DNA from: Paenisporosarcina sp. HGH0030 | Lineage (GTDB): Bacteria > Bacillota > Bacilli > Bacillales_A > Planococcaceae | Direction: 5' to 3' | DNA length: 64,000 bases | Assembly: GCF_000411295.1 (NCBI RefSeq) | Contig: NZ_KE150421.1 | Location: 435,324 to 499,323 of the forward strand | Shown: piece after piece, positions 1-64,000 of the stretch | Layout of the letters: the number at the start of each line of letters is the position of its first letter | How positions within the stretch are numbered: position 1 is the stretch's first letter | Position numbers and translations under genes: made by a program | The notes under the pieces: model-generated | What the model was told of the DNA's origin: nothing | Seen by the model: the letters and a program-made list of their open reading frames with translations, nothing else | Database searches by the model: none

Positions 1-188
1 AACTGATTACTTATGCAGATACCCGTGAAGAAGCGGTTGCAAAAATGAAGCGTGCACTGAGTGAGTTTGTTGTAGAGGGTGTTCATACAACAATTCCTTT
101 CCATGCAAAATTGATGGACCATGAAGAATTCAAATCTGGTGATTTCGATACGAAGTTTTTAGAGAAATACGACGTCATGAATTCCTAG
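1..188 (+). CDS. accC: Biotin carboxylase subunit of acetyl-CoA carboxylase, C-terminal end (partial)
   Basis: The window opens inside a reading frame whose last 61 residues are visible, including ITYADTREEAVAKM and EGVHTTIPFHAKLM, and which stops at TAG 186-188. This matches the C-terminus of AccC, which carboxylates the biotin of AccB with ATP and bicarbonate in the first committed step of fatty acid synthesis. The assignment is supported by the neighbour: in Bacillus the order is accB-accC-yqhY (asp23), and an Asp23 gene follows within 20 bases. The start lies outside the window. Confidence 0.9.
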   Translation, partial: LITYADTREEAVAKMKRALSEFVVEGVHTTIPFHAKLMDHEEFKSGDFDTKFLEKYDVMNS

Positions 189-203
189 GAAAGGATGATT
201 GGA

Positions 204-611
204 ATGGCTGAAAAAACAACAACAGCTTATTTGCAAATGATTCCGTCTGGTAAAGAAGAGTTAGGAAAGATTGAAGTAGCACCAGAGGTTTTAGAAGTAA
301 TCGCTGGAATTGCCACCACAGATGTTGAGGGAGTGGCCGGTACCCGTGGAAGTTTTGCAACAGGAGTTGCCGAACGTCTCGGCAAAAAAGTTCACGGTAA
401 AGGAATCAAGACAGAATTGACTGATCAAGGTCTATTTGTTGAAATTTATTGCACTGTGAAATACGGCGCGTCGATTCCTAAAGTAGCCAAAGAAGTTCAA
501 AGTCAAGTGCGTCAAGCAATTTTAAATATGACGTTACTTGAAACACAAGAAGTGAATGTCCATATTACTGGCATTCAGTTCGAACAACAAAAAGAAACAA
601 CAAACGAATAA
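204..611 (+). CDS. Asp23/Gls24 family envelope stress protein (YqhY type)
   Basis: A 135-residue Asp23/Gls24 domain protein, with the typical GKIEVAPEVLEVIAGIATT start and an IVEIYC-like beta segment (GLFVEIYCTVKYG). ATG at 204 is chosen over the in-frame ATG at 195 because the ribosome binding site AGGAAAGG at 187-194 overlaps the earlier one and lies 9 bases from the later one. In Bacillus the equivalent yqhY is co-transcribed with accBC and its loss disturbs acetyl-CoA carboxylase activity (known of the family). Here it is followed by a strong terminator, so it closes the accBC operon. Gene symbols vary between organisms, so none is given. Confidence 0.88.
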   Translation: MAEKTTTAYLQMIPSGKEELGKIEVAPEVLEVIAGIATTDVEGVAGTRGSFATGVAERLGKKVHGKGIKTELTDQGLFVEIYCTVKYGASIPKVAKEVQSQVRQAILNMTLLETQEVNVHITGIQFEQQKETTNE

Positions 612-616
612 CTCAC

Positions 617-650
617 AACATCGTTCGGTCTATCCGGACGGTGTTTTTTT
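617..650 (+). terminator. Rho-independent terminator of accC-asp23
   Basis: Arms 617-628 and 634-645 pair over 12 positions (with G-U pairs) around the 5-base loop TCTAT and run into T7. Confidence 0.85.
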
Positions 651-857
651 GTTTTGATAATCAAGTTTGGGGTAACAGCACAATTTAGTGCGTAAAAAAT
701 GCGCGACATCATCCACATCCTCATAATGGAATTGCCGATAAACAAGTAGAGGACCACCAGTTATCCGCAGAGTTTACGAAAACAAAAGAAGATGACAAGT
801 AAATACTACAAAAGCAAAGACCTTTCATGTGTGCATTCACTTGGGTAAGGTCTTTTT
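651..857 (+). other. Intergenic stretch with an open-frame remnant and a terminator
   Basis: Between the asp23 terminator and the marR promoter lies a frame without a start codon, open from just after TAG near 688 to TAA near 804, reading HHPHPHNGIADKQVEDHQL and further acidic/lysine-rich residues. I do not recognise it; it may be the tail of a lost gene. It is followed by a hairpin (AAAGACCTT near 816 pairing with AAGGTCTTT near 846) and a T-run, consistent with a terminator that once served that gene. Confidence 0.35.
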
Positions 858-870
858 TCGTGTGGATAGA

Positions 871-942
871 TTGACAATCTCTTATAATGAGAGTAAATTT
901 GAAAGACCAAAAACGAACTGTTCGATTTAGAACAGTTCGTTT
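871..942 (+). promoter_or_regulatory. marR-ABC operon promoter and perfect inverted-repeat operator
   Basis: TTGACA (871-876) and TAAATT (894-899) are 17 bases apart. Directly downstream are two perfect 13-base arms, AAACGAACTGTTC (911-923) and GAACAGTTCGTTT (930-942), separated by 6 bases. Position over the start of transcription and next to a MarR gene suggests an autorepressor site; it could also form an mRNA hairpin just ahead of the ribosome binding site. Confidence 0.65.
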
Positions 943-950
943 AGGAAGGA

Positions 951-1442
951 ATGGTGAGGAGTCAATTGGACAATGAAAATCAAAATTTAACAAAGTCCAT
1001 TCAATTATTACGTTCATTTTCGAACATTCAAAAGAACATGATGAGGTTCGTCCAGAAGTCAGCGGTGGAAAATGGATTATCCATTCCCCAGTACACAATA
1101 TTGATGACCATCGTCATCCATAAGGAAATGACTCAAAAAAACGTGGGCGAGAAAACCTTTCTCCCTAAAAGTACTCTGAGTCAAGCCGTAGATGGGTTGG
1201 TAAGGGAAGGTTTGCTGAACCGTCAACAAGTCGAAGGGAATCGACGGGAGGTTTTGTTGTCACTCAGCGAAAATGGATTGGCACGGATCAAAGAGATTCA
1301 TATGCAAGAAAATGGCATTCACCAAACATTTCAATCGGTGGCGGAATCCCTGACTGATAAGCAATTCGAGGAACTGCTTGGTACCCATCAACAAATTACA
1401 AAGCATCTGGAAGAACTGGGACAAGAGGAGTGTTCAAATTGA
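951..1442 (+). CDS. MarR family transcriptional regulator
   Basis: A winged-helix MarR regulator of about 160 residues. The recognition region reads MTQKNVGEKTFLPKSTLSQ followed by VDGLVREGLLNR and the wing NRREVLLSLSENG. Such proteins bind palindromic DNA as dimers and often repress an adjacent transporter. The gene overlaps the exporter gene that follows, so the two are translated together, and a perfect inverted repeat lies just upstream. The start is uncertain: ATG 951 is almost touching AGGAAGG (943-949), while TTG 966 is preceded by GTGAGGAG. The ligand cannot be read from the sequence. This operon separates asp23 from nusB, which are neighbours in Bacillus subtilis. Confidence 0.85.
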   Translation: MVRSQLDNENQNLTKSIQLLRSFSNIQKNMMRFVQKSAVENGLSIPQYTILMTIVIHKEMTQKNVGEKTFLPKSTLSQAVDGLVREGLLNRQQVEGNRREVLLSLSENGLARIKEIHMQENGIHQTFQSVAESLTDKQFEELLGTHQQITKHLEELGQEECSN

Positions 1443-3163
1443 TAAAATTACTGAAATATTTATCCGTTTATAAGTGGCTTGTATTCGCGGTTGTCGGACT
1501 CGTATTCATTCAATCGATGGCTGACCTCTTTTTACCAACACTGATGGCGGACATCATTGATAAAGGTGTTGTTACGGGAGACACCCCTTATATATGGAAA
1601 ATTGGAGGATTCATGCTGTTGGTTTCATCACTTGGAGCCACTGCATCAGTCATTGCAAGCTATTATTCTTCCAAAGCGGCTATGGGACTCGGACGTGACA
1701 TTCGCAGAAAAGTCTTCAATCATGTCGGGAAGTTTTCATTGCAGGAATTTGACGAGGTGGGAACCGCTTCACTGATCACGAGAACAACGAATGACATCAC
1801 GCAAGTCCAGCAAGTCGTCATCATGATGCTCAGAATGGTTGTCAGTGCACCGATCATGTTAATAGGCGGGGTCATCATGGCCGTATCGAAAGATGCCAAA
1901 TTATCATTGGTGATTGTTGCCACCATGCCTGTATTGATTGGTTCCGTCCTGCTGATTCTGAAAAAAGGGGTACCCCTTTTTCAAACGGTGCAAGAACGTC
2001 TGGATCGCTTGAATCTGGTCTTACGCGAGAACCTCACGGGGATTCGCGTCATTCGCGCGTTCAATCGGGAAACCGAAGAGAAAGTGCGAATGAAGCAAGC
2101 AAATAAAGAGTTGACGGATGTTTCGATTAAAGTAAATAAAGTCATGGCGTTTTTGATGCCTGTAATGATGCTTGTCATGAACTTAACAGTCGTCGGAATC
2201 ATTTGGTTCGGTGGGATTCGGATCGATAATGGAGCAATGCAAATCGGTGACCTGATGGCGTTTATCCAATACGTCATGCAAATCATGTTTGCTCTTGTCA
2301 TGGCATCCATGATGTTCGTCATGATTCCACGTGCTGCTGTGTCGGCGAAACGGATTAACGAAGTACTGGAAATGAAACCGTCTTTCTTAGATGAAGGAAC
2401 GGAAAAGGCAGATCGTGAAAGAGGGACGCTTGAATTTGAGCATGTGACATTCAGCTATCCAGGAGCGGAAGAACCTGCCTTATCAGACATCAGTTTTACT
2501 GCTAAACCTGGTGAAATTACCGCCATCATTGGCGGAACAGGATCTGGGAAATCAACTCTCGTCAATTTGATTCCACGGTTTTATGACATTTCAAGTGGAA
2601 GCATTCGCGTAAACGGTGTTGATATCCGTAAGGCGTCACAAGATGAAATCCGTTCGAAAATCGGTTTCGTTCCACAAAAAGCTATACTTTTCACGGGAAC
2701 GATTGCCGATAACATTCGCTTCGGAAAACAGGATGCCTCGCAGGATGAAATGGAGCACGCGGCTGCTATTGCACAAGCAGATGATTTCATTGGCAAGATG
2801 AAAGAAGGCTATGCTGCAGAAATCGAACAAGGTGGCTCGAACTTGTCCGGCGGGCAAAAGCAACGGCTGTCAATAGCTAGAGCGCTCATTCGAAAACCGG
2901 ATCTTTATATATTCGATGACAGCTTTTCCGCACTTGATTTCAAGACAGATGCCAAACTCCGGGCAGCCTTGAAAGATGAAACGAAAAATGCGACGGTGTT
3001 ACTGGTTGCACAACGTGTCAGCACAGTGGTCGACGCGAATCGGATCATCGTGTTGGACGAAGGACGAATAGTCGGTTTGGGTACTCACCAAGAGTTGCTT
3101 GCAACAAATGATGTATACCGTGAAATCGCCTTATCACAGCTTTCAGAGGAGGAAATCGCATGA
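1439..3163 (+). CDS. ABC exporter half-transporter, degenerate-site subunit (YfiB-like)
   Basis: A type IV ABC exporter half: six membrane segments in the first 300 residues, then a nucleotide-binding domain with Walker A GGTGSGKST and signature LSGGQKQR. The Walker B end reads IFDDSFSALD, with Asp where the catalytic Glu should be, and the H-loop carries Gln (VAQRVST), so this subunit contributes the non-hydrolysing site of a heterodimer. The pattern matches YfiB of Bacillus and TM287 of Thermotoga. TTG 1439 is the likely start because AGAGGAG ends about 8 bases before it; GTG 1430 overlaps that ribosome binding site. It overlaps the partner gene by four bases. Likely role is drug or lipid export under the adjacent MarR protein (inference). 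Confidence 0.88.
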   Translation: MIKLLKYLSVYKWLVFAVVGLVFIQSMADLFLPTLMADIIDKGVVTGDTPYIWKIGGFMLLVSSLGATASVIASYYSSKAAMGLGRDIRRKVFNHVGKFSLQEFDEVGTASLITRTTNDITQVQQVVIMMLRMVVSAPIMLIGGVIMAVSKDAKLSLVIVATMPVLIGSVLLILKKGVPLFQTVQERLDRLNLVLRENLTGIRVIRAFNRETEEKVRMKQANKELTDVSIKVNKVMAFLMPVMMLVMNLTVVGIIWFGGIRIDNGAMQIGDLMAFIQYVMQIMFALVMASMMFVMIPRAAVSAKRINEVLEMKPSFLDEGTEKADRERGTLEFEHVTFSYPGAEEPALSDISFTAKPGEITAIIGGTGSGKSTLVNLIPRFYDISSGSIRVNGVDIRKASQDEIRSKIGFVPQKAILFTGTIADNIRFGKQDASQDEMEHAAAIAQADDFIGKMKEGYAAEIEQGGSNLSGGQKQRLSIARALIRKPDLYIFDDSFSALDFKTDAKLRAALKDETKNATVLLVAQRVSTVVDANRIIVLDEGRIVGLGTHQELLATNDVYREIALSQLSEEEIA

Positions 3164-5019
3164 CCAATCAAAAAAAACCTCAAAGTGGTGGGCCGGGGCA
3201 AGGACCTGGTGGCGGTAACATGATGATGATGGGCGGGCAAAAAGCAAAAGATTTCAAAGGGACACTGAGACGTCTTTTGACTTATTTGAAGCCGCGCCGA
3301 AATAAATTGGTTGCCGTTTTCTTTGCAGCAATCTTGAGTACCATATTTATGATCGTTGGACCAAAAATAATGGGGACGGCAATCACGGAACTATTTGAAG
3401 GTGCATACGGGAAATTCCAAGGGATACCTGGTGCAGCCATCAATTTCGATAAAATTGGGCAGATTCTTCTGGTCCTTGTTGGGCTCTATGTTTTAAGTAG
3501 CCTTTTCAACTATGTGCAACAATATATTATGTCGAGTGTTGCACAGGAAACGGTTTACGATCTAAGGGAAGACGTCAATCATAAGCTTGAAAAACTGCCG
3601 CTCAAATATTTTGATGGCCGATCAAACGGCGAAACGCTCAGCCGTATGACAAATGATATCGATACAATAGGGAGCACGTTGCAACAAAGTCTAACTCAAT
3701 TCATTACCTCAATCGTGACAATATTAGGGATTATCATCATGATGCTTTCGATCAGTCCATTATTGACGCTGATATCAATTGTCAGTTTACCGCTGTCTAT
3801 ATTTGTGATAAAACCGATCCTGAAAAAATCCCAAAAACACTTTGCCGATCAGCAGCGTACACTTGGCCAGCTGAATGGGCACATTGAAGAAATGTATACT
3901 GGTCACCAAGTGGTTAAAGCGTTCGGGCATGAGAAAAAGTCCGTTGCTCAGTTTGATAAGGTCAATGAAGTATTGTATGAAGCGGGAAGCAAAGCTCAAT
4001 TCATTTCAGGTATCATCATGCCGATGATGTTCTTCATTGGGAATTTAAGTTATGTCCTAATCAGTGTTGTGGGCGGAATTTTGGTAACGCAGCGTGCCAT
4101 CTCAATAGGTGACATACAAGCTTTCATCACTTATTCAAAACAGTTTACACAACCAATCACACAAACAGCCAACATCGCGAACATCATTCAGTCCACGGTT
4201 GCAGCTGCAGAGCGGGTATTTGTACTGCTCGATGAAGCAGAAGAGATGACAGAAGTGACGACCGATAGTCTGGAGCGTGCCAATGGCGCTGTGACATTCG
4301 AACATGTGGATTTTGGGTATGAAGATGATTTGTTGATCCAAGACATGAACATCGATGTGTTGCCTGGTCAGACCGTTGCAATCGTTGGGCCTACCGGGGC
4401 AGGAAAAACGACGATGATCAATCTATTGATGAGATTTTATGAACTCAATGGCGGAAAGATCAAAATCGATGGTCTTGACACACGGAACATGTCCCGAAAC
4501 GATCTCCGCAAGAGTTTTGGAATGGTTCTTCAGGATACGTGGCTCTTCAATGGAACGATCAAGGACAATATCGCGTATGGAAAAAGTGGTTCAACGGATG
4601 AAGAAATCTTCGAGGCTGCCCGTACGGCCCATGCTGATCATTTCATCCGTACGCTACCGGATGGTTATGAAACCGTGTTGAACGAAGAAGCTTCGAATAT
4701 ATCACAAGGGCAAAAACAACTTCTGACAATCGCACGAGCGGTCCTGGCAGATCCACCTATCATGATATTGGATGAAGCTACTTCCAGTGTGGACACACGG
4801 ACGGAAATCTTCATCCAAAAGGCGATGAACCGTTTGATGGAAGACCGTACTAGCTTTGTTATTGCCCATCGTCTGTCAACGATTAAGGATGCGGATTTGA
4901 TTTTGGTGATGGACCAAGGAAAAGTGATTGAACAAGGGAATCATGTTGAGTTATTGGAGAGAAATGGTTTCTATGCAGATCTTTACAATAGCCAATTCTC
5001 AGAAAAATTAGCGATTTAA
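3160..5019 (+). CDS. ABC exporter half-transporter, catalytic subunit (YfiC-like)
   Basis: Partner of the preceding half-transporter, 619 residues, starting at ATGA overlapping the upstream stop. It begins with a Gly/Pro/Met-rich cytoplasmic tail (GGPGQGPGGGNMMMM) before the six membrane segments. The nucleotide-binding domain has Walker A GPTGAGKTT, a modified signature ISQGQKQLL, an intact Walker B ending LDEATSSVD and an intact H-loop AHRLST. Catalytic Glu and His here, with the canonical signature on the partner, make one working ATP site and one degenerate site, as in TM287/288 and BmrCD. A strong terminator follows, so marR and the two halves form one operon. Confidence 0.9.
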   Translation: MTNQKKPQSGGPGQGPGGGNMMMMGGQKAKDFKGTLRRLLTYLKPRRNKLVAVFFAAILSTIFMIVGPKIMGTAITELFEGAYGKFQGIPGAAINFDKIGQILLVLVGLYVLSSLFNYVQQYIMSSVAQETVYDLREDVNHKLEKLPLKYFDGRSNGETLSRMTNDIDTIGSTLQQSLTQFITSIVTILGIIIMMLSISPLLTLISIVSLPLSIFVIKPILKKSQKHFADQQRTLGQLNGHIEEMYTGHQVVKAFGHEKKSVAQFDKVNEVLYEAGSKAQFISGIIMPMMFFIGNLSYVLISVVGGILVTQRAISIGDIQAFITYSKQFTQPITQTANIANIIQSTVAAAERVFVLLDEAEEMTEVTTDSLERANGAVTFEHVDFGYEDDLLIQDMNIDVLPGQTVAIVGPTGAGKTTMINLLMRFYELNGGKIKIDGLDTRNMSRNDLRKSFGMVLQDTWLFNGTIKDNIAYGKSGSTDEEIFEAARTAHADHFIRTLPDGYETVLNEEASNISQGQKQLLTIARAVLADPPIMILDEATSSVDTRTEIFIQKAMNRLMEDRTSFVIAHRLSTIKDADLILVMDQGKVIEQGNHVELLERNGFYADLYNSQFSEKLAI

Positions 5020-5026
5020 ATAGGAA

Positions 5027-5062
5027 GAGGCTCATTTCTTGATTGAAATGAGCCTCATTTTT
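5027..5062 (+). terminator. Terminator of the marR-ABC exporter operon
   Basis: Perfect 12-base arms (5027-5038 GAGGCTCATTTC and 5045-5056) around the loop TTGATT, followed by ATTTTTATT. Confidence 0.9.
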
Positions 5063-5267
5063 ATTGGGGGAAATGATTGAAACGCGCATAGTAATGGCCG
5101 AACTTCTTGGGCTTTCGAGCAAAGATAACGTTAATAAATAATAATAAAAAGGATAGGTTATTACGTTGGATGAGATTAAGTGATTTTCACTTCAGTCCGA
5201 AATTTGATTGAGTACTTTTTCTGAACATTCGAACTTCCCTTTGAGGATGTCTTGTGCCCGCAAAATA

Positions 5268-5300
5268 TGCTATGATGTGTTCGAATGCATATAAAAGGAG
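5268..5300 (+). promoter_or_regulatory. Extended -10 promoter and ribosome binding site of nusB
   Basis: TGC-TATGAT at 5268-5276 is an extended -10 element; no good -35 is evident. AAGGAG at 5295-5300 lies 7 bases before the nusB ATG. The 200 bases before this hold no gene that I can support. Confidence 0.5.
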
Positions 5301-5307
5301 ACTACCC

Positions 5308-5697
5308 ATGAAACGTAGAGAAGCCCGTGAAAAAGCGTTGCAAACTTTGTTTCAGTTAGAAAACACCGAGTTAACAATAGAAGATGCAATGAGCCACGTT
5401 TTAGATGGCGACAATGATCCTTTCTATGAAAAGCTTGTACGTGGAACGACTGAACAACTAACGCAAATAGATGAATCACTTAAAACAAAGTTAGAAAATT
5501 GGTCTTTGGATCGTTTACCTAAGATCGAACGCACGGTATTGCGCTTGGCAGTTTATGAATTGTTATTTATGCAGGATGCACCTTCAAAAGTAGTCATGAA
5601 TGAAGCGATTGAATTATGTAAAACGTTTGGTGATGAGAAATCAAGCAAGTTTGTGAACGGAGTTCTATCTAAATATACGGTCGAGACTTCTAACTGA
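5308..5697 (+). CDS. nusB: Transcription antitermination factor NusB
   Basis: A 129-residue NusB, starting MKRREAREKALQTLFQLE, the RNA-binding arginine-rich start of the family, and ending with the conserved NEAIELCKTFGDEKSSKFVNGVL. NusB with NusE (S10) binds boxA RNA and assembles the antitermination complex on rRNA operons. ATG 5308 is fixed by AAGGAG seven bases upstream; a longer frame begins at 5254 but its extra 18 residues cover the promoter. It is the first gene of the nusB-folD-xseA cluster, as in Bacillus, although separated from asp23 by an inserted exporter operon. Confidence 0.95.
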   Translation: MKRREAREKALQTLFQLENTELTIEDAMSHVLDGDNDPFYEKLVRGTTEQLTQIDESLKTKLENWSLDRLPKIERTVLRLAVYELLFMQDAPSKVVMNEAIELCKTFGDEKSSKFVNGVLSKYTVETSN

Positions 5698-5716
5698 CAG
5701 CAGGGGGAATAAAGAC

Positions 5717-6577
5717 ATGTCGAGTGCATTAATTAATGGAAAAGAAATTGGACAAGCGATACGCAATGATTTATCTGAACGTATCATTCACTTAAAAAAT
5801 CAAGGCATTACTCCAGGCTTAGCGGTTATTTTAGTCGGTGACAACGCAGCTTCGAAAACCTATGTTTCTAATAAACAAAAAACGTGTGAAGCACTTGGTA
5901 TGAATTCACGTTTACTTTCTTTTGAGTCAGATTTAACTGAAAGTGAACTCGTGCATACGATTCAATCACTGAATGAAGACCCAACCATTCATGGCATATT
6001 AGTACAGTTACCATTACCGAAGCACATTGGAGAATCTGCCGTATTGGCAGCCATTTCCCCAACTAAGGATGTAGATGGTTTCCATCCAATCAGTGTTGGA
6101 AAAATGATGCTCGGACAGGAGACTTTCCTTCCATGCACGCCATACGGGGTCATGAAACTTCTGGAATACTCTGGAATTGATCTTGCAGGCAAACACGCTG
6201 TTGTCATAGGACGTAGCCATATTGTAGGAAAACCAATGGGCCAATTACTTTTACAAAAAGATGCAACCGTGACATATGCGCATTCTAAGACGCCGAACCT
6301 ACAAGAAATTACCTTGCAGGCTGATATTCTCGTGGTGGCAGTTGGTAAAACGAAATTCATTACGAGTGAATACGTCAAAAGCGGAGCGGTCGTCATCGAT
6401 GTAGGTATGAATCGTGATGAAAACAATCGCCTGTGTGGAGATGTGGATTTTGAAGCAGTAAAAGAAAAAGCTTCATACATAACACCTGTTCCAGGCGGAG
6501 TGGGACCCATGACAATCACCATGTTAATGGCCAACACCGTACAATCTGCAGAAAATGAGTTGCGTCAAGACAAATGA
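5717..6577 (+). CDS. folD: Bifunctional methylenetetrahydrofolate dehydrogenase/cyclohydrolase
   Basis: FolD interconverts 5,10-methylene-, methenyl- and 10-formyl-tetrahydrofolate with NADP, supplying one-carbon units for purines and formyl-Met. The 286-residue protein shows the YxxxK catalytic pair (Y49, K53 in SKTYVSNKQK), the family motifs PLPKHI and DVDGFHP, the Rossmann stretch VVIGRSHIVGKPMGQLL and the C-terminal PVPGGVGPMT. It starts 20 bases after nusB behind AGGGGGA. A weak hairpin at about 6605-6640 (AAGCTGT...ACAGCTT) separates it from xseA and may reduce read-through. Confidence 0.96.
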   Translation: MSSALINGKEIGQAIRNDLSERIIHLKNQGITPGLAVILVGDNAASKTYVSNKQKTCEALGMNSRLLSFESDLTESELVHTIQSLNEDPTIHGILVQLPLPKHIGESAVLAAISPTKDVDGFHPISVGKMMLGQETFLPCTPYGVMKLLEYSGIDLAGKHAVVIGRSHIVGKPMGQLLLQKDATVTYAHSKTPNLQEITLQADILVVAVGKTKFITSEYVKSGAVVIDVGMNRDENNRLCGDVDFEAVKEKASYITPVPGGVGPMTITMLMANTVQSAENELRQDK

Positions 6578-6661
6578 AGTTAAAACAGGTAAAATAAAGG
6601 CAAGAAGCTGTTTTTCTTATAGAAAGACAGCTTTTCTATTTCTTCTTCGTGAGGAGTTTGA

Positions 6662-8026
6662 ATGCACGTGACTGCTTCGACATATTTAACAGTGAAAGCA
6701 CTGACCAAATACATAAAAAGAAAATTTGATGCGGATCCCCATTTGCGCAATGTTTATGTCAAAGGGGAACTATCCAATGTCAAAATACATACAAGCGGAC
6801 ACATTTACTTCACAATTAAAGACGATCAAACAAGAATGCCTGCTGTTATGTTTGCGGCACAAGCAAGAAGTTTGAAATTTAAACCGGAGAGCGGAATGAA
6901 TGTTCTTTTGCAAGGTGATGTGAATGTTTATGAAGGCTCAGGCCAATATCAGTTGTATGCACAATTGATGCAGCCTGATGGTATTGGTGAACTATTTGTA
7001 GCCTTTGAACAGCTTAAAGAAAAATTGGCGAAAGAAGGACTTTTCCATCCTTCTAGAAAGAAACAGATTCCAAAATACCCTCAAAAGATTGGTGTTATTA
7101 CAGCTTCAACAGGTGCAGCCATTCGGGATATTGTCACGACTTTGAGCCGCCGTTATCCTTTGGCAGAAGTTATCATTTTTCCAGCTCTGGTTCAAGGGGC
7201 CGGTGCAGCACCAAGTATCGTAAAAGCATTAAAACGTGCTCATAGCTATCCGGATCTTGATGTTTGTATTGTTGGACGCGGGGGCGGGTCGATTGAAGAC
7301 TTATGGGCTTTCAACGAAGAAATCGTTGCGCGGGAAATTGCGAATAGTACCATTCCTATTATTAGTGCTGTCGGACATGAAACGGATACGACAATCGCTG
7401 ACTATGTCTCAGATCTTCGCGCACCAACGCCAACTGCAGCAGCAGAGCTTGCCGTACCAAATCAACTGGATTTGCTTGAACGTGTATCCAATAGAAAATC
7501 ACAAATGGTATCGATTGTTACGGCTATTTTATCACAGGAGCGAAAAAGGTTGACGCGGGTGATGTCTGCATATCCACTGGCCTATCCTGAAAGATTATAC
7601 CGACCGTTTGTTGAAAGACTGACCCGAGCGAATGAACAGATGGAGAGAAACGGGCGTACGATTTTCCAACAAAAACAACAACATCTTGCACAGCAAACCA
7701 TGCGTCTGACATTGCAAAATCCACAAAGAATGGTTTTGCTACATCAAAAAAATGTTCAGGCTTCTCAACAACGTTTGCATATGGCAGCTCAAAAAAATGT
7801 ACAAACGAAAGCTCGTTCTTTCAGTAATATGATTCAGTTACTGGAAGCATTGAACCCGCTGAAAATCATGGATCGGGGCTACAGTCTGACCTATCAAAAT
7901 GATCAAGTTGTCAAATCAATTGAAGATATCAATCCAGATCAACCACTTCATATCAAATTACAAGATGGAGTCATAATCGCATCTATAGACTCTATAAACA
8001 AACAGTCTAAAGGAGAATCATCATGA
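6662..8026 (+). CDS. xseA: Exodeoxyribonuclease VII large subunit
   Basis: XseA, 454 residues, is the catalytic subunit of exonuclease VII, which degrades single-stranded DNA from both ends. The N-terminal OB-fold reads YVKGELSNVKIHTSGHIYF; the nuclease core contains GVITASTGAAIRDI, VGRGGGSIEDLWAFNEE and SAVGHETDTTIADY with LRAPTPTAAAEL. A long helical C-terminal region rich in Gln and Arg binds the small subunit. The start has GTGAGGAG about 6 bases upstream. The stop overlaps the xseB start (ATGA), as usual for this pair, coupling their translation. Confidence 0.96.
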   Translation: MHVTASTYLTVKALTKYIKRKFDADPHLRNVYVKGELSNVKIHTSGHIYFTIKDDQTRMPAVMFAAQARSLKFKPESGMNVLLQGDVNVYEGSGQYQLYAQLMQPDGIGELFVAFEQLKEKLAKEGLFHPSRKKQIPKYPQKIGVITASTGAAIRDIVTTLSRRYPLAEVIIFPALVQGAGAAPSIVKALKRAHSYPDLDVCIVGRGGGSIEDLWAFNEEIVAREIANSTIPIISAVGHETDTTIADYVSDLRAPTPTAAAELAVPNQLDLLERVSNRKSQMVSIVTAILSQERKRLTRVMSAYPLAYPERLYRPFVERLTRANEQMERNGRTIFQQKQQHLAQQTMRLTLQNPQRMVLLHQKNVQASQQRLHMAAQKNVQTKARSFSNMIQLLEALNPLKIMDRGYSLTYQNDQVVKSIEDINPDQPLHIKLQDGVIIASIDSINKQSKGESS

Positions 8027-8265
8027 CAAAAACCAACGTATCTTTTGACCAAGCAATTCAACAATTAGAGGAAATTGTACGTCAGCTGGAGCAAGGCGAT
8101 GTTCCTCTTGAGGATGCTATTTCACTTTATAAAAAGGGAATGGAAATGTCGACGGTATGCCACGAGAAATTGCACAATGCAGAAAAACAATTGATTTCCA
8201 TCATGGATGACAGCGGAGAAAAAGTGCCATTTGAAGCCATCGAAAAAGAGGATGCATCACAATGA
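8023..8265 (+). CDS. xseB: Exodeoxyribonuclease VII small subunit
   Basis: An 80-residue XseB, with FDQAIQQLEEIVRQLEQGD and PLEDAISLYKKGMEM, the conserved helical hairpin by which several small subunits bundle around the XseA C-terminal helices. It is coupled at both ends by ATGA overlaps, upstream with xseA and downstream with ispA. Length is normal for the family. Confidence 0.95.
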   Translation: MTKTNVSFDQAIQQLEEIVRQLEQGDVPLEDAISLYKKGMEMSTVCHEKLHNAEKQLISIMDDSGEKVPFEAIEKEDASQ

Positions 8266-9143
8266 CTTGTTTGCAAAATTTTACTGAACTGAATATTCCA
8301 GAAATAGACCGTCAATTGACCGAGCAAGTTCAGTCGATCAATGCACCGGAAATTTTGAAAGAAGCGATGAATTATTCATTGGCTGCAGGAGGCAAAAGGG
8401 TAAGGCCTTTATTTTTACTGGCTGTCTTAGACTTTTTACAAGTTAAACATACAGAAGCCTCTACAGTTGGAGCAGCTATTGAAATGGTTCATACCTATTC
8501 TCTAATCCATGATGACCTACCGAGCATGGATAATGATGATTACCGCCGTGGGAAATTAACTAACCACAAAGTTTATGGGGACGCGTTGGCGATTTTAGCT
8601 GGAGATGGATTGTTAACATATAGTTTTGGTGTACTTTCTCGTTTGAAAACAGTACCCGCAGAAGACAAACTGGAACTTATACAATTGATGAGCGAGGCTG
8701 CAGGAGCTGAAGGTATGGTTGGCGGACAAGTTTTGGATATTGAAAGCGAAAGAAAAATCATTTCTGTAGAAGAATTGGAGACCATACATATCAATAAAAC
8801 GGGTGCTTTATTATCCTTTAGCATTTTAGCAGGTGCGATTTTGGCTTCGGCGGATGCCCGTACTAGAAAGGCGTTGCAAGATTTTGGTTTCCATATCGGA
8901 CTGGCATTTCAAATTCAGGATGATATTTTGGATATTGAAGGAACCACAGAGTCATTAGGAAAAACTGCAGGAAAAGATGTTGCGAGTGAAAAAAATACGT
9001 ACCCTGCATTATTAACACTGGATGGAGCAAAGATAAAACGAGATTGGCACTATAACCAATCTATCGAATCACTTCGCCATATTTCAAGTGAGCCTGGTCT
9101 ATTGGATGAATTGGCTGCTTATATCGTTAATCGCAGCAAATAG
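8262..9143 (+). CDS. ispA: Polyprenyl (farnesyl/geranyl) diphosphate synthase
   Basis: A 293-residue trans-isoprenyl diphosphate synthase that condenses IPP with allylic diphosphates, giving farnesyl diphosphate for quinones and undecaprenyl carriers. Visible are GGKRVRP (IPP binding), the first Asp-rich motif DDLPSMDNDDYRRG and the second, IQDDILDIEG. The two extra residues in the first motif mark bacterial short-chain type synthases. It overlaps xseB by four bases and precedes dxs, so two steps of the isoprenoid pathway are adjacent. Product chain length is inferred from the family. Confidence 0.93.
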   Translation: MTCLQNFTELNIPEIDRQLTEQVQSINAPEILKEAMNYSLAAGGKRVRPLFLLAVLDFLQVKHTEASTVGAAIEMVHTYSLIHDDLPSMDNDDYRRGKLTNHKVYGDALAILAGDGLLTYSFGVLSRLKTVPAEDKLELIQLMSEAAGAEGMVGGQVLDIESERKIISVEELETIHINKTGALLSFSILAGAILASADARTRKALQDFGFHIGLAFQIQDDILDIEGTTESLGKTAGKDVASEKNTYPALLTLDGAKIKRDWHYNQSIESLRHISSEPGLLDELAAYIVNRSK

Positions 9144-9216
9144 TTAATGTTTGTACATTCGTACGACATTGATATAATGAAAGATAATAATCGCAAGTAT
9201 TGTGTAAAGGTGTGTG

Positions 9217-11127
9217 ATGTCGGTGGATTTAAATACAATTACAAGTCCATCCTTTATTAAAGAATTATCTCAAGATGAACTATTGACTTTAAGTGAAGAT
9301 ATTCGTTCGTTTTTAATTGAAAAATTATCGGTCACTGGTGGACATATTGGTCCTAACTTGGGTGTGGTCGAACTGACTGTATCTCTTCACCGTATTTTTA
9401 ATAGTCCAGATGATAAATTTATATGGGATGTAGGACATCAAGCGTATGTCCATAAAATATTGACTGGTCGTGCAAATCAATTTGATACATTACGTCAATT
9501 TAAAGGGTTGTGCGGTTTTCCAAAGCGCAATGAAAGTGAACATGATGTTTGGGAAACAGGCCACAGCTCAACTTCGTTGTCTGCTGCGATGGGTATGGCA
9601 GCTGCACGTGATATTAAAAAAGATAAAAACCATATCATTCCCATTATCGGGGATGGAGCTCTTACAGGTGGAATGGCTTTAGAAGCACTGAATCACATTG
9701 GACATGAAAAGACCGATATGATTGTTATTTTGAATGATAATGAAATGTCGATCGCGCCTAACGTTGGCGCACTCCATACAGTATTAGGAAAACTTCGCAC
9801 AGCCGGTAAATATAATAAGGCTAAAGACGAACTGGAATATTTGTTGAAAAAAATCCCGGCAGTCGGTGGAAAACTGGCAGCTACGGCGGAACGGGTTAAA
9901 GACAGTTTAAAATATTTACTAGTTTCAGGTGTGTTTTTCGAGGAACTTGGATTTACGTATTTAGGTCCTATTGACGGACATAATTACGAAGATTTGCAAG
10001 AGAATTTGTTATACGCGAAAAAAATGAAGGGACCAGTATTGGTTCATGTCATCACGAAAAAAGGCAAAGGGTACCGCCCGGCAGAAGAAGATAAAATTGG
10101 TACTTGGCATGGGACAGGTCCTTATAAAATGGAGACCGGTGCATTCGTAAAGTCTTCGACAAAAGCACCTTCATGGAGTGGATTGGTCGCTGAAACCGTG
10201 TGTAAACTTGCACGTGAAGATGAGCGGATTGTAGCTATAACACCTGCGATGCCAGTTGGTTCGAAATTAGAAGGCTTTGCGGCTGAATTCCCTGAACGCA
10301 TGTATGACGTCGGCATTGCTGAACAACATGCAGCCACTATGGCGGCTGGCCTTGCCACACAAGACATGAAACCGTTTTTAGCCATCTACTCAACTTTCCT
10401 GCAACGCGCATATGACCAAGTTTTACATGATATTTGTCGTCAAAATTTAAATGTCTTCATCGGAATTGACCGTTCAGGGCTTGTTGGCGCTGACGGGGAA
10501 ACCCATCAAGGCGTATTCGATATTTCATTCCTACGTCATTTGCCAAATATGGTGATCATGATGCCTAAAGATGAAAATGAAGGCCAGCATATGGTGAAAA
10601 CCGCCATCGATTATAATGATGGTCCAATTGCATTGCGCTACCCTAGAGGGAATGGGCTCGGTGTTCCGATGGATGCAGAATTACATTCCATACCGATTGG
10701 TTCATGGGAAGTTTTAAGAAAAGGTTCGGATGCGGCAATTTTAACATTCGGTACCACAATCCCAATGGCTATGGAAGCGGCAGAACGCTTGGCACTTGAA
10801 GGTATCCAAGCAGAAGTTATCAATGCAAGGTTCATTAAACCACTTGATGAGGGTATGCTGCATAAATTAGTGGAACGTAATCTTCCAATATTTACTGTGG
10901 AAGAAGCGATTTTACAAGGCGGATTTGGAAGCAGCATATTGGAATTTATGCAAGACCATGAGTATACGGGCGTTTCCGTTAGTCGAATGGGCATTCCAGA
11001 CCAATTTATTGAACATGGAAACGTTGATGAACTGTTAAATGAAATACATTTAAATTCGGCTGAATTAATCACCCGGATACAAAATAAAATGAATAAGATC
11101 GGTAAGGCTGGTACTCACGTATTATGA
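9217..11127 (+). CDS. dxs: 1-deoxy-D-xylulose-5-phosphate synthase
   Basis: Dxs makes DXP from pyruvate and glyceraldehyde 3-phosphate with thiamine diphosphate, the entry step of the MEP pathway. The protein of about 636 residues shows [15 protein letters not shown], the ThDP motif [15 protein letters not shown]...[12 protein letters not shown], the transketolase Glu region [15 protein letters not shown] and [15 protein letters not shown]. Start is ATG 9217 or the GTG at 9214 directly before it. A possible promoter (TATAAT near 9172) lies in the short ispA-dxs gap, so dxs may be transcribed independently as well. Its stop overlaps the next start by four bases. Confidence 0.96.
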
Positions 11128-11942
11128 TAAAAACCCCAAAAGAAAGAGTCGATGTCCTTCTAGTGGAACGTGGACTTTGTGAAACAAGAGAAAAAGCAAA
11201 ACGTGCAATTATGGCGGGAACCGTATATACGAATGAACTTCGTTTGGAAAAGCCAGGTGAAAAAATCGCAATGGATTCACCTTTGCAGGTAAAAGGTAAT
11301 GAATTGCGCTATGTCAGCAGAGGCGGCTTGAAGCTTGAAAAGGCATTGGAATTCTTTCAAGTGAATGTAAAAGACAAACTGATGCTCGATATTGGAGCTT
11401 CAACTGGCGGTTTCACGGATTGTGCCCTGCAAAACGGAGCGCGCCACTGTTATGCGCTAGATGTTGGCTATAATCAGCTTGCATGGAAAATCCGACAAGA
11501 TGAACGTGTCACGGTTATGGAACGTACCAATTTCCGATATGTAACGGCTGCCGACCTTGCAGAAGGGATGCCTGAATTCGCGACAATCGACGTTTCATTT
11601 ATATCATTGAAGCTAATTCTGCCTGTATTAAAAACTTTGCTTGTACCTGGCAGTGATGTTATTGCGCTGGTAAAGCCTCAATTTGAAGCAGGAAAAGCAA
11701 ATGTCGGAAAAAAAGGTGTCGTCCGCGATGCAAAAGTCCACATAAATGTGCTTGAAACAATCGCGAACTTTGCACAACAAACCGGTTTTACTCTAAAAAA
11801 TGCTTCTTTTTCACCGATTACGGGTGGGGAAGGGAACATAGAATTCCTTTTCCATTTAATAGCTACGGAAGAAAATGAAACAACCTTTACAGAGGAACAC
11901 TTAAAAGAAATTGTGCGTGAAGCACATTCACAACTATCATGA
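11124..11942 (+). CDS. tlyA: TlyA family 16S/23S rRNA 2'-O-methyltransferase (YqxC type)
   Basis: A 272-residue protein with an N-terminal S4 RNA-binding domain ([20 protein letters not shown]) and an FtsJ-type methyltransferase fold with the SAM motif [15 protein letters not shown], a DVSF motif and KPQFEAG. TlyA enzymes methylate rRNA ribose; in mycobacteria this confers capreomycin sensitivity. Some homologues were called hemolysins, which is a historical label. It overlaps dxs by four bases and ends in a terminator whose stem begins at the stop codon. Confidence 0.92.
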
Positions 11943-11971
11943 CACGGCCTACATTGTAGGTCGTGTTTTTC
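11942..11971 (+). terminator. Terminator after tlyA
   Basis: Arms ACACGGCCTAC (11942-11952) and GTAGGTCGTGT (11956-11966) with one G-U pair and a tight loop, then T-rich sequence. Confidence 0.85.
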
Positions 11972-12043
11972 TTGTACGCAAGAGCCGTAAATGGTACGAT
12001 ATGAATAATTAAGCATATTTATTCATTTTAGGAGTGACCATTG

Positions 12044-12493
12044 ATGAACAAGGGGCAACGACATATACGAATTCGGGATATAATAGCCAATCACGAAATT
12101 GAAACACAGGATGATTTAGTGGAAATCCTTAAAAATGCCGGATACAATGTGACGCAAGCAACTGTTTCCAGGGACATAAAAGAGTTACATTTAGTCAAAG
12201 TACCACTGCAGGATGGTCGATACAAATATAGCCTACCTGCGGATCAGCGTTTTAATCCAATGCAAAAACTGCACCGTGCATTAACTGATGCTTTCGTCAG
12301 CATCGATGGAGCAAGTCATTTTCTAGTAATGAAAACGTTGCCAGGGAATGCGCATGCCATTGGCTCATTGATTGACCATTTGGATTGGAAAGAAATCCTG
12401 GGTACAATTTGTGGCGATGACACGTGTTTGATTATTTGTAAAGATACAGATCAACGGGATATCATTCGGACAAGACTACTCGAAATGCTTTAA
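12044..12493 (+). CDS. argR: Arginine repressor ArgR/AhrC
   Basis: A 149-residue ArgR: N-terminal winged helix with [18 protein letters not shown] and the recognition helix [12 protein letters not shown], then a C-terminal arginine-binding hexamerisation domain with [15 protein letters not shown] and [11 protein letters not shown]. With arginine bound it represses arginine synthesis and activates arginine breakdown genes. ATG 12044 is preceded by AGGAGTGA with suitable spacing; a TTG three bases earlier is possible. In Bacillus it is co-located with recN, which follows after 15 bases here as well. Confidence 0.95.
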
Positions 12494-12508
12494 AAGAGGT
12501 GATGCATT

Positions 12509-14203
12509 GTGCTAAAGGAATTATCAATTAAAAACTTTGCCATTATTGAAGAAGTATCAGTGAGCTTTACTGATGGTTTGACGGTGCTGACCGGGGAAAC
12601 AGGAGCGGGTAAATCCATCATTATTGATGCGGTACACCTGCTGGCCGGTGGAAGAGGTTCTCAGGAATTTATACGCCACGGTGCTAAAAAAGCAGAGCTT
12701 GAAGGCTTGTTTTTTATACAAAATCCACAACATCCTGTATTTCAAAAGCTTCAGGAAGTCGGAATCGAAGTAGACGATGATTCTGTTATTTTGAGAAGAG
12801 ATATTAATGATCATGGGAAAAGCGTCTGTCGAGTAAATGGGAAATTGGTGACAATAGCCATTTTAAGAGAAATTGGTGGCTCGTTGATTGATATTCATGG
12901 ACAACACGAAAGTCAGGAATTAATGGACGAGCGTTTCCATATTTCCTTGCTCGATCAATTTGCGGGAAGTAAACTTCACCGAGCGAAAGAAAGTTATAAC
13001 GGTCTTTACCAGACGTACATAAAGTTAAAAAAAGAATTGGCTTCTGTCAGTGACAATGAACAACAAATTGCACAGAGGATCGATTTGTATCAATATCAAA
13101 TTAATGAAATTGATGCGATACAGTTAATTGAAAATGAAGATGAAGATCTTCAACTCGAACGCAAGAAATTTCAAAACTTCCATAAGACATTCGAACGTAT
13201 TTCTGCGGCATATGAAGCCTTAAATGGTGAGTCTAAAGGCTTGGACTGGATTGGAAATGCCATGAGCGAACTTGAAGATATTGCTTCTTTTGACGAGACG
13301 TACAAAGAGCAGGCTGAGCTTGTATCGAATTCTTTCTATTCCCTACAGGAAATGTCCTATCAACTAAAGAATGTGATGGACGAATCGGAATTTGATGAAG
13401 AACGATTAAATGTCATTGAAGAAAGATTAGCATCCATTCAGTCATTAAAAAGAAAATATGGGAACTCAATTGAAGAAATACTTTTATATCGACAAAAAAT
13501 TGGCGATGAACTGGATGGTCTCGTGAATCGCGATGAAAGAATTCAACAACGCCAAAAAGCACTGGATCGAGTGGAAAAAGACTTGGAAGTGGAATCGAAA
13601 GAACTAACGTTAATTAGAAAAAAAGCAGCGAAAAAGCTGAGCGAAGCAATTGTGATTCAACTTCGTGAATTATTTATGGAAAAGGCTACTTTTGAAGTGA
13701 TTTTTAAAACACTGAACATGTTTGATAAAAACGGAAAAGATGATGTATCTTTTTATATGTCAACCAATGTTGGTGAACCTGCCAAACCGATTTCCAAAAT
13801 TGCTTCGGGCGGGGAATTGTCTAGAATGATGCTTGCCCTAAAAGGAATTTTTTCAAAACATCAAGGCATTACATCCATTATTTTTGATGAAGTGGATACA
13901 GGTGTCAGTGGACGAGTTGCTCAAGCGATTGCCGAAAAAATTGCCAACATTTCTCGTTCTTCACAAGTATTGTGTATTACACATTTGCCACAAGTAGCTG
14001 CAATGGCCGATCAACAATTATTGATTGAAAAACAAGTGATGGGCGAACGGACCATGACGAAGTTAACGGAAGTTACTGGCAAAGATCGTGTCCAGGAGTT
14101 AAGCCGTATGATGTCCGGTGCAGAAATTACATCATTGACTTTAGACCATGCAACAGAATTATTGTCGATTGCCGAGCAACGAAAAAAAATATCATATGTA
14201 TAG
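12509..14203 (+). CDS. recN: DNA repair protein RecN
   Basis: RecN, 564 residues, is an SMC-like ATPase recruited early to double-strand breaks. It shows Walker A GETGAGKS near the N-terminus, a long central coiled-coil region, the ABC signature SGGELSRMMLALK and Walker B IIFDEVDTGVSGRVAQAIAEK, followed by the D/H-loop ITHLPQVAAMAD. The start is GTG, with AGAGGTGA upstream. A strong terminator follows. Confidence 0.96.
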   Translation: MLKELSIKNFAIIEEVSVSFTDGLTVLTGETGAGKSIIIDAVHLLAGGRGSQEFIRHGAKKAELEGLFFIQNPQHPVFQKLQEVGIEVDDDSVILRRDINDHGKSVCRVNGKLVTIAILREIGGSLIDIHGQHESQELMDERFHISLLDQFAGSKLHRAKESYNGLYQTYIKLKKELASVSDNEQQIAQRIDLYQYQINEIDAIQLIENEDEDLQLERKKFQNFHKTFERISAAYEALNGESKGLDWIGNAMSELEDIASFDETYKEQAELVSNSFYSLQEMSYQLKNVMDESEFDEERLNVIEERLASIQSLKRKYGNSIEEILLYRQKIGDELDGLVNRDERIQQRQKALDRVEKDLEVESKELTLIRKKAAKKLSEAIVIQLRELFMEKATFEVIFKTLNMFDKNGKDDVSFYMSTNVGEPAKPISKIASGGELSRMMLALKGIFSKHQGITSIIFDEVDTGVSGRVAQAIAEKIANISRSSQVLCITHLPQVAAMADQQLLIEKQVMGERTMTKLTEVTGKDRVQELSRMMSGAEITSLTLDHATELLSIAEQRKKISYV

Positions 14204-14207
14204 AATC

Positions 14208-14245
14208 GTGAAGCACTGCTGCTACAGCATGTGCTTTTTTTTTTC
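14208..14245 (+). terminator. Terminator after recN
   Basis: AAGCAC plus TGCTG pair with CAGCA plus GTGCTT (one bulged base), followed by a run of T. Confidence 0.85.
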
Positions 14246-14257
14246 GAAAATTTACCG

Positions 14258-14287
14258 TTCATAACAATGCTGTTCAGACACATAGTA
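14258..14287 (+). promoter_or_regulatory. spoIVB: Candidate sigma-G promoter of spoIVB
   Basis: TTCATA (14258-14263) and CATAGTA (14281-14287) are separated by 17 bases, close to the forespore sigma-G pattern. This is 29 bases before the spoIVB start. spoIVB is known in Bacillus to be transcribed in the forespore, so the position fits; the -10 has one mismatch. Confidence 0.5.
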
Positions 14288-14315
14288 AGAACATCCCGTT
14301 AAATGGAGGTGAAAT

Positions 14316-15275
14316 ATGCGATGTGTTGCGAATAAAAGGATTGTTACCATGTTTTTGGGATTTTTGATTCTCTTCCCGGCTCATTCATGGGCTGAGAAAA
14401 ATGACAATGCTTTAATCCCGCTTGGACAGTCTATAGGTGTGCAATTGAAGTTAGAAAAACCTACATTTGTTCATGATGTACTGATTAATGACAAGTGGTG
14501 GTTTAAAAGTGGAGACCAAATAGTCTCATTTAATGAAAATTCCATCGGCTCAATTGACGATTGGAAAAAAATGAGTAAAAATGCGAATGAAGCACAAGTA
14601 TCCATTGAAATTCTTCGTGAAAATAAAAGAAAATCTGTATTAGTATCAACAGATCAGTTAGAAAGTATGCTTCCTTTCATTCGCGATCACACTGAAGGAA
14701 TTGGTACTATCACATACGTTGACCCAAAAACCCAAGAATATGGTGCATTGGGACATCAAATAGTGGATCAGCAAATTTCTGAAACACCACCATTTTTAGG
14801 TGGATCAATTTTTTTATCAGATATAGCCCGCATACACAAAAGCACTCCCGGTAATCCAGGATACAAAATCGCCAAACAGGCATCTGTTCATGTTCAAGCA
14901 GGAGACGTGAAAGAAAATACTGTATATGGTGTCTTTGGGGAATTGCTTGAATCGGACTTGCAAACTGGAGACGCAATTCCAACGCTAACAGCGAAACATA
15001 TCAAGAAAGGATATGCTGAGCTATTAACGGCAATCGATGGAAATGACGTTAATTCTTATGATATCGAAATCATCAAAGTGGAAGAAACAACTTTCCAGTT
15101 TATCGTCACTGATAAAGAATTGATTAAAAAGACTGGCGGCATTTTGCAAGGAATGAGCGGATCTCCGATTATTCAAGATGGGAAATTTGCTGGAGCCATT
15201 ACACATATGGTGGTGGACAATCCTGTAAAAGGAGCAGCCATCCCAATACAAGAAATGATGAAAAAACATCCATGA
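14316..15275 (+). CDS. spoIVB: SpoIVB peptidase (S55 family)
   Basis: SpoIVB is secreted from the forespore into the intermembrane space and triggers pro-sigma-K processing. The 319-residue protein has an N-terminal signal/anchor (IVTMFLGFLILFPAHSWA), a shortened PDZ region (about residues 40-105) and the S55 protease domain. The catalytic residues can be placed by spacing to the Bacillus enzyme: H147 in YGALGHQIV, D266 in VTDKEL and S281 in QGMSGSP; the 15-residue D-to-S distance is the same. It is about 100 residues shorter than the 426-residue B. subtilis protein; the missing part is the region before and inside the PDZ domain. Located directly before spo0A as in Bacillus. Confidence 0.93.
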   Translation: MRCVANKRIVTMFLGFLILFPAHSWAEKNDNALIPLGQSIGVQLKLEKPTFVHDVLINDKWWFKSGDQIVSFNENSIGSIDDWKKMSKNANEAQVSIEILRENKRKSVLVSTDQLESMLPFIRDHTEGIGTITYVDPKTQEYGALGHQIVDQQISETPPFLGGSIFLSDIARIHKSTPGNPGYKIAKQASVHVQAGDVKENTVYGVFGELLESDLQTGDAIPTLTAKHIKKGYAELLTAIDGNDVNSYDIEIIKVEETTFQFIVTDKELIKKTGGILQGMSGSPIIQDGKFAGAITHMVVDNPVKGAAIPIQEMMKKHP

Positions 15276-15285
15276 AAAAATTTTT

Positions 15286-15316
15286 TACCACACTGTAAAA
15301 AGTGTGGTATTTTTTT
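15286..15316 (+). terminator. Terminator after spoIVB
   Basis: Perfect 9-base arms TACCACACT (15286-15294) and AGTGTGGTA (15301-15309), then T7. Confidence 0.9.
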
Positions 15317-15346
15317 GCGTATTTGTTATGATGTATATAACGATTA

Positions 15347-15454
15347 TTCGACATTTTGTTAGAAAAACTTGACAATAGACGAAAAATGTCTAAATCATCA
15401 GACTATGTGCTCCTTTTTCAAATCTTAAAAGGATTTACTAACAATATGTCGAAT
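15347..15454 (+). promoter_or_regulatory. spo0A: spo0A control region: sigma-H promoter and two 0A boxes
   Basis: AAAGGATTT (15428-15436), 11 bases, GTCGAAT (15448-15454) is an exact fit to the sigma-H pattern RnAGGAwWW-N11-RnnGAAT. A 0A box TGTCGAA (15447-15453) overlaps its -10, and an inverted 0A box TTCGACA lies at 15347-15353. TTGACA near 15370 may belong to a vegetative promoter. The arrangement fits the known sigma-H and Spo0A autoregulation of spo0A. Confidence 0.75.
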
Positions 15455-15535
15455 TAACTTTGCAGTGTGAAATTGGGAGAATGTGCCGTAAAAACAAACA
15501 TCCATGTTCGCGAGACGTTTAAGGGGGAAATACTA

Positions 15536-16327
15536 ATGGAAAAAATTAAAGTAGCAATCGCAGATGATAACAAAGAATTAGTAAAAACACTAGAATCTTA
15601 TTTATCAAGTCATCCTCAAATTGAAGTAATTACAACAGCTCCAAATGGAAAAGTCATTCTTACCATGATGGAAAATGACTTACCAGATGTATTGTTGCTA
15701 GATATTATCATGCCTCACTTGGATGGATTGGCTGTACTGGAAATGATGCAGGCAAACGAAAATTTTGCTAAAGTACAAGTGATTATGCTGACTGCTTTCG
15801 GTCAAGAAGATGTAATGAAACAAGCAGTGGAATTAGGTGCTTCCTACTTTATGCTGAAGCCATTTGAATTTGATCGCTTAGTCAATCAAATTCTTCAAGT
15901 AGCGGGCCATAAGACAGAAAGTGCTCCACGTACGAGCGTTCTTCAGAGCCAACCACAGCAAAAAGTGAATCAAAAAATGATTGATACAACGATTACAGCA
16001 GTTATTAAAGAAATTGGTGTACCTGCTCATATCAAAGGTTACGCGTACTTACGTGAAGCTATTCACATGGTATATGAAGATATCGAATTATTGGGTTCAA
16101 TCACAAAAGTCTTGTACCCTGAGATTGCGATTAAATTTAACACAACGTCATCTCGTGTAGAACGGGCAATCCGTCATGCTATTGAAGTCGCTTGGAACCG
16201 CGGAAACTATGAGTCCATCTCGAAAACATTCGGTTATACTGTTCATCACTTGAAGAGCAAATCGACAAATTCTGAGTTCATAGCAATGATTGCTGATAAA
16301 ATCCGCTTAGAAAACATGGCTAGCTAA
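15536..16327 (+). CDS. spo0A: Sporulation master regulator Spo0A
   Basis: Spo0A, 263 residues: receiver domain with the acidic pocket D10, D11, phospho-acceptor D56 (VLLLDIIMP), and the Lys of FMLKPF; a Gln/Ser-rich linker; and the C-terminal DNA-binding domain with the recognition region [22 protein letters not shown]. Phosphorylated by the Spo0F/Spo0B relay, it binds TGTCGAA boxes and starts sporulation. ATG 15536 follows AAGGGGGAAA; a longer frame from 15467 is less likely, as it would include the sigma-H leader. Strongly indicates an endospore former. Confidence 0.97.
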
Positions 16328-16416
16328 TCATTGAGATGACTAGGTTTGCGGACATTCGTAAGCCAACCAATTCAACTAAAATCCGATTCAAAACCAAAAT
16401 ACTTTTACTAAAATGA

Positions 16417-16450
16417 CCGATGAATTTTATTATTCATTGGTTTTTTATTT
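16417..16450 (+). terminator. Terminator after spo0A
   Basis: CCGATGAA (16417-16424) pairs with TTCATTGG (16433-16440), one G-U pair, followed by T6 and a T-rich tail. Confidence 0.75.
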
Positions 16451-16781
16451 TATCGAAAGGTATGTCATATAAAGTCAACTAGAATTTTTCTTACAAACCG
16501 TATAGCTCAGTTCGCTGATCTTGCAATCCATGTCGTAGTGTTATTTCTTTATTGAATAATTCACGAAAAATTCCTTATACAAAGGAGAGCAACTAAGTAA
16601 ACTTGGTATAATATGTAAAGAAGTGATGGCTATTAGAAAAAATATGGCTGGTAAATAATAAAACACAGGTAACGTCTTTCCTGCATCTGTGTTTTTTACC
16701 TCAGTTCCATGGAAAAAGATGCATATATTAGTGAAGATAGGGTAAAGAAAACTATACATACAGACAAGGTGTTGACGATAG
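16451..16781 (+). other. Gene-poor stretch with a possible short transcript
   Basis: TATAAT at 16607-16612 is followed within 20 bases by an 10-codon frame (ATG 16626, MAIRKNMAGK, stop at 16658) and then a hairpin with arms AAAACACAG (about 16661) and CTGTGTTTT (about 16686) plus a T-run. This could be a short RNA or leader peptide; no -35 is clear. The remaining bases before the next gene show nothing I can name. Confidence 0.3.
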
Positions 16782-17507
16782 ATGATGAGAGTACCAATAT
16801 ACGCACATCGTGGTGCATCTGCGTATGCACTTGAAAATTCATCTGCTGCTTTTGCAAAAGCGATTGAACTGGGAGCGGATGGGTTAGAGATCGATTTACA
16901 GTTAACAAAAGATTTAGTACCTATTGTAACCCATGATATGGACTTTTGGCGCTTAGCCAGGACTCGTAGGGATGTTTCGTCAATGTATTATGAAGAAGTG
17001 AAAAAATTAAAATTAGGAACCTCTTTCTGGCGATTAGTAAATGGGGAATCTATACAAACTTTTGAGGAAGTGCTGGCTTTTGCTGCGAAAAATGAACTGG
17101 CATTGAATGTAGAATTAAAAGAAACGTTTGTGAATGCTCCAGAACAAATTGCCCTATTGTTTAAACGGACATATTCACATTTGAATATTCATTTTTCATC
17201 GTTTCATTATGATGTTTTGGAACGAATTAAAAAATGTAATCCGATGTTACAGACTGCTTATATCGGGACGAAAAAAACAAATTGGGAAGAGCTTGGCCGA
17301 TTAACTGCAGCAGATGCGCTTCATATGCACAAAAGGCATTATTCGAAGAGGAAATTGGATTTGGCCTATAAAGCTAACATGCCACTAAGATTTTATGGTA
17401 TTGATGGAAATGAAAAATATTTAGTTGATCCTCACCCGGTAGTTTTGGGGTGGATCACCGATTATCCCGATAAAGTATTAATGAAACAATTGAAAAAGGA
17501 ATCCTGA
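16782..17507 (+). CDS. Glycerophosphodiester phosphodiesterase family protein (YqiK-like)
   Basis: A 241-residue GDPD-family TIM barrel. Catalytic and metal-binding motifs are visible: AHRGASAYALENS (His-Arg and Glu-Asn), GLEIDLQLTKD (Glu, Asp), VTHD, NVELKE, and a C-terminal GWITDYPDK. Such enzymes cut glycerophosphodiesters into glycerol 3-phosphate and an alcohol. No signal peptide, so likely cytoplasmic. ATG 16785 is an equally good start. Same position as yqiK in B. subtilis. Its stop codon lies in a long stem that also ends the converging gene. Confidence 0.88.
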   Translation: MMRVPIYAHRGASAYALENSSAAFAKAIELGADGLEIDLQLTKDLVPIVTHDMDFWRLARTRRDVSSMYYEEVKKLKLGTSFWRLVNGESIQTFEEVLAFAAKNELALNVELKETFVNAPEQIALLFKRTYSHLNIHFSSFHYDVLERIKKCNPMLQTAYIGTKKTNWEELGRLTAADALHMHKRHYSKRKLDLAYKANMPLRFYGIDGNEKYLVDPHPVVLGWITDYPDKVLMKQLKKES

Positions 17508-17532
17508 TTTCGAAATCGGGATTCCTTTTTTT
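17493..17532. terminator. Bidirectional terminator between GDPD gene and DUF2627 gene
   Basis: A long stem AAGGAATCC + GATTT / AAATC + GGATTCCTT, with A-run before and T-run after, works for both converging genes and covers the upstream gene's stop codon. Confidence 0.88.
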
Positions 17533-17552
17533 AGTGGCTAACGCAATTAAAG

Positions 17553-17801
17553 TTAATTCTTCGTTTTTCCTTTAGCGAATTTAGCTTGTACTTTACCATT
17601 TTTCCGATCTCTATGTAGTAAGAAACCTGCAAAAAATCCAAATCCGATAACTAATAAAACAACACCTATCAGGAATTGTAACCATAAAAATGGGATGGAC
17701 CCAATTAATTTTCCGAATAAGGTATCACGTATAAGTTTAATTCCACCTGCCGCCATCAATCCAGGAATCAATAACACAAGAAAAGCTAACATTCGTGCCA
17801 A
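17553..17801 (-). CDS. DUF2627 small membrane protein (YqzF-like)
   Basis: An 82-residue protein with two hydrophobic segments (MLAFLVLLIPGLMAAGGIKL and FLWLQFLIGVVLLVIGFGFF) and a basic tail KGKTKN. It matches the DUF2627 family, which in Bacillus lies between the GDPD gene and bkdR, as here. Function unknown; the conserved neighbourhood with branched-chain keto-acid genes is all that can be said. It is transcribed against its neighbours. Confidence 0.82.
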   Translation of the reverse strand: MARMLAFLVLLIPGLMAAGGIKLIRDTLFGKLIGSIPFLWLQFLIGVVLLVIGFGFFAGFLLHRDRKNGKVQAKFAKGKTKN

Positions 17802-17993
17802 TAGTTTTCATCTCCTACTGCATTAAATTAAATTACTAAATTAAAGAAAGCTGTTAATTATTCAGCCGTGCATGCCGTAAGGGTGCAGATTTACGATAAA
17901 CAATAGCATTTTTTAACAGAGCCAATTAAATTATAATCTAGTCTAGTTTAACACGGAATATCATTTTCGTTCCATTGCACTACCCTAGAATAA

Positions 17994-18048
17994 TTGTCAG
18001 GTCAAACTCAATGAGGTATGATAGAGGAAGGTTTTGCAATATATTGCA
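17994..18048 (+). promoter_or_regulatory. bkdR: bkdR promoter with palindromic operator
   Basis: TTGTCA (17994-17999), 17 bases, TATGAT (18017-18022). The perfect 14-base palindrome TGCAATATATTGCA (18035-18048) covers the expected transcript start. The same TGCAA-N4-TTGCA pattern occurs twice upstream of ptb, so this is probably a BkdR site for self-repression. Confidence 0.7.
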
Positions 18049-18069
18049 CACGACGAAAGAGGGATATGA

Positions 18070-20121
18070 ATGTCCTTGCAAAATGTTTTAATCATTGGAG
18101 GCGGCGTTGGCGGAACCGCGATTTTGAAATTATTATTATCAGCTGAGTTTTTTCATGTAAAACGAGTAGTTGATATTGATGAGCGAGCACCTGCCATTCA
18201 GATTGCCAAACAACATAACATTCCAGCAAGTGCGGAATGGAAGCCTTTTTTAACTGATGATTTACATATGATTTTTGATTTGACTGGTCAGCCTGAAGTT
18301 TTTGATGAACTTTTAATGGAAAGACCCTCACAAACCGTCTTAATACCTGGGTCAGTGGCGAATATACTGATTCGCTTGATAAGAGAAAAGGACCAATTTA
18401 TTCAAACGATTCGTGAAGAAACACATAAACAACAATTGATTTTTAATTCGATTGAAGAAGGTATGATAGGTATTGATGCCAATGGAAACGTCAACTTCTT
18501 CAATAAAAGTGCTGAGAGAATGACTGATATTTTAATGGACCAAGCTCTTGGTAAGCCAATTTATGATGTCATTGCTTCCAGTGAATTACCACGAACTTTT
18601 GAAACCGGCAGAACAGAAGTGAATCGCGAATTAGTACTGAGTAATGGTACGAAAATTGTCACTTCAAGATTTCCCGTCATAGATGAAAAAGGTGTCCGTA
18701 TCGGGGCATTTTCAGTTTTCAAGGATATTACGGAAGTCGTTAGTTTAGCAGGTGAAATAACCAATTTAAAAGAAATACAGACCATGCTTCAAGCTATCAT
18801 CCAGTCAAGTGATGATGCCATTTCCGTTGTGGATGAAGAAGGGAAGGGTATTTTGATTAACCCTGCCTATACGAGAATTACGGGGCTGGAAACAGATGAT
18901 ATTATCGGAAAGCCAGCAACTGCAGATATTAGCGAAGGCGAGAGTATGCATTTGAAAGTGCTGCAACTGCGTAAGCCTATCCGTGGCGTCAATATGCGTG
19001 TTGGTCCGTTAAAACGTGAAGTCATCGTGAATGTGGCACCAATCATTGTCAATAATCGATTGAAAGGAAGCGTCGGTGTCATTCATGATATGACCGAAAT
19101 CCGTTCATTGATGAAAGAACTTGACCGCGCCAGAAGTATCATTCGTACACTGGAATCGAAGTACACTTTTGACGACATCATTGGTGATTCACACGAAATG
19201 AGAATTTCAATTGAACAGGCTAAGCTGGCTGCTAAAACGCCTGTTACCGTGCTATTACGAGGCGAATCCGGAACGGGGAAAGAACTTTTTGCCCATGCCA
19301 TTCATAGTTCCAGTGATCGGAAGTACAATAAGTTCATTCGTGTCAATTGTGCAGCCATCGCGGAGCATCTGCTTGAAAGTGAATTGTTCGGTTACGAAGA
19401 AGATGCTTTTGCTGGGGCAAAACTCGGTGGTAAACGAGGATTATTTGAAGAAGCGAACCATGGCAGTATCTTTTTGGATGAAATTGGTGAACTTTCGAGC
19501 AACACACAAGCAAAATTGCTTCGCGTCTTGCAAGAGAATGAAATCGTTCGAGTTGGTGGTACGAAATCCATCACGATAGATGTAAGAGTAATTGCTGCAA
19601 CCAATATCCATATGGAAAAAGCAATGCTAGAAGGTAAGTTCAGAGAAGATCTCTATTATCGATTGAACCGCATGCCCATTCAAATTCCACCGTTACGCAA
19701 TCACAAACAAGACATTCCAGCTATTGCGGAACGTCTGTTGGTTAAGCTTAATCAAGAATATGGTCGAAACGTCGAACGGATATCCGAAGTGGCCATGCAA
19801 AGGCTGGTCGTTTATTCTTGGCCAGGAAACGTGCGGGAACTTGAAAATATTATCAGCAGGGGCATGATTTTTATGAGGCCAACTGAATCGATTTTAGATG
19901 ACCATCATCTTCCATTGTCGATGTTGGAACACCAGGAACCAGACTCCAAAAAACCATTACAAGAGATATTGCCGCTTGCCGATCAAATGGAGCGTATGGA
20001 AAAAGAGATTTTATCATCAACTCTGAAAATGATGAATGGCAATAAATCTAAAACAGCTAAACATTTGGGGATTTCTCTTCGTACGCTTTATTATAAATTA
20101 GAAAAATATGAGCTAGAATAA
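18070..20121 (+). CDS. bkdR: Sigma-54-dependent activator of branched-chain keto-acid genes (BkdR)
   Basis: A 683-residue sigma-54 activator. The N-terminus (about 1-115) resembles a Rossmann-type domain (NVLIIGGGVGGTAILKLLL); two PAS domains follow (about 120-225 and 235-345); the AAA+ domain has Walker A GESGTGKE, Walker B SIFLDEIGEL and the C-terminal GNVRELEN; a Fis-type HTH ends the protein (SKTAKHLGISLRTLYYKL). It should activate the downstream ptb-bcd-buk-bkd operon, as in B. subtilis. Oddly, the loop that normally reads GAFTGA and contacts sigma-54 is D445-A-F-A-G-A450 here, with both the first Gly and the Thr replaced. Confidence 0.93.
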   Translation: MSLQNVLIIGGGVGGTAILKLLLSAEFFHVKRVVDIDERAPAIQIAKQHNIPASAEWKPFLTDDLHMIFDLTGQPEVFDELLMERPSQTVLIPGSVANILIRLIREKDQFIQTIREETHKQQLIFNSIEEGMIGIDANGNVNFFNKSAERMTDILMDQALGKPIYDVIASSELPRTFETGRTEVNRELVLSNGTKIVTSRFPVIDEKGVRIGAFSVFKDITEVVSLAGEITNLKEIQTMLQAIIQSSDDAISVVDEEGKGILINPAYTRITGLETDDIIGKPATADISEGESMHLKVLQLRKPIRGVNMRVGPLKREVIVNVAPIIVNNRLKGSVGVIHDMTEIRSLMKELDRARSIIRTLESKYTFDDIIGDSHEMRISIEQAKLAAKTPVTVLLRGESGTGKELFAHAIHSSSDRKYNKFIRVNCAAIAEHLLESELFGYEEDAFAGAKLGGKRGLFEEANHGSIFLDEIGELSSNTQAKLLRVLQENEIVRVGGTKSITIDVRVIAATNIHMEKAMLEGKFREDLYYRLNRMPIQIPPLRNHKQDIPAIAERLLVKLNQEYGRNVERISEVAMQRLVVYSWPGNVRELENIISRGMIFMRPTESILDDHHLPLSMLEHQEPDSKKPLQEILPLADQMERMEKEILSSTLKMMNGNKSKTAKHLGISLRTLYYKLEKYELE

Positions 20122-20128
20122 CAATGTG

Positions 20129-20229
20129 TGCAAATAATTGCATGGTTTGCAATCATTTGCATACCGAAAAGTACGAAATCTTGCCAAATAAAGCGTTTTC
20201 ATTATTGTTAACAAGGTACGTTTTATGCT
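20129..20229 (+). promoter_or_regulatory. ptb: ptb/bkd operon control region: two BkdR sites, cre-like site, sigma-54 promoter
   Basis: Palindromes TGCAAATAATTGCA (20129-20142) and TGCAATCATTTGCA (20148-20161) have centres 19 bases apart and match the one before bkdR. A near-match to the CcpA cre consensus is at 20188-20201 (12 of 14). AGGTACG-N4-ATGCT at 20214-20229 has GG and GC 12 bases apart as in -24/-12 promoters. The palindromes lie about 60-90 bases upstream of the promoter, a usual place for enhancer sites. Confidence 0.75.
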
Positions 20230-20256
20230 TAAATTATGAATGTTGAGGTGATTTCA

Positions 20257-21162
20257 TTGAATCTAAACGATTTAATACGACAAGCTTCTTCTTCAGATGA
20301 TAATGTAGTTGCGGTTGCATCTGCTGCTAATCTGGAAGTGCTTGAAGCGGTTAACTTGGCCATTGAGCATGACATGGCGAGTTTTCGTCTATATGATGAC
20401 GAACACAAATTAAAAGAAATGATAGTCATGCACTATCCTCACTTGTTAAATCATCCGAAAATTTATACACAACACGTAAAGGATGATCAACAAGCAGCGA
20501 TTGCAGCAGTCAAAGCCGTCCATTTAAATGAAGCGAATGTATTAATGAAAGGACATATTCCAACCGCTCTTATCCTAAAAGCTGTTTTGAACCCAGACTT
20601 TGGATTGCGAACGGGAAGCGTCCTATCTCATGTAGCTGCATTTGAAATTAATGGTTTTGATCGTTTGATTTTTGTTACGGATGCGGCTATGAACATTGCA
20701 CCTGATTTAAAGCAAAAAGCGCAAATTGTGCAAAATGCCGTTAAGGTAGCTCACGCCGTGGGAGTCGAAACTCCTGTAGTTGCACCATTGGCTGCAGTTG
20801 AAACCGTCAACCCATCAATGCAACCAACTCTTGATGCAGCTGCTCTGGTTGCGATGAATACAAGAGGACAAATAAAAGATTGCGTGATTGATGGTCCAGT
20901 TGCTCTGGATAATGCCATTTCAGTTGAGGCGGCTCATCACAAAGGTTTGACAGGTCCACATGCTGGACAAGCAGATATTTTGCTTGTACCGAATATAGAA
21001 TCAGGCAATATTTTATACAAATCACTTGTTTACTTTGCACATGCAAAAGTAGGGGCAGTGATTGTAGGGGCTAAAGCACCTATTGTCCTAACTTCTCGTT
21101 CAGACAGCGCAGAAAGTAAATTAAACTCTTTAGCATTAGCAATTTGCTCATCTAAGAATTAA
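20257..21162 (+). CDS. ptb: Phosphate butyryltransferase (branched-chain acyl)
   Basis: Ptb, 301 residues, transfers the acyl group of isobutyryl-, isovaleryl- or butyryl-CoA to phosphate, giving acyl phosphate for Buk. Motifs: LMKGHIPTALILKAVLNP, GSVLSHVAAFE, VTDAAMNIAPDL and GAKAPIVLTSRSDSAESKL. TTG 20257 is chosen as start: GAGGTGA lies 5 bases upstream and the resulting MNLNDLIRQAS aligns with the start of the B. subtilis protein; the ATG at 20236 lies before this ribosome binding site. First gene of the catabolic operon behind the sigma-54 promoter. Confidence 0.92.
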   Translation: MNLNDLIRQASSSDDNVVAVASAANLEVLEAVNLAIEHDMASFRLYDDEHKLKEMIVMHYPHLLNHPKIYTQHVKDDQQAAIAAVKAVHLNEANVLMKGHIPTALILKAVLNPDFGLRTGSVLSHVAAFEINGFDRLIFVTDAAMNIAPDLKQKAQIVQNAVKVAHAVGVETPVVAPLAAVETVNPSMQPTLDAAALVAMNTRGQIKDCVIDGPVALDNAISVEAAHHKGLTGPHAGQADILLVPNIESGNILYKSLVYFAHAKVGAVIVGAKAPIVLTSRSDSAESKLNSLALAICSSKN

Positions 21163-21192
21163 TGAACGACCAAATCAAAGGAGGAATTTAAA

Positions 21193-22287
21193 ATGGAAAT
21201 TTTTAAATATATGGAGACTTATGATTACGAACAATTGGTGTTCTGCCAAGATAAAACTTCAGGCTTAAAAGCAATCATCGCGATTCATGATACAACTTTA
21301 GGACCAGCATTGGGTGGTACACGCATGTGGACTTACGCTTCTGAAGAAGCTGCAATTGAAGATGCACTTCGTCTGGCTAAAGGAATGACTTACAAAAATG
21401 CTGCTGCAGGTTTAAACCTTGGTGGTGGTAAAACGGTTATTATTGGCGATCCATTAAAAGATAAAAACGAAGAAATGTTCCGCGCGTTCGGTCGTTTCAT
21501 CCAAGGCTTGAACGGTCGTTACATTACAGCTGAAGATGTTGGTACAACTGTAGCTGATATGGACTTAATCCATGAAGAAACAAACTATGTAACAGGTATC
21601 TCACCTGCATTTGGTTCTTCAGGTAACCCATCTCCAGTAACTGCCTACGGCGTATACCGTGGTATGAAAGCTGCTGCAATGGAAGCTTTCGGTAGCGATT
21701 CACTTGAAGGCAAACGCATCGCTGTTCAAGGTGTTGGTAACGTTGCATACAACTTATGCCGTCACTTACATGAAGAAGGCGCGAAATTAATTGTTACGGA
21801 TATCAATAAAGCAGCTGTTGATCGTGTAGTAGAAGAGTTCGGTGCTACTGCAGTGAACACGGATGAAATCTACTCTCAAGATGTAGACATCTTTGCTCCA
21901 TGTGCTCTAGGCGCAATCATTAACGACGAAACAATTCCACAATTGAAAGCAAAAGTTGTTGCAGGAGCTGCAAACAACCAATTAAAAGAAACAAAACATG
22001 GCGATCAATTGCACGAACTTGGAATCGTATATGCACCTGATTATGTAATCAATGCTGGTGGCGTAATAAACGTTGCTGATGAACTATATGGCTACAACCG
22101 TGAACGTGCAATGAAACGAGTAGAAACAGTCTATGACAACATTGCTAAAGTAATGGAAATTTCACGTACACAAGGAATTCCTACATACGTTGCAGCTGAC
22201 CGTTTAGCTGAAGAACGTATCGCTCGTGTTGGAAAATCACGCAGCAATTTTCTACTAAACGAAAAACATATTTTAAGCGGAAGATAA
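21193..22287 (+). CDS. bcd: Leucine (branched-chain amino acid) dehydrogenase
   Basis: A 364-residue Glu/Leu/Phe/Val dehydrogenase family member that deaminates Leu, Val and Ile to 2-keto acids with NAD. It shows the substrate region [10 protein letters not shown], the catalytic Lys segment [20 protein letters not shown], and the NAD-binding [25 protein letters not shown] gives a strong ribosome binding site. It feeds the keto-acid dehydrogenase complex encoded downstream. Confidence 0.95.
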
Positions 22288-22372
22288 TACATTGCTCTGA
22301 CAACGATTTTGTAGATAGCGAGGGAATAAGCGACAAAACCTGTGCTTCTGTTTTTGCGCTAGAATCGTCGCA

Positions 22373-22450
22373 AAGAATTAGGTCAAACTAAAGCTTTGAC
22401 CAAATTCTTTCCTGCGGAAAAACGGGCTTGCAAGTTCGTCCGCGGAAAGG
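22373..22450. repeat. Inverted repeats between bcd and buk
   Basis: Arms of 15 bases (22373-22387 and 22395-22409, one mismatch) frame CTAAAGC but have no T-run. Next to it CTGCGG...CCGCGG (about 22412-22446) forms a second GC-rich stem. The 300-base gap holds no gene. The elements could tune expression within the operon or be a decayed interspersed repeat. Confidence 0.45.
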
Positions 22451-22589
22451 GAGCTAATTCCCTCTGTTGTTATAAAAAATCGACATAATAAAGTTAACAG
22501 AGCTTGTTTAAAGAAAAGAAAAGGACAGATACTTTCATTTATGTTTGTATCTGTTCTTATCTTTAAAGACATTTTTGGGAGGAATCATT

Positions 22590-23678
22590 GTGCAAGAACA
22601 TTCATATCGCATTCTTGTCATCAACCCGGGTTCCACATCTACAAAAATTGGTGTTTTTGAAAACGATGTTTTATTGATGGAAAAAACGATCCGACACTCT
22701 TCTGAGGAAATCGGCAAATTTTCTTCTATCATTGATCAATACGAATTTCGTAAGCAAACCATTTTAGAAGCAATGGATGAAGAAGGAATCAACATTTCGA
22801 AATTGTCAGCTGTCTGTGGCAGAGGCGGACTCCTTCGTCCAATTGAAGGCGGAACTTATGCGGTAAATGACGCAATGTTAGTAGATTTAAAAAAAGGTTT
22901 TTCAGGTCAACACGCTTCAAACTTAGGTGGGATTTTAGCATTTGAAATTGCAACAGGTTTAAATATTCCTTCTTACATTGTCGATCCAGTGGTCGTCGAT
23001 GAGTTGGCTCCGATTGCACGCATTTCAGGATTCTCGTTAATCGAACGAAAATCGATTTTTCATGCATTAAATCAAAAAGCTGTTGCACGACGATATGCTA
23101 AAAAGTGCGGCAAAGCCTATGAAGACATGAGACTGATTGTAACCCATATGGGTGGCGGTATTACAATTGGTGTTCATGAGAATGGGCGGGTAATTGAAGT
23201 AAACAATGGTTTACACGGTGAAGGTCCATTCAGTCCGGAAAGAGCGGGAACAGTTCCTGCAGGCGACTTAATCGATATTTGTTTTTCTGGTGAATATTAC
23301 CGTCACGAAATTATGAAGAAATTAGTCGGTCAAGGCGGATTAGTAAGCTATCTTGGAACCAATGACGCAGTGGCGGTTGAAAAACGCATTGCAAAAGGTG
23401 ACAAAGAAGCTGAACTTGTTTACGAGGCAATGGCATATCAAGTTGCCCGTGAAATTGGCTCAGCTAGTGCCGTACTTGAAGGTAAAATTGACGCTATCAT
23501 ATTAACTGGTGGATTAGCATATGGGAAAGATTTTGTTGAATCCATTTCAAAAAGAATCAACTGGATCGCTGATGTAGTAGTCCAACCCGGAGAGAACGAA
23601 TTGCAAGCATTATCTGAAGGTGCAATACGCGTATTAAATGGGGAAGAAAAAGCAAAAGTATATCCGAACCTCAAATAA
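22590..23678 (+). CDS. buk: Butyrate / branched-chain fatty acid kinase
   Basis: A 362-residue acetokinase-family enzyme making ATP and the free short acid from the acyl phosphate made by Ptb. Seen: phosphate-binding [46 protein letters not shown] and the C-terminal [17 protein letters not shown] 22590 is preceded by GGGAGGAA; a longer frame from 22545 lacks such a site. With Ptb it drains branched acyl-CoA, freeing CoA and supplying short branched acids. Confidence 0.92.
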
Positions 23679-23694
23679 AAGGAGGCCGAAAGTT

Positions 23695-25125
23695 ATGGCT
23701 CATAATTACGATATCGTTATTCTTGGAGGCGGAACAGGCGGGTATGTAGCAGCAATCCGTGCGGCTCAATTAGGACTTAAAACAGCAATCGTTGAAAAAG
23801 GTAACTTAGGTGGAACTTGCCTACATAAAGGCTGTATTCCAAGCAAAGCCCTACTTCGCAGTGCAGAAGTATATTCGACGACAAAAAATCATGCAGCTGA
23901 CTTTGGCGTAAATACTGGAGAAGTTTCATTGGATTTCTCACGTGTACAAGCCCGTAAAGAAAGCATTGTTTCCCAACTTCATCAAGGTGTTCAAGGATTA
24001 ATGAAAAAAGGGAAAATTGATGTATATGAAGGTACTGGCAGAATGTTGGGACCATCAATCTTCTCGCCATCTCCAGGTGGAACGGTTTCTGTTGAAATGA
24101 ACAATGGCGATGAGAATGAAATGCTAATCCCTAAAAACGTGATTATCGCAACTGGATCACGTCCACGTACATTGCCTGGTTTAACAATCGATGGAACACA
24201 CGTTATGAGTTCGGACGAAGCACTGGCTATGACCGAATTGCCAAAATCAATTTTGATTGTTGGTGGCGGTGTCATTGGAATTGAATGGGCTTCAATGTTG
24301 AATGATTTTGGTGTTGAAGTAACAGTAGTTGAATATGCGGATCGCATTATTCCTACTGAGGACGCTGACATTTCAAAAGAAATGCTGAAGCTATTAGCGA
24401 AAAAAGGCATTACATTTGCTACAAGTGCAAAAGTTTTACCAGAAACATTGGAAACAGCTGAAGGCAGTGTAACAATTTCTGCCGAATTCAAAGGAGAAAC
24501 AAAAACCTTTACTGCTGAAAAAATGTTGGTTTCGGTTGGCCGTCAAGCAAATGTAGAAGGTATCGGAATCGAAAATACGGATATTGTGGTTGAAAAAGGA
24601 TTTATTCAAGTAAAAGACACATTCCAAACAAAAGAATCCCATATTTATGCTATTGGTGACGTAATCGGAGGATTACAATTGGCACATGTTGCTTCTCATG
24701 AAGGTATTACAGCAGTGGAACACATTGCTGGTCAAAAAACTCATGCGATTGATTACAACTTGGTGTCACGTTGTATCTACTCAAATCCAGAAGCAGCAAG
24801 CGTTGGAATTACACAACAGCAAGCTAAAGATCAAGGGTTTGATGTGAAAGTTGGTAAATTCTCATTTAAAGCCATTGGTAAAGCGCTTGTTTATGGTGAA
24901 TCAGACGGCTTCGTGAAAATTATTGCCGATAAGAAAACGAATGATATTTTAGGTGTACACATGATTGGACCACACGTTACAGATATGATTTCTGAAGCGG
25001 GTCTGGCAATGGTACTAGATGCAACACCATGGGAAGTTGCTAGTACAATTCATCCGCATCCTACACTTTCAGAAGTAATGGGCGAAGCGGCGTTGGCTGT
25101 TGAAGGTAAAGCAATTCACATGTAA
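23695..25125 (+). CDS. lpdV: Dihydrolipoyl dehydrogenase (E3 of branched-chain keto-acid complex)
   Basis: A 476-residue flavoprotein disulfide reductase re-oxidising the lipoyl group of BkdB with NAD. FAD motif ILGGGTGGYVAAIRAAQLG, redox pair C42/C47 in GGTCLHKGCIPSKA, NAD motif VGGGVIGIEWASM, and the C-terminal catalytic His in HPHPTLSEV. Start ATG 23695 follows AAAGGAGG. Dedicated E3 in the operon, as in Bacillus. Confidence 0.95.
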   Translation: MAHNYDIVILGGGTGGYVAAIRAAQLGLKTAIVEKGNLGGTCLHKGCIPSKALLRSAEVYSTTKNHAADFGVNTGEVSLDFSRVQARKESIVSQLHQGVQGLMKKGKIDVYEGTGRMLGPSIFSPSPGGTVSVEMNNGDENEMLIPKNVIIATGSRPRTLPGLTIDGTHVMSSDEALAMTELPKSILIVGGGVIGIEWASMLNDFGVEVTVVEYADRIIPTEDADISKEMLKLLAKKGITFATSAKVLPETLETAEGSVTISAEFKGETKTFTAEKMLVSVGRQANVEGIGIENTDIVVEKGFIQVKDTFQTKESHIYAIGDVIGGLQLAHVASHEGITAVEHIAGQKTHAIDYNLVSRCIYSNPEAASVGITQQQAKDQGFDVKVGKFSFKAIGKALVYGESDGFVKIIADKKTNDILGVHMIGPHVTDMISEAGLAMVLDATPWEVASTIHPHPTLSEVMGEAALAVEGKAIHM

Positions 25126-25154
25126 AAAAATCAGATTAAAAGGGGGATGTTCAG

Positions 25155-26165
25155 ATGGTGAAAAATCGTCATGAAGAACTAGGGTTATCAAACGATGACG
25201 TACTGAAAATTTTTGAAACGATGCTTATGGCACGTCGAGTGGATGAGCGTATGTGGTTATTGAACCGTGCAGGGAAAATTCCTTTCGTTATTTCTTGTCA
25301 AGGTCAGGAAGCAACACAAGTAGGAGCTGCTTTCGCACTTGATAACACGAAAGATTATATCGCTCCTTACTACCGTGATATGGGTGTTGTTTTACACTTT
25401 GGTATGACAGCTCGTGATTTGATGCTTTCAGCTTTTGCAAAAGCTGAAGATCCAAACTCAGGTGGACGTCAAATGCCTGGTCACTTTGGACAAAAGAAAA
25501 ATCGTATTTTGACAGGTTCTTCACCTGTTACTACACAACTTCCACATGCTGTTGGTGTGGCATTAGCTGGTAAAATTCAACAAAAAGACTTCATCACTTT
25601 TGTAACACTTGGTGAAGGTTCATCTAACCAAGGGGACTTCCACGAAGGATTGAACTTTGCAGGCGTTCATAAATTACCATGTATCACAATGGTAGAAAAC
25701 AATAAATATGCGATTTCAGTTCCTTACGACAGACAGGTAGCAGCTAAAAACGTTTCTGACCGTGCAATTGGTTACGGCATGCCTGGATTCACTGTTGATG
25801 GAACAGATCCTTTAGAAGTTTATAAAGTAGTGAAAGAAGCTGCAGACCGCGCACGTAACGGAGAAGGCCCAAGCCTTATTGAAGCAGTATCGCATCGTTT
25901 GACAGCTCACTCATCTGATGATGATCAACGTCAATATCGTACAGCGGAAGACCTTGCTGAAGGGCAAGCTGCTGATCCAATCGGCAAATTCGCAGCGTAT
26001 TTGACAGAGTTGAACATTTTGACTGAAGAAATCGAAAAAGAACTGAATGACCGTATTATGAAGGAAGTAAATGAAGCAACGGATTATGCAGAAAATGCTC
26101 CTTATGCTGCACCTGAAGATGCTTTAAAATACGTCTATGCTGAAAAAGACGGGGGGAACGCATAA
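25155..26165 (+). CDS. bkdAA: 2-oxoisovalerate dehydrogenase E1 alpha subunit
   Basis: 336 residues, thiamine-diphosphate E1 alpha. It shows the phosphorylation-loop type GHFGQKKNRI, the ThDP/Mg motif GEGSSNQGDFHEGLNFA with VENNKYAIS, and HSSDDDQRQYR. It decarboxylates branched 2-keto acids and passes the acyl group to BkdB lipoate. The stop and the next start share one base (TAATG), so translation is coupled with the beta subunit. Confidence 0.94.
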   Translation: MVKNRHEELGLSNDDVLKIFETMLMARRVDERMWLLNRAGKIPFVISCQGQEATQVGAAFALDNTKDYIAPYYRDMGVVLHFGMTARDLMLSAFAKAEDPNSGGRQMPGHFGQKKNRILTGSSPVTTQLPHAVGVALAGKIQQKDFITFVTLGEGSSNQGDFHEGLNFAGVHKLPCITMVENNKYAISVPYDRQVAAKNVSDRAIGYGMPGFTVDGTDPLEVYKVVKEAADRARNGEGPSLIEAVSHRLTAHSSDDDQRQYRTAEDLAEGQAADPIGKFAAYLTELNILTEEIEKELNDRIMKEVNEATDYAENAPYAAPEDALKYVYAEKDGGNA

Positions 26166-27148
26166 TGGCAGTTATGTCTTATATTGACGCGATTACACTC
26201 GCAATGAAAGAAGAGATGGAACGTGATGAAAACGTATTCGTCCTTGGTGAAGACGTAGGTCGTAAAGGCGGCGTTTTCAAAGCTACTCAAGGTTTATACG
26301 ATCAATTTGGAGAACACCGTGTAATGGATACTCCATTAGCAGAATCTGCTATTGCCGGCGTTGGAATCGGTGCAGCAATGTATGGAATGCGTCCAATTGC
26401 AGAAATGCAATTTGCTGACTTTATCATGCCAGCTGTTAACCAAATCATTTCTGAAGCTTCCCGTATTCGTTACCGTTCAAATAATGACTGGTCTTGTCCA
26501 ATCGTTTTCCGTGCACCTTTTGGTGGGGGAATTCATGGAGCTCTTTACCATTCACAATCTGTTGAAGCGATTTTTGCTAACCAACCAGGTTTGAAAATCG
26601 TTATTCCTTCAACACCATACGATGCTAAAGGATTATTGAAAGCTGCTATCCGTGATGAAGATCCAGTAATGTTCTTCGAGCACAAACGCGCTTACCGTTT
26701 AATCAAAGGCGAAGTGCCTGAAGATGATTACACAATCGAAATCGGAAAAGCAGACGTAAAACGTGAAGGTGAAGACATCACTGTTATCACTTACGGTCTT
26801 GCTGTCCACTTTGCACTTCAAGCTGCTGAGCGTTTAGAGCAGGATGGTATTTCTGCTCACATTCTTGATTTACGCACGATTTATCCATTGGATAAAGAAG
26901 CAATTATTGAAGCTGCTTCAAAAACAGGAAAAGTTCTTCTTGTTACTGAAGATAATATGGAAGGTAGCATCATGGGTGAAGTTGCAGCAATCATTGCTGA
27001 AAACTGCCTGTTTGATCTAGATGCACCAATTAAACGTTTGGCTGGTCCTGATGTACCGGCAATGCCTTATGCACCGACAATGGAGAAATTCTTTATGATC
27101 AATCCAGATAAAGTCGAAAAAGCAATGCGTGAACTTGCGGAATTTTAA
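26165..27148 (+). CDS. bkdAB: 2-oxoisovalerate dehydrogenase E1 beta subunit
   Basis: 327 residues, E1 beta, pairing with the alpha subunit encoded immediately upstream. Typical segments: GEDVGRKGGVFKATQGL, DTPLAESAIAGVGIGAA, RAPFGGGIHGALYHSQS and the C-terminal transketolase domain with VTEDNMEGSIMGEVAA. Length and start agree with the family. Confidence 0.94.
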   Translation: MAVMSYIDAITLAMKEEMERDENVFVLGEDVGRKGGVFKATQGLYDQFGEHRVMDTPLAESAIAGVGIGAAMYGMRPIAEMQFADFIMPAVNQIISEASRIRYRSNNDWSCPIVFRAPFGGGIHGALYHSQSVEAIFANQPGLKIVIPSTPYDAKGLLKAAIRDEDPVMFFEHKRAYRLIKGEVPEDDYTIEIGKADVKREGEDITVITYGLAVHFALQAAERLEQDGISAHILDLRTIYPLDKEAIIEAASKTGKVLLVTEDNMEGSIMGEVAAIIAENCLFDLDAPIKRLAGPDVPAMPYAPTMEKFFMINPDKVEKAMRELAEF

Positions 27149-27168
27149 CCTGAAAGGAGGAGTTACAA

Positions 27169-28485
27169 TTGGCAATCGAACAAATTAAAATGCCCCAGCT
27201 TGGTGAATCCGTAACAGAAGGAACAATCGAAAAATGGTTGGTTCAACCGGGTGACAAAGTGAATAAGTACGATTCACTTGCTGAAGTGAATACAGATAAA
27301 GTAACAGCTGAAATTCCTTCTTCATTTACAGGTGTAATTAAAGAACTGATAGCTACTGAAGGTCAAACTTTGGAAGTTGGCGCAGTTGTTTGTACAATCG
27401 AAACAGAAGGTGGTGCATCTTCAGAAGAATCAACATCTGAAGAAACTCCTACAGAAAAAGCAACAGCTGCAGAAATGCCTGCTGCTGAATCGAAGAAGGC
27501 TGCAGCACCGACTCCAGTTCGTGAAAAAGGTGCGAAAGCCCGTTATTCACCTGCGGTTCTGAAACTTGCTCAAGAAAACGATATCGACTTATCACTAGTG
27601 GACGGAACGGGTAATGAAGGTCGTATTACGCGTAAAGACTTGCTTGTGATTATCGAAAGCGGTAATATCCCGACGGCAAAAGCAGAACAAGCTGCTCCTA
27701 AAGCAGAAACTGCTGCACCTACTCAAAACACAGCTCAAGCTTCTAAACCAGCTGCGGCTCCTGTCAATGTACCAGTAGCTGTAGGTGATATCGAAATTCC
27801 GGTTACAGGAATTCGTAAAGCCATCGCTGCCAACATGTTGCGCAGTAAACATGAAGCACCACATGCGTGGACAATGATTGAAGTAGATGTAACAAACCTA
27901 GTACAATACCGCGATTCCATCAAAAATGAATTCAAGAAAAAAGAAGGATTCAATGTGACGTATTTCGCATTCTTCGTAAAAGCTGTTTCTCAAGCTTTAA
28001 AAGAATTCCCAATGATGAACTCAATGTGGGCTGGCGACAAAATCGTACAGAAAAAAGACATCAACATTTCAATCGCAGTTGCGACGGAAGATGCTTTATT
28101 CGTACCGGTAATTAAAAATGCTGATGAAAAAACAATCAAAGGTATCGGTCGTGAAATCAATGAATTGGCAGGCAAAGTGCGTGCTGGTAAATTGAAATCT
28201 GACGAAATGCAAGGTGGTACATTCACAGTAAATAACACCGGTTCATTCGGTTCAATTCAATCAATGGGCATCATCAATTACCCACAAGCAGCAATTCTAC
28301 AAGTAGAATCAATCGTTAAACGTCCAGTAATCATGGATGGCGGTATGATTGCAGCTCGCGACATGGTTAATTTATGTTTATCTCTTGATCACCGTGTATT
28401 GGATGGCTTGGTTTGCGGACGCTTCTTAGCTCGCGTAAAAGAAATCCTTGAAAACATGACGAAAGAAAACACTTCAGTTTATTAA
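27169..28485 (+). CDS. bkdB: Branched-chain keto-acid dehydrogenase E2 (dihydrolipoyl acyltransferase)
   Basis: 438 residues: lipoyl domain with K44 in EVNTDKVTAE, an Ala/Pro/Glu-rich linker, an E1/E3-binding domain (ARYSPAVLKLAQENDIDLS with GRITRKD), a second flexible linker, and the CoA-dependent catalytic domain ending with DHRVLDGLVCGRFL. It carries the acyl group from E1 to CoA. The start is TTG behind GGAGGAG. Last gene of the bkd operon; a terminator follows after about 150 bases. Confidence 0.94.
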   Translation: MAIEQIKMPQLGESVTEGTIEKWLVQPGDKVNKYDSLAEVNTDKVTAEIPSSFTGVIKELIATEGQTLEVGAVVCTIETEGGASSEESTSEETPTEKATAAEMPAAESKKAAAPTPVREKGAKARYSPAVLKLAQENDIDLSLVDGTGNEGRITRKDLLVIIESGNIPTAKAEQAAPKAETAAPTQNTAQASKPAAAPVNVPVAVGDIEIPVTGIRKAIAANMLRSKHEAPHAWTMIEVDVTNLVQYRDSIKNEFKKKEGFNVTYFAFFVKAVSQALKEFPMMNSMWAGDKIVQKKDINISIAVATEDALFVPVIKNADEKTIKGIGREINELAGKVRAGKLKSDEMQGGTFTVNNTGSFGSIQSMGIINYPQAAILQVESIVKRPVIMDGGMIAARDMVNLCLSLDHRVLDGLVCGRFLARVKEILENMTKENTSVY

Positions 28486-28494
28486 AAGAAAAGT

Positions 28495-28672
28495 GTAAAG
28501 CGCCATTCGACACCGGCGATTGAAAGGTTCCCTTTGCGACGAGTAACCGCAGGAGCAGGACCGAATTGAAAACCTGTTTTCGCATGAGGTACTGAAGCTT
28601 AGGTGCGAACTTGCGCTTGAAACTGGACAAAAAAATTACCCGATGCCGAAACTCGGTCATCGGGTTTTTTGT
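28495..28672 (+). terminator. Structured intergenic element and terminator after bkdB
   Basis: AAGCGC near 28499 and GCGCTT near 28613 bracket a GC-richer stretch with GCGACGAG and CGCAGGAGCAGG, resembling decayed interspersed hairpin repeats common in Bacillales (inference). It ends in a clear terminator: arms ACCCGATG (28638-28645) and CATCGGGT (28658-28665) with an inner CCGA/TCGG stem, then T6. Confidence 0.65.
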
Positions 28673-28747
28673 GCTTTTATCATGGCCCAAACTCAGTTAG
28701 ACTAAGAGTGAGTAACAGATTCGAAGGAGGGAAGCGAAAGCGACCAC

Positions 28748-30403
28748 ATGACAATCGAACAAATGAAACAGGCAACTTTTCCTAAAGCGAATTTTGAAAA
28801 TTGGCAAGAAGAAGCTGTTCGTACTTTAAAAGGCAAACCGTATGAACAATTGATTACACCGACTTTTGAAGGTATCGACCTCGAACCACTTTATACGGCT
28901 GAACATTTACATAAAACATTGAATCATTCCGCCGTCATTTCGCATGCGAAAAAAGAATCGACTTGGCTTGTTGCCCAAACGACAAATGCCGGTTCGGCTT
29001 CAGAATTTCTACATAAAGCAAAAGAACAATTAAATCTAGGTAACGACATGATTGTCTACAAAGCTACAGTTCCTTCATGGGCTTGGTCAGCTACTGAAAT
29101 AGAGGACTTGGCTGAATTGTTGAATAGCCACCCATTCCATTTATCAATTAAAGACTCTGACGATCAAATCATGCAAGTCTTTGACAGAATGTCTCAGCAG
29201 CAGTTAGATGAACTGAATGGATACATTGAAGGTCCCGTCTCAGTTCAGTCACTTAGCAGAAATATTTCAACCAGTGCTATTCACTACGCTGGTGGTACTG
29301 CCGTTCATGAACTTGCCTATGCATTGTTGGCACTATCGAAACAAGCAGAAGAGCAAGCTGAATTAACAAAAGTCGCGACACAATTTGAAATCGACACGAA
29401 CTTCTTTATGGAAATAGCTAAATTACGTGCATTCCGCGTATTATGGAAAGCGTTTTCAAGTGCATATAACCAAAAGGAAGAAGCAATTAACGTTATTGCT
29501 AATACTTCATTGAGATCATACTCACAATTAGATCCGACTGTTAATTTATTACGAGCCGGAAATGCAGCTTTTTCAGCCGTACTAGGCGGCGCAGACATCC
29601 TATCGGTTTCACCTCATGATGCATTGACAGGCACATCTCCAACGTCAGAGCGAATTGCACGCAATGTACAACTGGTCATTCGCGAAGAGACGATGGTTAA
29701 TAAAATGATTGATCCTTCAGCAGGTTCATTTTATGTCGAATCATTAACTGCAGACCTTGTCAGACAATCATGGGATTTGTTCCTGAAAACATTGGATATG
29801 AATCCAGCGGAACAAGAAGATTATTTGATGTCACTGGCTAAAAACGTCCACTCATCAAGAATACAAGCAATCGCAAAACGCAAAGCTTCATTAATCGGGA
29901 CGAATGTTTATGCCAATCCGTCAGATTCGATTGTCACAACTGACACTGCAAAAGAATACGGACGCTTAGCAGTTCCTTTCGAACAGCTTCGAAAACATTT
30001 CGGTGAGTTTCCACTTCAAACTGCCGTTGTCTCGTTTGGCGTTTTGAAAGACGTTAAACCGAGAGCTGATTTTGTCCAAGGTTTCCTGCAAGCTGGAGGA
30101 TTAAATCCAGTCATGAGCCCAGTATTTTCTGATGCTCAATCTGCATGGCATTGGGTAAAATCTAACCAGATGGAATATGTGGTATGTGCAGCTAAGGATG
30201 AAATGACGAACGAAATTCTGCCACAGTTCTTAAATATTGCCGATCAACAAACAATAATTGATGTTGCGGGTAGACATACTGAAGAAAACAAATGGCGCGA
30301 GCAAGGTCTGAATGGTTCTATTTTTGCTAGCCAGGATGTCATTGCCAAAATGCAGCAATTGATTGATGTTAAAAAGAATGGGGGCCATGGTAATGAAGCC
30401 TGA
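28748..30403 (+). CDS. mutA: Methylmalonyl-CoA mutase small subunit
   Basis: A 551-residue homologue of the mutase large subunit (TIM-barrel segments such as [22 protein letters not shown] and [13 protein letters not shown]) but lacking the cobalamin DxHxxG motif in its C-terminal domain, as expected for the structural small subunit. It pairs with MutB to convert methylmalonyl-CoA to succinyl-CoA. AAGGAGG lies about 16 bases upstream of ATG 28748, unusually far; no better start codon lies between. It overlaps mutB. Confidence 0.9.
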
Positions 30404-32546
30404 TTTCAAAGCAGTTCAACTGGAACAGTTTGTAACGCAACAACATGACTCACAAAAAGCTAACGAATCCTATTTAACGAATGAAGGCATTCGACTGGCT
30501 TCTAGATATACAAAAGAAGATGTAGAAAAACTTGATCATATGTCGGATTTTCCAGGTATTGCACCAAATACACGAGGACCTTATCCTACGATGTATGTGT
30601 CACGTCCATGGACTGTACGACAATATGCAGGATTTTCAACTGCGGAAGAAAGTAATGCCTTTTATCGCCGAAACTTGGCAATGGGACAGAAAGGGCTTTC
30701 AGTAGCCTTTGATTTGGCTACCCATCGAGGATACGATTCTGACCATGAACGGGTAACAGGCGATGTTGGGAAAGCTGGAGTAGCAATTGATTCGATAGAA
30801 GACATGAAAATTTTGTTCGATGGCATTCCTTTAGATCAAATGTCAGTATCAATGACCATGAACGGGGCGGTGTTGCCGATCTTGGCCTTTTATATTGTGA
30901 CAGCAGAAGAACAGGGTGTTACGCATGAGCAATTAACGGGAACGATTCAAAATGACATTTTGAAAGAATACATGGTACGTAACACGTACATTTATCCACC
31001 GAAAATGTCGATGAAAATCATTGCGGATATTTTTGAATACACGTCGAAGTTTATGCCAAAATTCAATTCGATTTCGATTTCTGGTTACCATATGCAAGAA
31101 GCAGGTGCAACTGCTGATATCGAACTTGCTTATACATTGGCAGATGGATTGGAATATGTGAGAACTGGTTTGAAAGCAGGAATCGACATTGATTCATTTG
31201 CACCCCGATTGTCGTTTTTCTGGGCAATTGGCATGAATTATTTCATGGAAGTAGCGAAAATGCGTGCTGCTAGAAGAATATGGGCGCAAATGATGCAGAC
31301 TTTTGATCCGAAGAATCCGAAATCTTTGGCACTCCGAACACATTCTCAAACGTCAGGATGGAGTTTAACGGAGCAAGATCCATTCAACAATGTGACACGT
31401 ACATTAATTGAAGCAAATGCGTCAGCTATGGGGCATACGCAGTCCCTGCATACCAATGCATTGGATGAAGCAATTGCGTTACCGACGGATTTCTCAGCGC
31501 GAATTGCACGTAATACGCAGTTGTTCCTACAGGAAGAAACGATGATGACAAAAGTGATCGATCCGTGGGGAGGTTCTTATGCTGTCGAGAAATTGACGGA
31601 TGAATTGATGCAAAAAGCATGGGCATTGATTGAAGAAATCGAAGAACTTGGCGGAATGGCGAAAGCGATTGAAACGGGATTACCGAAAATGAAAATCGAA
31701 GAAGCTGCTGCTAAGAAACAAGCACAAATTGACTCTGGTAAAGAAATCATCATCGGTGTCAACAAATTCCGACTTGCTGAGGAAGAACCGATTGATATCT
31801 TGAATATTGACAATACGGTCGTGCGTCAAAAACAAATCGATCGTCTTGAAAAAATGAAACAAACGCGAAACGAAAAAGACGTTCAATTGGCATTGACTGC
31901 TCTTACAAAAGCGGCTGAAACTGGGGAAGACAATTTGCTGGCATGTGCAGTTCAAGCGGCGCGTGTTCGTGCTACTCTTGGCGAAATTTCAGATGCGATT
32001 GAACGAGTATCAGGTCGACATAAGGCGGTGATTCGTTCCGTGAGTGGCGTATACAGTTCAAACTTCTCAAATGAAGAAGAAATCCAGGCAGTAAAAGACA
32101 TGACGGAAGACTTTAAAGAAAACGAGGGTCGCCGTCCACGAATTATTATCGCGAAAATGGGGCAGGACGGACACGATCGTGGTGCCAAAGTCATCGCGAC
32201 GGCATTTGCTGATTTAGGTTTTGACGTGGATATTGGTCCGTTATTCCAAACACCAGAAGAAACAGCAAAACAAGCAGTCGAAAACGATGTGCACGTAATT
32301 GGAGTGAGTTCACTTGCAGCTGGTCATATGACCTTAGTGCCTGCACTTCAAAGTGAACTGAAGAAAATGAATCGCGAAGATATTCTTATTGTGGTTGGAG
32401 GCGTCATTCCAGCTCAAGATTATGCGTTTTTACGTGAAAATGGAGCTGCTGCAATCTTTGGTCCAGGAACTGTCATTCCGGTGGCAGCTGCGAAAGTGAT
32501 AGAAGAAATCTATAGACGTCTTGGGTATGAGGAAGTGAAGGAATAA
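30393..32546 (+). CDS. mutB: Methylmalonyl-CoA mutase large (catalytic) subunit
   Basis: 717 residues, adenosylcobalamin enzyme. The barrel shows [48 protein letters not shown] and [16 protein letters not shown]; the C-terminal cobalamin domain has the DxHxxG motif in [15 protein letters not shown], whose His coordinates cobalt. ATG 30393 is chosen, 9 bases after ATGGGGG, over the in-frame ATG at 30387; the gene begins inside the end of mutA and its stop overlaps meaB (TAATG). Confidence 0.96.
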
Positions 32547-33640
32547 TGGAAGGTCAAGAGAACCAGCAGAAAAGTGCAATGCATGTGATGGGTGGACTAA
32601 AGTCTACTCATGACGGCATGGGGCAAACGTCTCGAAAGCAATTTCGACGATCTCACAAAAAAGAGATTTCTGTCGATGATTTTTCGCGTGAAATTCGTCA
32701 AGGTTCCAGGCTCCATTTAGCTAAAGCCATCACTTTGCTTGAAAGTACCGTGATGGACGATAAACGTACTGGTCAACAGTTACTGCAGGAATTGCTGCCT
32801 CATACGGGAAATAGTATTCGTATCGGCATCACGGGTGTTCCAGGTGCGGGGAAAAGTACGTTTATCGAAGCGTTCGGGAAATATTTGTGTGACATTGGAT
32901 TTAAAGTGGCTGTACTCGCCATTGATCCGAGCTCAAGCCTTACAGGTGGCAGTATTTTAGGGGATAAAACTCGAATGGAAGAACTCGTTCGACACGAAAA
33001 TGCTTTCATTCGACCATCTCCTTCTGCAGGGACACTCGGCGGCGTTCACAAAAAAACTCGTGAAACGATGTTGCTTTGTGAAGCTGCAGGTTACGACGTT
33101 ATCTTGATTGAAACGGTCGGTGTTGGGCAAAGTGAAACGATTGTACGCGGCATGGTCGATTTCTTTATGTTACTCGTTTTAACAGGTGCGGGGGACGAAC
33201 TTCAAGGAATGAAGAAAGGCATTATGGAACTGGCCGATTTGCTGATTGTGCATAAAGCGGATGGAGACAATCTGAAAATGTCGAAAAAGACCGTTGCCGA
33301 ATATGAGCAAATTCTTCATTTCCTACAACCTGCCAGTCTAGGCTGGACGACAAAAGCAATGCCTGTCTCTTCTATTGAAAAAATGGGAATACGCGAAGTT
33401 TGGGAAGTAATCGGTTCTTTTAAAGAAACGTTGACTAAATCAGGAGTTTTTGATGAACGCCGTCAGTCACAGACAAAAGAGTGGTTTCATACGATGATTT
33501 TAGATCGTCTAATGGATGAATTTTATGGAACCCCACAGACAAAATCGCAAGTGAAATTGCTGGAAAAAGAAATTTTACAAGGTGATCTGACCGTTTCACA
33601 GGCAGTTGAGCAATTATTTACAAACACGTCCAAAACCTAG
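32546..33640 (+). CDS. meaB: Methylmalonyl-CoA mutase-associated GTPase MeaB
   Basis: A G3E-family GTPase of 364 residues that guards cobalamin loading and repairs methylmalonyl-CoA mutase. Walker A GVPGAGKST, DPSSSLTGGSILGDKTRM, the ETVGVGQSE switch and the base-specificity segment VHKADGDN are visible. About 40 residues precede the family core (ISVDDFSREIRQGSRLHL), including AMHVMGGLKSTHDG; internal ATG codons exist, but TAATG coupling with mutB favours the first one. Confidence 0.93.
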   Translation: MEGQENQQKSAMHVMGGLKSTHDGMGQTSRKQFRRSHKKEISVDDFSREIRQGSRLHLAKAITLLESTVMDDKRTGQQLLQELLPHTGNSIRIGITGVPGAGKSTFIEAFGKYLCDIGFKVAVLAIDPSSSLTGGSILGDKTRMEELVRHENAFIRPSPSAGTLGGVHKKTRETMLLCEAAGYDVILIETVGVGQSETIVRGMVDFFMLLVLTGAGDELQGMKKGIMELADLLIVHKADGDNLKMSKKTVAEYEQILHFLQPASLGWTTKAMPVSSIEKMGIREVWEVIGSFKETLTKSGVFDERRQSQTKEWFHTMILDRLMDEFYGTPQTKSQVKLLEKEILQGDLTVSQAVEQLFTNTSKT

Positions 33641-33643
33641 ATT

Positions 33644-33672
33644 TTGCGTGTCTATTAATGACCTGCTATTAT
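33644..33672 (+). promoter_or_regulatory. Promoter of brxB
   Basis: TTGCGT (33644-33649), 17 bases, TATTAT (33667-33672), about 30 bases before the brxB start and just after the meaB stop. Confidence 0.55.
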
Positions 33673-33702
33673 TAATAGTGAAGTTTGAGAGGAGTTTTTC
33701 AA

Positions 33703-34143
33703 ATGAACATGGATTTTAACTTATTGATGAATGATATAGTACGTCAGGCACGTGGTGAGATGGAAGCAAGTGGTTATGAGCAATTGACTTCTGCAGAAGA
33801 TGTTGAACAAGCATTCGCCCGTCCAGGTACGTCTTTAGTGATGATTAACTCTGTATGTGGTTGTGCAGGCGGCATTGCTCGCCCTGCAGCAGCGAATGCA
33901 GTACATTACGACAAACGACCAAATCATTTAGTAACAGTATTTGCAGGACAAGATAAAGAAGCAACTGCTCAAGCTCGTATGTTGTTTGGGGATGACCATT
34001 TGCCTTCTTCACCTTCATTTGTTCTATTAAAAGATGGACAAGCTGTTGCTGATATCGGTCGCCACGAAATCGAAGGACATGACCCAATGTCAGTCATCAC
34101 ACACATTCAAGCACTGTTTGAAGAACATTGTGACGAGCTATAA
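33703..34143 (+). CDS. Bacilliredoxin BrxA/BrxB family protein (YqiW/YphP type)
   Basis: A 146-residue thioredoxin-like protein of the DUF1094/YphP family. The active site is C52-G-C54 in [16 protein letters not shown], the CGC motif of bacilliredoxins, which remove bacillithiol from oxidised proteins. This suggests the organism uses bacillithiol (inference). ATG 33703 follows GAGGAG; an earlier in-frame ATG at 33685 sits before it. A terminator follows at 34150-34178 (GAGCAC/GTGCTC plus T-run). yqiW holds the same position near bkd genes in Bacillus. Confidence 0.88.
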
Positions 34144-34149
34144 GGAAAG

Positions 34150-34178
34150 GAAGAGCACTTAGTCGGTGCTCTTTTTTC
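34150..34178 (+). terminator. Terminator after the bacilliredoxin gene
   Basis: AAGAGCAC and GTGCTCTT pair around TTAGTCG, followed by T6. Confidence 0.85.
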
Positions 34179-34312
34179 TTCTTTATTTATTGACTCTACA
34201 CTCGTGGGCTCACTCTTCACGTATAAAGCTAGAAGATTAAATATTTGGTTACTCTAAATGCATGTTAAGAAAAATGTTGATTTACACTTTTCGTGCGAAA
34301 GTTGGTGTACTC

Positions 34313-35302
34313 ATGAATTTCCGGCGATTTAAAATCGGTTATCGGACATTAAAAACGGCAGTTGGCGCGAGTATAGCCATGCTTATTGCCATGTTTCTGA
34401 ATTTGGATTATTATAGTTCCGCCTTCATTTTGACCGTTTTGTGCATTCAACCCACTAAACGGAAGTCACTACGTGCAGTTTATTCACGAATCATTGCCAG
34501 CATCATCGGGGTGGGGTTCGCTTTCGTATTTTTTGAAGGAATCGCGTATCATCCACTAGTTTTCGGCCTTATTTTAATATTATTTATTCCAACGCTTGTA
34601 TCCTTAAGATTTCAGGATGGCTTTGTTTCTAGCGTTGTCATCCTCCTGCATTTATTTGATGCTAAAGATATGTCATGGTCACTGTTGTGGAATGAAGTTC
34701 AATTGATGATTGTCGGATTTGGCGTGGCATTGTTAGTTAACTTATACATGCCTTCAATTGAAAAAGATTTAAAAAAATATCGTTTGGATCTCGAGTCCTT
34801 GTATTCGAAGATTTTTCATGAAATCACTTCGTATTTACGAAACGGAGAATCGGATTGGGATGGAAAAGAACTTGTTGAAGCCTCTGAAGTGATTGAAAAA
34901 GGAAAAGCTCTTGCTTATCAGGATGTCGAAAACCATTTAAACCGCAGACAAAATCTGCATTACCTATATTTCGATATGCGCGAACAACAGTTCGAAATTA
35001 TTGAGAGAGTCTTACCGAAAATAACTGCGTTGCCAGTCAACATTTCTCATTGTTACATTGTCGCTGACTTTATGGAAGAATTGGCGAATCACGTACATTC
35101 CGGAAATACGGCTCATAAGTTTATTTCGAAGCTAGATGAGGTTAAAGAAGACTTTGCTAAGATGCCTCTGCCGAAAGATCATGAGAACTTTTTGGCTATG
35201 GCGGCACTTTATCAATTCATCGAAGAGATGGAACAGTATTTACGTATCAAACGTAGCTTTGTTGGATTTAATATGAAAAAAAAGACAGCTTCGAAGGAGT
35301 AA
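34313..35302 (+). CDS. Aromatic acid exporter family membrane protein (YqjA-like)
   Basis: About 330 residues. Four or more hydrophobic segments fill the first 150 residues (GASIAMLIAMFLNLDYY, IIASIIGVGFAFVFFEG, LVFGLILILFIPTLV, VQLMIVGFGVALLVNLYM), followed by a long helical cytoplasmic domain ending in a Lys-rich tail. This is the ArAE_1/FUSC-like family of YqjA; substrate unknown. ATG 34313 (MNFRRFKIGYRTLKTAVG) aligns with the usual start; a longer frame begins at 34262. Ribosome binding site is weak in either case. Confidence 0.8.
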   Translation: MNFRRFKIGYRTLKTAVGASIAMLIAMFLNLDYYSSAFILTVLCIQPTKRKSLRAVYSRIIASIIGVGFAFVFFEGIAYHPLVFGLILILFIPTLVSLRFQDGFVSSVVILLHLFDAKDMSWSLLWNEVQLMIVGFGVALLVNLYMPSIEKDLKKYRLDLESLYSKIFHEITSYLRNGESDWDGKELVEASEVIEKGKALAYQDVENHLNRRQNLHYLYFDMREQQFEIIERVLPKITALPVNISHCYIVADFMEELANHVHSGNTAHKFISKLDEVKEDFAKMPLPKDHENFLAMAALYQFIEEMEQYLRIKRSFVGFNMKKKTASKE

Positions 35303-35330
35303 TAAGATTCCTTCGAAGCTGTTTTTTTAA
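35286..35330. terminator. Bidirectional terminator, yqjA-like gene and prli42
   Basis: Perfect 14-base arms ACAGCTTCGAAGGA and TCCTTCGAAGCTGT around about 10 bases, followed by T7. Its far side overlaps the stop of the converging small gene. Confidence 0.9.
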
Positions 35331-35422
35331 AAGAACAAACTTAATCCAAACAAGATACTTGATAAAGCCATCATGATGATCATTAAATAGATGACAAACT
35401 TGCGGAAATTAGCATTACGCAT
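35327..35422 (-). CDS. prli42: Stressosome-associated protein Prli42
   Basis: A 31-residue single-pass membrane peptide reading MRNANFRKFVIYLMIIMMA followed by LSSILFGLSLFF. Short length, N-terminal Arg/Lys cluster, one hydrophobic helix and aromatic end fit Prli42, which in Listeria anchors the stressosome protein RsbR to the membrane for sigma-B activation. AAGGAG lies 9 bases before the ATG (on the minus strand). In Bacillales this tiny gene lies near yqjA and mce, as here; it is easily missed in annotation. Confidence 0.8.
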   Translation of the reverse strand: MRNANFRKFVIYLMIIMMALSSILFGLSLFF

Positions 35423-35548
35423 GCGGGACAACTCCTTTAACTAGCTATTCTTAAGTTTAGTAGAAACTGAAAAAATTCTCAAGAGGTAGAGTTTTCAAAA
35501 AGAAATCGGTACAATAGAGGATGGAGAAAACAGAAGGGTGTGGCTATT

Positions 35549-35959
35549 TTGAAAAAGGTCGATCATATCGGCATCGCCGTTAAAAATCTAGATGAAACAA
35601 TCCCTTATTATACAGAAACATTAGGTTTAACAGTTTTGAAAATCGAAGAAGTAGCTTCTGAATCAGTTCGTGTGGCATTCATTGATGCAGGTAACGTCAA
35701 ACTTGAGTTACTGGAGCCAATGTCTGAACAAAGTGCCATTCACTCTTTCATTGAAAAAAAAGGGGAAGGCATTCACCACATTGCTTTTGGAGTAGAAGGC
35801 ATCGACGAACGCATGATTGAACTTCGTGAAAAAGGCGTACGAATATTAAATGAACAGCCGAAGATTGGAGCGGGTGGTGCTCAAGTTGCCTTCTTGCATC
35901 CAAAGTCTTCTTTCGGTGTACTTTATGAATTGTGTGATAAAAGCGGGTTAAAGGGGTAA
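35549..35959 (+). CDS. mce: Methylmalonyl-CoA epimerase
   Basis: About 136 residues of the vicinal oxygen chelate fold: DHIGIAVKNLDETIPYYTETLG, VKLELLEPMSE and GIHHIAFGVEGID; the metal ligands are the His of DHIG, the His of HHIAF and the C-terminal Glu of YELCD. It converts (2S)- to (2R)-methylmalonyl-CoA, joining the carboxylase to the mutase encoded upstream. TTG 35549 is favoured because AAGGG lies about 10 bases before; the in-frame GTG at 35540 is too near it. Confidence 0.92.
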   Translation: MKKVDHIGIAVKNLDETIPYYTETLGLTVLKIEEVASESVRVAFIDAGNVKLELLEPMSEQSAIHSFIEKKGEGIHHIAFGVEGIDERMIELREKGVRILNEQPKIGAGGAQVAFLHPKSSFGVLYELCDKSGLKG

Positions 35960-35964
35960 TATAC

Positions 35965-37512
35965 ATGGACATTTATGAAAAAATCAATGATTTATATGAT
36001 CGCAAGCGTGAAATAGAACTCGGCGGCGGAGACGATAGAATTGAAAAACAGCACGCTAAAGGAAAATTGACAGCACGTGAACGCATCGATTTATTGGTCG
36101 ATCCAGGAACATTCGTTGAATTGAATCCATTCATTGAACACCGTACGGTCGACTTTGGCATGGACACTCAAAAAGGTCCTGGGGATGGAGTCGTTACAGG
36201 ATACGGGAAAGTAAATGGTCGTGCGATTTATTTATTCTCTCAGGACTTCACAGTATTTGGCGGAGCACTTGGTGAGATGCATGCGATGAAAATTGCCAAT
36301 GTCATGGACTTGGCAGCTAAAAATGGCGCACCGTTCATTGGGTTAAATGATTCTGGTGGTGCACGTATTCAAGAGGGCGTTGTGTCTCTTGATGGATATG
36401 GCCACATTTTCTATCGTAATACCATTTATTCAGGCGTCATTCCGCAAATCTCGGTCATTATGGGACCATGTGCCGGTGGAGCAGTCTATTCTCCAGCAAT
36501 CACGGATTTTGTCTTTATGGTCGATAAGACAAGCCAAATGTTTATTACAGGTCCAAAAGTTATTGAAACAGTTACAGGAGAAAAAATATCTTCTGAGGAC
36601 TTGGGCGGTTCAAAAGTACATAATGCCATCAGTGGAAATGCTCATTTCCGTGCTAAAACAGAGCAGGAAATACTTCAGCAGGTTAGAGATTTACTAAGTT
36701 TCTTGCCACAAAATAACGATGAGAAACCACCTCGTCTGGAAGCTGACCAAATGGATGATTATCGACCTGAATTAACGGATGTTGTACCGTTTGATGCAAT
36801 TCGTCCTTACGACATTCGTATAGTTATCGAACAAGTGGTGGACCAGGATTCATTCATGGAAGTACAGAAAGAGTTTGCACGTAATATTGTAATTGGTCTG
36901 GCTCGTATTAAAGGGGAAGTCGTAGGTTTGGTGTGTAACCAGCCGAAAGTAATGGCTGGTGGTCTCGACATCAATTCTTCGGATAAAGCAGCACGTTTTA
37001 TTCGATTCTGTGACTCATTCAATATTCCAATCATTACGTTTGAAGATGTAACCGGATTTTTCCCGGGAATTAAACAAGAACATGGTGGAATCATTCGTCA
37101 TGGGGCGAAGATTTTGTATGCGTATTCTGAAGCAACTGTTCCGAAGATGACAGTCATTTTAAGAAAAGCATATGGTGGAGCATATGTAGCACTAAACTCT
37201 AAATCCATCGGTGCTGATCTGGTGTTCTCTTGGCCAAACGCAGAAATTGCAGTAATGGGTCCACAAGGGGCAGCAAACGTAATCTTTTCCCGGGAAATCG
37301 CGCAAAGCGACAATCCTGAACAAACGCGTGCGACAAAAATCGAGGAATATCGCGAAAAATTTGCAAACCCTTATGTAGCTGCTGCACGAGGTATGGTGGA
37401 TGATGTAATCGATCCACGCGAAACGCGAATTAAACTCATTCAGGCTCTAGATATGATGCGTAATAAGAAAGAAACCCGACCAACCAAAAAACATGGCAAT
37501 ATCCCATTATAA
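35965..37512 (+). CDS. mmdA: Propionyl-CoA carboxylase / methylmalonyl-CoA decarboxylase carboxyltransferase subunit (YqjD-like)
   Basis: 515 residues of the biotin-dependent carboxyltransferase family, with two crotonase-like halves. Features: GKLTARERIDLLVDPGTF, NDSGGARIQEGV, GPCAGGAVYSPAITDF and the C-terminal FEDVTGFFPGIKQEHGGIIRHG and MGPQGAANVIF. It transfers carboxylate between biotin and propionyl-CoA. No biotin carboxylase or carrier gene is adjacent, so partners must be elsewhere. It starts 5 bases after mce, so the two share an operon. Confidence 0.92.
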   Translation: MDIYEKINDLYDRKREIELGGGDDRIEKQHAKGKLTARERIDLLVDPGTFVELNPFIEHRTVDFGMDTQKGPGDGVVTGYGKVNGRAIYLFSQDFTVFGGALGEMHAMKIANVMDLAAKNGAPFIGLNDSGGARIQEGVVSLDGYGHIFYRNTIYSGVIPQISVIMGPCAGGAVYSPAITDFVFMVDKTSQMFITGPKVIETVTGEKISSEDLGGSKVHNAISGNAHFRAKTEQEILQQVRDLLSFLPQNNDEKPPRLEADQMDDYRPELTDVVPFDAIRPYDIRIVIEQVVDQDSFMEVQKEFARNIVIGLARIKGEVVGLVCNQPKVMAGGLDINSSDKAARFIRFCDSFNIPIITFEDVTGFFPGIKQEHGGIIRHGAKILYAYSEATVPKMTVILRKAYGGAYVALNSKSIGADLVFSWPNAEIAVMGPQGAANVIFSREIAQSDNPEQTRATKIEEYREKFANPYVAAARGMVDDVIDPRETRIKLIQALDMMRNKKETRPTKKHGNIPL

Positions 37513-37524
37513 AGGAGTTTTAAT

Positions 37525-38649
37525 ATGACAAACCAACGTTTAATTGATGAGTTTTTGGAACTCGTACAAATAGATTCAGAAACAAAACATGAGCAAATAA
37601 TTGCACCTATCTTAAAAAGCAAAATGGAAGACCTGGGTTTTGACGTAATTGAAGACGACTCGGCTGCCCGAAGTGGCCATGGTGCTGGAAATTTAATCGC
37701 CACTTTAAAAGGAACTCTCGCAGATGTGGACACAATATATTTCACGACTCATATGGATACTGTAGTTCCCGGGAAAGGGATTAAACCTGAACTTCGCGAA
37801 GACGGCTATATTTATTCCGACGGCACAACGATTTTAGGTGCAGATGATAAAGCAGGCATTGCGGCGTTATTCGACATGATTAAACGCCTAAAAGAAGAGT
37901 CAGTTGAGCATGGGGACATTCAATTCATTATTACTGCTGGTGAAGAAAGTGGACTTGCAGGTGCAAAACAATTAGATGCTTCTCTAATCACTGCCAAATA
38001 TGGATTTGCAGTCGATTCAGATGGAAAAGTCGGAGGAATCGTTACGGCAGCCCCTTACCAAGCAAAAATTGGAGCGAAGATTTTGGGCAAAACTGCACAT
38101 GCAGGCGTTGCACCAGAAAAAGGAATTTCTGCCATTAACATTGCTGCGAAATCAATAGCGAAAATGACATTAGGTCGTATCGATGAAGAAACGACTGCCA
38201 ATATCGGACGTTTTGAAGGTGGCGGTGCAACGAATATCGTATGCGATGAAGTGAATATTCTGGCTGAAGCACGTTCGATTGTGCCAGATAAATTGGACAT
38301 TCAAACTGCTCATATGAAAACGGTATTTGAAGAGACCGCTGCTGCAATGGGTGGAAAAGCCGAAATTGATATTCAGTTAATGTATCCTGGCTTCCGTTTT
38401 GATGAAGATGAACATGTGACGCAAGTAGCCATTCAAGCAGTCAAGAACATTGGACGCACACCAAACCTAGGAACAAGTGGTGGCGGAAGTGATGCAAACA
38501 TCATTGCAGGCTTCGGCATTCCTACGGTGAATTTGTCTGTTGGATATGAAGAGATTCACACGAAAAACGAACGCATGCCTGTAGAAGAACTTGAGAAATT
38601 GTCAGATTTACTCGTTGAAATTGTTAAGGTTTCCGCAAAACAAGCTTAA
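37525..38649 (+). CDS. M20/M42-type peptidase, PepT-like (YqjE)
   Basis: 374-residue metallopeptidase of the tripeptidase T-like YqjE family. Di-metal ligands: H in FTTHMDTVVPG, D in ILGADDKAG, the catalytic EE in TAGEESGLAG, D in AVDSDG and H in GYEEIHTKNE; a dimerisation domain lies between residues about 180 and 290. Cytoplasmic, probably trims peptides. It follows mmdA by 12 bases with AAAGGAG, the same order as in Bacillus. A hairpin with a T-run at about 38660-38698 ends the operon. Confidence 0.9.
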   Translation: MTNQRLIDEFLELVQIDSETKHEQIIAPILKSKMEDLGFDVIEDDSAARSGHGAGNLIATLKGTLADVDTIYFTTHMDTVVPGKGIKPELREDGYIYSDGTTILGADDKAGIAALFDMIKRLKEESVEHGDIQFIITAGEESGLAGAKQLDASLITAKYGFAVDSDGKVGGIVTAAPYQAKIGAKILGKTAHAGVAPEKGISAINIAAKSIAKMTLGRIDEETTANIGRFEGGGATNIVCDEVNILAEARSIVPDKLDIQTAHMKTVFEETAAAMGGKAEIDIQLMYPGFRFDEDEHVTQVAIQAVKNIGRTPNLGTSGGGSDANIIAGFGIPTVNLSVGYEEIHTKNERMPVEELEKLSDLLVEIVKVSAKQA

Positions 38650-38736
38650 TGCATGGCTAAAGTCGAGATTTCAGGTTAACCTGATGTCTCGATTTTTGTT
38701 ATGATTATGTTCAGTACATGAAGAGGCGATGAGGAA

Positions 38737-40002
38737 ATGATGGACATAAAACGCAATAAATCTCGTATTATTTTTCATATTGATATGAATAGTTTTTATG
38801 CGTCAGTTGAGCAATCGTATGATCCTACTTTAAAAGGGAAAGCGATTGCCATTGCCGGAAATCCAAAAGAACGAAGAGGTATTCTCGTAACTTGTTCATA
38901 TGAGGCGCGTGCCCGTGGAGTCTATACAACGATGAGTGTGTGGGAAGCAAAGCGAAAATGTCCCGAACTAATATTGTTGCCTCCAAATTTCGAGCGTTAT
39001 CGAATTGCATCTCGAGCGATGTTTGATTTATTAAGAACGTATACAAAACAAGTAGAACCAGTATCGATAGATGAAGGTTATATGGATGTCACAGAAATTG
39101 ATAGCCCTATGTCACCCTTACAAATTGCAGCGGACATTCAGACAAGGTTAGTACAGGAGCTGGATTTGCCTTGTTCGATTGGCATTGCGCCAAATAAATT
39201 TTTAGCAAAAACGGCGTCGAATTTGAAGAAACCCATGGGGATTACGGTCCTGCGAAAGCGGGATATAGATAAAGTTTTATGGCCACTACCAGTATTGGAA
39301 ATGCATGGGGTAGGCGAAAGCACTGCGAAAAAATTGAACAGTATCGGTTTGAAAACGATTGGCGATATTGCCAACGCTGAAGAAGGTTTATTGAAAGAAG
39401 CACTTGGGAAGAATGGCATTCGACTGAAAAATCGAGCTAATGGACAAGATGAACGGTTTGTCGACCCAGATTCCGTTTATGATACAAAAAGTGTAGGAAA
39501 CTCCACGACATTGCCGAGTGACGAAACCGATTTACATGAACTGCGAAAAGTCTTTCAAAACTTGAGTTCGAGAGTGGCAAACCGTTTGGAAGCAAAGCGA
39601 CTCGCCGGTCCAACCGTGTCCATTCAAATTAGGGATGCGGATTGGAGAAATTCATCACGCAGTCAATCGTTTCGCAATCTGCTTTATGAAAAGGATAAGA
39701 TTTTTGAAGTGGCATGGTCATTGTTTACGAAAAATTGGGATGGCCAAGCTATTAGACTGCTTGGCGTGACTGTCAGTAACGTTGTAGACCGTGTAGACTT
39801 CACCGAACAATTATCCATATACAATTTTGAGGAACATGCAAAAGAAGAGCCTATATTGAAGCTGGTAGAATCTCTACAATCAAAATTCGGCAAAGATATG
39901 ATTACAAGAGGACATACACAAGTTAGGAAACCGACGTATGAATCCAAGACAAGTTTCAGTAAAGATTTTTTAGATGATCACAAAGATAGGGAGAACACCT
40001 GA
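38737..40002 (+). CDS. dinB: DNA polymerase IV (DinB)
   Basis: A 421-residue Y-family translesion polymerase. Catalytic motifs FHIDMNSFYASVE (metal Asp) and VSIDEGYMDVT (Asp-Glu), palm and finger segment CSYEARARGVYTTMSV, helix-hairpin-helix HGVGESTAKKLNSIGLKTIGD, and a little-finger domain after residue about 240. No SOS box could be found upstream. ATG 38737 or ATG 38740 may be used. It is followed by rnz after one base. Confidence 0.94.
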   Translation: MMDIKRNKSRIIFHIDMNSFYASVEQSYDPTLKGKAIAIAGNPKERRGILVTCSYEARARGVYTTMSVWEAKRKCPELILLPPNFERYRIASRAMFDLLRTYTKQVEPVSIDEGYMDVTEIDSPMSPLQIAADIQTRLVQELDLPCSIGIAPNKFLAKTASNLKKPMGITVLRKRDIDKVLWPLPVLEMHGVGESTAKKLNSIGLKTIGDIANAEEGLLKEALGKNGIRLKNRANGQDERFVDPDSVYDTKSVGNSTTLPSDETDLHELRKVFQNLSSRVANRLEAKRLAGPTVSIQIRDADWRNSSRSQSFRNLLYEKDKIFEVAWSLFTKNWDGQAIRLLGVTVSNVVDRVDFTEQLSIYNFEEHAKEEPILKLVESLQSKFGKDMITRGHTQVRKPTYESKTSFSKDFLDDHKDRENT

Positions 40003-40003
40003 T

Positions 40004-40951
40004 ATGGAATTGCAATTTTTAGGCACAGGCGCAGGCATGCCTTCCAAACAACGAAATACAAGCGCACTCGTATTGAAACTGCTGCAGGAAAGAGGCACTT
40101 TTTGGTTGTTTGATTGTGGTGAAGCGACGCAGCACCAAATGCTGCATACGACCTTAAAGCCCAGAAAGCTTGAAAAAATATTTATTACCCATTTGCATGG
40201 GGACCATATTTTCGGTTTGCCTGGCTTACTGGGTTCTCGTTCTTTTATGGACGGGAAAGAACCTTTGACCATTTATGGACCTATCGGTATTGAAGAGTGG
40301 ATTACTACGACTCTTCGTATATCGCGAACCGTTTTACAATATAAAGTGAACTTTGTTGAGATAGAAGAAGGCGTAATTTTCGAAGATGAGCAATTTACTG
40401 TTGAGGCTAAATTGTTGCAACATGTTATTCCTTGTTTTGGCTATCGAGTCATTCAAAAACCTTTACCACCACAATTACTGATTGAAAAGGCCATTCAACT
40501 AGGAGTACCGAAAGGACCTTTGTTGGCAAAACTAAAAAAAGGGCAGGATGTAGTTTTAGAAAATGGTCAAACTGTGTTAAGTCAGGATGTAACAGCTGGA
40601 CCGGTAAATGGATTCTCTATAAGTATTCTCGGAGATACGCGTTATTGCCAGGCGTCAATTGAATTAAGCAGGGACGTTGATATCGTTATTCATGAAGCGA
40701 CATTTGATGCAGGTACAGAGGAACTTGCGAAACCTTATGGCCATTCAACAATTACACAGGCAGCACAAGTTGCGAAAGTAAGTGGAGCCAAACATCTCAT
40801 CGTTCAACATATCAGCGCCAGATTTTTACCCAGCCAAGCAGAAGATTTGCGAAAACAAGGATTATCCGTATTTCCTTCCATTACTGTGGCGGAAGATTTT
40901 GCGGAATATGAATGGAAGCAAGATGAATTGAAAAGAATCAAAAATAAATAA
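40004..40951 (+). CDS. rnz: Ribonuclease Z
   Basis: 315-residue tRNA 3'-processing endonuclease with a metallo-beta-lactamase fold: LGTGAGMPSKQRNTSA, the zinc motif THLHGDHIFGLPGLL, LGDTRYC and the C-terminal HSTITQAAQVA and VQHISARF. Matures tRNA precursors that lack encoded CCA. ATG 40004 follows ATAGGGAG; the gene is one base after dinB, so both are probably co-transcribed as yqjH and rnz are in Bacillus. Confidence 0.94.
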   Translation: MELQFLGTGAGMPSKQRNTSALVLKLLQERGTFWLFDCGEATQHQMLHTTLKPRKLEKIFITHLHGDHIFGLPGLLGSRSFMDGKEPLTIYGPIGIEEWITTTLRISRTVLQYKVNFVEIEEGVIFEDEQFTVEAKLLQHVIPCFGYRVIQKPLPPQLLIEKAIQLGVPKGPLLAKLKKGQDVVLENGQTVLSQDVTAGPVNGFSISILGDTRYCQASIELSRDVDIVIHEATFDAGTEELAKPYGHSTITQAAQVAKVSGAKHLIVQHISARFLPSQAEDLRKQGLSVFPSITVAEDFAEYEWKQDELKRIKNK

Positions 40952-40990
40952 GCGTATCTGAATGAAGGAATTCAGTTACGCTTATTTTTC
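40949..40990. terminator. Terminator after rnz
   Basis: AATAAGCGTA and TACGCTTATT arms with an inner CTGAAT/ATTCAG stem and T5. Converging transcripts end on either side. Confidence 0.85.
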
Positions 40991-41004
40991 TTTTGCAAGA
41001 CCAT

Positions 41005-41682
41005 TTACTTTTTCTTTCTTCGATACAAATCCATGGACTTGTAGCCTTCCCCTAGAATGGTTTCCATTTCAAGTAAGCGTTTTTCTTGGGTTTCAATTTT
41101 CTTCGCGCTATACACATATCGTGCCCAATCTTTTTGATAGCCGAAAGTCAATTTATTATAAGCTTCCAGAGAATCTTCATTGCGACTTAAATATTCTTTG
41201 ATATGTTCGACATATCCAATATAGTCATCGACACATTGGCTATTTTTTAGGCTGTCTGTTTTTTTAGGTTTCTTAGGCAACGATTTCAATCCCACAATTG
41301 TAAAGTTTTCATTCAGACTGACCATGCGCGAAAATTTCAGTTGACTGTTTCGAACATAACCATCTTCATCAACTGATAAATCTTCATACAATCGATCACG
41401 TTCAATAAATTCTTTATAGGTCGGATTCTTCTTTTTGGGATATGCAAAATATAGATAGCCATTGTCTTCTATCAGATTCTTGTCAATGATTGTGTTCAGT
41501 TGTTGTGTGAAATCTTTCAGTGTGAAAGTGAAGATAAATACGAACTGGTAGCGAGTATCCTTTGTGGTCGTATCATAGTGTAAATCTTCAAAATCATGGA
41601 CTGTTTCTGGCTTATTTAAGATTAATTTGGTGGAATATTTATGTATGCCTAATTTTTCAATGACACTTTTAGTAGAATTCAT
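41005..41682 (-). CDS. YdeI/OmpD-associated (OmdA) domain protein
   Basis: 225 residues. The C-terminal part (WARYVYSAKKIETQEKRLLEMETILGEGYKSMDLY) carries the helical signature of the bacteriocin-protection YdeI/OmdA family; the N-terminal half is less familiar (KPETVHDFEDLHYD, TLKDFTQQLNTIIDKN). Function is unknown in Bacillales. AGAGGAGA lies upstream of the start on the minus strand. It stands alone, opposite to its neighbours. Confidence 0.7.
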   Translation of the reverse strand: MNSTKSVIEKLGIHKYSTKLILNKPETVHDFEDLHYDTTTKDTRYQFVFIFTFTLKDFTQQLNTIIDKNLIEDNGYLYFAYPKKKNPTYKEFIERDRLYEDLSVDEDGYVRNSQLKFSRMVSLNENFTIVGLKSLPKKPKKTDSLKNSQCVDDYIGYVEHIKEYLSRNEDSLEAYNKLTFGYQKDWARYVYSAKKIETQEKRLLEMETILGEGYKSMDLYRRKKK

Positions 41683-41856
41683 TCTTCATTCTCCTCTGGT
41701 ACTTCAATAATTTTATTATATATGAAAAATCAAATGAGCTAAAACATAATCGTATCGGCTCATAAATTCCCATAAAATTCAAAAAAACTGTGATACCATC
41801 TACTTGTTTTGTTATATTTAGAATAAACAAAATTTTCTGTATGGGGGAATCATGAG

Positions 41857-42042
41857 TTGGAAAATGAGAGTAAATCGAACAAGGGACCACATCGTAGACC
41901 CATGATTGATTTTGCAGACGCTGTTAACCGATCCATGGTTGGTGATTTAGGGGCTCTATCTAAAGGAGGTTGTTGGTCAACAATCATGATGGTGCCTGTG
42001 GTCATTGTAGTAATATTTCTATTGTCAAAATGTTCTTCATAA
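41857..42042 (+). CDS. Small DUF6366-like membrane protein
   Basis: 61 residues with TTG start behind GGGGGAA. An N-terminal hydrophilic part (SNKGPHRRPMIDFADAVNRS, MVGDLGALSKGGCW) precedes one hydrophobic helix (STIMMVPVVIVVIFLL). The F-x-D-A-x-N-R-S-x-x-G-D-L-x-x-L pattern fits DUF6366, a family of short Bacillales proteins of unknown role. A family search would be needed to confirm. Confidence 0.55.
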   Translation: MENESKSNKGPHRRPMIDFADAVNRSMVGDLGALSKGGCWSTIMMVPVVIVVIFLLSKCSS

Positions 42043-42111
42043 CCGCACCTCACTTTTTGGAACCTGTTTCTTGGAAATCCGTTATGTACAATAAATGCAA
42101 TTAAAGGAGAG

Positions 42112-42558
42112 ATGATTATCAAGAAGAGTCTAATAGGATTTTTCGTTTTGTCATTCATTTTGTTTAGTGTTGTTGGCTGTAGTAATGAAGGTTCGCCTAC
42201 ATTAACCAGAGTCTATTATGATATCGTCAACTCTGAGGAAAATACTGAAGGAACCTGGATGATTATTGATGAACAAAGTTTGGCTGATATCGATCAAGCG
42301 TTCAAAGAAATTAAGTGGGACCCGAATACAATGCCATCTATGTCTCGTGAGGAAGTCGTCAAAGTAACATTGTTTCGGAAAACTGATAAGAATCTACCAG
42401 AACGTTTGGATTACTACAGCATTTGGTTCAATGCCGATGAGACGGCGACGATTATCAGTGAGAACGAAAGTGAAGGTTTTGGAAATTTGGAGCAGGAACA
42501 GACTCAGATTCTGAAAGAATATTTATTAAATACAACGGATAGAACCCTAGCTCCATAA
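42112..42558 (+). CDS. Putative lipoprotein of unknown function
   Basis: 148 residues with a lipoprotein signal: KKSLIGFFVLSFILFSVVGC, lipobox VVGC at residue 23 or so, then Ser/Asn. The mature part (LTRVYYDIVNSEENTEGTWM, DYYSIWFNADETATIISENE) resembles no family I can name. AAAGGAG lies very close (2 bases) to ATG 42112, but no better start exists. It is followed after 32 bases by the GrpB-like gene. Confidence 0.6.
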   Translation: MIIKKSLIGFFVLSFILFSVVGCSNEGSPTLTRVYYDIVNSEENTEGTWMIIDEQSLADIDQAFKEIKWDPNTMPSMSREEVVKVTLFRKTDKNLPERLDYYSIWFNADETATIISENESEGFGNLEQEQTQILKEYLLNTTDRTLAP

Positions 42559-42590
42559 CACATTGGTAATCATGAGAAAAGAGGGGGAGT

Positions 42591-43130
42591 ATGGATTTGA
42601 AACTGGGATTGAAAAAAGATGAGATCATATTAGCACCTCATTCAAATGAATGGGATACGGAATTTCTTAAGACAAAACATGAAATACAAAATCACACCAA
42701 GCTTGAAAGTAGCAGGATTGAACACATCGGCAGTACATCCATTAGAGGGCTAATGGAAAAACCAATAGTGGATATTGTCGTTGGTCTTGATGAAATAAAA
42801 CAAATCGATAAATCATTTTCAGAAGGTCTTAAAAAAGCAGGCTTTTTAAGATTAGGTGTGGAACGACCATCAGAAGTGGTTTTTGCGAAATTTACAGATG
42901 ACACATATGATATGAAAACGCATATTATCCATTTGGTTGAATATAAGAAAGAACTATGGAATAACTTAATTTTCTTCAGAGATTATTTAAACTCACACGA
43001 AGCAACTAGAAAAGAATATGAACAACTCAAATTGGAATATGTAAAAGAGAGCAATAGTGGCATTCTGGAATACACGAATCATAAGGCAGAATTCGTCAAA
43101 CGCATTTATGCCATGAGATTGAAAGGTTGA
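42591..43130 (+). CDS. GrpB family protein (UPF0157, nucleotidyltransferase fold)
   Basis: 179 residues with the GrpB hallmarks: the start APHSNEWDTEFLKTKHEI, the core IEHIGSTSIRGLMEKPIVDIVVGLD (a nucleotidyltransferase-like GS and D-x-D arrangement), THIIHLVEY and FRDYLNSHEATRKEYEQLK. Often annotated as dephospho-CoA kinase-like fusion partner, but the biochemical role is not established. GAGGGGGAG precedes the ATG. Confidence 0.82.
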   Translation: MDLKLGLKKDEIILAPHSNEWDTEFLKTKHEIQNHTKLESSRIEHIGSTSIRGLMEKPIVDIVVGLDEIKQIDKSFSEGLKKAGFLRLGVERPSEVVFAKFTDDTYDMKTHIIHLVEYKKELWNNLIFFRDYLNSHEATRKEYEQLKLEYVKESNSGILEYTNHKAEFVKRIYAMRLKG

Positions 43131-43147
43131 GATGGGAGTGATAGTGA

Positions 43148-43437
43148 ATGACAAGAATGAAACGCATAGCCTTTCTACTTGTATTGTCTCTACTAGTCAT
43201 TTCTTTCATATCCAATCCAAGTAATCAAGAATACCAAGAATTCAGTGAAGAAACGACGGTATTAAGATTCCAGAAGATATAGAATTAGAAAGAATAAACT
43301 TTTATCTGTTTTCCACTTATTCGGTGCAAGCATTGCCTTATGAACATGGAATAGTTCACTTAGGATTCATGGGGAAATTCTTTCAAATTTTGAATGGGCA
43401 GTATGATTATCCAAGTTGGTTGGAATTTTTCAATTGA
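43148..43437 (+). pseudogene. Frameshifted DUF4359-like small secreted/membrane protein gene
   Basis: Frame one runs 44 codons from ATG 43148 (MTRMKRIAFLLVLSLLVISF, then SNPSNQEYQEFSEETT) to TAG 43280. A second frame, continuing around 43261 (IKIPEDIELERINFYLFSTY, then YEHGIVHLGFMGKFFQI and YPSWLEFFN), ends at TGA 43437. Joined, they align end to end with the intact gene at 60057-60353, including the FSTY and WLEFFN segments. One base is missing (or two are extra) between about 43240 and 43265. Either a decayed gene or a sequencing error; no slippery heptamer suggests programmed shifting. Confidence 0.8.
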
Positions 43438-43556
43438 TGGGGAAGAAATAGCTTTCAATATGTTGTCAGGAAGAGGAAAATAGAGATAAATGTATAGTTC
43501 ACTATCATGGTTGCTTAGGCAGCCTATTTCTTTTTATAGACCTTTGGAGGTTAAGA

Positions 43557-44993
43557 ATGATCAAAATTCGATATTTAGCAATCGTAATATATGCGGTAGT
43601 ATTGGCTTCTTCCTTTACCATGTATCAGTCTCAACAAGCCAATCTGACACAAGAAGACAGAGGACGTCTGTTACCTGTCAAAATGAAATCCGTGAAATCA
43701 ACCGATAGTGAAGATGAAATCCAAAGTATTGTTCGTAAGGCGGATCTGAAGGACGAGAAGATTTCGATAGCAGGTATGCAACACAGTCAAGGTGGTCAAA
43801 CCCTTTATCCAGGGGGGATAATGCTCGACATGAAGCAATATAATAAAATTCTCAACCTGGATGAAAAAAATAAGCTCATTACAGTACAAAGTGGCGTCAC
43901 ATGGGCTGATATTCAATCTTACATAAATCCGTACGGTCTAGCTTTAAAAGTCAGTCAATCGCAAAACATTTTCACTGTTGGGGGTTCAATGAGCGTGAAT
44001 GTTCATGGCCGTGATATCCGCCATCATACGCTGATTGAAACGATAGAATCATTTCGTTTACTTAATGCTGAAGGACAAATAATCAATGTGAGTCGGAATG
44101 AAAATGCAGAGTTGTTTAAACTAGTAATCGGTGGCTACGGGCTTTTCGGAGTTATCTTAGATGTGACCTTGGAATTGACAGAAGACGAACTTTATCAAGT
44201 ACATACAGAATCAATTTCTTACGATGAATACACATCGTATTTCACAAAAAATGTTTTGCAAAATGATGATGTAAAAATGCATCTTGCCAGAATCTCAGTA
44301 GCACCAGATAGCTTTTTAACGGATATGTATGTAACTGATTTTTCTACTGCTTCTGAACAATCAAATTTAGAAGATTACACTTCGTTGAAACGGGAAAGTA
44401 TCATTGCCATCCCTAAATTTTTCCTTGGTCTTTCACGTCTGAGTGGCTGGGGTAAAAATACATTCTGGAATATCCAAGAAGGATATAATGACCGGTTGGA
44501 GCATTCATATATGTCCAGAAATAATGTCATGAGGTCTGAGACAACTTTTATGGATTATGATAGTGCTGCAAACACAGAAGTGCTACAGGAATATTTTGTT
44601 CCGATTGATCAGTATTCTTCGTATATCGATGATTTGCGAAAATTGCTGGAAGATGAAAAAGAGTTAAACTTATTGAACATCACAGTGCGCTACGTGGGTC
44701 AAAACGAAGAATCTGTCATGTCTTACACAAAAGATGACATGTTTGCACTCGTGATTCTTATTAATCAAGGCAAGAGTGAAGAGAGTATAGAATCCACAGG
44801 TCAAATCATCAGAAAAATGATTGATGTAACGCTGGATCATGATGGGAGCTATTATTTGCCTTATTATCACTATCCGACCAGGAAACAGCTAGAAAAAGCA
44901 TATCCGAGAATGAATGAATTCTTCGAGATGAAAGAAAAATACGATCCAGAAGAGCGCTTCATGAATCTTTTCTATGAGGAGTATCACAAATGA
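43557..44993 (+). CDS. FAD-linked oxidase, membrane-anchored
   Basis: 478 residues. One N-terminal hydrophobic helix (YLAIVIYAVVLASSFTMY), then a FAD_binding_4 domain (SIAGMQHSQGGQTLYPGG, LITVQSGVTWADIQSYI, TVGGSMSVNVHGRD) and a C-terminal substrate domain ending DPEERFMNLFYEEY. Relatives include sugar-lactone oxidases and DprE1-like enzymes. The flavin domain would face outward if the helix acts as a signal anchor (inference). GGAGG is 6 bases upstream. It overlaps the MFS-like gene by ATGA, so the two probably act together. Confidence 0.8.
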   Translation: MIKIRYLAIVIYAVVLASSFTMYQSQQANLTQEDRGRLLPVKMKSVKSTDSEDEIQSIVRKADLKDEKISIAGMQHSQGGQTLYPGGIMLDMKQYNKILNLDEKNKLITVQSGVTWADIQSYINPYGLALKVSQSQNIFTVGGSMSVNVHGRDIRHHTLIETIESFRLLNAEGQIINVSRNENAELFKLVIGGYGLFGVILDVTLELTEDELYQVHTESISYDEYTSYFTKNVLQNDDVKMHLARISVAPDSFLTDMYVTDFSTASEQSNLEDYTSLKRESIIAIPKFFLGLSRLSGWGKNTFWNIQEGYNDRLEHSYMSRNNVMRSETTFMDYDSAANTEVLQEYFVPIDQYSSYIDDLRKLLEDEKELNLLNITVRYVGQNEESVMSYTKDDMFALVILINQGKSEESIESTGQIIRKMIDVTLDHDGSYYLPYYHYPTRKQLEKAYPRMNEFFEMKEKYDPEERFMNLFYEEYHK

Positions 44994-45529
44994 ATGCAAG
45001 AAAATTTATACTTTATCAAGGTACAGTTGGAATGGCAGCAAGCATGATTTTTCCATTTTATATATTGCTGCTAAAAAATGTGGGGAACAGCTACGTTCAG
45101 TTCGGATGGGCTTATGGGCTTTTCGCATTAACTGCTGCGCTAAGTTATCCTATAATCGGGAAATTCGCTGACAAAGCAGGAGACAAAATTCTTTTAATGG
45201 TTTATTCATGGGGGATGGCATTGATTTTGCTGGTGTTCCCATTGGCTTTTGAAATCTGGCATATCTACGTACTTCAAATAATCATGGGTTTACTTGGCGC
45301 AGTCCAAAAAAACTCTGAAAAAACGATTCTGGCACGCACCGTTCAAAAAGAAACGGCTGGGAAGGAAATCGGTCGTTATCATGTTTGGACATCTATAGGA
45401 GCTGCCTTTGCTGTGATTGGAACAGGCTATTTAGTCGATTTTCTGACGATTGGCAGTATCTTTTATCTGGCATCAATCGTTTTTGCATGGAGCGGGTTTT
45501 ATGTGATGAGGCTTGAAACTAAGGTTTAA
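44990..45529 (+). CDS. Half-size MFS-type membrane protein (six helices)
   Basis: 179 residues, about half a normal MFS transporter. Visible are the motif-A-like loop GKFADKAGDKILL after the second helix and a central QKNSEKTILARTVQKETAGK loop, then two more helices. The gene is coupled by ATGA to the oxidase and ends in a terminator 15 bases later, with no trace of a second half, so it does not look like a simple truncation. It may work as a dimer or as a partner of the oxidase; unproven. Confidence 0.65.
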   Translation: MNARKFILYQGTVGMAASMIFPFYILLLKNVGNSYVQFGWAYGLFALTAALSYPIIGKFADKAGDKILLMVYSWGMALILLVFPLAFEIWHIYVLQIIMGLLGAVQKNSEKTILARTVQKETAGKEIGRYHVWTSIGAAFAVIGTGYLVDFLTIGSIFYLASIVFAWSGFYVMRLETKV

Positions 45530-45547
45530 ACTTGGATTTTACATACA

Positions 45548-45580
45548 CTGGGGTCTTGCTCCAGTGTTTGTTTTTTCTGA
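45548..45580 (+). terminator. Terminator after the oxidase/MFS pair
   Basis: ACACTGG and CCAGTGT arms around about 9 bases, followed by a T-rich run. Confidence 0.8.
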
Positions 45581-45667
45581 TTCATGTCAATTCATTCAGC
45601 ATAAAAAATTTGATTACTGTTCTTTTCTTACTGTGTTTTATATAAAATACACATAGTAGGTCTTAGA

Positions 45668-46057
45668 TTATGCTTGTTGTCCAATGAAGATAATTAAAAA
45701 TGTTACTAAAATCAAAATTGAACCTAACCACTCGTAATAGTAAGCTCTTTCTTTACATGTAAAAGCCATTCTTCAAATCCGCGAGTTATCCCCAGTAAAA
45801 AAAACAAAGCAAACATGGGAGTAGTCAAAATTAATCCTAAATTTGTTTGATTGTAAGTCCTCTCAGCCAAGCTCAACATACTTGCAATAAAAAAAAATAA
45901 ATGACAAACTCGAAAGCAAGTATATAACGATTTTTATCTTGAGAAATCATTCCTCTCCATTTGCTTTTTATATTTAGTTTTTTTAAAAGTAAAATTGGGT
46001 AATAAATAGATGACTGGCAAAGGCAATGAATAACCCTATTAGCGTAAAAGCATCCAT
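45668..46057 (-). pseudogene. Decayed DUF4181-like membrane protein gene
   Basis: On the minus strand, four consecutive frames give a continuous membrane protein: MDAFTLIGLFIAFASHLFI; then KKLNIKSKWRGMISQDKNRY, ILAFEFVIYFF; then SMLSLAERTYNQTNLGLIL, FALFFLLGITRGFEEWLLHV; then YYYEWLGSILILVTFLIIFI ending GQQA before a stop (TTA at 45668 on the plus strand). The RGFEEW and YYYEWLGSILI order resembles DUF4181 proteins. Frame changes occur near homopolymers (T and A runs) at about 46000, 45890 and 45755. The gene is dead unless these are sequence errors. Confidence 0.65.
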
Positions 46058-46218
46058 GAAGAACATCCTAATATTTGTAATTATCTTTTATAGTATTCTT
46101 CATTACTAATCAACAATCCTGCAAACTTAAATGTATTTTAAATCCGTACTGCATCACAGCGGTTGAAAATAGACGCAGTATGGTTTTGTATTTATTTTTC
46201 CAAAAATGAAGGGAAGGG

Positions 46219-46407
46219 ATTACATTAGGTTGGTTTTTTGGAGTTATATTAGGTTTGCTTTTCGGCATGGGCGTTTACATTGACTGGAAAAGAAAGAAAA
46301 TTAATAATTATCCACTTCGATTAACACACCCACATGCAAAGCCAGGCGATGATTCGAATTACCGGATGGGTGATAACAACAACTATACTGGTGGCGGGAT
46401 GGATTGA
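46219..46407 (+). CDS. Small membrane-anchored protein without a standard start codon
   Basis: An open frame encoding LGWFFGVILGLLFGMGVYID followed by a basic WKRKK segment and a hydrophilic tail (THPHAKPGDDSNYRMGDNNN, YTGGGMD). One helix plus polar tail looks like a real small protein. AGGGAAGGG (46210-46218) is a good ribosome binding site, but the frame has no ATG, GTG or TTG near it: ATT at 46219 touches it and TTA at 46225 sits at ideal spacing. Either a start codon was lost or a rare start is used. Unknown function. Confidence 0.45.
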   Translation: MTLGWFFGVILGLLFGMGVYIDWKRKKINNYPLRLTHPHAKPGDDSNYRMGDNNNYTGGGMD

Positions 46408-46439
46408 TACCTTTAGATTTATAGGAAGGAAGTGAATTT

Positions 46440-46553
46440 ATGTGGTGGTTATTAATCGTACCTATTTTTTATCGCATTCATAGACGACTTCATGTAATGG
46501 AAGAAGAAGTAGCAAGATTGGATCAATTAAAGAAATCTATATTAATAAAATAA
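46440..46553 (+). CDS. Small protein of unknown function (37 residues)
   Basis: MWWLLIVPIFYRIHRRLHVM followed by EEEVARLDQLKKSILIK: a short hydrophobic start, a basic patch and an amphipathic helix. AGGAAGGAAGTGA lies upstream with good spacing and a strong terminator follows immediately, which supports a real short gene. It follows the preceding small gene by 32 bases and may share its transcript. Confidence 0.55.
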   Translation: MWWLLIVPIFYRIHRRLHVMEEEVARLDQLKKSILIK

Positions 46554-46555
46554 TT

Positions 46556-46592
46556 AAAAAAACCATCCGCATGGATGGTTTTTTTTATGTTT
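46556..46592. terminator. Bidirectional terminator between small gene and TolB-like gene
   Basis: AAAAAACCATCC and GGATGGTTTTTT arms around GCAT; A-run and T-run on both sides serve both converging genes. Confidence 0.9.
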
Positions 46593-46625
46593 CCAGAGTT
46601 GGCTTTCACTTTGTTAAGCTAACCA

Positions 46626-47882
46626 TCATTTTGAAGGATAAAAGGAGTACGGTCCGATATCTTGTATCCATATTTGTGCATTTTCCCCATTCAGTTCGGC
46701 TACCCACAAATCCCCTTTGGTAGAAGCGATATCGATTTGTCTTACCCAAGTGATTTTGTTTATCGAGGGCAGGAATTGTGGGTTATAATCTCCTTGATCT
46801 TTAGAAGGAATTGTTATTTGGATTTGTTTCTGACTGTCTAGAGTTACAAAATATAATGTTGGTTTGGGTCGTTTTTTAGGGTCATTTGACCAGTCAGTTT
46901 CTTTTACTCTGGATACGATAAGAGAACGGTCGTTGACCCATGTAAATCCCATGTCTGCATAGTTTTTGGGAGTAAGGGTCAAAGTATGGTATGCAGGGAG
47001 TTCAGTTACTTTTAAATCTTTATCTTTGAAACCAAATACGATTCGTCCTCCGCCTGCGATATAACCGAGTAAACTGTCCTTAAATGACCACTTCGGCTGG
47101 AACTCGAGGATTACCTCATCGAGTACGGTGAATTCTTTCCCTTCTGCAGAAATTACACAAAGCATATCACTGTCCATAGAAAAGGAAGCAGTTGGTGACA
47201 CAATAAAAGATATCCATTTGTTATTTGGTGAATAAGCAAACGATTGGGCATTGATTGAAGGGATTTTTACATCATTTTTCTTAAGTTCTTTTGGAATAAC
47301 TAAAAATTTTTTCACGTGTTTTGTTAAGTCGCTGATGTTTTGATAACCACCCTTTAATGAAATGGTATAGAGGATTGGATGTGTCCATCCATCTGGCCTC
47401 AAGGAAGCACTTGATGATGCGATAAAGCCCTTTCCATTCGGCTGCCATTCATAATCGTCGACTCCTAGAGCGATATTATAAAAACTGGTTAAGTCAGATA
47501 TGTTTAAAACACCGTCACTTTGAAAAGCCACAATACTTTCAGTTGGCGACCATTTTGGATCGTGTCCATCATAAAAAATTTTACGGTGCTTTTTGGTTTG
47601 TAAATCATATACCCACAATTCATTTTCAGTACCTTGACTTTCATTAATGGTAGCCCTTACTTCTTTTTGATAAAGAAGCATTTTACCATCAAAAGACCAC
47701 TGTGGGGGATAAGGATAATTTGATTTTTGATCTGTCACTTTTTTGTCTAAACCTTTATCGTTTATCCACAAATAGCCGTCCTTAATGTAGGCGACTTTAA
47801 CTGTAGAATCAGTTGGTGCCGCATTCGATATAGTAGGAAATAAAAAACAGAATATCACTAACATATGAATAAGTTTCACCAT
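46626..47882 (-). CDS. Secreted TolB-like beta-propeller protein
   Basis: 418 residues with a cleavable signal peptide (MLVIFCFLFPTISNAAPT). The mature part holds repeats of the WD40-like/TolB type: PPQWSFDGKMLLYQKE, DPKWSPTESIVAFQSD, FAYSPNNKWISFIVS, QPKWSFKDSLLGYI and NPQFLPSINKITWVRQ, forming an extracellular propeller. No catalytic residues are apparent. AGAGGTGA lies 5 bases before the ATG on the minus strand. It stands alone; function unknown, possibly binding at the cell surface. Confidence 0.75.
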   Translation of the reverse strand: MVKLIHMLVIFCFLFPTISNAAPTDSTVKVAYIKDGYLWINDKGLDKKVTDQKSNYPYPPQWSFDGKMLLYQKEVRATINESQGTENELWVYDLQTKKHRKIFYDGHDPKWSPTESIVAFQSDGVLNISDLTSFYNIALGVDDYEWQPNGKGFIASSSASLRPDGWTHPILYTISLKGGYQNISDLTKHVKKFLVIPKELKKNDVKIPSINAQSFAYSPNNKWISFIVSPTASFSMDSDMLCVISAEGKEFTVLDEVILEFQPKWSFKDSLLGYIAGGGRIVFGFKDKDLKVTELPAYHTLTLTPKNYADMGFTWVNDRSLIVSRVKETDWSNDPKKRPKPTLYFVTLDSQKQIQITIPSKDQGDYNPQFLPSINKITWVRQIDIASTKGDLWVAELNGENAQIWIQDIGPYSFYPSK

Positions 47883-48004
47883 ACAATCACCTCTTAGTTC
47901 ATATGTTGTGCCTTATTAAAAAACTTACACTTGAGTAAATGGGAAAGTTTTTCACGTTTTCTATACTATTATGCCGTGACTTAAAGAATATAAAATGATT
48001 GAAT

Positions 48005-48031
48005 TTGCCATTTTGTAAAAAGTGATATAAT
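48005..48031 (+). promoter_or_regulatory. speD: Candidate speD promoter
   Basis: TTGCCA (48005-48010) and TATAAT (48026-48031) are 15 bases apart. The 130-base AT-rich leader that follows contains no clear hairpin. Confidence 0.4.
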
Positions 48032-48162
48032 TGACTGTATGTTTCACAATAATAAATTCGGGAAAAATATAGCATGTAAAAAATATGGCTTTTTTCACAA
48101 AAAAATTTTTAATTACTGTGCAAAATTTGTCTAAAATTTAGTTGAGAAGGGGATTACATAAT

Positions 48163-48969
48163 ATGAGTTTAACGCCAAATGAAAGAATTAAATTACATGG
48201 TTTTAACAATCTAACCAAAACATTAAGTTTTAACATGTACGATATATGCTACACAAGAACTAAGGAAGAGCGCGAGGCTTATATCAACTATATTGACGAA
48301 CAATATAATGCAGAGCGTCTTACGAACATCTTGACCAACGTGTCAGATATGATTGAGGCAACCATTTTAAATATTGCGCAACAAGATTATGAGCCTCAAG
48401 GTGCGAGTGTGACGATTCTTGTTTCTGAAGGACCGGTCGATGAATCACCATTGGAATCATTCAAGCAATCTCCTGGGCCGTTTCCTGATACAGTAGTAGG
48501 TCATTTGGACAAAAGTCATATAACGGTTCACACATATCCTGAGTACCATCCTGACGAAGGAATCAGTACATTCCGTGCAGATATCGATATTTCAACATGT
48601 GGAGAGATTTCTCCTCTAAAAGCTCTGAACTATTTGATTCACTCTTTTGAAACAGACGTAATGGTCATGGATTACCGCGTGCGTGGCTTTACGAGAGACG
48701 TGAAAGGTCATAAACTTTTCATAGACCATGACATCAATTCCATTCAAAATTTCATTCCTAAAAGTGTTCAGGACGTTTTCCAAATGATCGATGTGAATGT
48801 CTATCAGGAAAACATTTTCCATACAAAATGTAAACTGAAGAAATTTGACCTTAACAATTACTTATTCGGGTACAAGGAAGATGAGTTATCTGAAGAAGAA
48901 AAGATTGAGATTACGAAGAAACTGAAAAAAGAAATGGATGAAATCTTCTACGCGAAAAATATGTCTTAA
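48163..48969 (+). CDS. speD: S-adenosylmethionine decarboxylase proenzyme (E. coli type)
   Basis: 268 residues, pyruvoyl-dependent enzyme that makes decarboxylated SAM for spermidine synthesis. Self-cleavage site K117-S118 in [16 protein letters not shown]118 becomes the pyruvoyl group. This is the long class (about 264 residues) found in E. coli and some Bacillales, not the short 126-residue Bacillus SpeH type. It also shows [23 protein letters not shown] 48163 follows GAAGGGGA. No spermidine synthase gene is adjacent. Confidence 0.93.
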
Positions 48970-49064
48970 ATAGACAAAAAAAAGGTCCCCCAAAAAGGGT
49001 ACCCTGTTCTGTTTTGATGTACAAAAGAAGAAATAACATATTAAAACGTTAATCAAATAACAAC

Positions 49065-49098
49065 AAAAAGCACTGCAATTCAAATTGCAGTGCTTTTT
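49065..49098. terminator. Bidirectional terminator downstream of speD
   Basis: Perfect 16-base arms: AAAAAGCACTGCAATT (49065-49080) and its complement (49083-49098). The stem itself supplies A- and T-runs. Confidence 0.88.
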
Positions 49099-49464
49099 CA
49101 TTTTTATAGGACTCGGTTTTACAAGAAATTGGTGAATTTATTATGAGAATAACGTGACCTATTTGTTGAAAAGTATCTTGAATTGATGATGTAGCAGGAA
49201 GGGAAATGGTTGAAAAAACTCAAACAAACAGTAATTCGGTAATTCCCTTTTGGACTAAGAGTTTTCGTGGGTTTGGCATCCAATAAATCCGACTGAATTG
49301 AAAACAGTATCTTCAAACTAACAATCCAAATTATTGGAGGTTAAAAAATAGGACAAGTTTCACTCTTAATTAAGTTGGGTGCTTTTTCTTCTGCTCAAGA
49401 ATATAACAAAATAACAACCTTGCAATCATAAAACATTTTTTTATTTAATAAAAAAAAATAGTCA
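49099..49464 (+). other. AT-rich intergenic stretch
   Basis: No coding frame or structure I can support. It precedes the metal island and ends at the promoter of the multicopper oxidase gene. Confidence 0.5.
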
Positions 49465-49494
49465 TTGACAAAAAGATTACTTCAGGAATAAAGT
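49465..49494 (+). promoter_or_regulatory. Promoter of the multicopper oxidase/Tat operon
   Basis: TTGACA (49465-49470), 18 bases, TAAAGT (49489-49494), followed by GAGGAGG ahead of the ATG. Confidence 0.6.
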
Positions 49495-49549
49495 ATGTGT
49501 AATAACAATAAACTTTCCTAAGGGAAACTTTTTTGAGGAGGGTCAAACA

Positions 49550-50566
49550 ATGAGCGAAGAAAACAACGTTTCTAGACGCGACATCTTAAAGTTGGGATCT
49601 GCCGGGGTCATTGGGGTAGCAGGCAGTTATTTGTTAAGTACAATGACTGGATTAAATCCCGTCATTAAAGCAGCTACACACAGTGGTAATAAGCACGGCA
49701 ACATGAATCACAGTAATACAATGACGGATGTTTCAAAAAGCGAAGGCTATAAGATGGCTGAAAAAGCACTTACAACGTTTGATTATGGCACAGTGAGTGT
49801 GCTACCAAATGGGCAAACGTTACGTGTTTATGAAGTTGAAGCTATTGATAAAGAAATAGAAATTGCAAAAGGGATTAAATTTCCTGGTTGGACGTATAAC
49901 GGAACGATTCCTGGACCGACGTTTCGTTGTACAGAGGGTGATCTTTTACGTTTCAACTTTATTAATAAAGGCAGTCATCCTCACTCGATTCATTTTCATG
50001 GAATTCACCCACCAGAAATGGATGGATTGGAGTCTATATATCCCGGACAGACATTCACGTATGAATTTGAAGCAAAACCATATGGATTACAAATTTACCA
50101 TTGCCATGTCATGCCTTTAGCTCGACATATTCATAAAGGGTTATATGGTAATTTTATTATCGATCCAAAAAAGCCAAGAGAACCGGCGTTAGAATTGAAC
50201 ATGGTCATGAATGGATTTGATTTGGATTTAGACGGCGAAAACGAATTTTATACGGTGAATGGATATGCGAATGCATTTATGAACCATCCGATTAAAATCA
50301 AGAAAGATCAACTTGTCCGAATATACTTAAGTAATTTAACTGAATTCGACTTATTAAATTCTTTCCACTTGCATGCTAATTACTTTACGTATTATCCAAC
50401 AGGTCGAAATGATAACCCTTCACAGTTTACAGATACAATTATGCAATGTCAGGGTGAGCGAGGGATTCTGGAAGTGCGTTTTCCGTATAAAGGGAAATAT
50501 ATGTTTCATGCTCATGTAAGTGAGTTCGCTGAGTTAGGCTGGATGGGATTTTTCGAAGTAGAGTAA
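49550..50566 (+). CDS. Tat-exported two-domain multicopper oxidase
   Basis: 338 residues with a twin-arginine signal (S8-R9-R10-D-I-L-K, then VIGVAGSYLLSTMTG). Two cupredoxin domains carry four HxH pairs for a trinuclear copper cluster: H148/H150, H184/H186, H273/H275 and H320/H322. A type-1 copper site is present only in domain 1 (H145, C185, H193); domain 2 has HAHV with no Cys. This is the pattern of type C two-domain oxidases (T1 in domain 1), not of three-domain laccases. A His/Met-rich stretch (HSGNKHGNMNHSNTM) after the signal may bind copper. The following ZIP, tatA and tatC genes suggest one transport and oxidation unit. Confidence 0.85.
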   Translation: MSEENNVSRRDILKLGSAGVIGVAGSYLLSTMTGLNPVIKAATHSGNKHGNMNHSNTMTDVSKSEGYKMAEKALTTFDYGTVSVLPNGQTLRVYEVEAIDKEIEIAKGIKFPGWTYNGTIPGPTFRCTEGDLLRFNFINKGSHPHSIHFHGIHPPEMDGLESIYPGQTFTYEFEAKPYGLQIYHCHVMPLARHIHKGLYGNFIIDPKKPREPALELNMVMNGFDLDLDGENEFYTVNGYANAFMNHPIKIKKDQLVRIYLSNLTEFDLLNSFHLHANYFTYYPTGRNDNPSQFTDTIMQCQGERGILEVRFPYKGKYMFHAHVSEFAELGWMGFFEVE

Positions 50567-50580
50567 AGGAGGGTTAATAG

Positions 50581-51750
50581 ATGAAAGTTAAATGGATTAT
50601 ATCAGGATTAGTACCCCTATTGTTACTTGTGGCAGTAGTTGCTTGGGTGATGATCAATGGTGCTGGTATTGAAAAAGACCCTGCCGCCCCAATCGAAGTA
50701 CTAAATATTGAACGAATTAACACAACATACAGTGGGTTTGAAATATCAATCAGTAATACTGGGCCAGAGCCCCTAACGATATCTCAAGTAATAGTGAATG
50801 ATTCGATATGGAATTTTGGTGTCTCTCCATCAGAATCATTAAAACGATTTGAAGAAGGGGAAATTACGATTAATTACCCTTGGGTGCAAGGCGATCCACA
50901 TGTAATTAAGATAATTACTGAAAATGGAATTATTACAGAAGGTGAAATTGCAGCTGCGACACTCACTCCTGAAAGAAGCTGGAGCAATTTTCTTAATTAC
51001 GGGTTTATAGGGTTTTATGTTGGTATCGTACCCATTACATTAGGTTTATTGTGGTATCCATTCATGAAACGTTTCTCACGAAAATGGATTAACGCTATTC
51101 TTGCTCTTACCGTTGGGTTACTTCTATTCTTATTTATTGGTACATTGGCTGATGGCTTTGAAATGGGTGCTGAAGCGCCTGCAGTCTTGCAAGGTACTAT
51201 GGTGGTAATGCTAGGTGCAGTTCTTACTTTCTTATTATTAATTGGATTTGACCAGTATTCACAGAAAAAACAAGCATTGAAAGTTTCTTCTCCTTTTAAT
51301 ATCGCTTTATTAATGGCTGTCGGAATCGGGCTCCATAACTTTGGGGAAGGGCTGGCTATCGGTACTTCGTTCTCTCTTGGCGAAGCTGCACTAGGCACAT
51401 TCTTAGTCATTGGCTTTACTCTTCATAACATTACTGAAGGTATAGGAATAGCAGCTCCCTTGTTGAAGATTAAACCTAGAATAAGAGACTTTGTATTATT
51501 AGGCGTAATAGCAGGTGCTCCAGCAATTATTGGTACCTGGGTTGGTGGCTTCATTTTCTCACCGATTCTCGGCGCATTGTTCTTAGGGATTGGTGCAGGT
51601 GCCATCTTACAAGTAATTTATGTCATCACTAAAATGTTAATTAACGATCATAAGAAACATTTGGAACCTACTGTTTCTTGGTTAAACTTCAGTGGTTTCA
51701 CAATCGGTCTGCTAATCATGTATCTTACAGCCTTTTTCGTTAAATATTAA
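50581..51750 (+). CDS. ZIP family metal permease with N-terminal outer domain
   Basis: 389 residues. A first helix (WIISGLVPLLLLVAVVAWVM) anchors an extracytoplasmic beta-rich domain (about 30-140, STYSGFEISISNTGPEPL-like), then a ZIP permease core of about eight helices. The metal-binding helices are GIGLHNFGEGLAIGTSF and FTLHNITEGIGIAAPL, with the His/Glu pairs typical of the family. ZIP proteins bring Zn, Fe or Mn into the cell; a partner oxidase suggests the substrate may be oxidised or handled outside first (inference). Gene lies 14 bases after the oxidase. Confidence 0.82.
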   Translation: MKVKWIISGLVPLLLLVAVVAWVMINGAGIEKDPAAPIEVLNIERINTTYSGFEISISNTGPEPLTISQVIVNDSIWNFGVSPSESLKRFEEGEITINYPWVQGDPHVIKIITENGIITEGEIAAATLTPERSWSNFLNYGFIGFYVGIVPITLGLLWYPFMKRFSRKWINAILALTVGLLLFLFIGTLADGFEMGAEAPAVLQGTMVVMLGAVLTFLLLIGFDQYSQKKQALKVSSPFNIALLMAVGIGLHNFGEGLAIGTSFSLGEAALGTFLVIGFTLHNITEGIGIAAPLLKIKPRIRDFVLLGVIAGAPAIIGTWVGGFIFSPILGALFLGIGAGAILQVIYVITKMLINDHKKHLEPTVSWLNFSGFTIGLLIMYLTAFFVKY

Positions 51751-51770
51751 ATTTTTCTGAGGTGAAGACG

Positions 51771-51995
51771 TTGCAAAAGGACCTTAATAATAACAGGAGT
51801 AATTTTGGTGCTTGGCTCGATAAACAAGAAGATATAAATATTTATTCGTTAGAAAAAGCATCAAACATCGGTTATGCAACCATTAAAAAATTATGTAACA
51901 ACCAAAACTACTTACCTAGATTTTCAACCATTGCGAAAATAAATCATGGCTTAAAAATGCTCGGAAAGAATATTGAAGTGAATGATTATCTTTGA
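51771..51995 (+). CDS. Small helix-turn-helix protein
   Basis: About 74 residues. SLEKASNIGYATIKKLCNNQ reads as an HTH resembling Cro/C1 repressors, followed by PRFSTIAKINHGLKMLGKNI. TTG 51771 is preferred, with GAGGTGA just upstream; GTG 51762 lies within that site. Placed between the ZIP permease and tatA, it is a candidate regulator of the operon. Confidence 0.65.
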   Translation: MQKDLNNNRSNFGAWLDKQEDINIYSLEKASNIGYATIKKLCNNQNYLPRFSTIAKINHGLKMLGKNIEVNDYL

Positions 51996-52055
51996 GTAAC
52001 CTTTACCTTGCTTAGATACAGCTATTCAAAACATAACAATTAATAGGAGGAAATC

Positions 52056-52247
52056 ATGATGCAAAATATAGGAATTCCAGGATTGATTTTGGTATTGGTT
52101 ATTGCTCTTATCATTTTCGGACCATCTAAATTGCCTGAAATCGGAAAAGCTTTCGGTTCCACATTAAGAGAGTTCAAGAATTCAACTAAGGATCTTTTAT
52201 CAGAAGAAAAAAGCGCGACTCCCAAAGAACAAGTAAATAAAGAGTAA
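52056..52247 (+). CDS. tatA: Twin-arginine translocase subunit TatA
   Basis: 63 residues: a short outer segment, one hydrophobic helix ([20 protein letters not shown] with the FGP hinge), and the amphipathic helix [20 protein letters not shown]. This is a minimal TatA that, in Firmicutes without TatB, forms the pore with TatC. AGGAGG is well placed. It sits with tatC downstream of a Tat-dependent oxidase, indicating a dedicated translocase. Confidence 0.93.
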
Positions 52248-52284
52248 ATATTAGATAATGAAGTACGTTTAAGGAGGATTGTAG

Positions 52285-53013
52285 ATGAAAGGTCAAAGCA
52301 TGAATGTTGTTCAACATTTAGAAGAATTACGCAAGGCAATTATGATTACTCTAGGAATTTTTCTACTGTTTTTTGTGCTGGCCTTCATTTACGTTCAGGA
52401 TATTTATCACTTGCTGGTCAAAGACTTGCCATTTAAGCTAGCTTTATTGGGTCCAAGCGATATATTGATGGTTTATTTAATGATTTCAAGTGTTGTCGCG
52501 TTAGCTGCTACTATGCCTGTTGCTGCACATCAAGTTTGGCGATATATTAGTCCAGGTTTGACAGAGAAGGAGCGTAAAGTGTCACTTGCGTATGTACCGG
52601 CACTATTTATTCTATTTATAATAGGAATCAGTTTTGGGTACTTTATTTTATTTCCTCTAGTGATGAGTTTTTTAATGTCATTGTCCAATGACATGTTTAC
52701 TACTTTTTTCACAACAGAAAAATATTTCCGGTTTTTGTTGAATATGACTTTACCTTTTGGGTTTCTATTTGAATTGCCAGTCGTGATAATGTTTTTAACA
52801 AGTTTAGGAATAATTAATCCGAATGTTTTACAAAAAATAAGAAAGTATGCTTATTTTGTGTTGATTGTTACTTCCGTATTGATTACACCACCAGATTTCT
52901 TGTCAGATATTCTTGTGATTATTCCTTTACTCCTGTTATATGAAAGCAGTATCACATTGTCTAAATTTGTGATTAAACGACAACAAAAAATGTTAGATAA
53001 ATTAGTTACGTAA
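52285..53013 (+). CDS. tatC: Twin-arginine translocase subunit TatC
   Basis: 242 residues, six helices, with the N-terminal HLEELRKAIM signature, the first periplasmic loop, the cytoplasmic ISPGLTEKERKV motif with Glu, and SVLITPPDFLSDI in the fifth-to-sixth helix region. TatC recognises the twin-arginine signal. Lies 37 bases after tatA behind AAGGAGG. Cargo is probably the oxidase encoded four genes upstream. Confidence 0.94.
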   Translation: MKGQSMNVVQHLEELRKAIMITLGIFLLFFVLAFIYVQDIYHLLVKDLPFKLALLGPSDILMVYLMISSVVALAATMPVAAHQVWRYISPGLTEKERKVSLAYVPALFILFIIGISFGYFILFPLVMSFLMSLSNDMFTTFFTTEKYFRFLLNMTLPFGFLFELPVVIMFLTSLGIINPNVLQKIRKYAYFVLIVTSVLITPPDFLSDILVIIPLLLLYESSITLSKFVIKRQQKMLDKLVT

Positions 53014-53324
53014 GAACACACTTTTCACTAAAAGTCTAATTACCATTTCATATTTCACCCAGTAAACAAGAAAAGCCCTCAGAAAGAATTCTGTTGGCTG
53101 TGATTTTATCGCTTTTGGTTAAGTCGATCTTACTTTACATGTAATCTTATTACTTTTCACCAATTTAACCGTGAAAAAAAGTGACACGTTTAATAGTTTA
53201 TACGTGAAGTGAGCCACTCTAAATTAAAGAAAAAATATTTATTGCATAATAATGTAATAGAGCCATTATCAGTAACCCTGAGTAAAAAGGTATTGGTAAT
53301 GGCTCTTTTTTCTTCTCAAATATT
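53014..53324 (+). terminator. Intergenic region after tatC with terminator
   Basis: AGAGCCATTA (about 53261) pairs with TAATGGCTCT (about 53298), followed by T6. An additional weaker stem AGCC...CAGAA/TTCTG...GGCT lies near 53085. No gene is seen. Confidence 0.65.
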
Positions 53325-55433
53325 TTAATATTTTGTTCGGATCAGTCTTAATGAATTGAGTACTACAATTAACGTTGCACCCATATCTGCAAAAATTGCC
53401 ATCCATAACGTTAACCAACCCGGAATAATTAACACGAGGGCCAATACTTTTAACCCAAAGGCAAATGCAACATTTTGGTAGATGATGTTCAACGTTTTTC
53501 TGCTTAATGCAATGGTATATGGGAGTTTCTCTAAATCATCGGCCATTAAAGCGATATCAGCTGTTTCGAGCGCCGTATCGGTTCCAGCACCTCCCATTGC
53601 GATTCCAACAGTTGCACTTGCTAAAGCAGGAGCGTCATTTACTCCATCTCCAACCATAGCAACTTTACCATGCTCTTCTCTGAGTGATTTAATCACACTT
53701 AATTTGTCTTGTGGCATCAATTCAGCTCTGACATCAGTTAATTCCAGTTGCTTACCGATAGCACTGCCTGTTGCCTGATTATCGCCCGTTAACATAATAG
53801 TCTTTTGAATACCCAATTTGTGAAGCTTTTTGATGACATTTAGGCTGTTTTCTCTCACTTGATCAGCTACTGCAATGAGTCCTTTGATTTCATATTCAGT
53901 GCCCAGTAACATGACCGTCTTCCCATCCATTTGAAGAGCTTTAACTTGGGCTTCAATTGTGCTTAATATAGAGTGAGTTTCTCTAAATAAATTTGGACTT
54001 CCAATATAGATAACCTGGTCATCAATCGTCGCTTTGGCACCTTTTCCTGTGATCGATTGGAAATCCACAACCGGTACCAATTCGATTTTTTGTTTTTCAG
54101 CTTCTTTCAAGATGGCTGATGCAAGTGGGTGTTGAGAAAACTTTTCGATGGATGCTGAAAGCTGCAGAATTTCCGAAATGTTCATTTCTGATAGGGAAAC
54201 AACGGACGTTACTTCAGGTGTTCCTTTTGTCAGAGTTCCAGTTTTATCGAATGCAACAACCTTCAAGCGACCGGCTTCTTCTAAATGGATACCGCCTTTA
54301 ATTAACACACCATTTCTTGCGGCGTTTCCAATGGCAGTTACAATGGCTACTGGAGTTGATACTACTAAAGCACACGGGCATCCAACCACCAAGACTGCCA
54401 AGCCACGATAAATCCACTCACTCCAATCTCCACCGAGGAATAGGGGAGGGAACACAGCAACTAATAATGAAATTAACATAATGGCTGGTGTGTAATATTT
54501 AGCAAACATATCAACAAATTGTTGAGAGGGCGCTTTTTCAGCCTGAGCTTCTTCGACCAAATGAATAATCTTGGCAATTGTAGTATCTTCTACACGTTTT
54601 GTTACACGAACCTCTAATGAACCTTCTTCATTCAACGTTCCTGCATATACTTCGTCTCCGATCATTTTGTGAACCGGAACAGATTCTCCCGTAATTGATG
54701 CTTGATTAATGGATGATTGGCCAAGAATGACCTCTCCATCCATGGCAATTTTTTGACCCGGCTTCAGAATCATGACATCGCCAATTTGAATGTCTTCAAC
54801 CGCCACGTCGAACTCGTTCTTTCCGCGTTTGATAATCGCAGTATTTGGTGCAATATCCATTAGAGTGCGAATAGATTGTCGTGCTTTATCCATCGAATAG
54901 CTTTCCAATGCCTCACTTATCGCAAAGAGAAAGACGACGACAGCTCCTTCTCCCCATTCACCGATAATAGCAGCACCAATCACGGCAATGGTCATCAATG
55001 TTTTCATATCAAATTGAAGTTTTGTTAAATTGACCAAACCTACTTTAATGAGATTGTAGCCACCAATTAAGATTGATAATCCGAAAATAAAGATGGTTTG
55101 ATTACTCTCTTCATCATATATTACTGAAGATATGTATCCCAGAAGAAGGAGTAACGCAGAAATAAACGTCCTTTGATTCTCTCTTTTTTTCCAGAACGAC
55201 TCTCTTTTCTCTTGTACTTTCTGGTTTGCCGGAACTACTTTAATACCATCAAATGCACCTGCTTTTTCTAATTCTTCTATCGAAGCATTCCCGAGAACAG
55301 TCAGTTTTGAGGCACCAAAGTTTAACTGTACATCGTTGACCGTTTCGATATCCCGTATGTTCTTTTCAAACTTAGCAGCACAATTTGTACAAGATAGTCC
55401 CTGCAATCTGTATACATTTTTGTCTTCACTCAT
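53325..55433 (-). CDS. cadA: Cadmium/zinc-type P1B ATPase
   Basis: 702 residues, heavy-metal-exporting P-type ATPase. One N-terminal metal domain with C15 and C18 ([11 protein letters not shown]), the translocation motif CPC ([13 protein letters not shown]), phosphorylation site [12 protein letters not shown] motif (SQHPLASAI), hinge [10 protein letters not shown], and an MAIFADMGA end typical of Zn/Cd/Pb pumps. ATG 55433 overlaps the cadC stop (ATGA on the minus strand), with AAGAAGG upstream. Regulated by the cadC product. Confidence 0.93.
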
Positions 55434-55807
55434 TTGTTCCAACCTTCTTTCGAATGATCAAGTGCAATACGAACCAACTGTAGGACGTGATTGTCGACAA
55501 CTGAATAAAAAACGAGTTTTCCTTCTTTTCGATATTTAGCTAATCCCATATCACGTAAATAGCGTAAATGATGAGAGGCAGTAGCTGTCGAAGTTCCAAT
55601 AATATTTGCCACGTCGCAAACACACAGTTCTTTTTCAATAGTCAATGCATACGTGATTTTTAATCTTGTTGCATCAGAAAGTGCTTTAAATATTAACTCG
55701 ACATTGTTGATTTCTTCAATTCTAGGTTTAACTCGCTTTATTACGTCTGTATCAAAACAAGTCGTTTCACATATATCTTTTGGACTTGTTTTCACTAATT
55801 TAGTCAT
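55430..55807 (-). CDS. cadC: ArsR/SmtB family metal-sensing repressor CadC
   Basis: 125 residues, winged helix. Metal-site cysteines in the family positions: C13 and C17 at the N-terminus (DICETTCFD) and C62, C64 ([11 protein letters not shown]); the recognition helix is [17 protein letters not shown]. These give the alpha3N thiolate site of Cd/Pb/Zn-sensing CadC. ATG 55807 has GAGGTGG upstream; an earlier in-frame start at 55825 is less likely. Co-transcribed with cadA. Confidence 0.93.
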
Positions 55808-55820
55808 TATACCCACCTCA

Positions 55821-55926
55821 TTCAAATATCTGTTTGATTGTTACTGCTAGTGTATGCAAGGGACAGTAAATTGTCAATAATGATATTCAAATGTTTGTTT
55901 GAATATGAATTTTTTCTTGTTACAAT
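55821..55926. promoter_or_regulatory. Shared cadC/copC control region with two ArsR-type operators
   Basis: Minus strand: TTGACA (complement 55872-55877), 17 bases, TACACT (complement 55849-55854) for cadC. Plus strand: TTGAAT (about 55899), 16 bases, TACAAT (about 55921) for copC. A perfect repeat ATATTCAAA (55883-55891), 6 bases, TTTGAATAT (55898-55906) lies between the two -35 boxes; a second, TCAAA (55822-55826)...TTTGA (55833-55837), lies near the cadC start. CadC would be expected to act on both directions. Confidence 0.7.
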
Positions 55927-55956
55927 CATGGAAAGAGACATTAGGAGGAATTAGAG

Positions 55957-56502
55957 TTGAAAAAATTTATCATCTTAACATTATTATTTCTTTTTATATT
56001 TAGTCCTTCTGCTTTGGGACATTCTGGACTTTCAAGTTCTACCCCTGCAAATGGAGAGGTCGTAAAAGAAGAATTATCAAGCATAACCTTACTGTTTAAC
56101 ACAACAGTTGAGAATACAAGTATTCTTAAAGTAATCAATGAAGATGGGGGAGAGGTACATATTGAAGAACTCTTAATAAAACAGAATGAAATGATCGGTA
56201 GGTTTTCGGAACCTTTAGAAGAAGGAGAGTTCACTGTTAACTGGAAAATAATCGGGGCAGATGGGCACCCAATTGAAAATACCTTCTCATTTAGAGTGGA
56301 GCTCCCGAAGGAAACAGATTCTGAAGTTCCCAATCAACAGAGCCCTGAAGAGATTATTTCTCCCCCTAGTGACGTTAATGATCAAAAAGTAGTTAAAGAG
56401 GCGAAAGACTCAAATAACATAATGATTAGCGCGGCTTTGTTATTGGTATTGATAGCAATTTGCACAACTTTTTGGTTGTTGAGAAAGGAAGAAAGTAAAT
56501 GA
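55957..56502 (+). CDS. CopC domain copper-binding protein with C-terminal membrane anchor
   Basis: 181 residues. Signal peptide (ILTLLFLFIFSPSALG) followed directly by H22, the usual N-terminal copper ligand of CopC; the cupredoxin-like domain ends with ADGHPIENTFSF, giving D102 and H104 as further Cu(II) ligands. An acidic linker precedes a C-terminal helix (MISAALLLVLIAICTTFWLL). The start is TTG behind GGAGGAA. It overlaps the CopD gene by four bases. Cu(II) binding is known for the family. Confidence 0.85.
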   Translation: MKKFIILTLLFLFIFSPSALGHSGLSSSTPANGEVVKEELSSITLLFNTTVENTSILKVINEDGGEVHIEELLIKQNEMIGRFSEPLEEGEFTVNWKIIGADGHPIENTFSFRVELPKETDSEVPNQQSPEEIISPPSDVNDQKVVKEAKDSNNIMISAALLLVLIAICTTFWLLRKEESK

Positions 56503-57596
56503 TTTTGATTTATTTATCTGAGACGCTATTATATTTGTGTTTTTCACTGATAACGGGTTCACTCATCTTGTCACTTATACCCGGTAGTAGAAAACCGGAA
56601 ATAACCATTCGAAAACGATGGATTCAGATTTCTATTTTAGGAATTGTGATCTTTTCCCTCTTTCCGGTAATACGACTCGTACTCTTTCTTTACGAGGACA
56701 TTGGGTTATGGGTAACCATACAAAATGTAATTTCTACCTTTGAAGTCGGGCAAGCATGGTCATTTACGCTGTTTGTATCAATTGCATTTTATCTGTATGT
56801 TTCCATCTTCTCGATTTTCACTAAAAAAATTCACACGGTCATTTCATTGTCCTTCACCTTTGTTCTTCTCTTAGCGTTGGGATGGGCGAGTCATTCAGCC
56901 TCTCTGAACGAGTGGAGTGGATTTGTAGCGCATTGCATCCATTTCCTAGCGGTAACAATTTGGGTCGGCATATTGATAGTAGTCAGCTGGTTTTCGGTGA
57001 ATTCTGCAAACTGGTTAACATTTTTAAAATGGTTTACGCCCGTAGCCATAAGCTGCTTATTGGTAGTAGCTGCGTCAGGGTACTTTCTGATGACTTTAGT
57101 TATTGATTTGAACAATTATGCAGATACTTGGATTCTCCCATATGGACAATCTTTGCTTATTAAGCACTTAATACTTATTCCCATAATCTTTTTTGCAATT
57201 ATCAACGGAATTTGGATGAAGCGAAAAATTCAAAAGGACTCAACTATTAATCCACGTAATTGGGTTAAAGCGGAGAGTTTTACTCTACTATTAATTTTCT
57301 CGGCGACAGCTGTCCTTGCACAACAAGAAGCACCACATGACATTGACTCAGAAGCTGCCAGTAATGGAATGGCGAGATTATTTAGTACAGTTTACTCCGA
57401 ATCTATTTCTTTACCCATCGATGCTTCCATGGATTTAAACATGTTAGGGATTCTCTTTTTTGGACTATCCATCTGTTTCTTATCCTTTGCTTGGGTTGCG
57501 ACGATGAAAAAGTTCTCGCCTCTTATAGCCTTTAGTATGAGCATTTTATGTATGATTTCCATGTATTTAGGGTTAATGAACAGTGTAGTTTTCTAA
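56499..57596 (+). CDS. CopD family copper transport membrane protein
   Basis: 365 residues with eight or more helices. CopD-like features include GWASHSASLNEWSGFVAHCIHFLAVTIWVG (His-rich helix in family position), LPYGQSLLIKHLILIPI and an SFTLLLIFSATAVLAQQ segment. In Bacillus the homologous YcnJ has CopC and CopD fused; here they are separate, translationally coupled. Likely takes up copper for the oxidase in the same island (inference). Confidence 0.85.
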   Translation: MILIYLSETLLYLCFSLITGSLILSLIPGSRKPEITIRKRWIQISILGIVIFSLFPVIRLVLFLYEDIGLWVTIQNVISTFEVGQAWSFTLFVSIAFYLYVSIFSIFTKKIHTVISLSFTFVLLLALGWASHSASLNEWSGFVAHCIHFLAVTIWVGILIVVSWFSVNSANWLTFLKWFTPVAISCLLVVAASGYFLMTLVIDLNNYADTWILPYGQSLLIKHLILIPIIFFAIINGIWMKRKIQKDSTINPRNWVKAESFTLLLIFSATAVLAQQEAPHDIDSEAASNGMARLFSTVYSESISLPIDASMDLNMLGILFFGLSICFLSFAWVATMKKFSPLIAFSMSILCMISMYLGLMNSVVF

Positions 57597-57635
57597 TTAA
57601 AGTATATAGCAGTGTTGAACTTAAAGAATTCCAAT

Positions 57636-57740
57636 ATGAAGTTTGCAGTAATCGTAACAATTGTTGCGGTAGCTTTACTGGCTGTGATTGTAGTTATGAG
57701 TAGCAATAAAAGTCAGGAACAAGTCTCGCGATATATATAA
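57636..57740 (+). CDS. Short hydrophobic peptide, possibly a truncated exported protein
   Basis: 34 residues: MKFAVIVTIVAVALLAVIVV and MSSNKSQEQVSRYI. It looks like the N-terminal signal anchor of a longer exported protein (thioredoxin-like proteins in this context often start so), cut off by a stop. No ribosome binding site stands out. Probably a remnant. Confidence 0.35.
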   Translation: MKFAVIVTIVAVALLAVIVVMSSNKSQEQVSRYI

Positions 57741-57795
57741 TAGATGTAATACATAAAGTGCATGGATATTTTCATTGAAAATTGTAAATGTTTAA

Positions 57796-57951
57796 AGAGA
57801 GCAAACCGAGGAAAAACTGCAAAGACAGTATATTCTCGGTTTTTCTATAGACAATGTATATTTCAAACTTAATAGCAATTTCATTCCTAAACTGAATCCA
57901 GAAATGAAACAATTCGCAAAATTAATGGAAGGTAATAAAATAGAAGATTGA
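57796..57951 (+). pseudogene. Open-frame remnant after copD
   Basis: A start-less frame of 51 codons reads TEEKLQRQYILGFSIDNVYF, then KLNSNFIPKLNPEMKQFAKL and MEGNKIED. Lys/Asn-rich sequence looks like the end of a lost gene. I do not recognise the family. Together with the peptide upstream it suggests a deletion scar between copD and the phosphatase gene. Confidence 0.3.
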
Positions 57952-58061
57952 AAAAGCAGTTCATCAAAAAAGTGTTGGTCGTAATTTTGAAGATATACCT
58001 CAAATACGCATAAGCCTGTCTTTATTGAACGAGGTTTAATACATGTAAAGGTGTGATTTTA

Positions 58062-58592
58062 ATGAAGAAGGCTATATTTTTGGATCGTGACGGAGTTATT
58101 AATGAAGTGCTAACGGATAGAGTTAAATTTGTAAATAAGCCACATGAGCTATACTTCTTACCTGGTGTTCCAGAAGCCATTAAAAAATTGAATCCTTTCT
58201 TTGATTTCATATTTGTAGTAACTAATCAAGGCGGTGTTGGATTGGGATTCATGAAAGAAACTGAGCTCAATAAAATACATGACCATATGATTTCTGAATT
58301 AAAGAAGGAAGGGGCAGTTATTCATGACGTGGCTTATTGTCCTCATAAACCAAAATCGGGCTGCGCCTGTCGCAAGCCAAATAGCAAGTTAATTATAGAT
58401 CTCAGTAAAAAGTATGATATTGATTTATTTCAATCCTACATGGTGGGAGACACCGATACAGATATTATTGCAGGGAAAAAGGCAGGGACAAAGGGAGTAT
58501 TCTTGGGTAAGAGTGATCCACTTGCAGATGCTGTTTTCCCGGACTTAATAAGTGCTGTGGATTGGATTATAGAAGATGCCACTGCGAAGTAA
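58062..58592 (+). CDS. HAD-IIIA phosphatase, GmhB-like (heptose bisphosphate phosphatase family)
   Basis: 176 residues. HAD motif I D8-R-D10 in AIFLDRDGVINE, motif II in VVTNQGGVGLGFM, the zinc loop with CPHKPKSGCACRKP and motif IV in MVGDTDTDIIAGKKAG. In Gram-negatives GmhB makes heptose monophosphate for LPS; in a Gram-positive the substrate is uncertain, perhaps another sugar bisphosphate for surface glycans. ATG 58062 follows AAAGGTG. Confidence 0.8.
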   Translation: MKKAIFLDRDGVINEVLTDRVKFVNKPHELYFLPGVPEAIKKLNPFFDFIFVVTNQGGVGLGFMKETELNKIHDHMISELKKEGAVIHDVAYCPHKPKSGCACRKPNSKLIIDLSKKYDIDLFQSYMVGDTDTDIIAGKKAGTKGVFLGKSDPLADAVFPDLISAVDWIIEDATAK

Positions 58593-58615
58593 AGCATGCT
58601 TGTTATTCGCTTTAA

Positions 58616-58810
58616 GAAGATAGTGTCCGCTTTAGGCAACTGTTTGTTCTTAGATTCGGTATCATACATTGTGTAGCAGATTTAGGTGTTTTCGGGATGT
58701 TAGGTGAATTTCTTGAGGATATGAAAATTGAAGATTACGGATGGATACATGTTAAAGGAACGCTTTCGTCGTCTATTATCAGCCTTTTATATCAACAATC
58801 CCTGTGTTAA
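58616..58810 (+). pseudogene. Remnant of a TIGR03943/DUF1980 (YcgQ-type) protein, C-terminal domain
   Basis: Without a start codon, a frame reads EDSVRFRQLFVLRFGIIHCV, ADLGVFGMLGEFLEDMKIED and YGWIHVKGTLSSSII before TAA 58808. The order FV-x-R-F-x-I-x-x-C-V-A-D, then G-x-L and W-x-x-V-x-G-T matches the C-terminal domain of TIGR03943 proteins, which pair with a permease of the YraQ/YcgR type. The rest of that gene and the permease are absent, so this is a deletion remnant next to the metal island. Confidence 0.6.
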
Positions 58811-59199
58811 CTGTAAAAGGTTGAAAAAAACAACAGATCCGAAAGACCAATATGTATATAGTACATATTAATTTTTTTTGTGAAAAGAAACGTAAAAATA
58901 GCTACTTTTAACGTTTCCCTTACCACTTGTAATAAAATAGTAGAAAAGGGTGGGCTTTTCAGATGGAACAATAAATCAAGATAAGAGGAACAGTTGTAAA
59001 CACTCGTTAATGAACTTGACTAATCGATGAGAACTTCATGAAAATAATTAACCCAAAGAAAATCTTGCTATGGATTCAAAAATGACTGCCTTTAATCGGC
59101 AGTCATTTCAGACTGTAGACAAACAAAGAAATGAGTGAATATAAATGTATACTATTGAAAAAGAGCCTATGCAAGTAAATGTTGATTTCCATTGCGGCA
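58811..59199 (+). other. Intergenic region before the cassette array
   Basis: No supported gene. A perfect hairpin AATGACTGCC (59081-59090) / GGCAGTCATT (59098-59107) could act as a weak terminator. A short frame from ATG 59145 (MYTIEKEPMQVNVDFHCGSS, to TAA 59253) runs into the direct repeat; it has no ribosome binding site and is probably a truncated gene. Confidence 0.4.
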
Positions 59200-59412
59200 G
59201 TAGCTTTGAAATAAAGTTTGACAATTTAAAACAAAGTCCGATAATTTCTAAATAAGTTTGATCATTTATTAATAAAGTTTGATTAAAATTATCTCACCTC
59301 TATCGTTTCTTAGAATTGAGGTGATTTTTTTGTTGGATATTTATGTTAATTTCACTATAAAGATTGTGAAAAAATGTACTTAAACTAACGGAGCAGGTTA
59401 GTTCAATAAGAA
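59200..59412 (+). repeat. Long direct repeat, copy 1
   Basis: About 213 bases very similar to 60693-60889. Shared parts include GTAGCTTTGAAATAAAG, a terminator stem CTCACCTC/GAGGTGA with T7, GATATTTATGTTAAT, and GTGAAAAAATGTACTTAA directly before the AACTAAC/GTTAGTT palindrome. Copy 1 has about 16 extra bases (an additional AAGTTTGATCATTTATT segment). Confidence 0.85.
59383..59403 (+). repeat. Cassette-boundary palindrome, copy 1
   Basis: AACTAAC, GGAGCAG-type 7-base loop, GTTAGTT, followed by CAATAAGAA. It ends the first long direct repeat. Confidence 0.85.
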
Positions 59413-59511
59413 GGCTTTTTTGGAATGCTGTTGAATAAGTTAATATATGTGAATTTTTGAACAAAAGGGGAAGGGGTTTTAAGGAGTGCTTTATATCAAG
59501 GGGGAAATTGA

Positions 59512-59703
59512 ATGGATATTAATATCTTAATCTTACCAATGATTAGTACACTGTTAGGTTTGTATTTAGTTTGTCTGGGACTTTGGGAATTAAGAGTTGG
59601 TTTAGATAGAAAAAGATTTATAACCTTCTCGTTTACAGGGCTATTTTTAATCTTCATATTGCCTGATATTTTTGGACTTCAATTGATTTATAACCCTCAA
59701 TAA
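59512..59703 (+). CDS. Small two-helix membrane protein, unknown
   Basis: 63 residues with two hydrophobic segments (ILILPMISTLLGLYLVCLGL and ITFSFTGLFLIFILPDIFGL) separated by a basic loop (RVGLDRKRF). AAGGGGGAAA precedes ATG 59512. First gene after palindrome copy 1; orphan, no family recognised. Confidence 0.6.
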   Translation: MDINILILPMISTLLGLYLVCLGLWELRVGLDRKRFITFSFTGLFLIFILPDIFGLQLIYNPQ

Positions 59704-59765
59704 GGGGGTCGGTTTCTAATTGGTAAATTATGTTATAATTTATTAATAACGGGGGGGTTTGAGTG

Positions 59766-59975
59766 ATGAGAACTAAGATTTTTGAATGGATTGGTTTCAT
59801 TATCGTTTGCGTCTCGTTATATGCTAATGCATCTTTTCGTGCAGATGGTACTAACACGGGGACAGGAATAAACTTAACAGTAATCGGGATGATTATGGGT
59901 GCAGTTCTTACTTGTACTTTTTTCTATATTAGGAAGTTTGGAAATAAAGGGGTACATAATAAGTCGACAAATTAA
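59766..59975 (+). CDS. Small two-helix membrane protein, unknown
   Basis: 69 residues: MRTKIFEWIGFIIVCVSLYA, a polar loop SFRADGTNTGTG, a second helix (LTVIGMIMGAVLTCTFFYI) and a basic tail. GGGGGG lies 8 bases upstream of ATG 59766; GTG 59763 is an alternative. A promoter-like TATAAT-like element (TTATAATTT) occurs near 59733. Followed after 25 bases by palindrome copy 2. Confidence 0.6.
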   Translation: MRTKIFEWIGFIIVCVSLYANASFRADGTNTGTGINLTVIGMIMGAVLTCTFFYIRKFGNKGVHNKSTN

Positions 59976-60000
59976 CCTGCTATTTTATCTCAACTTCTTT

Positions 60001-60021
60001 AACTAACGGGGCTGGTTAGTT
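60001..60021 (+). repeat. Cassette-boundary palindrome, copy 2
   Basis: AACTAAC, 7-base loop GGGGCTG, GTTAGTT, followed by CAATAAGAA exactly as in copy 1; the next gene starts 36 bases later. Confidence 0.88.
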
Positions 60022-60056
60022 CAATAAGAATAAATATTTTTTCCGAGGGGGACTTG

Positions 60057-60353
60057 ATGATAACGAAAAAGATAAAAAAGAGGCATTTAACTAGTGCATT
60101 ACTTGTTCTTATTTTTATTTTATCTATGGCGACAAACCCAACAAAACAGGCATACCTTCAGTTTATTGGTTGGGAAGAAATACCTGAAAGTATTCATATT
60201 CAAATTGAAAGAGTCAACTTCTTTATGTTTTCAACCTACACTCCAATTGTAGCTCACGAATCTGGAATTACTCATTTGGGTATATTTGGACACTTCTATC
60301 AGATTTCAGATGGTCAGTTTGATTATCCGTGGTGGTTGGAGTTCTTCAACTAA
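60057..60353 (+). CDS. DUF4359-like small exported protein
   Basis: 98 residues with an N-terminal signal/anchor (HLTSALLVLIFILSMATNPT) and a mature domain with YLQFIGWEEIPESIHIQIER, FFMFSTYTPI and a YPWWLEFFN end. The NPT-K-x-x-Y start of the mature part fits DUF4359. It is the intact relative of the frameshifted gene at 43148-43437. The stop codon (AAC TAA C) lies inside the following partial palindrome. ATG 60057 follows GAGGGGGA; TTG 60054 is possible. Confidence 0.65.
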   Translation: MITKKIKKRHLTSALLVLIFILSMATNPTKQAYLQFIGWEEIPESIHIQIERVNFFMFSTYTPIVAHESGITHLGIFGHFYQISDGQFDYPWWLEFFN

Positions 60354-60430
60354 CAGGTGCTTTAGTTAAAGATCATCGGGCTGATTGTCAGCCATTTTCT
60401 TATTGAACTAACGGGGCAGGTTAGTTGAAC
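60348..60430 (+). repeat. Compound cassette junction with palindrome copy 3
   Basis: Partial palindrome AACTAACAGGTGC...TTTAGTT (60348-60366) overlaps the previous stop codon; a terminator stem GGCTGA/TCAGCC with TTTTC follows; then TTCTTATTG and the full palindrome AACTAAC-N7-GTTAGTT (60406-60426, loop GGGGCAG). Confidence 0.88.
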
Positions 60431-60503
60431 AAAAAGGTGAGAATTCATCTCTCTTTTATGTCGAATTTGATTCATATTGTGAAAGAATGAGGAGGGGTTA
60501 TAA

Positions 60504-60707
60504 TTGGCTAATAAATATTGTCCTATATGTGGAGAGGAAAACGAATGTATGACAGGAAGAGTAGAACACGGTAACTGCTGGTGTGATACAGAAGGCGTAT
60601 TTCCTATTGGAATCTTTGAGTTAGTTCCTACAGAGAGTATAAGGAAGAATTGTATATGTAAAAAATGTGTAAATAAATATAGGGACGAAGCTGTAGCTTT
60701 GAAATAA
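60504..60707 (+). CDS. Cysteine-rich CWC family protein
   Basis: 67 residues starting at TTG behind GAGGGG. CPICGEENECMTGRVEHGNC with WCDTEGVFPIGIFELVP and NCICKKCVNKY give the CPxCG, CWC and CxCKxC pattern of the cysteine-rich CWC family (a zinc-ribbon-like fold). Function unknown. Its last codons lie at the beginning of the second long direct repeat. Confidence 0.78.
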   Translation: MANKYCPICGEENECMTGRVEHGNCWCDTEGVFPIGIFELVPTESIRKNCICKKCVNKYRDEAVALK

Positions 60708-60889
60708 AGTTTGATCATTTAAAACAAAGTTCGATAATTTCTAATATAAAAAAGTTTGATTAAAATTATCTCACCTCGATCTTTTCTTAGAATTGAGGTG
60801 ATTTTTTTGCTGGATATTTATGTTAATATCACTATAAAGATTGTGAAAAAATGTACTTAAACTAACGAGGCAGGTTAGTTGAATAAGAA
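60693..60889 (+). repeat. Long direct repeat, copy 2
   Basis: About 197 bases matching 59200-59412 except for point changes and one indel. It includes the end of the CWC gene, a terminator stem (CTCACCTC/GAGGTGA, T7) and palindrome copy 4. The two copies bracket about 1.3 kb with three or four genes. Confidence 0.85.
60860..60880 (+). repeat. Cassette-boundary palindrome, copy 4
   Basis: AACTAAC, loop GAGGCAG, GTTAGTT, followed by GAATAAGAA; inside the second direct repeat. Confidence 0.86.
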
Positions 60890-60978
60890 AATAAAATTTT
60901 TAAATTTGCAAACCAAGCAATTATTAGATATGTGCAGGTATTCTCAACAGTAGTAATACATAATAAGGGGGAGAAAAT

Positions 60979-61170
60979 GTGAATAAGGATAAAATAAAAG
61001 GATTTTATTATTTATGGGTTTTAGTATTATTTTTTGAGTTGGCATGGCTATATATTGTAAATTACAGTACTGATTCAGCTGATGACCTTATATTTGTGGT
61101 AACCGTAATTGCGGCTACACTTACAGTTGGGGCAGTTGGGCTAAAATTGTTCGGGGAATCAGATGATTAG
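60979..61170 (+). CDS. Small two-helix membrane protein, unknown
   Basis: 63 residues: FYYLWVLVLFFELAWLYIV, an acidic loop (STDSADD), LIFVVTVIAATLTVGAVGL and an acidic end. Start is GTG close to GGGGGAGA. Nothing recognisable; third membrane orphan in this array. Confidence 0.55.
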   Translation: MNKDKIKGFYYLWVLVLFFELAWLYIVNYSTDSADDLIFVVTVIAATLTVGAVGLKLFGESDD

Positions 61171-61184
61171 AAGAAAATATATTC

Positions 61185-61262
61185 AACTAACGGGTGCTTT
61201 ACTTCAATAAGGAGTGAAGCATTTGTTCTTATTGAACTAACGGGGCAGGTTAGTTCAATAAG
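61185..61262 (+). repeat. Compound cassette junction with palindrome copy 5
   Basis: AACTAACGGGTGC (61185-), terminator stem GCTTTACTTC/GAGTGAAGC, then a full palindrome whose arms extend to 14 perfect bases: CTTATTGAACTAAC (61228-61241) and its complement (61249-61262) around GGGGCAG. Confidence 0.9.
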
Positions 61263-61284
61263 TGTATTAAAAAAGTTATATTTT

Positions 61285-61324
61285 ACCATCTGTAAAACAT
61301 CTGTGTAGATGTTTTACAGATGGT
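61285..61324 (+). repeat. Long perfect hairpin upstream of the RHH regulator
   Basis: Two 18-base arms, ACCATCTGTAAAACATCT (61285-61302) and its exact complement (61307-61324), around GTGT, followed by TATTTTTAG. Could be a terminator or an operator of the adjacent ribbon-helix-helix gene. Confidence 0.8.
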
Positions 61325-61383
61325 TATTTTTAGTTGTATAATAACATATATATAAAATTAGATGGTGAGAGGATGGTAATCAG

Positions 61384-61761
61384 ATGGCTGAAACTGAAAA
61401 GATAACAATAAACATGAATGTTGTGGATTTGGGAAAGGTTGATTTATTAGTTGAACAGGGGTTTTATTCTAATCGTACTGACTTTATTAAAACATCTATC
61501 CGTAATCAATTATCGATTCATGCCAATGTTGTTGATAATATCATTACTGACAAGTCATATGTAATTGGAGTTAGCCATTACAATAGAGAATCGCTAGAAA
61601 AAGTCTTGGAGCAAAATAAAATATTAGATATTAAAGTAGTTGGAATGCTGGTTTTTGCAGACGACATAGACGAAGAATTAGCGATTAAAACCATTAAATC
61701 TCTGAAAGTCTTTGGCGTACTCAAAGCAACTCCAGAGATAAAAAAAGTTTTAAAACAATAA
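61384..61761 (+). CDS. Ribbon-helix-helix (CopG-type) regulator
   Basis: 125 residues. KITINMNVVDLGKVDLLVEQ and GFYSNRTDFIKTSIRNQLSI form a beta strand and two helices of a CopG/Arc fold; the C-terminal half (YVIGVSHYNRESLEKVLEQN, IKVVGMLVFADDIDEELAIK) is an added domain of unknown role with a NikR-like layout. Likely a DNA-binding dimer. A perfect hairpin lies 60 bases upstream. The gene sits between palindrome copies 5 and 6. Confidence 0.7.
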   Translation: MAETEKITINMNVVDLGKVDLLVEQGFYSNRTDFIKTSIRNQLSIHANVVDNIITDKSYVIGVSHYNRESLEKVLEQNKILDIKVVGMLVFADDIDEELAIKTIKSLKVFGVLKATPEIKKVLKQ

Positions 61762-61771
61762 TGCTTACTTC

Positions 61772-61850
61772 AACTAACGGGTGCTTTACTTCATTAAGGA
61801 GTGAAGCCTTTTTTCTTATTGAACTAACGCAGCAGGTTAGTTGAAGTAAG
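61772..61850 (+). repeat. Compound cassette junction with palindrome copy 6
   Basis: AACTAACGGGTGC (61772-), terminator GCTTTACTTC/GAGTGAAGC with T6, CTTATTG, then AACTAAC (61822-61828), loop GCAGCAG, GTTAGTT (61836-61842) and GAAGTAAG. Same plan as the junction at 61185. Confidence 0.9.
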
Positions 61851-61892
61851 TTCCTAAAACTCCCGAAATTTATGATATAGAAAGCTATATAA

Positions 61893-61922
61893 TAAGAGCC
61901 GTCATGAGACGCTCTTTTTTTA
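61893..61922 (+). terminator. Terminator or attenuator ahead of the ECF sigma gene
   Basis: AAGAGCCGTC and GACGCTCTT pair (one bulge) around ATGA, then T7. Separates the small-gene array from the sigma operon. Confidence 0.7.
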
Positions 61923-62017
61923 ATGTTGGCAGAACCGCTGTTTTTTCCTTGAAAAAGAAAAAGTTGAAACTTTTTTATAATAATCTAGCTCTAATAAGCG
62001 GAAAGGAGGTCAAATTG

Positions 62018-62563
62018 ATGAAAGAACTTAACCTAATTAAAAAGTCGATAAAGGGAAACAAGGGATGTCTAGAGGAACTTCTTGTTATAAACGGCGATCA
62101 ATTGTACCGTACTGCTTATTTGTATGTTCGAAATAGGGAAGATGCCTTGGATGTTGTTCAAGAGACATCCTATAAAGCTTTTTTATCAATTGGTAAATTG
62201 AAAAATGAAGAGTTCTTTTTAACTTGGCTAACAAAAATACTTATAAACTGTTCGTATGATGTCTTAAAAAAGAGCAAGAAAGAATTACCTTTGAACAATA
62301 TGATCGAGCTTACTGCGGATAAAAGGGAAAAAAGAGAGGAGATTCTAGACTTATTAGAGGCTATTAATAGTCTAGATAAAAAGCATAAAAATGCTATCAT
62401 TCTTTTTTATTTTCATGATCTCCCTATAAGTGAAGTGGCTAATGTGATGAACATACCGGAAAGTACTGTAAAAACTTATTTGAGTAGAGGGAAAGATCGA
62501 TTAAAAAAATTGTTAGGAGGAATGAACTGTAATGGAGAAAAAATCATTTCGAGAAGTATATGA
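62018..62563 (+). CDS. ECF-type RNA polymerase sigma factor
   Basis: 181 residues: region 2 with LYRTAYLYVRNREDALDVVQ and ETSYKAF, LTWLTKILINCSYDVLKK, and region 4 with DLPISEVANVMNIPESTVKT and YLSRGKDRLKK. ATG 62018 follows AAAGGAGG; TTG 62015 is an alternative. TGAAAC at 61965-61970 could be the -35 of an autoregulated ECF promoter, but no matching -10 is clear. It overlaps the DUF4179 gene, the usual partner, which probably controls it. Confidence 0.88.
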   Translation: MKELNLIKKSIKGNKGCLEELLVINGDQLYRTAYLYVRNREDALDVVQETSYKAFLSIGKLKNEEFFLTWLTKILINCSYDVLKKSKKELPLNNMIELTADKREKREEILDLLEAINSLDKKHKNAIILFYFHDLPISEVANVMNIPESTVKTYLSRGKDRLKKLLGGMNCNGEKIISRSI

Positions 62564-63893
62564 GAAAATTGAAGTACCTAAAGATGGTGTTTTAAATGCA
62601 ATAAAGTCCGGAAAGGAACGTGCTAGTCATAATGGACCCGAAAATAAAAAAAGTACAAAAGTTGTATGGTTTTCAGTTGCTGCTGCAACTATATTTATTT
62701 CTTCAAGTTTCATTTCTCCTTCAATATCTCACGTTATGGCGGAAGTACCGTTTCTAGGAAATGTGTATACTGCTTTCAGTGATGCTGTAGGTCGAGATTT
62801 ACAATCCCAAGATTTGATAACAGAATTGAATCAAACCTATAGTTATAAAGGTGTAGATGTATCTATTACAAATGCTTATTATGATGGAGCTGTCGTAGGA
62901 GTTGCTTTTTCTGTTAAAGGAAATGTAAAAACGGAAGAAGATGGAAGTGTTCAAGGGTTTTATGAAATATTTGATGGTAAAGATGGCATTTCTGATAGTA
63001 AAGAAATCGTATATATGGAGCCATCAGAGAATGGCTATATAGGGCATATACAATTAAGCTATCCAAAAACAGAATTACCTTCAGAAACTTCTTTCCCACT
63101 TGAATTTAAGAGAATAGGTACAAAGGAAGGAAGTTGGCGATTCGACGTTCCGATAAACCAATTACCATACGAGACAGTATATGTTGACAAAGGAACTAAC
63201 GAAGAGGATGCAGAAATTAATGTTCATTTCGATTCAATTATTGAAGGTAAAGCATCAACAGCTATTAATTATACAGCTACTTTTCCAATTCAAGGAAAAC
63301 ATGATCAAGTACGACTAGAGGCATATGATGATCAAGGTAAAGAAATCAATATCTCCATAGACGGAATAGACCTAGAAACTGTCAAAGAGAACAATAGAAT
63401 TATTGTTAAAGGCAGAAGTATTATTCCACAGTCTATAAAGGGAGAAACTAGTTATATAGAGGTTCTTCCTAAAGTGGCATTAAGTGAACCTGATCATTTT
63501 ATTAAGTTAGATGAAGCAACTCCTGTCGAAGTTAATGCTGAAAGGCAAGATTTAGCTGTTGGAATAGAAAATATTATCAAGACAGATAAGAGCATTACTT
63601 TTGATTTCCAAATAAATAATGGTAATAACATGAATCAACACTTTACGGTTTTTAGTAATTTTGCCCGAAATGATGTCACTTTGGTTAAAGAATCAGAAAA
63701 AGAGATTTATGAGAAGCCGATTAAACACTCAGTCGAAGTAATTAACAAAGATAACTTACGCTTTACAAGCACATTTGATATTAGTGAAATTGATGATTTT
63801 AACCTAGATGACTATGTAATAAGAGTTAATATGGGTTCATTGAGTGCCAATATTCCTGTTGAGTTAGAGAAAGTTAAAATTGATTTAAATTAA
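62532..63893 (+). CDS. DUF4179 membrane protein, probable anti-sigma factor
   Basis: 453 residues. A cytoplasmic N-terminus of about 45 residues (EVYEKIEVPKDGVLNAIKSG), one membrane helix (VVWFSVAAATIFISSSFI), then a DUF4179 domain (FLGNVYTAFSDAVGRDLQ) and a large beta-rich extracellular part. This layout and the 32-base overlap with the sigma gene fit membrane anti-sigma factors paired with ECF factors in Bacillales. Signal sensed outside is unknown. Confidence 0.8.
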   Translation: MEKKSFREVYEKIEVPKDGVLNAIKSGKERASHNGPENKKSTKVVWFSVAAATIFISSSFISPSISHVMAEVPFLGNVYTAFSDAVGRDLQSQDLITELNQTYSYKGVDVSITNAYYDGAVVGVAFSVKGNVKTEEDGSVQGFYEIFDGKDGISDSKEIVYMEPSENGYIGHIQLSYPKTELPSETSFPLEFKRIGTKEGSWRFDVPINQLPYETVYVDKGTNEEDAEINVHFDSIIEGKASTAINYTATFPIQGKHDQVRLEAYDDQGKEINISIDGIDLETVKENNRIIVKGRSIIPQSIKGETSYIEVLPKVALSEPDHFIKLDEATPVEVNAERQDLAVGIENIIKTDKSITFDFQINNGNNMNQHFTVFSNFARNDVTLVKESEKEIYEKPIKHSVEVINKDNLRFTSTFDISEIDDFNLDDYVIRVNMGSLSANIPVELEKVKIDLN

Positions 63894-63909
63894 ATGGAAA
63901 ATCTTTTAA

Positions 63910-63946
63910 TAGCCAACCTTTGTTTATCGAGGGTTGGCTTTTTTAT
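63910..63946 (+). terminator. Terminator after the sigma/anti-sigma operon
   Basis: AGCCAACCT and AGGGTTGGCT arms around about 10 bases, then T6. The last 50 bases of the window show no gene. Confidence 0.85.
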
Positions 63947-64000
63947 AAACAAAATTTAAATTGTTGAAGAAAAAGCTTTTGATAATTGGAAACTTATATC

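Follow-up and report, generated by a model that had tools for sequence, protein, structure and literature searches.

Do the near-identical palindromes that separate a row of small genes in Paenisporosarcina sp. HGH0030 bound mobile units of gene plus palindrome, as proposed in a first-pass annotation of the 64-kb stretch analysed here (the window), or do they lie beside genes that stay in place? The motif AACTAAC-N7-GTTAGTT is present in the window in six exact copies on the plus strand, all in the same orientation and with GGGGCAG-like spacers as annotated (59383..59403, GGAGCAG; 60001..60021; 60406..60426; 60860..60880, GAGGCAG; 61235..61255; 61822..61842, GCAGCAG), against 0.23 expected by chance, and none of 100 shuffles gave six. 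Besides these B-type cores there are three partial palindromes on the same strand, the A-type cores, in which AACTAAC is followed by AGGTGC (60348..60367) or GGGTGC (61185..61204 and 61772..61791). These three places share the junction plan described previously, in which a partial palindrome precedes a hairpin, CTTATTG and a full site, and the core at 60348 does contain the stop codon of the preceding ORF. The pieces of about 60 bp comprising partial palindrome and terminator look like separate mini-units (60355..60412, 61192..61241 and 61779..61828, plus strand).

If a unit is taken as the stretch from one core to the next, the window holds six larger ones, also on the plus strand, as are all array ORFs. 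Unit 1 (59390..60007) carries two small ORFs, membrane-type by eye (59512-59703 and 59763-59975), and is matched in place in a second genome of the same species, G105, which also has the core at 59383 (at 1596158); the core at 60001 is the last in-place site common to both before the array contents part. Unit 2 (60008..60354; ORF 60054-60353, with a weak DUF4359 match below cut-off) has a homologous block at C1:583069-583438. In unit 3 (60413..60866) Pfam confirms the annotated CWC protein as Cys_rich_CWC (PF14375; ORF 60504-60707), with further copies of the gene at C1:105955 and C1:586754. Unit 4 (60867..61191) contains ORF 60979-61170, and unit 5 (61242..61778) the annotated RHH regulator, RHH_8 (PF17723; ORF 61384-61761); for the remaining four array ORFs the Pfam search gave no family exceeding its cut-off. 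Unit 6 (61829..64000 within the window), with a sigma-factor-like ORF (judged by eye) that ends at 62563 and one of 453 aa (62532-63893), continues to a core at window-equivalent 64064, and the array extends further through cores at 65040 (five mismatches), 65295, 65423, 65775, 65836 and 66189.

Comparison with G105 supports the cassette reading. The flanks in G105 are collinear with the source genome and the arrays differ by whole units. Homology blocks between the two genomes end at a core in 63 of 136 cases (circular-shift null 5.3 ± 2.6, maximum 15 in 1000) and away from any core in 73. The source genome's arrays contain 42 blocks duplicated among themselves, with a core at 47 of the 84 block ends (null 3.3 ± 2.2, maximum 12). 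In the G105 arrays that were fetched, 56 of 138 source units are matched over the whole unit; 19 of these keep both neighbours, 20 keep one and 17 none, the last group including in-place array-edge units (e.g. unit 1) and three 105-bp modules with no gene. Units of either genome that match units at other loci number 22, over more than 80% of their length and at 84.6-97.8% identity, 19 of them matched in Paenisporosarcina sp. OV554, of the same genus, and three in other genera (loci L019 and L043). By sequence comparison, then, some units lie in other places, next to other neighbours and ending at the palindrome. The finding that had been named as fatal to the cassette reading, palindromes evenly dispersed with no gain or loss of units, is not what is seen, the sites being clustered, units differing between strains and some being relocated. 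The source genome and G105 yielded no convincing clean empty/filled pair for a single unit, two rows with inserts of 14 and 19 kb against one G105 core being unconvincing. G105 has 147 sites and no intact copy of the integrase described below.

The junctions place the exchange point within the core, AACTAAC^GGG being the most likely position. Which type of spacer a core has (GGGTGC or GGGGCAG) tracks the right-hand side of the junction, the type differing in 61 tail-sharing pairs (21 clusters) against one head-sharing pair, and, for the source genome and G105 alone, in nine (eight clusters) against none. The first junction profile used a species-mixed background; in a repeat limited to the source genome and G105 spacer type again follows the head, and the B-B profile, unsharp and with positions 9, 10 and 15 near background on both sides, leaves the cut position unfixed. 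Certain positions to the left of the proposed cut (+1 and 7) are raised in head-sharing pairs as well. This tie of spacer to the downstream side is contrary to the attC layout, in which exchange at the R' box lets attC leave with the upstream gene. The earlier remark that the core does not match the attC consensus needs correcting: the arms AACTAAC/GTTAGTT differ at one of seven positions from the attC R boxes (consensus RYYYAAC/GTTRRRY).

That no integrase is present had also been stated, and this is true for the window because the window, ending at 499323, stops before the integrase gene. It does not hold for the array's surroundings, as an integrase ORF lies just outside, at G000:C1:499447-500286 (minus strand, 279 aa), antisense to the array and 123 bp beyond the window end; the suggested search for an array-linked recombinase was thus successful, in the source genome and in other genera. 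The protein is an Xer-like tyrosine recombinase that scores just above the cut-off of the XerA-type family NCBIfam NF040815 (224.2 vs 220) and below that of the IntI family TIGR02249 (95.9 vs 265 bits), and in the tree its group stands apart from XerA, XerC and XerD with support of 99/99. Residues R138, K162/K165, H228, R231, H254 and Y263 are kept across 18 aligned rows. The additional domain, described as an IntI-specific feature (PMC2426708), is absent: when the integrase is aligned with one IntI (L216), the insert is found in IntI only. The source genome gives no IntI-family match at E ≤ 1e-60, TIGR02249 matches above cut-off occur in two of 398 Bacillota genomes, and the 14 matches to the integrase in phage records are all at 29-37% identity. 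Beside the integrase, just past the window, is an attI-like edge (TAATAAC, L119:1363-1369), the attI-like site lying some 80 bp upstream of where the integrase gene starts. A conserved block with a core precedes the integrase in 29 of 30 related platforms (at least 76% identity), and the heads beyond this conserved edge are variable, only two of 406 pairs being alike at 70%. An A-type core lies behind the integrase in 26 of the 30 (loose match, up to six edits), and the integrase itself sits inside a site-bounded unit; in Peribacillus it runs in the sense direction.

We consider it very probable that the array belongs to an integron-like system of cassettes, its units moved by site-specific recombination inside the core via the linked 279-aa recombinase. 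This rests on sequence comparison, in which whole-unit differences and relocation at cores, a conserved/variable edge, linkage of integrase and sites, and uniform direction are evident. Units would be excised, inserted and swapped by recombination within the core, with the linked Xer-like enzyme as the presumed catalyst and the cut as proposed above. Incoming units would enter at the attI-like site or at array sites, probably passing through circles, and the substrate may be one folded strand, the coding strand, on the lagging-strand template.

Could the units instead be shuffled between short repeats by RecA-type homologous recombination or transformation, the integrase being a passenger? This would suit the differing arrays of G105, which lacks an intact integrase, as well as the missing clean single-unit event and the unsharp junction profile, but the common stretch is just 21-35 bp, gene tails occur before A and B spacers alike although these differ, and integrase genes adjoin a conserved/variable edge that ends in the same core. 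We regard this explanation as improbable.

A role for the linked integrase is also suggested by its distribution: it is found in 17 of 22 site-rich genomes (five sites or more) and in 24 of 228 site-poor ones (Fisher p = 2.5e-11, uncorrected for phylogeny). Its absence from G105, from five of the 22 site-rich genomes (at 70% identity) and from 15 of 35 genomes picked for having the site (no match at E ≤ 1e-40) indicates that arrays persist without it. Near a 52% integrase homologue the site is a variant, GGCTAACGGGACACGATAGTT, and near a 67% homologue there are a few AACAAT-TGGCCCG-ATTGTT sites; at loci near integrases of 62-68% identity site-like repeats are none or few in L239, L240, L242, L243 and L244, and some are present in L241, L245, L246 and L247. 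One Arthrobacter locus (L067) is probably a mislabelled Bacilli contig, given its 42% GC against the usual value for that genus. These site variants beside diverged integrases, and the far greater frequency of the special integrase in site-rich genomes, argue against host XerC/XerD moving the units as they do pdif modules, with the linked integrase unneeded. Sites within a cluster also face one direction, whereas pdif sites alternate in orientation. Although the linked integrase is Xer-like, G105 lacks it, and both genomes have likely XerC/XerD genes (our label), we judge this highly unlikely.

In the source genome 166 cores (up to three mismatches, in the stretches fetched) are arranged in clusters, each one-directional; exact 14-mers number 63, 12 of them outside the stretches fetched. 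The direction of positive GC skew is faced by all 166 and by 201 of 205 G105 cores (fetched stretches). The consensus sequence of the site folds on either strand as an unbroken 14-bp stem with a 7-nt loop, with a stability of -11 kcal/mol as DNA, and the site often comes after a terminator-like hairpin. Perfect circle sites would make the head and tail of a unit complementary, but this signal is weak in the source genome (4.65 vs 4.41), perfect matches not being in excess. Mean co-variation of the junction outer arms is not above shuffled in the source genome; perfectly matched outer arms reach 9.5% vs 6.8% shuffled in the source genome and G105 together (a level reached by 40 of 1000 shuffles), and outer-arm pairing in other species shows a small mean excess. 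A palindrome that is merely a dispersed REP/MITE or terminator hairpin beside immobile genes, to which the stable fold, the preceding hairpin and the somewhat raised perfect arm matches would lend themselves, is the least credible reading and is refuted as a full account by unit-level differences and by whole units reappearing with new neighbours and ends at a core, and it is further opposed by the lack of mean arm co-variation in the source genome and of any Rfam match in window positions 57000-64000, while REP/Y1 elements of IS200-IS605 type are rejected, the Y1 transposase (PF01797) not being found in the source genome (E ≤ 0.001).

The system is thus best seen as integron-like gene shuffling, most likely via a recombinase distinct from the known integron integrase. 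More tentatively, and with the balance slightly against it, Bacilli may have independently evolved a second integron system from an Xer-like recombinase, with folded single-strand sites on the lagging-strand template, mirrored polarity and a cassette-borne integrase, so that the platform could move to any site and found a new array. A literature search found no published account of this palindrome-bounded cassette system. Integrons are very rare in Firmicutes according to the IntegronFinder 2.0 report, which lists Limnochorda pilosa as the single complete case, beside a few CALIN (PMC9024848). More than 100 sites in one genome, some cross-genus cassettes and copies on plasmids suggest that Bacilli possess an equivalent, which IntI/attC-based searches are not expected to detect. 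In these genomes it could account for the turnover of small orphan genes, and it would provide an independent test case for the origin of integron-like systems.

Among known systems, XerCD/dif modules likewise have small genes between Xer-type sites and an Xer-like enzyme; pdif modules differ from the present arrays in that here all 166 source-genome cores follow GC skew in one direction, arrays are long and a dedicated recombinase is linked. With XerA, XerC and XerD the integrase has family and catalytic residues in common, but it forms a separate group, present in a minority of genomes and tied to cassette arrays. CALIN (attC clusters without an integron integrase) resemble arrays without an intact integrase, such as those of G105, although the sites here are structurally not attC. 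Integrons, especially sedentary chromosomal ones, are alike in the antisense tyrosine recombinase gene, the attI-like edge, short palindromic sites, many small and mostly same-direction genes, exchange inside the site and the few cassettes common to different genera. However, the present integrase is outside the IntI family and without the additional domain, and the consensus site, a plain short palindrome, has no extrahelical bases, whereas attC is described as having R and L boxes, extrahelical bases and an unpaired central spacer (PMC2727003). The integrase, moreover, sits in a site-bounded unit, in sense in Peribacillus, there are terminator mini-units and many arrays per genome, and the exchange point seems to fall at the site's upstream edge, the mirror of attC, so that most of the site would go with the downstream gene.

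All six copies of the palindrome AACTAAC-N7-GTTAGTT that the first-pass annotation placed between 59383 and 61822 of the window, and read as boundaries of integron-like cassettes, are exact and lie at the positions reported, against 0.23 expected by chance per window. The genome-wide search it proposed (up to two mismatches; Paenisporosarcina sp. HGH0030, 3.52 Mb, 5 contigs, the window occupying C1:435324-499323) finds 159 places, compared with 53 for a reversed control. The fetched stretches of this genome, about 377 kb with the window included, hold 110 B-type cores (GGGGCAG-like spacer; AACTAACGGGGCAGGTTAGTT, ≤5 mismatches) and 91 A-type cores (GGGTGC-like spacer; AACTAACGGGTGCTTTAGTT, ≤4 mismatches), 166 of the two types together having at most three mismatches. 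Exact 14-mers number 63 genome-wide, 12 of them outside these stretches, where smaller site groups are also present. Clusters lie near 97-108, 494-501, 560-612, 642-659, 985-1037 and 1366-1398 kb on contig C1, and near 42-48 and 502-507 kb on C2. The median distance to the next core is 610 bp for B-type units and about 60 bp for A-type units, the short ones containing a terminator-like hairpin and looking like mini-units. A gene-less module of ~105 bp ending ACACTTA, found before the cores at C1:591086, 986199, 1009741 and 1010585, looks like another mini-unit.

By sequence comparison, the units move both within and between genomes. Of 42 duplicated blocks within the HGH0030 arrays (≥85% identity, ≥110 bp), 16 have both ends at a core and 15 one end, so that 47 of 84 ends coincide with a core, against 3.3 ± 2.2 (maximum 12) for shifted cores; the window's CWC gene is also found at C1:105955 and C1:586754. 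G105, a single-contig genome of the same species, has 147 sites at ≤3 mismatches (0 for the reversed control) and shares long collinear blocks with HGH0030, mostly at 97-99.9% identity. The two genomes share the left flank of the window's array and its first unit as far as site 60001, to the right of which the content differs, 6.2 kb in HGH0030 versus 19.3 kb in G105, until the arrays rejoin at an A-type core (C1:501512 in HGH0030). Counting blocks of ≥90% identity and ≥150 bp, with ends coinciding with stretch ends excluded, 63 of 136 homology-block ends lie ≤25 bp from a core at ≤4 mismatches (67 at ≤5), the null from 1000 circular shifts being 5.3 ± 2.6 (maximum 15). Whole-unit counterparts in the fetched G105 arrays exist for 56 of 138 HGH0030 units, with both neighbours kept for 19, one for 20 and none for 17, these last including units at array edges that keep their position, along with three gene-less modules of 105 bp. 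No clean empty/filled pair for a single unit was found between the two genomes. Units of either genome match units of other loci in 22 cases (>80% of length, 84.6-97.8% identity), 19 of them in Paenisporosarcina sp. OV554 (G003), which has the same integrase locus, and three in Sporosarcina highlanderae (L019, two rows) and Psychrobacillus vulpis (L043).

Junctions were compared over 1180 core records (HGH0030, G105 and other loci), using pairs alike on the left side alone (the tail) or on the right side alone (the head). Among B-type pairs of all species (55 tail clusters, 42 head clusters) identity is above background up to C7 for the tail and from about position 11-16 onward for the head, head-sharing pairs being raised too at a few left positions. 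For HGH0030 and G105 alone (29 tail, 14 head clusters) the base preceding the core is clearly associated with the tail (0.87, versus head 0.17 and background 0.32), positions 9, 10 and 15 are near background for both, and positions 16-22 track the head (at position 22, 0.89 versus tail 0.61 and background 0.37). Spacer type follows the head, differing in 61 tail-sharing pairs (21 clusters) and one head-sharing pair, or 9 (8 clusters) and 0 in HGH0030 and G105 only. These results place the exchange within the core, and the spacer types place it left of position 11; from sequence comparison our best guess for the exact point, though not proof, would be AACTAAC^GGG. Complementarity of the outer arms at 110 HGH0030 junctions (mean 4.49) shows no excess over shuffles (4.53 ± 0.08). 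Perfect outer-arm matches in HGH0030 and G105 amount to 9.5% versus 6.8%, 40 of 1000 shuffles being as high, and the small mean excess in other species (4.21 versus 4.02) could be caused by species mixture.

Just past the window end, on the minus strand, lies the gene of a 279-aa Xer-like tyrosine recombinase, the integrase. Its two copies (C1:499450-500286 and 587943-588779) have an identical matched protein, are both antisense to their own array and share a 1.27-kb block that is 99.2% identical between them; another copy of the platform (integrase plus attI-like edge), the third, is truncated. A PF00589 profile search of the genome gives 8 places, among them these two copies and two remnants (635268 and 1022257, the latter adjoining a site). 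In 29 of 30 platforms compared at ≥76% identity, two being the HGH0030 copies and the exception L041, a conserved block upstream of the integrase ends in a core-like (A/C/T)TAACG (one mismatch allowed), beyond which the heads vary, only 2 of 406 pairs being alike at 70%. Loose matching finds an A-type core behind the integrase stop codon in 26 of the 30, and none in L141, L146, L148 and L159. In Peribacillus the integrase (61-62% identity) likewise lies between sites, but runs in their direction. R138, K162, K165, H228, R231, H254 and Y263 are kept in 18 aligned homologues.

The exact 21-mer occurs in at least 109 stretches, many of those listed being from Viridibacillus, Sporosarcina, Paenisporosarcina, Peribacillus and Psychrobacillus. 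At the level of the order, an integrase match at E ≤ 1e-40 is present in 88 of 250 genomes and an exact 14-mer in 78, assuming the same draw for both sets. Integrases of ≥70% identity are present in 17/22 genomes with at least five sites versus 24/228 with fewer (Fisher p = 2.5e-11; counts transcribed by hand, no phylogenetic correction). Across the class, a match reaching E ≤ 1e-90 occurs in 20 of 398 genomes. Among 35 genomes reached via site-chosen loci, 20 have a match at E ≤ 1e-40, some being fragments only or of 43-59% identity, and 15 have none at that threshold. Seven plasmid records carry the integrase at E ≤ 1e-50, five over ≥80% of its length, and on pSP10-266k (Sporosarcina psychrophila) sites surround it. 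Diverged integrases are accompanied by differing site variants.

Several single loci were also noted. The palindrome AACAAT-TGGCCCG-ATTGTT occurs a few times near integrases of 66-68% identity in L241 (genome G235) and L208, and L251 (G960), from another family of the class, has an array of GGCTAACGGGACACGATAGTTCAA-like sites near an integrase of 52% identity. The Peribacillus plasmid NZ_CP084540 (L252) has recombinase gene groups, which we take to be Tn554-like, in or near cassette arrays. The L067 contig is recorded as Arthrobacter, probably in error; its GC content is 42% and it contains one exact site.

All 166 HGH0030 cores at ≤3 mismatches are oriented with positive GC skew, as are 201 of 205 in G105, the four exceptions all lying in one weakly skewed stretch; if the site's coding strand reacts, the reacting strand would be on the lagging-strand template. 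Gene direction is looser: among 123 HGH0030 units of 150-3000 bp, 74 have their longest RBS-bearing ORF on the strand of the site and 15 on the other strand, and 34 contain no such ORF, the figures for all 707 units being 427, 75 and 205. As to cargo, 79 proteins hand-picked from HGH0030 units match 68 Pfam families, and among the 25 families listed only six have more than one member matching; PADLOC gives 11 families with one member each, the best being a generic WYL model (4.8e-45). At 61904-63893 of the window, a sigma-factor-like ORF (by eye) and a 453-aa ORF form a two-gene unit bounded by the cores at 61822 and window-equivalent 64064, with no counterpart there in G105. A repeat whose two copies, at 59197-59382 and at 60690-60859, are 87.5% identical carries direct repeats of the type AAAGTTTGAT(C/A)ATTT and a hairpin resembling a terminator, and ends in ATGTACTTA before a core; matches to parts of it occur in Priestia records and in one record of a Klebsiella plasmid, and it is possibly the end of another element.

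Among the open-access PubMed Central papers that the searches listed we saw no account of this system, a collection that lacks most of the subscription literature and every bioRxiv preprint; PMC11919988 is unrelated to it. The integrase scores 224.2 bits with the XerA-type model NF040815 of NCBIfam (cut-off 220) and only 95.9 bits with the integron integrase model TIGR02249 (cut-off 265). Its closest PDB relatives are of XerA and XerD type, aligning without a long insertion, and the extra domain is seen in IntI only (six-row alignment). A 30-row tree unites the homologues of several families within the class in a single group (support 99/99), with IntI (two rows, one genome) outside it; the position of this group among the Xer proteins is tentative, the deep branches being weak and long. 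The literature drawn on comprises PMC8618304, PMC9024848, PMC2727003 (attC structure) and PMC2426708 (IntI domain). Set against integrons, the system differs in three defining features, namely the IntI family, the IntI domain and the attC structure. It is by definition no integron, yet on present evidence it works like one.
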